IMG/VR virus record: IMGVR_UViG_3300021083_000337
Coordinates: 1-20,222 of that record
DNA from: a virus
Reading direction: 5' to 3' (one strand)
Length of the DNA stretch: 20,222 bases
Notes under the pieces: generated by a model
The model's database searches: none
Told to the model about the DNA's origin: nothing
What the model saw: only the letters and a program-made list of their open reading frames with translations
Part shown: positions 1-20,222 of the stretch, piece after piece
Layout: every line of letters starts with the position of its first letter
Numbering within the stretch: the stretch's first letter is position 1
Program-made: the position numbers and the translations under genes

Positions 1-118
1 CCGCGAGAAGCCGACGCGAGAGCGTCGCAAGACAAGGGAGGGTCCAGTGAGACCACGAAGGAGGCACGAGTGGGGGACCGCGACGAGACAGAGGACAACA
101 AGCAGAGTAGCGACAGAA
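1..118. other. T-depleted contig-end segment, probable artefact
   Basis: Only five T residues occur in the first 133 bases, while G, A and C are abundant; the rest of the window is ordinary AT-rich phage DNA. The change coincides with the point where the minus-strand RecT-like gene stops matching the expected family sequence: after NGRPSL one expects WGD, but the frame reads FCRYSA. The minus-strand frame stays open to base 1 only because the complement is A-poor, so stop codons are unlikely. This is best read as a mis-assembled or low-quality read end, or a chimeric join, rather than biology. Confidence 0.6.
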
Positions 119-349
119 GAGAGAAGGGCGACCATTGATGACCGCAATATTTTGTAGTGCTTGCATGGGTTTTAATCCAAGCTCTTGGCCCATTTGGAGC
201 GCAACTACAATATCTCCAGGCTTACCATTCATTCCCTTGGGACAGAAGGAAGATTTAGAGATAAGTTCAGCGCACGCCATAGCGGCATCTAATGAGTTTA
301 CCTGCATGAACCCAGGGTTAATTGCGACAATATCTGTTTCGTTTGACAT
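1..349 (-). CDS. RecT-like single-strand annealing protein, 3' partial
   Basis: The minus-strand frame starts at ATG 349-347, preceded by TAGGAG at 355-360, and begins MSNETDIVAINPGF. Residues 20-77 carry a stretch I recognise from memory in phage proteins annotated as RecT-type recombinases: an AMACAELISKSSF-like segment, then KGKP-like (NGKPGDIVVALQMG), then GLKPMQALQNIAVINGRP. RecT proteins anneal complementary single strands and act with a 5'-3' exonuclease, which fits the RecE-like nuclease upstream in the same operon. The conserved part ends near base 119; from there the frame enters the T-depleted segment and the expected WGD continuation is lost. The real C-terminal two thirds are absent. 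Family assignment is from motif memory and the nuclease neighbour, not a search. Confidence 0.6.
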   Translation of the reverse strand, partial: MSNETDIVAINPGFMQVNSLDAAMACAELISKSSFCPKGMNGKPGDIVVALQMGQELGLKPMQALQNIAVINGRPSLFCRYSACCPLSRRGPPLVPPSWSHWTLPCLATLSRRLLA

Positions 350-357
350 GTAAGCTC

Positions 358-546
358 CTACCAAAGTTTCAACATAAAATGAATTAGAATATAAACGGCT
401 ATTGTATAAACTAAGAGCGTCATAACACGCTTAACTATTTCTAATAATTTATTAAATTTAGCATCGTCACCAACAAGGCTGATACAGAATCCAGCAGCGA
501 CAAACAGTAAAAATATTGTAAATAGATGTTCTAAATTAACTATCAT
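358..546 (-). CDS. 62-aa two-helix membrane protein, unknown
   Basis: ATG at 546-544 has a clear GGAAGGA ribosome site about 6 bases upstream (554-560). The product is almost entirely hydrophobic: one membrane segment at residues 7-26 (LFTIFLLFVAAGFCISLVG), a short charged loop with KFNKLLEIVKR, and a second at about 41-60 (VMTLLVYTIAVYILIHFML). It lies 32 bases after the nuclease and 8 bases before the RecT-like gene, so it is co-transcribed in the recombination operon. The family is not recognised. Two short helices with a basic hairpin would suit a small holin-like or membrane-modulating protein, but the position among recombination genes argues for an unrelated early function. No function is assigned. 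Confidence 0.65.
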   Translation of the reverse strand: MIVNLEHLFTIFLLFVAAGFCISLVGDDAKFNKLLEIVKRVMTLLVYTIAVYILIHFMLKLW

Positions 547-578
547 TTTTGTATCCTTCCATTATACCATGGGTTTTG

Positions 579-1406
579 TCATGTGTCATCTTTCTTCCCA
601 GACCATTTTGGTATCGATATCAACTGAAAATTGCAATCGTACCCTGGCCATTCGTCTTTTCGAAGACATTCGGCGTAGATAGCAGCACCATCAAGATATT
701 CTTCTCTACCTTTCGAAATAGACTGTTCATCTAAGGTATAGCATATCGTAAGGTTAGGGTGTTTCTTTTCTACAACAAAGAATGCAAAGAATCTTTCCTT
801 TCCATCCAACTGTTTTAGACCATCTATTTGCATAGCTGCTTGTCTATGATACCCATACCTGTAGATGGATTTAGAAAAGTTACTTATACAATCTGTAGTT
901 TTAACGTCTATTATTAGCCTGTCTGTAAACATATCTGGCCTGGCTCTAAGTCTCGTTTTAAATATTCCACCATCCCAGAATATAGAGTGCTCTACCTTAG
1001 GTTCTCTTATCTTCTTCCAAATGGGACTCTCTTTAATAGACTGTGCCATATGGTTAATGTTGATCCAATCAGATGCACGTATAATCTGACGCTTACCAGC
1101 AGTTTCCTTAGCTTTTAAATACATTTCCTTTCCTGCCTTTGAGGCTAGGTTTACGTTTTCATTCATATAATAGAAGTGGTCATCGAATTTCTCTGGCTCA
1201 AGAACAAGCATATGCACGGCGCGCCCCAGCATAAACTTCTCGCGTTTCTTCTCAGTATCTTTGGGATGATGACCACCATTAGCTATATATTCACCCCAAT
1301 ATCGTCTAGGACAGTCTAATATAAGACTTATGCCGCTAGAGCTAATACCTTCAGATGCGTGGTAATCATCTATATCTAAGTCAGGGTATATGCCAGGCTC
1401 TATCAT
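579..1406 (-). CDS. Exodeoxyribonuclease VIII/RecE-like PD-(D/E)XK nuclease
   Basis: This 275-aa product resembles the C-terminal nuclease domain of phage RecE/Exo VIII (YqaJ-like) enzymes, which resect one strand of double-stranded DNA from its end to expose DNA for annealing. The N-terminus MIEPGIYPDLDIDDYHASEG followed by ISSSGISLILDCPRRYW is typical. Active-site pieces are visible in order: GRAVH at 61-65, the acidic residue of RPDMF at D158, IDVKT with D167 and K169, and a QxxxY-like helix HRQAAMQ at 187-193. I chose ATG 1406 because it lies one base after the stop of the upstream gene (TAAAATG) and matches the family start; in-frame ATGs at 1439 and 1451 exist but have poor ribosome sites. 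The RecT-like gene two genes downstream is the probable partner. Confidence 0.85.
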   Translation of the reverse strand: MIEPGIYPDLDIDDYHASEGISSSGISLILDCPRRYWGEYIANGGHHPKDTEKKREKFMLGRAVHMLVLEPEKFDDHFYYMNENVNLASKAGKEMYLKAKETAGKRQIIRASDWININHMAQSIKESPIWKKIREPKVEHSIFWDGGIFKTRLRARPDMFTDRLIIDVKTTDCISNFSKSIYRYGYHRQAAMQIDGLKQLDGKERFFAFFVVEKKHPNLTICYTLDEQSISKGREEYLDGAAIYAECLRKDEWPGYDCNFQLISIPKWSGKKDDT

Positions 1407-1407
1407 T

Positions 1408-1707
1408 TTATAGGTCTCTCTCGTTATTATATTCTTCATTATGGCGCGCATATTGGCTGTCGTTCTCTTCTAAGAATCTATCAAAATCTTGCAAAAAACC
1501 CCTAGGCTCGATATCTACCTCAACCCAATTCCCATGCTCAGCCCTTTCATCTCTTGTCTTAGTCCTTCTAACTTCTACAAGGCGTTCCCCGCGGATTTCA
1601 GCTTGGATTTGTTTCTCGCCCATTTGAATCCACATCTCATAATCAGCTACTTCTTTCGTGTATATATTCATAAAGTATGTAGGTTGTTCTTTTTTTACCG
1701 TACTCAT
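1408..1707 (-). CDS. 99-aa acidic protein, unknown, first gene of recombination operon
   Basis: ATG at 1707-1705 follows a good AAGGGG ribosome site (1714-1719). The product is soluble, charged and without membrane segments or cysteine motifs. Its N-terminal half, YFMNIYTKEVADYEMWIQMG, looks folded; the C-terminus, rich in E, D, N and R, looks disordered. It is the first gene behind the minus-strand promoter at 1753-1781 and its stop lies one base from the nuclease start, implying translational coupling. I do not recognise the family. Position suggests an accessory factor for recombination or an early host-interaction protein, but that is inference only. Confidence 0.6.
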   Translation of the reverse strand: MSTVKKEQPTYFMNIYTKEVADYEMWIQMGEKQIQAEIRGERLVEVRRTKTRDERAEHGNWVEVDIEPRGFLQDFDRFLEENDSQYARHNEEYNNERDL

Positions 1708-1747
1708 GTTATTCCCCTTGCAAAATTGTTAGAATTATGTGAATATG

Positions 1748-1763
1748 ATGACAGTGTATGACA
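1748..1763. promoter_or_regulatory. Candidate RHH operator: ATGACA direct repeats
   Basis: ATGACA occurs at 1748-1753 and again at 1758-1763, start to start exactly 10 bp, so both copies face the same side of the helix. They flank and overlap the -10 box of the divergent minus-strand promoter. Tandem half-sites one helical turn apart are the usual layout for ribbon-helix-helix repressors, and two such genes begin 35 bp away. Binding is inferred, not shown. Confidence 0.4.
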
Positions 1764-1781
1764 AAGGCGGACACAAGTCAA
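1753..1781 (-). promoter_or_regulatory. Sigma70-like promoter for the recombination operon
   Basis: On the minus strand TTGACT (1781-1776) is separated by exactly 17 bases from TACACT (1758-1753). The -35 matches consensus at five of six bases and the -10 at four of six. It lies about 45 bases upstream of the first minus-strand start codon and no better pair was seen in the divergent gap. Confidence 0.6.
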
Positions 1782-1797
1782 GAGGAAGATAAAAATA

Positions 1798-1971
1798 ATG
1801 AATGAATTACCCGAGAAAGAAAAAGACGATTCTAAGTTTAGTGTTAGGCTTCCAATGCATATGCATAAAAAATTGACCCAGATTGCAAACCAAAGAGAAA
1901 TGACAACGTCTGCATTAGCTAGATTTTGGATTAAAGAACAAATAATGAAGGAATTTCCTGAGCGTGGATAA
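1798..1971 (+). CDS. Ribbon-helix-helix (Arc/MetJ-type) DNA-binding protein, copy 1
   Basis: A 57-aa gene from ATG 1798, with a strong AGAGGAAG ribosome site at 1781-1788, to TAA 1969-1971. After an acidic N-terminus (NELPEKEKDD), residues 13-18 (KFSVRL) form the expected DNA-contacting beta strand, followed by a PMHMHKKLTQIANQREM helix, the turn MTTSALA and a second helix ARFWIKEQIMKE: the classic RHH fold of about 45 residues. Such proteins dimerise through the strand and bind tandem operators, usually as repressors. It is the first plus-strand gene opposite the recombination operon and overlaps the second RHH gene by 8 bases, so the two are translationally linked. It probably regulates the divergent promoter (inference). 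Confidence 0.8.
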   Translation: MNELPEKEKDDSKFSVRLPMHMHKKLTQIANQREMTTSALARFWIKEQIMKEFPERG

Positions 1972-2149
1972 GAAGTACGATGTTAATAAGAATAGGATAG
2001 TAGAGTTTAATATTAAAATACCTATCGCTATTCATCAGAATCTTCTAAGAATTGCAAAAAATAAGCAAATCACACCACAAGGGCTCGCTATATTTTGGTT
2101 TAGACAACAAATTGAAAGGGAAAACGAACATGCAGTTGGAAGATCTTGA
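1964..2149 (+). CDS. Ribbon-helix-helix DNA-binding protein, copy 2 (GTG start)
   Basis: This 61-aa product starts at GTG 1964, with AAGGA at 1948-1952 as ribosome site, inside the last codons of the preceding RHH gene. The core aligns with copy 1 without gaps: VEFNIKIPIAIHQNLLRIAK against SKFSVRLPMHMHKKLTQIAN, then KQITPQGLAIFWFRQQIERE against REMTTSALARFWIKEQIMKE. The beta strand, the two helices and the aromatic FW pair are shared, so this is an old tandem duplication with a diverged DNA-reading strand. Possible roles are a heterodimer partner, an independent regulator or an antagonist. The C-terminus overlaps the start of the next gene by 20 bases. Confidence 0.75.
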   Translation: MDKKYDVNKNRIVEFNIKIPIAIHQNLLRIAKNKQITPQGLAIFWFRQQIERENEHAVGRS

Positions 2150-2324
2150 AATAACTGGTATAGATAACTCTGAAAATATGATACTCATCAAGCCTAAGTA
2201 TGAGGGTTTTATGCTAGAGCCCCTTGGTTATTTATCAGGCGGCAATCTAATGTTAAGAATGGTTAAATATCAGGAAGAGGCAGCTTGGACATCGATTGGA
2301 ACACCAACCAAAGCTATTAATTGA
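2130..2324 (+). CDS. 64-aa protein, unknown
   Basis: The reading frame is open further upstream, but the likely start is ATG 2130 because AAAGGG (2115-2120) lies 9 bases before it; an earlier ATG at 2052 sits deep inside the RHH gene with no ribosome site. The product, MQLEDLEITGIDNSENMILI onward, is a small soluble protein with alternating hydrophobic residues suggesting beta strands and a WTSIG segment near the end. No motif is recognised. It overlaps the second RHH gene by 20 bases, so it belongs to the same short operon and might be its cofactor or an unrelated passenger. Confidence 0.55.
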   Translation: MQLEDLEITGIDNSENMILIKPKYEGFMLEPLGYLSGGNLMLRMVKYQEEAAWTSIGTPTKAIN

Positions 2325-2363
2325 CACTATTAAGGTATTAGGCTAAGATTAATTGGGGTAAAA

Positions 2364-2624
2364 ATGCAATACAAAGATACTTTACAATTATTCGATGAGT
2401 TAGTAGCAACTGGAGTGCCAGATGCTCAAGCACGTATTCAGGCTCAGCAACTTGGCTCAATGGGAAACTATATTGGTGATGTTATTTCTTCTGTAAATGA
2501 AAAATTGGACAAACTAGAAATAGATTTATCTGAAATCAGAAAGGATTTGTCTTGGATGCGTATAATTGGAGCGGCAATGACCGTGGCTTTTTTCTCTAAT
2601 ATATTATTGGTCGGTTTGAAGTAA
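2364..2624 (+). CDS. DUF1640-like coiled-coil protein with C-terminal membrane anchor
   Basis: An 86-aa product from ATG 2364, preceded by GGGG at 2354-2357. The N-terminal motif DTLQLFDELVATGVPDAQAR (residues 5-24) is followed by a predicted coiled coil (about 40-63, with regular hydrophobics in VNEKLDKLEIDLSEIRKDL) and one C-terminal membrane helix at about 66-84 (IIGAAMTVAFFSNILLVGL). This order, TL..(F/Y)..L...G(V/I)P..QA then coiled coil then anchor, matches small bacterial proteins I know as DUF1640/CCDC90-like, whose function in phages is unknown. Two further proteins with the same N-terminal motif lie on the minus strand at 17392-17910. Oligomerisation at the inner membrane is likely; function is open. 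Confidence 0.7.
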   Translation: MQYKDTLQLFDELVATGVPDAQARIQAQQLGSMGNYIGDVISSVNEKLDKLEIDLSEIRKDLSWMRIIGAAMTVAFFSNILLVGLK

Positions 2625-2636
2625 AAAGGATTTCTT

Positions 2637-2993
2637 ATGCTAGTTAGGTGCGATGCGTGTCTCGGAAGAAAACAACTCATGAAAATTGGCATGGGAATTG
2701 GCGACTGTAAAAAATGCGAAGGAAAGGGAAAGATCGAAGAAGAAAAGTTGGAGCCTAAGAGAGAAATTAAAGTTCCAGAAATAGAACATAGCTTTGATGC
2801 CGTCTTACCACAAGAAAAAGCTGTTGCTCCAAAAACCTATATGCCAGAATTCCAAACACCAAAAGAAATTATGGATAAACAAAAAATGATTAAATCAGAT
2901 GCGCTTATCCCAAAAGGAAAAGACGCAGTATCATCTCTTAAATCATCAATCAAAAAAGGAGTAGAAAGTGGCAAAGGAAAAGGGAAAAAGTGA
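2637..2993 (+). CDS. Zinc-ribbon protein with lysine-rich tail, upstream of TerS
   Basis: The 118-aa product begins at ATG 2637 behind AAAGGA (2625-2630). Two CxxC knuckles sit near the N-terminus: CDAC at residues 5-8 and CKKC at 24-27, the second followed by EGKGK, much like the DnaJ CxxCxGxG zinc modules. The remainder is low complexity, rich in K, E and P, with many KEK/KGK patches, and ends SGKGKGKK; it is probably disordered and could bind nucleic acid or protein electrostatically. It overlaps the small terminase by 26 bases, indicating coupling. The family is unknown; a packaging or late-transcription accessory role would fit the position. Confidence 0.65.
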   Translation: MLVRCDACLGRKQLMKIGMGIGDCKKCEGKGKIEEEKLEPKREIKVPEIEHSFDAVLPQEKAVAPKTYMPEFQTPKEIMDKQKMIKSDALIPKGKDAVSSLKSSIKKGVESGKGKGKK

Positions 2994-3462
2994 GAAGGAA
3001 TCTCAGCCTAAGCCCAAGAATGTTGGCGGAAGACCTCCAATATTTACAAAAGAGCTCGCGGATAAAGTTTGTCATAAGGTGTCTACTTGCACTGATGGAA
3101 TAAGAAAAATATGCCGAGAAAACCCTGATTTGCCAGGCCATACTGTTATTTTTGAATGGAGATTAAATAACCCAAGCTTTGCGGAACAGTACGCAACGGC
3201 CAAGCGAGTACAAGCAGAATTGTTAGCGGAAGAAATTATAGATATTAGCGATGAGAGCGCCCAGGATTCTGAGATTACTGAAAATGGCGTTAGATACAAT
3301 TTTGAATATGCAGCGCGCTCAAGATTGCGAATAGATACTAGAAAATGGGTTGCTGCTAAACTTCTCCCTAAGATTTATGGAGAAAGAGTAATTAACGACA
3401 CCAACGTTACATTCACTCACGAACAAAGACAGAAAGAATTGCAGGCATTGAAGAAGAAATGA
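2968..3462 (+). CDS. Terminase small subunit
   Basis: A 164-aa protein from GTG 2968, chosen because AAGGAG (2956-2961) lies 6 bases upstream. After a lysine-rich N-terminus, GGRPPIFTKELADKVCHKVS (20-39) opens the DNA-binding helix-turn-helix domain typical of Sf6-like small terminases, continuing through the TVIFEWRLNNPSFAEQYATA recognition segment (59-78) and the AEEIIDISDE helix (87-96). The conserved SRLRIDTRKWVAAKLLPKIYG signature lies in the C-terminal half. These proteins form rings that recognise the packaging site and recruit the large terminase. Together with TerL at 3840 it makes the packaging motor. It shares an ATGA overlap with the downstream 3459 gene, so translation is coupled. 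Confidence 0.85.
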   Translation: MAKEKGKSEKESQPKPKNVGGRPPIFTKELADKVCHKVSTCTDGIRKICRENPDLPGHTVIFEWRLNNPSFAEQYATAKRVQAELLAEEIIDISDESAQDSEITENGVRYNFEYAARSRLRIDTRKWVAAKLLPKIYGERVINDTNVTFTHEQRQKELQALKKK

Positions 3463-3770
3463 TTCCACAAGAACTAATTTTATCTACCCCCCATGAAAAT
3501 GATATTACTGAAGAGAATTTAGAAAAAATTCGTGACGAGATTTTAGCTCTCATCGAAAATTACCCGAATATGAAAGGTCTTCATGCAATAAACATTCTCA
3601 ATAATTGTTTAATCAACGCTATTGTTGGATCCGACTTCTGTAAATGCGCCGCCGATATACGCGAGATGTTGGATAAAGCTATCAAGTGTTTATATCTGCA
3701 AATAGATCATGCTCTAGGGAATGCTGATCTTGGCATTGTAAATGCCCTAACCAAGACAATTCTAAATTAA
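3459..3770 (+). CDS. 103-aa protein between terminase subunits, possibly frameshifted at its 3' end
   Basis: Starts at ATG 3459, overlapping the TerS stop as ATGA. It is predicted helical and acidic (ITEENLEKIRDEILALIENY, then a cysteine pair CKC near residues 67-69) and has no family I recognise. The frame closes at TAA 3768-3770, but the -1 frame stays open past that point and reads LILDEAIEILRMKQDKLHKN to TGA 3833-3835, which looks like a natural amphipathic C-terminal helix. A single missing base around 3762-3769, or a -1 slip, would give a protein of about 125 aa whose stop falls 4 bases before the TerL start. This could be a packaging accessory. Confidence 0.6.
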   Translation: MIPQELILSTPHENDITEENLEKIRDEILALIENYPNMKGLHAINILNNCLINAIVGSDFCKCAADIREMLDKAIKCLYLQIDHALGNADLGIVNALTKTILN

Positions 3771-3839
3771 TATTAGATGAGGCAATAGAAATTTTACGTA
3801 TGAAGCAGGATAAATTACACAAAAATCTCACATGAAATT

Positions 3840-5399
3840 ATGACAGAAGAAGAAATCGAGATATTCCAACACCTTAAATATGATTTTAAACACTATGCAT
3901 CCACGTGTCTCAAGATAAGAACCAAGGAAGGTGAAGTAAAACCATTTGTTCTAAATAAAGCACAGAGCTATATCCATGATAAATTAGAAGAGCAACGCGG
4001 AAGAACTGGCAGAGTTAGAGCGCTAATTTTGAAAGGACGTCAACAAGGATGCTCTACGCTCGTTGGTGGTCGTTTCTATCACATCACAACTCATAACTTC
4101 GGCACACAATGTTTTATTCTTACGCACGCATTAGATGCTACTAACAATTTATATAAGATGGCAAAGCGTTTTTATGAGCATACACCGAGACTTGTTCAGC
4201 CAAGCGCATCCACAAACAACTCTAAAGAATTAATATTCGACCAGTTAGATTCTGGTTACAAGATTGGAACTGCTGAAAATAAATCTGTTGGACGTTCCAG
4301 CACTATTCAATTGTTCCATGGATCAGAATGTGCATTTTGGGCAAATGCTTCCGACCACGCCAAGGGAATCTTGCAAGCCGTTCCGGATGTGGCTGGAACT
4401 GAAGTCATATTAGAATCAACCGCTAATGGAGTTGGTAATTACTTTCATCAAACCTGGCAGAAGGCGGAAGCGGGGTTGTCGGACTTCATAGCAATTTTTG
4501 TGCCTTGGTTCTGGCAAACAGAATACATAAGAGAAGTTCCTGAAGATTTTAAATTAAACCATGTTGAATACAACCTAAGAGAAACTTACGGCCTATCCGA
4601 TGAACAGATATCTTGGAGACGATACAAGATAATAGACTTGTCTGTTAATGGTCAGGATGGGGAGAAGTCCTTCGCCCAGGAATACCCGTGCAATGCCAAT
4701 GAAGCATTCAAAATAACTGGCGAGAATTCTTTTATTGATTCAGCTATAGTAATGAAAGCAAGGCACGGTGTGGCAGAGAAGTATGGCCCGCTCATCATGG
4801 GGGTAGACCCGGCCCGCTTTGGCGATGACCGAACCTCTATTATATTTAGGCAAGGTCGTGTAGCCTTTGATTTAGTAAGCTTCAGTAAAAAGGATACGAT
4901 GGAAGTGACAGGGATTGTTTACTCTTTAATAGAGAGACATAGGCCAGCCAAAATCTGTATAGATGTTGGGGGGCTTGGTGCTGGGGTAGTTGACCGCCTT
5001 AAAGAGCTAATGCCGAATGACGACCGTATTGTTGCCGTCAACTCCGGCTCATCACCTATTAATAGCCAAAAATATTCTAATAAGCGCGCGGAGATGTGGG
5101 GCAGCATGTCTGAATGGCTCCAAGATTTCCCATGTAAGATTCCAGATATCGACTCTCTGCATGCGGACATCTGCAATATCCGCTATACATATAACTCGAA
5201 CTCCCAATTAGTGATGGAGAAGAAAGAGGACATGAAGAAGCGTGGTATACGTTCTCCGGACGAATCTGACGCTCTTTGTCTGACATTTGCATTACCTCCC
5301 TCAGCCTTTGTAGAAAACAAGCAGTCTTCTAACGTATTGAAATCCCTAGCCTCTGACTATAATCGTAAAGTAATGGCTATGCAACGCAAAAGGAAATAA
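3840..5399 (+). CDS. Terminase large subunit (ATPase-nuclease)
   Basis: The 519-aa motor pumps DNA into the procapsid and cuts the concatemer. ATPase motifs: a deviant Walker A, KGRQQGCST (65-73); a Walker B-like strand IQLFHGSECAFW (156-167) ending in the catalytic E163; and the ESTANG coupling motif (192-197). The RNase H-like nuclease follows: D323 in GVDPARFGDD, D375 in ICIDVGGLGAG and D477 in SPDESDAL. Length and motif order match Sf6/P22-type headful enzymes. No clear ribosome site precedes ATG 3840; translation may be coupled to the reading frame that ends at 3835. The start is therefore the less certain end. The portal gene follows after 2 bases. Confidence 0.95.
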   Translation: MTEEEIEIFQHLKYDFKHYASTCLKIRTKEGEVKPFVLNKAQSYIHDKLEEQRGRTGRVRALILKGRQQGCSTLVGGRFYHITTHNFGTQCFILTHALDATNNLYKMAKRFYEHTPRLVQPSASTNNSKELIFDQLDSGYKIGTAENKSVGRSSTIQLFHGSECAFWANASDHAKGILQAVPDVAGTEVILESTANGVGNYFHQTWQKAEAGLSDFIAIFVPWFWQTEYIREVPEDFKLNHVEYNLRETYGLSDEQISWRRYKIIDLSVNGQDGEKSFAQEYPCNANEAFKITGENSFIDSAIVMKARHGVAEKYGPLIMGVDPARFGDDRTSIIFRQGRVAFDLVSFSKKDTMEVTGIVYSLIERHRPAKICIDVGGLGAGVVDRLKELMPNDDRIVAVNSGSSPINSQKYSNKRAEMWGSMSEWLQDFPCKIPDIDSLHADICNIRYTYNSNSQLVMEKKEDMKKRGIRSPDESDALCLTFALPPSAFVENKQSSNVLKSLASDYNRKVMAMQRKRK

Positions 5400-5401
5400 C
5401 C

Positions 5402-7573
5402 ATGGTAGCTCAAGTTCATCAGGATAAATTAGACGAAATAAAGAAAAACGTTCAGGCCTCACATGATTACTTCGTAAAAAATGTAAATAGGTACCACGAA
5501 TTCATGAAGTTTGTATTCGAGACCTCTTTATCTGATGATGACCAGACTAAGCTAGATATACTACAGAAACCGAGCATTGAATTTAATATTTTAGAGGCGC
5601 TTATATCCAGGTTGCGTGGCGAGTTCGCAAAGCAGGAGCCGAGTATTACTACGCGCGCTGCAGACGGAATTAGAGTAGAAGAGTTGACGCCAGAATTCCT
5701 ACAAACTCTTCAAATAGTAGAAGCCCACTTACGGGAGATATTCTTCGATGCTAGCAATGATTCCCTTGAATATAATATTTATTCTGATTTGCTTGCTGGC
5801 GGTTTTTCTGTCGTTAATATTTATACTGACTATATTAATGATTTATCATTTGAGCAAAATATTAGGGTCGAAAGAGCCTTCGACCCCACCATGACGGGAT
5901 TTGATCCTATGGCAAGAGAGTCCCACAAAGGAGATGGAAACTACTGCTTTCAATTAATACCTAAGACAAAAGAAGAATTCGAGGAGCAATTCGGGAAGGG
6001 GTCTGCCGATAAGATGAAATTTGAACGTTCGCAGAACATTGGCGGGTTCAACTGGAGCTACGTAAACCAAGACAGGGAAATAATTTTAGTTGCAGATTAT
6101 TTCGTTAAGAAGAGAAAGAAAGAAAAAATTGTTAAACTTTCTAATGGTCATGTTGTATTAAAGAAACACTATGATGAATTCGTTGAAATGTATAACGCTA
6201 AAAGATTTATTGAGCAATGTCCTATTATAATATCTGAACGAGATTCCGTAATTGAATCTATAGACAGATATCTTGTAACAGGGGATAGGGTTTTATCGCA
6301 TGAGGAAACTAGTTATAAATATCTACCCTTAGTATTTATAGACGGGAACAGTGTTTTTATTCGTTCCACTGAAAATGGAGCATCTCAACAGATGACGAGG
6401 CCTTTTGTATACCATGCAAAAGGAGTCCAGCAATTAAAGAATTTCTCTGGTCAAACCGTCGCTGCAGAAATTGAAAACATGGTTCAACATAAATTTATTG
6501 TGTCTGCAGAATCCATACCAGAGGAGTACACGGATGCGTACAAAAATATGCAGGTTCCTTCGAACATTGTTTATAATGCCTTTTATAAAGATAACCCGGA
6601 AGTTCCGCTCCCGCCCCCACAAACAATCATGCGAACACCAACTCCAGAAATTGTATCTGCTACATTCATGGGAACAGATACCGTTACGCAGACAATATTG
6701 GGGACCTACGATTCCATCCTTGGAACCAACGATCAGCAAATATCAGGAGTTGCTATCCAGCAAGGAGCAATGCAGGCTAATGCCGCCGCCATACCCTATC
6801 TTATGGGATATATAAAGGGATTGAACCGCATTGCGCAGATAATAATAGATTTAATTCCTAAGTATTATGTGACGCCTCGAAGCCTTCCAATCATGACGCA
6901 GGATGGTAAACGCTCTTATCAGATTATTAATCACGAAGACAATCCCATGAGCGTAGACCTTTATTATAACCCCAATAGTTTGCAGGTTAAGGTTGAAGCC
7001 GGTGTAAGCTCGGGTGTACAAAAGCAAGTTGCTCTCGATCAGATTATTAGAATGATGCAATCAAGTGAATTGTTTGCTCAGTTTATAAATACAATGGGCC
7101 TTGAGACCATTCTAGATAACATGGATATACGTGGAATTGAGGGTCTTAAGGCGCAAGGCGTTCAGTTCATGAAGCAACAACAAGAAGCTCAGCAGGCCCA
7201 AGCAGAAGCCGCGAAAAACCAAGAGGACCCCGCGACTGCACAGATTCAAGCTGTCCAACAAATTGAAATGGCCAAGATAGAGCAGCAGGCCCAGAAGTTA
7301 GAAGCAGACACCTCTATTTCTGCTGCGAAGCTAGCCAATGAGAAAGAACTTACGAACATTAAGTTCATGCAAGCCATGGCTCAAATCCAACAGAATCAAG
7401 CTGAGTTAGCGCTATTGCAACAGAAGACTCAGGCAGGTTTAATGGAATCTGAAATGAAGATGATAATGGAAAAAGAAAAACAAGACAGTGAAAATGCACG
7501 TACTGCTATTGAAGCTGCAATGGCAGTTGCGGATAAGATGAAAGAACATGCTAGTGTGGAGATTATTGAATAA
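5402..7573 (+). CDS. Portal protein, P22 gp1-like
   Basis: At 723 aa this is almost exactly the length of the P22 portal (725 aa), the dodecameric ring at the capsid vertex through which DNA enters and leaves. It starts at ATG 5402 behind AAAGGAAA, 2 bases after TerL. The N-terminal part (HDYFVKNVNRYHEF, then EFNILEALISRLRGEFAKQE) matches the portal stem and wing pattern of this family. From about residue 590 the chain becomes Q/A-rich with long heptads (QQQEAQQAQAEAAKN, then LLQQKTQAGLMESEMK), equivalent to the P22 C-terminal barrel, the coiled tube that projects into the head and may sense packaging. The stop overlaps the next start as TAATG. Confidence 0.92.
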   Translation: MVAQVHQDKLDEIKKNVQASHDYFVKNVNRYHEFMKFVFETSLSDDDQTKLDILQKPSIEFNILEALISRLRGEFAKQEPSITTRAADGIRVEELTPEFLQTLQIVEAHLREIFFDASNDSLEYNIYSDLLAGGFSVVNIYTDYINDLSFEQNIRVERAFDPTMTGFDPMARESHKGDGNYCFQLIPKTKEEFEEQFGKGSADKMKFERSQNIGGFNWSYVNQDREIILVADYFVKKRKKEKIVKLSNGHVVLKKHYDEFVEMYNAKRFIEQCPIIISERDSVIESIDRYLVTGDRVLSHEETSYKYLPLVFIDGNSVFIRSTENGASQQMTRPFVYHAKGVQQLKNFSGQTVAAEIENMVQHKFIVSAESIPEEYTDAYKNMQVPSNIVYNAFYKDNPEVPLPPPQTIMRTPTPEIVSATFMGTDTVTQTILGTYDSILGTNDQQISGVAIQQGAMQANAAAIPYLMGYIKGLNRIAQIIIDLIPKYYVTPRSLPIMTQDGKRSYQIINHEDNPMSVDLYYNPNSLQVKVEAGVSSGVQKQVALDQIIRMMQSSELFAQFINTMGLETILDNMDIRGIEGLKAQGVQFMKQQQEAQQAQAEAAKNQEDPATAQIQAVQQIEMAKIEQQAQKLEADTSISAAKLANEKELTNIKFMQAMAQIQQNQAELALLQQKTQAGLMESEMKMIMEKEKQDSENARTAIEAAMAVADKMKEHASVEIIE

Positions 7574-7824
7574 TGCCATACTTTAGCTTTGGGGAGCTCG
7601 AAGAGCAGAGATTGAAAAAATTAAAGGAATGTGAGATTTCTGAGGCGCGCGGGCTATTTGAATTTATTGACATATGGCCCAGATCAAAAAGATTGCCAGA
7701 ACATTATGAGTTTGCTAAAAAAGTCGGGTATAAAATCCCACGTTGTTTTTTAGATAAGGATGACTGGGATGAGGGTGGTATATGCAGGTTTTGTCATATA
7801 CACCAATGTAAGAAGCCGGAGTAA
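7573..7824 (+). CDS. 83-aa protein with C-terminal CxxCHxxxC cluster, unknown
   Basis: Starts at ATG 7573 in a one-base overlap with the portal stop (TAATG), so it depends on portal translation. The sequence is charged and helical at first (ELEEQRLKKLKECEISEARG) and finishes with GICRFCHIHQCKKPE, a compact C-x2-C-H-x3-C cluster that could bind zinc. Small cysteine-ended proteins after the portal are not part of the P22 gene set, so no function is assigned. It could be a packaging or capsid-assembly helper. The coupling and good coding character make it a real gene. Confidence 0.65.
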   Translation: MPYFSFGELEEQRLKKLKECEISEARGLFEFIDIWPRSKRLPEHYEFAKKVGYKIPRCFLDKDDWDEGGICRFCHIHQCKKPE

Positions 7825-7863
7825 TTACAGGAATATTGTGAGAGTTAATTGAGGAGAACTTAA

Positions 7864-8106
7864 ATGACAAAACTGACAGCAGCAGCACGCAAGAAGATAC
7901 CGAAGTCTAAATTTGCAGAACCTGGCGAGAGAAAGTTTCCAATCGAAGATAAATCTCACGCCGCGAATGCAAAATCGCGTGCAACCCAAATGGTTGCTAA
8001 GGGTAAACTATCAGAATCAGAAGCATCCAAGATTAAAGCCAAGGCAAATAAGGTACTTGGGAAGAAAGGCGTATTAAAAGGAAGGGCGAATACTAAGGCT
8101 AAGTAG
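7864..8106 (+). CDS. 80-aa basic protein with LT-AR-K-P-S-FA-PGERKFPI-DKSHA signature
   Basis: ATG 7864 follows GAGGAGAA (7852-7859). The product is strongly basic: TKLTAAARKKIPKSKFAEPG (2-21), then ERKFPIEDKSHAANAKSRAT (22-41), and a lysine-rich end GKKGVLKGRANTKAK. I recognise the signature from small phage and bacterial proteins of unknown function (DUF6582-like, from memory) that often lie beside capsid genes. The SESEASKIKAKANKVLG stretch suggests a helical hairpin. DNA or capsid binding is plausible from charge and position between portal and scaffold, but undemonstrated. It is followed by the promoter-like region at 8110. Confidence 0.7.
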   Translation: MTKLTAAARKKIPKSKFAEPGERKFPIEDKSHAANAKSRATQMVAKGKLSESEASKIKAKANKVLGKKGVLKGRANTKAK

Positions 8107-8109
8107 CCC

Positions 8110-8138
8110 TTGACAATTCCTATTTAGCATCCTAAAGT
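8110..8138 (+). promoter_or_regulatory. Sigma70-like promoter before scaffold and coat genes
   Basis: A perfect TTGACA (8110-8115) is followed after 17 bases by TAAAGT (8133-8138), four of six to consensus; TATAGT at 8138-8143 is a closer -10 but at 22-base spacing. A 5-bp hairpin (GGTGT 8149-8153 with ACACC 8160-8164) would lie at the very start of the RNA. The site would boost scaffold and coat transcription inside the long late operon. Confidence 0.5.
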
Positions 8139-8181
8139 ATAGTTACTAGGTGTATCTACACACCAAGGATTTCACCCAGCC

Positions 8182-8940
8182 ATGGGGAAAAATGGTCGTC
8201 AACTCTGCGTAAGAGGCGTTCTACCGTCACGGGGTAATAGTGGGTTTATGGAAGACAAAGAGATAGCAGCAACAGGGGACTTTAGTGACGCAGCCAGTGA
8301 AAAAACACTGACTACAGCTCAAGTCAACGATATTGTGAAAAGGGAAAAGGCTCGTGCGGCGGACCGTGCTCGTCAGGAGATGGAAGCATTGCACCAAGAA
8401 GAACTTATAAAGGTAAAGGCAGAATCTAAGGGTGGTACGGAAGGGTTTGACCCGGAAGCATTATCCAATCAGGTTTATGACCGACTTCTTAGTGAGGTGC
8501 AGAAACATCGTGATGAACAGGAAAAGCAGGCCCAAGAACGTTTCTACGAAGACAAGGCTAATCAGTATCATTTAAAGATGAAAGCTGGTTCTCCTAATTT
8601 CGAAGACTATAACGAAATCATGGGCGATTTTAAACCCGCAGAATTCCCCAATGCCGTAATGCTTGCAGCCGAGATGGAAAATACGCCAGAAGTCATGTAC
8701 GAATTGGTTAAAAATCCCTCCAAGTTGCTTGAAATAGACGCTCTGGCCAGAACTTCACCCGCAATGGCGAAGAAGCAACTAGATAAGCTATCAAAATCGA
8801 TAGCCGAAAACGTCCAGGCTAAGCAATCTAACGTTAATGCTCCAGCTCCTTTGTCTAGACTTAAATCTTCATCGGTCGGCGCAGATAGCGGCAAGATGAC
8901 TATTAAAGACTACAAGAACCAACCTTGGCTGAGAGGCTAA
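8182..8940 (+). CDS. Scaffolding protein
   Basis: By position directly before the P22-type coat gene and by composition this is the scaffold, which templates procapsid assembly and is then released. The reading frame gives 252 aa; it is highly charged, helical and lacks cysteine after residue 10. TLTTAQVNDIVKREKARAAD opens a long coiled coil running to about residue 130, and the C-terminus PLSRLKSSSVGADSGKMTIK followed by DYKNQPWLRG is a typical basic, flexible coat-binding tail. The start is uncertain: ATG 8182 has AAGGA 12 bases upstream and adds an odd basic leader, whereas ATG 8248 (MEDKEIAATGDFS, 230 aa) gives a more natural acidic N-terminus but a weak ribosome site. Confidence 0.8.
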   Translation: MGKNGRQLCVRGVLPSRGNSGFMEDKEIAATGDFSDAASEKTLTTAQVNDIVKREKARAADRARQEMEALHQEELIKVKAESKGGTEGFDPEALSNQVYDRLLSEVQKHRDEQEKQAQERFYEDKANQYHLKMKAGSPNFEDYNEIMGDFKPAEFPNAVMLAAEMENTPEVMYELVKNPSKLLEIDALARTSPAMAKKQLDKLSKSIAENVQAKQSNVNAPAPLSRLKSSSVGADSGKMTIKDYKNQPWLRG

Positions 8941-9005
8941 GACTAAACTCTTGATATCTCGCCCTTTCTTCGCCTGGATTAACTCTAGGTTGAGGGATTA
9001 TTCTT

Positions 9006-10256
9006 ATGTCAATTCCAGCAAATATTCTGCAACAAGTGCAGACATACCAAATGGCAAACCTTGCCTTTTTGGACAACTTGAACTGTTTCGTCTCTACTTC
9101 AAATAAGAAGTTTAAAAACTTTGAAAAATTAGTCGGTAATTTAGGCGATGTTGTTGGATTCGATTTGCCCCCAAGATTTACTACAACTAGTTCCTTGGTA
9201 GCATCTTTCCAACCAGCAGACCAAAGAATTCAGACTCTTACCTGCTCAAATGCTGTATCTACCTCCTATGCATTCACTTCTCAACAGTTTATTTTTAACG
9301 TTGAAGAATACATGGGTAGATTTGGTAAATCTGCAATCCAAGAAATTGGAGCACAGATTGAATCAAACGTTGCTCAGAACTGTGTAACTAATACTTACAG
9401 ATTCTATGGTGATGGCGTTAATCCAATCAATAGCTATACACAATTAGCTAATGCATTAGCGCTATTCCGCAACTACGGTTCAGCTATGGGTCGTGCTAAA
9501 GCTTATATTGGCGATACTATTGTTCCTAATATCGTTGGTTCAGGATTGAATCAATTCGCATTAGACAGAAATAACAGGATTGCAAACTCATGGGAACTTG
9601 GTGAGTTTTCAGATTGCGATTGGTATAAGTCAAATTTACTTCCAGTTCATATTGCGGGTTCTGAAGGTCAAAATGCCACTACTTTAACGGTAGTTTCATT
9701 CACACAGAACGGACCAAATGGTGAAATTGACACGATTACTTTTAGTGGTACTCATGCCGCATCAGACGCAAACTCTGTTCTGCAGTATGATAAGTTCCAG
9801 TTTAATGATGGTGTATCGGGATTGCCTAACATTAGATATCTAACCTTTATTGGCCACAAGCCATCCGCTAACCCTGTGCAGTTCCAAGCAACAGCTAATG
9901 CTGCTTCAACTGGTGGTTCGCAGGTAACGGTTAGTATTTATCCATTGCTTCAAGCAGCGCAAACCAATGACCAAAACCTAACAAGCCAAATCCAAGCTGG
10001 TATGCAGGTTTCTGTATTGCCATCTCATAGGTCTGGCTTGATTACAGCTGGTGATCCACTGTTTTTAGCAATGCCACGATTACCAGACCAAGTGCCGTTC
10101 CCAACAGCAAATGAAAATGACCCAGAAACTGGTGTGTCTATGCGGATGTACTACGGTACTCTCTTTGGACAAAACCAAATGGGGATGATTCACGACTGTA
10201 TTTGGGGCAGTACATTAGTCCCAGAATATTCGATGGCTATAATCCAGCCTCTGTAA
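9006..10256 (+). CDS. Major capsid (coat) protein, P22 gp5-like
   Basis: The 416-aa product matches the P22 coat family (430 aa in P22), which has an HK97 fold with an inserted domain and builds a T=7 shell. It starts at ATG 9006 with GAGGGA upstream. Recognisable family parts are the N-terminal helix MSIPANILQQVQTYQMANLA, the LGDVVGFDLPPRFTTTSSLV segment, the long helix FGKSAIQEIGAQIESNVAQN and the C-terminal YYGTLFGQNQMGMIHDCIWG strand. An insertion-like domain rich in T, S and N occupies the middle (about 220-330). It follows the scaffold by 65 bases and is followed by a strong hairpin, as expected for a gene whose message must be abundant. Confidence 0.9.
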   Translation: MSIPANILQQVQTYQMANLAFLDNLNCFVSTSNKKFKNFEKLVGNLGDVVGFDLPPRFTTTSSLVASFQPADQRIQTLTCSNAVSTSYAFTSQQFIFNVEEYMGRFGKSAIQEIGAQIESNVAQNCVTNTYRFYGDGVNPINSYTQLANALALFRNYGSAMGRAKAYIGDTIVPNIVGSGLNQFALDRNNRIANSWELGEFSDCDWYKSNLLPVHIAGSEGQNATTLTVVSFTQNGPNGEIDTITFSGTHAASDANSVLQYDKFQFNDGVSGLPNIRYLTFIGHKPSANPVQFQATANAASTGGSQVTVSIYPLLQAAQTNDQNLTSQIQAGMQVSVLPSHRSGLITAGDPLFLAMPRLPDQVPFPTANENDPETGVSMRMYYGTLFGQNQMGMIHDCIWGSTLVPEYSMAIIQPL

Positions 10257-10267
10257 CTAAATCGGTT

Positions 10268-10294
10268 CCCCCAATCATATTTTGTGGTTGGGGG
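10268..10294 (+). terminator. Strong stem-loop after the coat gene (no U-tract)
   Basis: CCCCCAATCA (10268-10277) pairs over all ten positions (one G-U) with TGGTTGGGGG (10285-10294) around a 7-base loop TATTTTG. It begins 11 bases after the coat stop. The downstream sequence CTGCGAAAG has no T-run, so it is more likely an mRNA-stabilising or attenuating hairpin than a full intrinsic terminator; the next gene lies only 33 bases on. Confidence 0.6.
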
Positions 10295-10327
10295 CTGCGA
10301 AAGATTTAACTTAAAGGAAACATAAAT

Positions 10328-11125
10328 ATGGCACTTCAACCTACTTATCCAATGGTTAATAAAGGCTTGCTTTATATTAACGGCCTTGGGATGTCCTACC
10401 TCACTACTACAACTGTTGCGGTTGCTACTGGTCAGGCAAGGGATTCAACAAATATTAATGACATTAATCTAACTACTGGCGTCACTCTAAACACTGCGCT
10501 TAGTGGTGTTAATGGTTTAGACCAAGGCACTTTAGCAGCTAGCACAATCTATGCTGTTTATGCTATTGGAAACTCAACAGCTAATGATCCATCAGTAAAT
10601 GTTGATGCATCAACCGGCGGAACATTCCAACCTGCACAGACTCTAATGTCCTTGAGCTTTACTGCTCCTGCTTTACCGACTGGCTATGATATGTTTAGAC
10701 GTATTGGAAGTGTATTGCTTGACGGTTCAAAGAACATTTTAGAATTCGTTCAATCTGGAAGCGACTTTTATTATGTGACCCCGATTGCAAGTAACATTAC
10801 CGCTGGTGCTTCTGCAAGTTATGTGGCAGTAGTTTTGACTAACATCATCCCTGTAACTGCGCGCAAGGTATATGCTCCTTGTACGTTAACAGCAGATGCT
10901 GGTGCTGCACGAAGCGTTCGTTTAATTTCTGGTTTTGCGTCCTCGACAGCTAGGGGAACAGCAACCAACTACAATACTACATTCAATGCTGCTGCAAGCG
11001 CTGTAGTAACTGAAGTTCTGTCTTGCCCATGTTCCACGACTCCAGCAACAGCAATTTATTACAACGTATCGAACACCTCGGCCGCTGTATTAATTGATAT
11101 TATTGGGTTCCAAGACACTTTGTAA
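10328..11125 (+). CDS. 265-aa putative virion protein, possible head decoration or fibre
   Basis: Starts at ATG 10328 behind AAAGGAAA. It begins MALQPTYPMVNKGLLYINGL and is thereafter rich in T, A, S, N and G with alternating hydrophobics, typical of an all-beta virion surface protein: LTTGVTLNTALSGVNGLDQG, then a TIYAVYAIGN strand, PTGYDMFRRIGSVLLDGS in the centre and a beta-sandwich-like C-terminus (STTPATAIYYNVSN, VLIDIIGFQ). It lacks membrane segments and catalytic motifs. Its place between coat and head-tail adaptor is where decoration or vertex proteins are found. I do not recognise a named family; a decoration role is inferred from position and composition. Confidence 0.6.
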   Translation: MALQPTYPMVNKGLLYINGLGMSYLTTTTVAVATGQARDSTNINDINLTTGVTLNTALSGVNGLDQGTLAASTIYAVYAIGNSTANDPSVNVDASTGGTFQPAQTLMSLSFTAPALPTGYDMFRRIGSVLLDGSKNILEFVQSGSDFYYVTPIASNITAGASASYVAVVLTNIIPVTARKVYAPCTLTADAGAARSVRLISGFASSTARGTATNYNTTFNAAASAVVTEVLSCPCSTTPATAIYYNVSNTSAAVLIDIIGFQDTL

Positions 11126-11137
11126 GGGGAATTTTCC

Positions 11138-12157
11138 ATGGCATATCCAGTCACAAAGTTGATAGCTGAAAGTTTTTATACCTCCGGTATAGTTTCTCGC
11201 CAGTTTCAAACTGTGGCTGGAGACCAGGAAGAAACCGGCTACTTTAAGTTAAACGAGATATTGTCGGATACGACCATTGAGACGGATATGATTCCGTATT
11301 TCACGACTTCATATAAGTTCCCGGCGGTTGTTGATCAAGAGATGTACTTTATACCGAATCTTACGAATCTTGAAACCCTGACATTCTTTATCCAGTCTGT
11401 TAGGTATCAAATGCGTAAAGTGAACCAAGATAAATATTTTGGTTCAGGACGAGCAGAAAATGTAACTTCATTACCATTTAATTGGCACGTTGAAAGGTGT
11501 TATGGTGGGTCAAACCTTTTTGTTTACTTCTTCCCAGACCAGCAGTATCCGATGGAGATTACGGGAAGGTTCTCTCTCCAACAAGTTTCCCTATATCAAG
11601 ACTTGCAGTCGCCACAAGCGGTTGCTAATCTTGGTGTCCCACAAATAAACGGGGCTGGTAATCTCGTAACGGGAAGTTTAGTTATCAACGGAGTGGACTT
11701 AGCTGGAACCTATTCAACACCTGGCGCATTGGTTGCTTACATTAATACAGGAATTATTCCAGGCGTTTATGCAAATGTTTCGACTGGACAGTTTGTATTA
11801 ACTAATAATACAACTAGCATGTTAACTGTCGTGACTGCAGGGCAGAACTCACCTTCCAATAATTTAACCTTTACGAATTTTCAAACTACAAATGGCCCAT
11901 TGAGTCAAAACTACTATGCGATGCAACTTGATAATTTTTATATTAATTATTTGCAATATAGGTTGGCTGATAGATTATGCACCGCTTATAACTTTATATT
12001 GCCGCCTGGCCCGCAGAAGCAATTATTACAATACCAGCAAATGATTTCCAAGAACTCAAGTCCGATTGATATGAGTATTGGTAAGATTAGTACATTAAGC
12101 GGTCAGACGAGCATTAATTATGGACAAGTAAATATTGGGCATGGTTGGACCATATGA
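11138..12157 (+). CDS. Head-to-tail adaptor (P22 gp4 position) with flagellin-hook-like insertion
   Basis: A 339-aa product from ATG 11138, about 12 bases after the preceding gene. The N-terminal helical part (KLIAESFYTSGIVSRQFQTV, FKLNEILSD) and the C-terminal QLDNFYINYLQYRLADRLCT segment with PPGPQKQLLQYQQMI helix look like the head-completion adaptor that binds below the portal. P22 gp4 is only about 166 aa; the excess includes about 172-252, where GSLVINGVDLAGTYSTPGAL, a VAYINTG helix, GVYANVSTGQFVLTNNT and a closing strand resemble the flagellin hook IN motif of FliD/FlgK-type proteins. Whether the core is truly gp4-related is inferred mainly from gene order between coat and gp10. Confidence 0.65.
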   Translation: MAYPVTKLIAESFYTSGIVSRQFQTVAGDQEETGYFKLNEILSDTTIETDMIPYFTTSYKFPAVVDQEMYFIPNLTNLETLTFFIQSVRYQMRKVNQDKYFGSGRAENVTSLPFNWHVERCYGGSNLFVYFFPDQQYPMEITGRFSLQQVSLYQDLQSPQAVANLGVPQINGAGNLVTGSLVINGVDLAGTYSTPGALVAYINTGIIPGVYANVSTGQFVLTNNTTSMLTVVTAGQNSPSNNLTFTNFQTTNGPLSQNYYAMQLDNFYINYLQYRLADRLCTAYNFILPPGPQKQLLQYQQMISKNSSPIDMSIGKISTLSGQTSINYGQVNIGHGWTI

Positions 12158-12200
12158 TTGATTTTATCAGTGTTTTTGAATGTTAATGGAATTACCATAA

Positions 12201-13808
12201 ATGAGAGAAACGCCCAATGCAAAACGAGAACCTGTAAATGTCGTCGGCAATTCCTCATTCGGCCGATATAAAGAAATCTCGTCCGCAAAAACCTACAACA
12301 TGTTCATATCCGATAATTGGCTCGTCAATACTCCAGGTTATCAAAAAGTCATTCAGCTATTGGCGTCTGGGGAAGGACGCGTAGTATATTCTAGTACTCG
12401 CGGTAAAATAATGATTGCTGTTGTAGGTTCTCTCGTTTACCAGATTAGTGCGCAGTTTGTTGTAACGTATATTGGTATGCTAACCACACAAACAGGCGAG
12501 GTATTTGTTGACGAGAACCTTAATGCACAGATTTGTCTTGTTGATGGCGTTAATGTTTATATTTATAACTACTCCCTTGGATACCCGAATCTTACGATAC
12601 AGACGGGCCTTGGGAATCTTATTCCAAACTATGTGAGCTTTCACAATACTTACTTCTTGTTTGGTAACGCAAATACGACTTCGAATGGCGCTGCTTGGTA
12701 TGCCTATCAATTTTCTACTGAGACTACTATAGTTCAGGCAACCCCCGGGCAGTTTGCATTACAGACTAAGCCGGACTTTGCTTTGGCGGTAGTTCGTCTT
12801 CCTGGACAAAGTGCTAATGTATTGGTGTTGGGTTCTACCGTATGCGAAATATGGACGCAGGTAGGCGGTCTTCAAAACTATCAGAGAAATAGTACGATCA
12901 ATGTCGATTATGGATGCGTGTCAGTATCTACAATTTCTGATTCAGATAACTTCGTTGCATGGCTTGGTATTAACGAAAAGAACGCGCCGGTTATTATGAC
13001 TTACACGGGGCAAGGATTCACCAGGATTTCTACGGACGGCATTGACTATCAGCTAGACCAGATAAAGTATCCAATGCAATCTACGGGGATGTTTTTTAGA
13101 CAAGACGGGCACCTATTTTATCAGTTAACTTTTTATAATGAGGCTGATAACCTTACGCTGATATATGACTTTAACACACAAAAGTTTTTCAACCTAAGCG
13201 ATGCGAACCTAGACTACCATCCAGCTAGAAACTATGTGTACTTTCAAGGTGAGACGTATTTCATATCTTTAAATACTGCCTCTTTGTATATATCAGCAAC
13301 TGATTACACTACATACAATGAGAATTTACAGACAGGCCCCAAAAACCCAGCACTTAACCTTGAGATACCAAGAATTAGGATTTGCGACACAATTAGGGCA
13401 GAAGACAGCGCGCAATTCAGAGCCAACTCTTTTGTGTTTACAATGGAACAGGGAGAAGACTTAAATGTTACGGGCGCATCTCTGCTCGGTTTGGACCAGC
13501 TAATGATTACTGAAAACTTCACTAATCCACCACAAGCAGTAATGCTAACGGAGTGGGGAGTAGAAATGGCTGAAGAGGGTTTTAGTGATGAGCCAATTCC
13601 TTATCAGCCAAGGGTTGATATGACATTATCAAGAGACGGTGGGGTGACTTGGAGCAACACTGTTTCAAGGCTTTTAAACCCAGCCGGTGAGAGAATGAAC
13701 ATCGTTAACTGGGAGGGGATGGGACTTTGCAATGCGCTTACCTACAAGCTACGGTTTTGGGGACTTTCTCGCTTTGTTGTTAGCAATGGTTTTACTGACA
13801 TCTACTAG
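12201..13808 (+). CDS. Tail hub / packaged-DNA stabilization protein, P22 gp10-like
   Basis: The 535-aa product (P22 gp10 has 472) is a beta-rich protein with the expected family features: an N-terminal NMFISDNWLVNTPGYQKVIQ segment giving the first propeller strand, repeated blades through the middle (GEVFVDENLNAQICLVDGVN, FVAWLGINEKNAPVIMTYTG) and the conserved end VDMTLSRDGGVTWSNTVSRL followed by LTYKLRFWGLSRF. gp10 plugs the tail and receives the needle and fibres, preventing DNA leakage. Start ATG 12201 has only a weak GGA ribosome site (12188-12190), the weak point of this call. It follows the adaptor by 43 bases and overlaps no other gene. Confidence 0.85.
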   Translation: MRETPNAKREPVNVVGNSSFGRYKEISSAKTYNMFISDNWLVNTPGYQKVIQLLASGEGRVVYSSTRGKIMIAVVGSLVYQISAQFVVTYIGMLTTQTGEVFVDENLNAQICLVDGVNVYIYNYSLGYPNLTIQTGLGNLIPNYVSFHNTYFLFGNANTTSNGAAWYAYQFSTETTIVQATPGQFALQTKPDFALAVVRLPGQSANVLVLGSTVCEIWTQVGGLQNYQRNSTINVDYGCVSVSTISDSDNFVAWLGINEKNAPVIMTYTGQGFTRISTDGIDYQLDQIKYPMQSTGMFFRQDGHLFYQLTFYNEADNLTLIYDFNTQKFFNLSDANLDYHPARNYVYFQGETYFISLNTASLYISATDYTTYNENLQTGPKNPALNLEIPRIRICDTIRAEDSAQFRANSFVFTMEQGEDLNVTGASLLGLDQLMITENFTNPPQAVMLTEWGVEMAEEGFSDEPIPYQPRVDMTLSRDGGVTWSNTVSRLLNPAGERMNIVNWEGMGLCNALTYKLRFWGLSRFVVSNGFTDIY

Positions 13809-13815
13809 GGTTTAT

Positions 13816-14067
13816 ATGGCATATTTTCCAACATACATTAAAAACGATAACCAGGAAAATTATAACGAACAGATTAATCAGTCGCTTCGCTTTAATTTGA
13901 GTGACGATGGGTGGAAGGTTCCGCAATTAACGTCAGCGCAGATTCAACAGATAGCGCCAAGTTTCCCGGATGGTTCTCTGTGGTACTGCACTGACCATTC
14001 GCCACCAGTTTATGTAGGATTAATTTCAGGGGCGCTCGTAAAGTTTACGACTGCTTCATTTCCATAA
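13816..14067 (+). CDS. 83-aa protein after gp10, likely minor tail component
   Basis: The frame opens upstream inside the gp10 gene, but the likely start is ATG 13816 (MAYFPTYIKNDNQENYNEQI), just after the gp10 stop at 13808; the ribosome site (TAGGG) is weak, so coupling with gp10 is probable. The sequence has RFNLSDDGWKVPQLTSAQIQ and ends with PDGSLWYCTDHSPPVYVGLI plus SGALVKFTTASFP, a pattern I recall from small phage structural proteins whose DGTLWYdT..G...KF ending is repeated in fibre-linked domains. A tail or ejection accessory role is inferred from position; the protein is unnamed. Confidence 0.65.
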   Translation: MAYFPTYIKNDNQENYNEQINQSLRFNLSDDGWKVPQLTSAQIQQIAPSFPDGSLWYCTDHSPPVYVGLISGALVKFTTASFP

Positions 14068-14080
14068 GGAGTAATTAGAA

Positions 14081-15037
14081 ATGGGATTTGGTTCATTTTT
14101 AGGTTTAGCGAAAGCAGCACTTCCTTTAGCGTCTTCGTTCGTTGGCGGCGGAAGAAAAGGGGGCGGTAATCCAGCAGATGCTGCGATGCCTTATATGCAA
14201 GGCAGTAGCGAGGAGGCTAAGAAATGGCTAATGCCGTATGTGAGTATGGGAGAATCCAACCAGGCCTTGGCCAAGAGCGAGTGGGACAAGCTTAATAATA
14301 TGTATTCAAATGAGCATAGAGATCTCTATGCGGGAATGCCAAATGCATACGATAAATATAAAGACCTCTACGCTGATGCACCCTATAAGAGCCAATATGA
14401 AGGTATGGGACAGGATCCAATAGAGTTTATCGATAGAATCATGAAAGGATATCAGCCCTCTAAAGGTTATTCCCTAAAAGAAAAAAGAGCATTAGGCGCA
14501 CAGAGAAATAGCGCAGCATCTGGTGGCTTTGCAGGAACCCAATTTGACCAGGAGAATCAAGCGCAGACCGCGAAGGATTTAATGGGAGAAGACATTCAGC
14601 AGTACTTAAGCAATATCCTTGGGGTACAGAATCAAGGTCTAGAAGGAATGGAAAGACTGCTTGGCGGCAGAGAACGCGCCCAGTCAGAACAGATTGGCGG
14701 TAATGAAAGATATATTGGAAACCAACTAGCCGGGCAAGAACGCGCGCAAAACGAAAGGTTTGGTGGAAGAGAACGAGCTGGTGCGGGACAAGCTAATCAC
14801 TATGAGAATAGTGCGGATAGAAGTTTCAGGGCCGCTGAACAATTGGCTCAAATTCTCGCAGGTAATCAGAATCAGATGGCAGGAGCTGCATTCCAAGGTT
14901 CCAGACAGAACAATGCTAACCAACAAACGCAGCGCGGCAATGTTATATCGGGTATCAGTGACTTGCTTGGCGGCATTCAAGGAATGAACCAAGGCACGAG
15001 CCAAAGACAGCAACCTAATAGATTTAGGAGGTTTTAA
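14081..15037 (+). CDS. Putative ejection protein with four 11-residue repeats
   Basis: A 318-aa product from ATG 14081 with AAGGAG (14066-14071) upstream. A glycine-rich hydrophobic N-terminus (MGFGSFLGLAKAALPLASSF, then VGGGRKGGG) is followed by a helical middle and a Q/N/G-rich tail. Residues 195-238 consist of four perfectly phased 11-mers: GGRERAQSEQI, GGNERYIGNQL, AGQERAQNERF and GGRERAGAGQA, the period of hendecad coiled coils or amphipathic helices. P22 carries three ejection proteins (gp7, gp16, gp20) that enter the host membrane; this is the first of three adjacent candidates in the same order of position. Sequence similarity to P22 is not evident, so naming is by synteny and composition. 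Confidence 0.6.
   Translation: MGFGSFLGLAKAALPLASSFVGGGRKGGGNPADAAMPYMQGSSEEAKKWLMPYVSMGESNQALAKSEWDKLNNMYSNEHRDLYAGMPNAYDKYKDLYADAPYKSQYEGMGQDPIEFIDRIMKGYQPSKGYSLKEKRALGAQRNSAASGGFAGTQFDQENQAQTAKDLMGEDIQQYLSNILGVQNQGLEGMERLLGGRERAQSEQIGGNERYIGNQLAGQERAQNERFGGRERAGAGQANHYENSADRSFRAAEQLAQILAGNQNQMAGAAFQGSRQNNANQQTQRGNVISGISDLLGGIQGMNQGTSQRQQPNRFRRF
14663..14794 (+). repeat. Four tandem 33-bp (11-codon) repeats in ejection-protein gene
   Basis: Four consecutive 33-base units code for (G/A)G(R/N/Q)ER followed by six variable residues. Protein identity is clear but codons differ, for example GGCGGCAGAGAACGC against GCCGGGCAAGAACGC, so the array is old or selected at protein level. It may mark expansion by slippage. 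Confidence 0.7.
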
Positions 15038-15039
15038 TC

Positions 15040-16050
15040 GTGTTCTACAATAACTTTGCAGGAATTGAGCCCTTACAAGCCGACACAAGCTCAAGAGACA
15101 TGATGAAGCGTATGTTGGAAGCGCAGTACGCACCCCAAGAAAGAGAAGACAAGAGTATTATTAGCGGCGCAAAGGCTAAGTATGCTGAAGAGAACGAAAG
15201 AGCGCGCCATGAGGACTTGATGTCACAGGCGTTGGCAAGAAGGGCAAGAACCGAAGCATCTTATGGTAGAGATGGCGGTTCTGGCGGTGGAAAAAAACAA
15301 TATGCTCCAAGTGGTTTAGCAAAATTGATGCTAGAGAGAAATGATGTGGAAGAAGGATTTCTTCCTGGCAGTAATAGAAGCATAGAGCTTACTCCTGAAC
15401 AACAAGAAGAGTACATGGGGCGATTGGATTTGCAAATTCAAAAGACCTCTACCGATGTTAAGACTCGTGATAAAAGCTTACAAGCATCTAACCTACAAAA
15501 GTCTATGGACGCTTTAAATACAGATGATATAACTCGTTATTCAGGTCCTAAAGGCGCAATAAAATTAAAATATGAGCAGGCAAAAGATTTGGCTGGAAAC
15601 CCATCAGAAGAATATTTGAGGTACAAAGAAGCGTTAATTGCGAGTGAATATGAAACATCGGAATTAAGACAATTCTTTGGTGACTCAATTACACCACAAG
15701 TTAGAGAGCATTTGCAGATGTTATCTAACCCAAGCGCATTAAATTTGAGTCCAGAAGCGGCGAGAAAGCAGATTGAAAAATCTCGCGCAATCATTGCGAA
15801 GCAATTGAAAACATATACAGAATCTCTAAAGAGCACCAAGCCCTACAAAGGGAAGGAAGAAGTTGAGGAGCAGGAGGCAGCTAAGATTTCTAAGGCATTA
15901 ACTAATGCGGAACAAGGCGCTATGCAACCTCCAATTGAAGAACAATCCATGCAAGGAACACCTGCTACGGTCACTATCAGAAATCCAAGAACTGGTGAGA
16001 CTAAAACTATTCCTTTTCAAGAGGCCATGAGAATGGGGTTAATGAAATGA
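15040..16050 (+). CDS. 336-aa coiled-coil protein, putative ejection protein
   Basis: Starts at GTG 15040, chosen because the near-consensus AGGAGGTT (15027-15034) lies just upstream, ending 5 bases before it. Highly charged and helical throughout: DMMKRMLEAQYAPQEREDKS, KAKYAEENERARHEDLMSQA, then after a glycine linker (GGSGGGKK) further helices. The end, TPATVTIRNPRTGETKTIPF followed by QEAMRMGLMK, is a small compact motif I recall at the C-termini of large phage virion proteins. No catalytic motif is seen. It lies between two other ejection candidates, 2 bases after the first and with an ATGA overlap to the next, so all three are made together. Function is inferred from synteny with the P22 ejection block. 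Confidence 0.55.
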   Translation: MFYNNFAGIEPLQADTSSRDMMKRMLEAQYAPQEREDKSIISGAKAKYAEENERARHEDLMSQALARRARTEASYGRDGGSGGGKKQYAPSGLAKLMLERNDVEEGFLPGSNRSIELTPEQQEEYMGRLDLQIQKTSTDVKTRDKSLQASNLQKSMDALNTDDITRYSGPKGAIKLKYEQAKDLAGNPSEEYLRYKEALIASEYETSELRQFFGDSITPQVREHLQMLSNPSALNLSPEAARKQIEKSRAIIAKQLKTYTESLKSTKPYKGKEEVEEQEAAKISKALTNAEQGAMQPPIEEQSMQGTPATVTIRNPRTGETKTIPFQEAMRMGLMK

Positions 16051-17309
16051 ATGATTACAGTGGATGGGAATTAGTTCCCTTTGATGAAGCGCAAGGTCGT
16101 GCACCACAGCAGTCCCAAGCCAACGATTATAGTGGTTGGGAAGTAGTTGGGAGCCAACAGCAGCCTGAGCGACAAGAACCTATGTGGGAATCTGCTGTAA
16201 CCGCATTTAATAAGCCTTTCGAAAAGCTAGCTCATGGCATATTGCAACCGGCGTTAGAGAATGGATATGTTCCCGATTCTTTAAGGAGGGGTTCAGAGGA
16301 TGTTGCTGGTAGAAGAGCTAGGGCCTATGAACAATCAGAACGTCAGAACCCTATGTCAGCTTTGCTGGGCTCCCTGTTAGGGGAAGGCGCATTAGCAGCC
16401 CCATCAATTGCTGGTGGTGGCGGAATCCTTGCACAGATATTGCGTGGAGCAGGCGCTGGAGCTGCAAGAGGTGGTGCAGAATATGCGCGCCCAGAAGAAT
16501 CGAGGTTAGAGAATGCCTTGACTGGCGGCGCTATTGGTGGCGCGACTGGTGCGATACCTGGTGTAGCCAAGGGGCTATTAAAAGGGGTTAAAGGAATTCC
16601 AAGAGCAGCAAAGGCTGTTTATAATGCGCCAAAAAACACCGCCGGTTTTATAAAAAATGCCTTTGCTGGGACAGATACAAAAGTTGGAAAAAAGGTTATT
16701 GAGAATACTAAAGCTGCCAAAAGATTATATAATGAAAAATACTCTGGTTTTTTTAAAGAGGCAAAGGATGCTGGTGTTTCAAAGTTAGACCCTTCAAAAG
16801 TAGATACAGGTAGCGTAAGGAAATTTTCTACAGAAAAAAATAGGGAAATGTTTTCAAAGTTTCTTGAGAACCCTACACTTAAAAATGCTCATGAAGCCAG
16901 TAAAGAGGTCAGATCTTTGGCTAGGTCCTTTGAAAAAGGCGGTAAATCTAAATATAAAACCAATGCAATAAAATCTTTAAATAAGACGCAGAAACAAATA
17001 GAAAGAACTATGGACCGGGCTTTAAAAAAGTCTTCAAATCCCGGCTTAAGTGGTCAAATGAAAAAAATTGATTCTGGCTATGCTAAAGATGTTATCCCAT
17101 ATTCTGAAAATAGGCTTATAAAAAAGAGCCTCGCCGGAAAACTTTTACCAGCAGACTTGGGGGGAAGACTTAAAGGTCAAGATGAGTTTAGAGCTGAGCT
17201 AATGCATTTATTCCCAGAGATAGGCGCAAATGAAACAGCCAAACAAATAGGTAAATGGGGTACTGGGGGGTCGATAGGTCTAACCGGGCTTGCAAAGTTG
17301 TTCTTATGA
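16047..17309 (+). CDS. 420-aa putative DNA-ejection protein with glycine-zipper-like region
   Basis: ATG 16047 overlaps the preceding stop as ATGA. The N-terminus has a duplicated motif: NDYSGWELV at 2-10 and NDYSGWEVV at 26-34. A long A/G-rich segment (104-180: ALLGSLLGEGALAAPSIAGG, ILAQILRGAGAGAARGGAEY, LTGGAIGGATGAIPGVAKGL) has the small-residue spacing of glycine zippers and could insert into or cross membranes. The C-terminal half is basic and helical (KAAKRLYNEKYSGFFKEAKD and SLNKTQKQIERTMDRALKKS). This mix suits an ejection protein that forms a channel for phage DNA, like P22 gp16/gp20. The gene is the last of the plus-strand block and ends 2 bases from the convergent minus-strand cassette. 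Confidence 0.6.
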   Translation: MNDYSGWELVPFDEAQGRAPQQSQANDYSGWEVVGSQQQPERQEPMWESAVTAFNKPFEKLAHGILQPALENGYVPDSLRRGSEDVAGRRARAYEQSERQNPMSALLGSLLGEGALAAPSIAGGGGILAQILRGAGAGAARGGAEYARPEESRLENALTGGAIGGATGAIPGVAKGLLKGVKGIPRAAKAVYNAPKNTAGFIKNAFAGTDTKVGKKVIENTKAAKRLYNEKYSGFFKEAKDAGVSKLDPSKVDTGSVRKFSTEKNREMFSKFLENPTLKNAHEASKEVRSLARSFEKGGKSKYKTNAIKSLNKTQKQIERTMDRALKKSSNPGLSGQMKKIDSGYAKDVIPYSENRLIKKSLAGKLLPADLGGRLKGQDEFRAELMHLFPEIGANETAKQIGKWGTGGSIGLTGLAKLFL

Positions 17310-17311
17310 AA

Positions 17312-17395
17312 TTAAATATCTTTATCAATAACGCTCAGCGTGAGCCATACCATAAAACACACAGCACTTATTGTGAAAAGTATTATACCAATCAT
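17312..17395 (-). CDS. 27-aa single-helix membrane peptide
   Basis: A tiny gene from ATG 17395-17393 to TAA 17314-17312. The start overlaps the stop of the upstream minus-strand gene as ATGA and has an excellent GAGGAG site (17402-17407 region). The product, MIGIILFTISAVCFMVWLTL followed by SVIDKDI, is one hydrophobic helix with a short acidic end, outside the cytoplasm or inside depending on orientation. The ribosome site and overlap argue for real translation. Third gene of the cassette; function unknown, but small helix-only peptides of this size can modulate membrane partners encoded beside them. Confidence 0.55.
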   Translation of the reverse strand: MIGIILFTISAVCFMVWLTLSVIDKDI

Positions 17396-17667
17396 TTTAT
17401 TTTCTCCTCAATTATTGTTAATCGGTATTTAACTTCTGTCATTTCGTGTGATAAGTCCCACACTCGTGCAAGTGTAAATCCACCTATTATTATTATGATT
17501 GACCCGAATACACTTATAACTCTACTGCTAGCAAAATCTTTAACCAAATCGTTAACTTTAGTCATGAATGAATTTTCAAGAATGTCTGTCATGGATCGTG
17601 CTGTTATCGGGTCGACACCAGCGCGTATGTATGCATCATATATTTCTAATGTGTTCAAATGGCTCAT
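17392..17667 (-). CDS. 91-aa membrane protein, DUF1640-like N-terminal motif
   Basis: ATG at 17667-17665 follows directly on the stop of the upstream gene (TAAATG), with GGGTGG as a weak ribosome site. MSHLNTLEIYDAYIRAGVDP (1-20) matches the N-terminus of the 17668 and 2364 proteins. One membrane helix lies at about 49-68 (RVISVFGSIIIIIGGFTLAR), followed by a short coiled coil (LSHEMTEVKYRLTIIEEKIK), so here the anchor precedes the coil, the reverse of the 2364 protein. It belongs to a minus-strand cassette inserted between ejection and fibre genes. Likely forms hetero-oligomers with its neighbours (inference); no function is known to me. Confidence 0.65.
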   Translation of the reverse strand: MSHLNTLEIYDAYIRAGVDPITARSMTDILENSFMTKVNDLVKDFASSRVISVFGSIIIIIGGFTLARVWDLSHEMTEVKYRLTIIEEKIK

Positions 17668-17910
17668 TTATACCACCCACTTAGATATTAGAGGGAACAA
17701 AAGAAGAGTTATCAAAGTTCCTGCAACCAAATACACGAAGAACATTTTTAGGTCATATTCAAGTTTATTTAAAGCAGTAGTTAACACATCGGTTGTCACT
17801 GCAGAATCGAAACCTGAATTTAGTGCATATACGTGCGCCTCAGCTTGCTGTTCTGGTACACCAGAAGCTATTAAGTTTTTGTATGTCTTTAGCGTATTAA
17901 TATGCTCCAC
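17668..17910 (-). CDS. 80-aa membrane protein, DUF1640-like, first gene of cassette
   Basis: Starts at GTG 17910-17908 with GAGGA (17918-17922 region) upstream. MEHINTLKTYKNLIASGVPE (1-20) followed by QQAEAHVYALNSGF shares the pattern NTL..Y..(L/Y)I..GV......A with the 17392 protein and with the plus-strand protein at 2364. A short amphipathic stretch (ALNKLEYDLKM) leads to one C-terminal membrane helix at about 58-77 (FFVYLVAGTLITLLLFPLIS). It is the first gene behind the minus-strand promoter at 17947-17974. The family occurs in bacteria and phages with no settled role; a membrane-anchored oligomer is the safest description. Confidence 0.65.
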   Translation of the reverse strand: MEHINTLKTYKNLIASGVPEQQAEAHVYALNSGFDSAVTTDVLTTALNKLEYDLKMFFVYLVAGTLITLLLFPLISKWVV

Positions 17911-17946
17911 TTTCTTTTCCTCGTTATATTCTTACCCAACTAACTT

Positions 17947-17974
17947 AGTATACCATATGTATAAAAAAATGCAA
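17947..17974 (-). promoter_or_regulatory. Sigma70-like promoter for the minus-strand membrane cassette
   Basis: On the minus strand TTGCAT (17974-17969) is followed after 16 bases by TATACT (17952-17947), four and five of six to consensus. The spacer is very A/T-rich. It lies about 37 bases before the GTG start and gives the cassette transcription independent of the plus-strand late genes. Confidence 0.55.
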
Positions 17975-18045
17975 ATATTTCTTTCGAAAAGTGCATATAC
18001 TTGTATAAATGGAATTGCAGCTACATCTTTAAGGGAGTTTAAATT
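17975..18045 (+). promoter_or_regulatory. Leader of the tail-fibre gene, weak promoter candidate
   Basis: TATAAA at 18004-18009 is a fair -10, but the region about 17 bases upstream (TTTCGA 17982-17987) is a poor -35. AAGGGAG (18030-18036) is the fibre ribosome site. The fibre gene needs a promoter here if the minus-strand cassette interrupts the late transcript, so this is the place to look. Confidence 0.3.
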
Positions 18046-20169
18046 ATGGCCTTAAATCCACTCTATGTAACAGGCCCAGAACTGGAAGATTTTTTCATTG
18101 ATAAAGACACTGGGCTTCCTCTCGCGGGTGGTTTAGTTTACTTCTGGGAAGATGCATCACGCACAACTCCTAAACTTGTATACGAGATTTCTGGCTCTCC
18201 TCCAAACTATACTTATTCCGCATTGCCCAATCCAATTGTATTAAGTTCAGTTGGAACATTTCAGGATGATACCGGAAACAACATTGCTGTATATTATTAT
18301 CCTTGGGATACATCAACTCCACCTGTATTGCAGCTATATTATATTTCTGTTTATAACTCTTTCGGTGTTGAACAGTTCACAAGAGAAGCATGGCCTTACA
18401 ATTTAGCAATTGCATCTGGCGGAAGCACGTTAAACGGTCAGTACAACATCAGCAATATGCTGACAAACCCAGGATTTGCTGAAGTATTATTTATTCCAGC
18501 GAATGGGGATGTTATTTCATTTTCAGGAGCAGGGTCACTAAGTGTGGCAATTGCGCCCGGCTGGACCATAAATATCACATATACCGGAACAGGAACCGTA
18601 ACAATCGCACAGAACTCTATTACTGGCTCATCGAGTTATCCTGGAAATCCGCCTTACTCTTTGACCATAACCCCGGGAGCTAATATATCAGGGCTAACAT
18701 TAAGCCAGCAATTAACAAGCAATCCTGGTATATGGTCTGATACATCCGGTACGAATGGATATGTGGCTACATCAATGTTATTGGCACCTATGAGTTCCGC
18801 TAGCATTGCATATGCGCCATCAACTGGAACCATTACTCAACTTTTGTCAGGCACAAATGGATTGGGAACTTATCAAGAATTTAATGCGACAGTAGAATTA
18901 CCAGCATCAAATAATACATCTAACTCTAATGTCGGTTATTCTACTATTGTAATTACGTTACCTGTGGGAGCTGCAACGACATTAAGTAATATTCAAGTGT
19001 GTGGCTTGGAATCAAACATTAGTGGGATAGTCTATGAGCAGACTCCAGTTAATCGTCAGATTGACCAGATGTTTAATTATTACTTCCCTTTATTGGCTTA
19101 TAAGCCTATCCCTAGTTGCTTAACAGGTTGGGACTTTCCGACTAATCCTGCTCAATTTTTAACAAGCTCTGGGGGCCCATTTGCTACGGGCGCTAACACT
19201 TCAAACTATGTGTGGGACCAGACAATCATATTCCAGAATACAAATAGTGGTTTTACGTTTGCTAGGGGTTCATCTACCATTGGTTCGACTGGGTTACAAA
19301 TATCGATGGTTGAAAATAGTTCAATTGCAATTATTCAATATCTTGACCAGGCGCAAACTAGGGAACTGCTAATTGGGGGAACAGGGAGATTATCTGTAAA
19401 TGTTTCTGCAACCACTTCAAGCTCTTCATTAGTAAGTACAATATCACTATGGATATGTACTGGTAATAGCTTGCCTAATATGGGCGCAAATGCTTCTTTA
19501 GTTGCAACATTATCATCAACTGGAAAACCCGCAACATTAAATGGAACCTGGGTAGAAATACCAAGAAGCAATTTGGGGGATGCAACATTTTCACTTGCGC
19601 CTCTTGCAAATAATGTTCCGTCATTTGGATTTAATGGTTGGGACTTTCCGACAACCGCCATACCACTTACTGCACATTTCTTTGCTATAGTGGTTGGAAT
19701 AGTAAATCCAGTATCAAGCACAGAAGGCGTAATTTTTGATTCTATTTCTCTGGTACCAGGAGACATTCCGACTGTTCCAGCGCCTCAAACCCCGGATGAA
19801 GTGCTAAGGGAATGTCAACGGTATTATAGAAGCTCTTTTCCAATCGGAACGGCACCGGCAACCGAAGTCGGAGCCAACACGGGATGCTTAAATTTCCCTG
19901 CTACAACGACAACTACCGGAAACCAATTCAGTCAGACTGTATTTTATGGATCACAAATGCGCGTTAGCCCGTCCATTACTTTCTATAACCCTGTTCACAA
20001 TAACGCACAGGCTTATGACGTAACAGTAACGGGTGACTGCTCTATGACGGCGTCATTTAATAATAACGCCAATGGTTTTTGCGTGAGCTGTAATGGAAAT
20101 GCGAGCACCGCTATTGGGGATGCACTCCAGGTCCACTATTCTGCCGATGCAAGATTAGGAATTGTTTAA
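18046..20169 (+). CDS. Tail fibre / receptor-binding protein
   Basis: A 707-aa product from ATG 18046 behind AAGGGAG. The N-terminal domain (ELEDFFIDKDTGLPLAGGLV, YFWEDASRTTPKLVYEISGS, PNYTYSALPNPIVLSSVGTF) is an attachment module I recall from fibres of environmental phages; it ends near residue 123. A T/S/G/N-rich beta region follows, then a jelly-roll-like domain (about 355-580) containing GWDFPT at both 361-366 and 531-536. The end has a EVLRECQRYYRSSFPIGTAP helix and a final beta domain, the usual host-contacting tip. The fibre binds a surface glycan or protein of the host. No endosialidase or lyase residues were identified, so it appears to be non-enzymatic. Confidence 0.8.
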   Translation: MALNPLYVTGPELEDFFIDKDTGLPLAGGLVYFWEDASRTTPKLVYEISGSPPNYTYSALPNPIVLSSVGTFQDDTGNNIAVYYYPWDTSTPPVLQLYYISVYNSFGVEQFTREAWPYNLAIASGGSTLNGQYNISNMLTNPGFAEVLFIPANGDVISFSGAGSLSVAIAPGWTINITYTGTGTVTIAQNSITGSSSYPGNPPYSLTITPGANISGLTLSQQLTSNPGIWSDTSGTNGYVATSMLLAPMSSASIAYAPSTGTITQLLSGTNGLGTYQEFNATVELPASNNTSNSNVGYSTIVITLPVGAATTLSNIQVCGLESNISGIVYEQTPVNRQIDQMFNYYFPLLAYKPIPSCLTGWDFPTNPAQFLTSSGGPFATGANTSNYVWDQTIIFQNTNSGFTFARGSSTIGSTGLQISMVENSSIAIIQYLDQAQTRELLIGGTGRLSVNVSATTSSSSLVSTISLWICTGNSLPNMGANASLVATLSSTGKPATLNGTWVEIPRSNLGDATFSLAPLANNVPSFGFNGWDFPTTAIPLTAHFFAIVVGIVNPVSSTEGVIFDSISLVPGDIPTVPAPQTPDEVLRECQRYYRSSFPIGTAPATEVGANTGCLNFPATTTTTGNQFSQTVFYGSQMRVSPSITFYNPVHNNAQAYDVTVTGDCSMTASFNNNANGFCVSCNGNASTAIGDALQVHYSADARLGIV

Positions 20170-20192
20170 TTAATTTATAAGGAGTTTAATGA

Positions 20193-20222
20193 ATGGCCAC
20201 TAACTATAATGTAAATCGAACA
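20193..20222 (+). CDS. Start of next gene, 5' partial, unknown
   Basis: ATG 20193 lies 8 bases after AAGGAG (20179-20184) and the frame reads MATNYNVNRT to the window edge. An ATG at 20189 meets a stop after four codons. Only ten codons are visible, so no function can be given; placement after the fibre suggests a fibre chaperone, second fibre or lysis gene. Confidence 0.55.
   Translation, partial: MATNYNVNRT

Follow-up and report, generated by a model that had tools for sequence, protein, structure and literature searches.

The window is a stretch of 20,222 nucleotides, positions 1 to 20,222 of the IMG/VR virus record IMGVR_UViG_3300021083_000337. It carries a cassette of three small genes on the minus strand, next to the tail fibre gene. 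The genes below are placed from the ORF list and the sequence.

2364..2624, plus strand: third paralog, 86 aa, upstream of the terminase genes on the late-gene strand (E 6.4e-5 to the 80-aa protein)
16047..17309, plus strand: left neighbour, a 420-aa late protein whose homologs adjoin the fibre gene in relatives
17312..17395, minus strand: 27-aa gene, ATG start
17392..17667, minus strand: 91-aa gene, ATG start
17668..17910, minus strand: 80-aa gene, GTG start
17911..18045, no strand: divergent intergenic region between cassette and fibre gene, with a diverged junction element, GTATACTAA...TAAGAATATAAC, matched by eye
17947..17975, minus strand: promoter-like site TTGCAT-N16-TATACT, its -10 preceded by TG, lying 36 nt upstream of the GTG
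18046..20169, plus strand: right neighbour, a 707-aa tail fibre protein (PHROG 4492 tail fiber protein, 1.7e-13)

The 80-aa and 91-aa genes abut, TAA being followed directly by ATG, and the 91-aa and 27-aa genes overlap by ATGA. A Shine-Dalgarno-like GAGGA precedes the GTG of the 80-aa gene. The 3' end of the cassette lies 2 nt from the left neighbour, and its start lies 135 nt from the start of the fibre gene. Outside the cassette, every gene-like ORF between 1964 and 20169 lies on the plus strand, which confirms the three tightly packed minus-strand genes in an otherwise plus-strand late block described in the earlier note. Each product contains one strongly hydrophobic stretch (19-residue Kyte-Doolittle maxima of 2.4, 2.0, and 2.4 for the 80-, 91-, and 27-aa products), in agreement with a reading as three membrane proteins. 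The cassette had also been placed between ejection and fibre genes. This stands for the fibre gene, while the left neighbour is a candidate ejection-type protein by position, that of P22 gene 16. The GC content of the cassette is 0.356 against a late-block mean of 0.421, and 0.8% of equal windows are as low. No tRNA or Rfam elements are found within the window.

A 266-aa plus-strand ORF, 17255-18055, is open over the entire region and could be the true gene, with the minus-strand ORFs spurious. Homolog searches reject it. The 266-aa ORF is without a significant homolog, its best weak matches have E values of 0.05 or worse, and these fall opposite family genes, as expected of shadow similarity, whereas the minus-strand frames have many significant homologs. 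The family of these frames is under purifying selection in several pairs of relatives (dN/dS 0.13-0.2). Judged by the independent homologs, the dN/dS values, and a recurring micropeptide, the minus-strand ORFs are beyond chance, and the plus-strand reading keeps next to no probability.

With the 80-aa protein as query, the window's own record returns the protein itself, its 91-aa neighbour, and a third ORF at 2364-2624. Shuffle tests favour the three proteins as paralogs; for the 91-aa protein, 0 of 2000 shuffles match the 80-aa protein as well. A profile built from the three window proteins and one IMG/VR relative gathers 45 members from the window and the loci collected by then, and the profile E values are 1e-11 for the 91-aa protein and 1.3e-23 for the 86-aa paralog, which has a similar copy at L031 1756-2016. 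The alignment of these phage proteins, A2, has a single head pattern, M..I[ND]TL..Y..L.A.G.PE.QA, followed by a charged stalk that varies and by a hydrophobic C-terminus. Most relatives have the neck LATKEDL. The neck is degenerate in the 80-aa protein (AVTTDVL), and no neck motif is evident in the 91-aa protein. The published beta-layer motif of DUF1640 is [aliphatic]-A-T-K-[polar]-[DE] (PMC4786415), and by its residues the LATKEDL neck of the relatives is this motif.

The 80-aa protein has head helices at 6-15 and 20-35, then the degenerate neck, a short stalk, and a C-terminal anchor at 57-75. An AlphaFold model of modest quality (pLDDT 72, pTM 0.36) has helices at 6-15, 20-35, and 40-79, and a Foldseek search of PDB with this model gives no significant match. 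The 91-aa protein has a DUF1640-like head, a hydrophobic segment at about 51-69, and a charged, possibly helical C-terminal tail.

Scored singly against PF07798, the 80-aa protein reaches 14.1 bits and the best relative 28.8; both are below the Pfam gathering cut-off of 33.5 bits, which is a search threshold and not a biological trait. A profile search of Legionellales genomes matches 9 of 143 and returns longer, dispersed proteins, four of six tested being above the PF07798 cut-off. These Pfam-positive DUF1640 proteins of Legionellales are part of the host-type alignment A3, and hhalign matches A2 to A3 over the whole length (probability 99.3, E 2.5e-20, 88 columns). Among PDB sequences, the phage profile matches the CCDC90B head 6h9m best (E 0.008); the host profile has 6h9l and 6h9m among its top PDB matches, alongside designed helical proteins. 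Membership is carried by the intermediate profiles, and the assignment of the 80- and 91-aa proteins as DUF1640-like is close to settled. This paralogy in a known family was overlooked in the earlier note, as were the third copy at 2364-2624 and the copies at several junctions in relatives. The Pfam matches in the window to HRG, NAD synthase, and the like are chance matches, and the PADLOC matches are coiled-coil noise only. The DUF1640 genes of Legionellales (L086-L100) are dispersed singles flanked by housekeeping genes, and a 2.3 Mb genome has as many as 9.

DUF1640/CCDC90 proteins range from bacteria to mitochondria. To our knowledge, there is no agreed bacterial function for them. The wider PF07798 family includes MCUR1, CCDC90B, yeast Put6/Put7, and bacterial members, and the phage proteins share its head, stalk, and C-terminal anchor, along with the neck motif in most relatives, with a profile-profile match across the whole length. 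The window copies are shorter than the eukaryotic proteins, have degenerate necks, singly score below the Pfam cut-off, and are tandem, phage-borne, and antisense to late genes. Small phage-encoded DUF1640 proteins are also annotated in the records of APSE phage (P47, NC_000935) and the Megaira phage MAnkyphage (a CCDC90-like protein, OP381185). Those genes differ in lying near replication and regulator genes and not at an ejection/fibre junction, and no tandem cassette is seen there.

The 27-aa product is a single-TM micropeptide, and its ATG is preceded by a GAGGAG Shine-Dalgarno sequence. No homolog of the ORF is detected by sequence search. TM micropeptides of 19-29 aa with a Shine-Dalgarno sequence close the cassette beside the left-hand gene in L011/L069, L014/L059, L021, and L012, against a background rate of 7 in 2030 intervals; an equivalent is not found in L007 or L067. 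By this recurrence, the 27-aa ORF is a real gene. The L012 micropeptide follows a Band_7 gene and not a DUF1640 gene; therefore, the micropeptide belongs to the junction and not to the DUF1640 genes.

A moron is a gene group, usually independently expressed, that is seemingly inserted when an operon is compared across relatives (PMC2629481). Antisense placement and an own promoter are a recognised signature (PMC7067206). The layout of the cassette had been called that of a moron, and a comparison with related phages was run. The relatives are 65 related loci collected by a capsid protein search. A viral-contig search with the 420-aa protein and a DNA-level search for the cassette in named phages gave no match, and a protein search in plasmids gave one weak match. 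Contents of the ejection/fibre junction were compared where both flanks are present.

Two DUF1640 genes: the window, L014, L059, L067
One DUF1640 gene: L007
One DUF1640 gene and a YefM-YoeB-type pair: L021
Three DUF1640 genes and a YefM-YoeB-type pair: L011, L069
Band_7 and YefM-YoeB: L012
Empty: L042 (genes abut); nearly empty: L039/L040 (189 bp)

The cassette is thus not universally present at this junction, which in relatives is empty, near-empty, or holds different cargo. The relatives with an empty junction are not near-identical phages, their capsid protein being 62-71% identical. Matches that identify the cargo are YoeB (1e-32), Phd/YefM (2.2e-11), ParE (3.3e-15), and Band_7 (4e-24). 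Together with the low GC of the cassette, the comparison supports the moron layout, and the cassette is very probably moron-type cargo. Toxin-antitoxin genes of YefM-YoeB and ParE/RHH type lie at DUF1640 late-block junctions at L011 19047-19707, L012 10353-10945, L021 14498-15012, L014 5471-6353, and L018 5088-5617. Another antisense cargo, at L017 8304-9026 and L029 147-863 (minus), is a small outer-membrane-barrel-like protein with a signal-peptide-like start; the L029 protein has no Pfam match.

Family genes occupy four late-block junctions in related phages. Besides the ejection/fibre junction, these are the terminase/portal junction, the position before the scaffold gene, and the position upstream of the small terminase gene. 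There are 4-7 copies per genome of about 39 kb. Orientation is antisense in 23 of 25 distinct late-block members, though the phages are related and these are not 25 independent events. Copies on the late strand are found at L122 15242-15499, L123 8695-8952, and 2364-2624 of the window; therefore, not every copy is antisense cargo. More distant relatives are mostly without family genes, and G161 has one weak host-type match.

The copies differ in a modular way. The genes at the second junction site of L006 and L011 share 245 near-identical nt spanning promoter and head; the identity ends in the neck, beyond which stalks and anchors are unrelated. Other family pairs have common anchors and different heads. 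As judged from these alignments, modules are exchanged at the neck. It is conceivable, if doubtful, that the paralogs form a combinatorial repertoire, recombined at the neck, that would diversify phage-against-phage exclusion alongside a junction-specific micropeptide. The gene at L013 3907-4134 points to turnover: it copies the L006 1493-1765 gene but, with the anchor intact, lacks most of the head.

The promoter TTGCAT-N16-TATACT proposed ahead of the cassette is present in the sequence and can also be read as TTTGCA-N17 with the -10 TATACT. In the window alone, it does not clearly rise above chance, as a scan finds 7 such sites against 4.2 +/- 1.8 expected. Near-consensus sites at the matching position in relatives lend it weight. 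L011, L014, and L021 carry TTGACA/TTGACC-N17-GGTATAGT at the same position ahead of their cassettes; the first cassette gene of L021 has TTGACA-N17-TATAGT with an extended -10 upstream, and the L011 and L014 sites are similar. The 27-aa ORF contains a weak hairpin that resembles a terminator, at a level close to chance.

A 30-nt element (AGTATAGTAAAATYTAAG plus flanks) adjoins the portal gene as well as the fibre gene, independent of the cargo carried. Its positions, all on the minus strand, are as follows.

L006: 2113
L007: 17629, 713
L011: 19748, 2114
L012: 10970
L014: 16177, 1020
L021: 15053, 842

The window carries a diverged version, recognised by eye. The recurrence of the element suggests a shared promoter or a recombination boundary, and it could serve as a promoter for either strand.

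The close relatives are known as metagenome contigs alone. A tyrosine integrase (PF00589) is found in none of 20 records. Resolvase (PF00239) is found in one of 14 records tested, G158, and in none of the family-rich records of at least 37 kb. ParA is encoded by each of the five family-rich records that are at least 37 kb long, against one of the eight family-poor records, a comparison between related phages that overstates independence. No parA lies in the window, itself a 20-kb fragment. ParA, the lack of an integrase, and the toxin-antitoxin genes together suggest that the family-rich relatives may exist as plasmid-like prophages. The host is uncertain, as the capsid relatives belong to one Legionella maceachernii isolate and many unrelated MAG bins. 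A direct search for the family in seven genomes with capsid relatives, including Legionella maceachernii, found none. A PF07798 search of 22 Legionella genomes also returned nothing, but its control genomes were equally silent, so this result carries no information. A second cassette of small membrane proteins, divergent from parA, lies at L124 7181-9068 and consists of two DUF1640-like genes and two tiny TM genes.

The P22 'ant moron', which includes sieA, lies between genes 16 and 9 (PMC8022706, PMC2629481). The cassette resembles the 'ant moron' of P22-like phages (sieA, immI) in its ejection/tailspike-or-fibre junction and its variable content, and its predicted promoter would also give it an expression of its own inside the late operon. 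An inner-membrane protein gene is likewise present in P22. The two differ in that no sieA, mnt, arc, or ant is found in the cassette, which has DUF1640 paralogs and a micropeptide instead and no sequence in common with the P22 moron. Outside this one site, the morphogenetic cluster of P22-like phages is free of morons (PMC2629481), whereas the relatives of this phage carry them at four junctions. This arrangement bears on the question, posed in the same work, of whether other sites in the morphogenetic cluster tolerate morons. HK97 gp15, a predicted inner-membrane protein named as a moron element, and P22 SieA are prophage exclusion proteins that block DNA entry (PMC10883804 and its reference list). 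Unlike these, the window proteins would act in exclusion by proposal, and no sequence similarity between the two sets is detected. Pfam, PHROGs, and PADLOC searches likewise give no similarity to SieA or another exclusion protein.

The cassette is most likely cargo of a phage-plasmid type that would be expressed outside lytic growth, act at the inner membrane, and plausibly serve in exclusion. It would be accessory cargo with its own promoter on the strand opposite the late genes. In each of the two main products, a small helical head in the cytoplasm would be joined through a neck to a short coiled-coil stalk, with a C-terminal anchor in the inner membrane. The stalk is probably trimeric, with oligomeric state and membrane topology as predicted, and the third product would be a membrane micropeptide. 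The proteins would probably be made while the phage persists in the presumed plasmid-like state and be placed in the host inner membrane. Such expression is probable because the multigene family sits in integrase-less, ParA-bearing genomes with toxin-antitoxin modules. A SieA-like exclusion is proposed, in which the products would act at the inner membrane against the DNA-ejection proteins that related phages bring in. The grounds for this proposal are the junction, which is the P22 sieA site, and the variation of anchor and stalk while the head pattern is kept. A role in exclusion is a tentative, reasoned guess, ranked above roles in lysis timing, in upkeep of the plasmid-like state, and in modulation of the host.

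Lysis timing is an unlikely alternative, in which the anchored stalk proteins and the micropeptide would work as antiholin- or holin-like regulators, their antisense copies delaying lysis or stabilising the infected cell. A conserved late-strand copy is preceded by a small TM gene and a PHROG 3108 gene at L122 15242-16318, L123 7896-8952, and L125 9894-10949. Its dN/dS is 0.13, and there is a weak resemblance of some family anchors to Ldr/Fst membrane toxins (E about 1e-3). The PHROG 3108 gene is of unassigned function and lies in lysis-module-like surroundings; the lysis role of that neighbourhood is itself putative. Most copies are also antisense, several with their own promoter-like sites, and neither their number nor their placement is constant, as one would rarely see in an essential lysis clock. 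Modulation of host membrane complexes in transport or respiratory assembly, with a general fitness benefit to the carrier cell, is about equally unlikely. Mitochondrial MCUR1 is described as scaffolding a membrane complex (PMC7519068). The mitochondrial relatives MCUR1/CCDC90 are proposed in such a role, and host-type copies are dispersed single genes in Legionellales. We know of no bacterial DUF1640 member with a known partner. The tandem copies and the fast exchange of anchors would be better explained by conflict than by a fixed partner in the host.

It is rather unlikely that the proteins maintain the plasmid state, as partition or replication membrane tethers or as physiology modulators acting with ParA and toxin-antitoxin genes. 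ParA occurs in all five family-rich long records, L124 has two family genes and two tiny TM genes divergent beside parA, and toxin-antitoxin genes occupy the same junctions. Common ancestry may nevertheless account for the ParA association; in L122, L123, and L125 parA has no family gene as its direct neighbour, and 4-7 redundant, diversified copies would be odd for a tether. A neutral or selfish multigene family, spread among junctions by recombination with no useful function, is quite improbable. Dispersal to four junctions, short stretches common to different junctions, and the damaged copy in L013 would be expected of it, but purifying selection acts in several pairs, start signals and promoters are retained, and no mobility gene accompanies the family.

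DUF1640 genes at the P22 sieA junction, multiplied, shuffled, and selected, offer a direct, testable handle on the function of the bacterial family. The same phage group would also inform how podoviruses with plasmid-like traits defend the host cell. In another IMG/VR contig, at L004 4989-5618, 33 nt separate a DUF1640 gene from the gene downstream of it, which has a weak Cas2-type match. The latter gene, which we take to be VapD-like, has a similar counterpart at L021 4435-4725.
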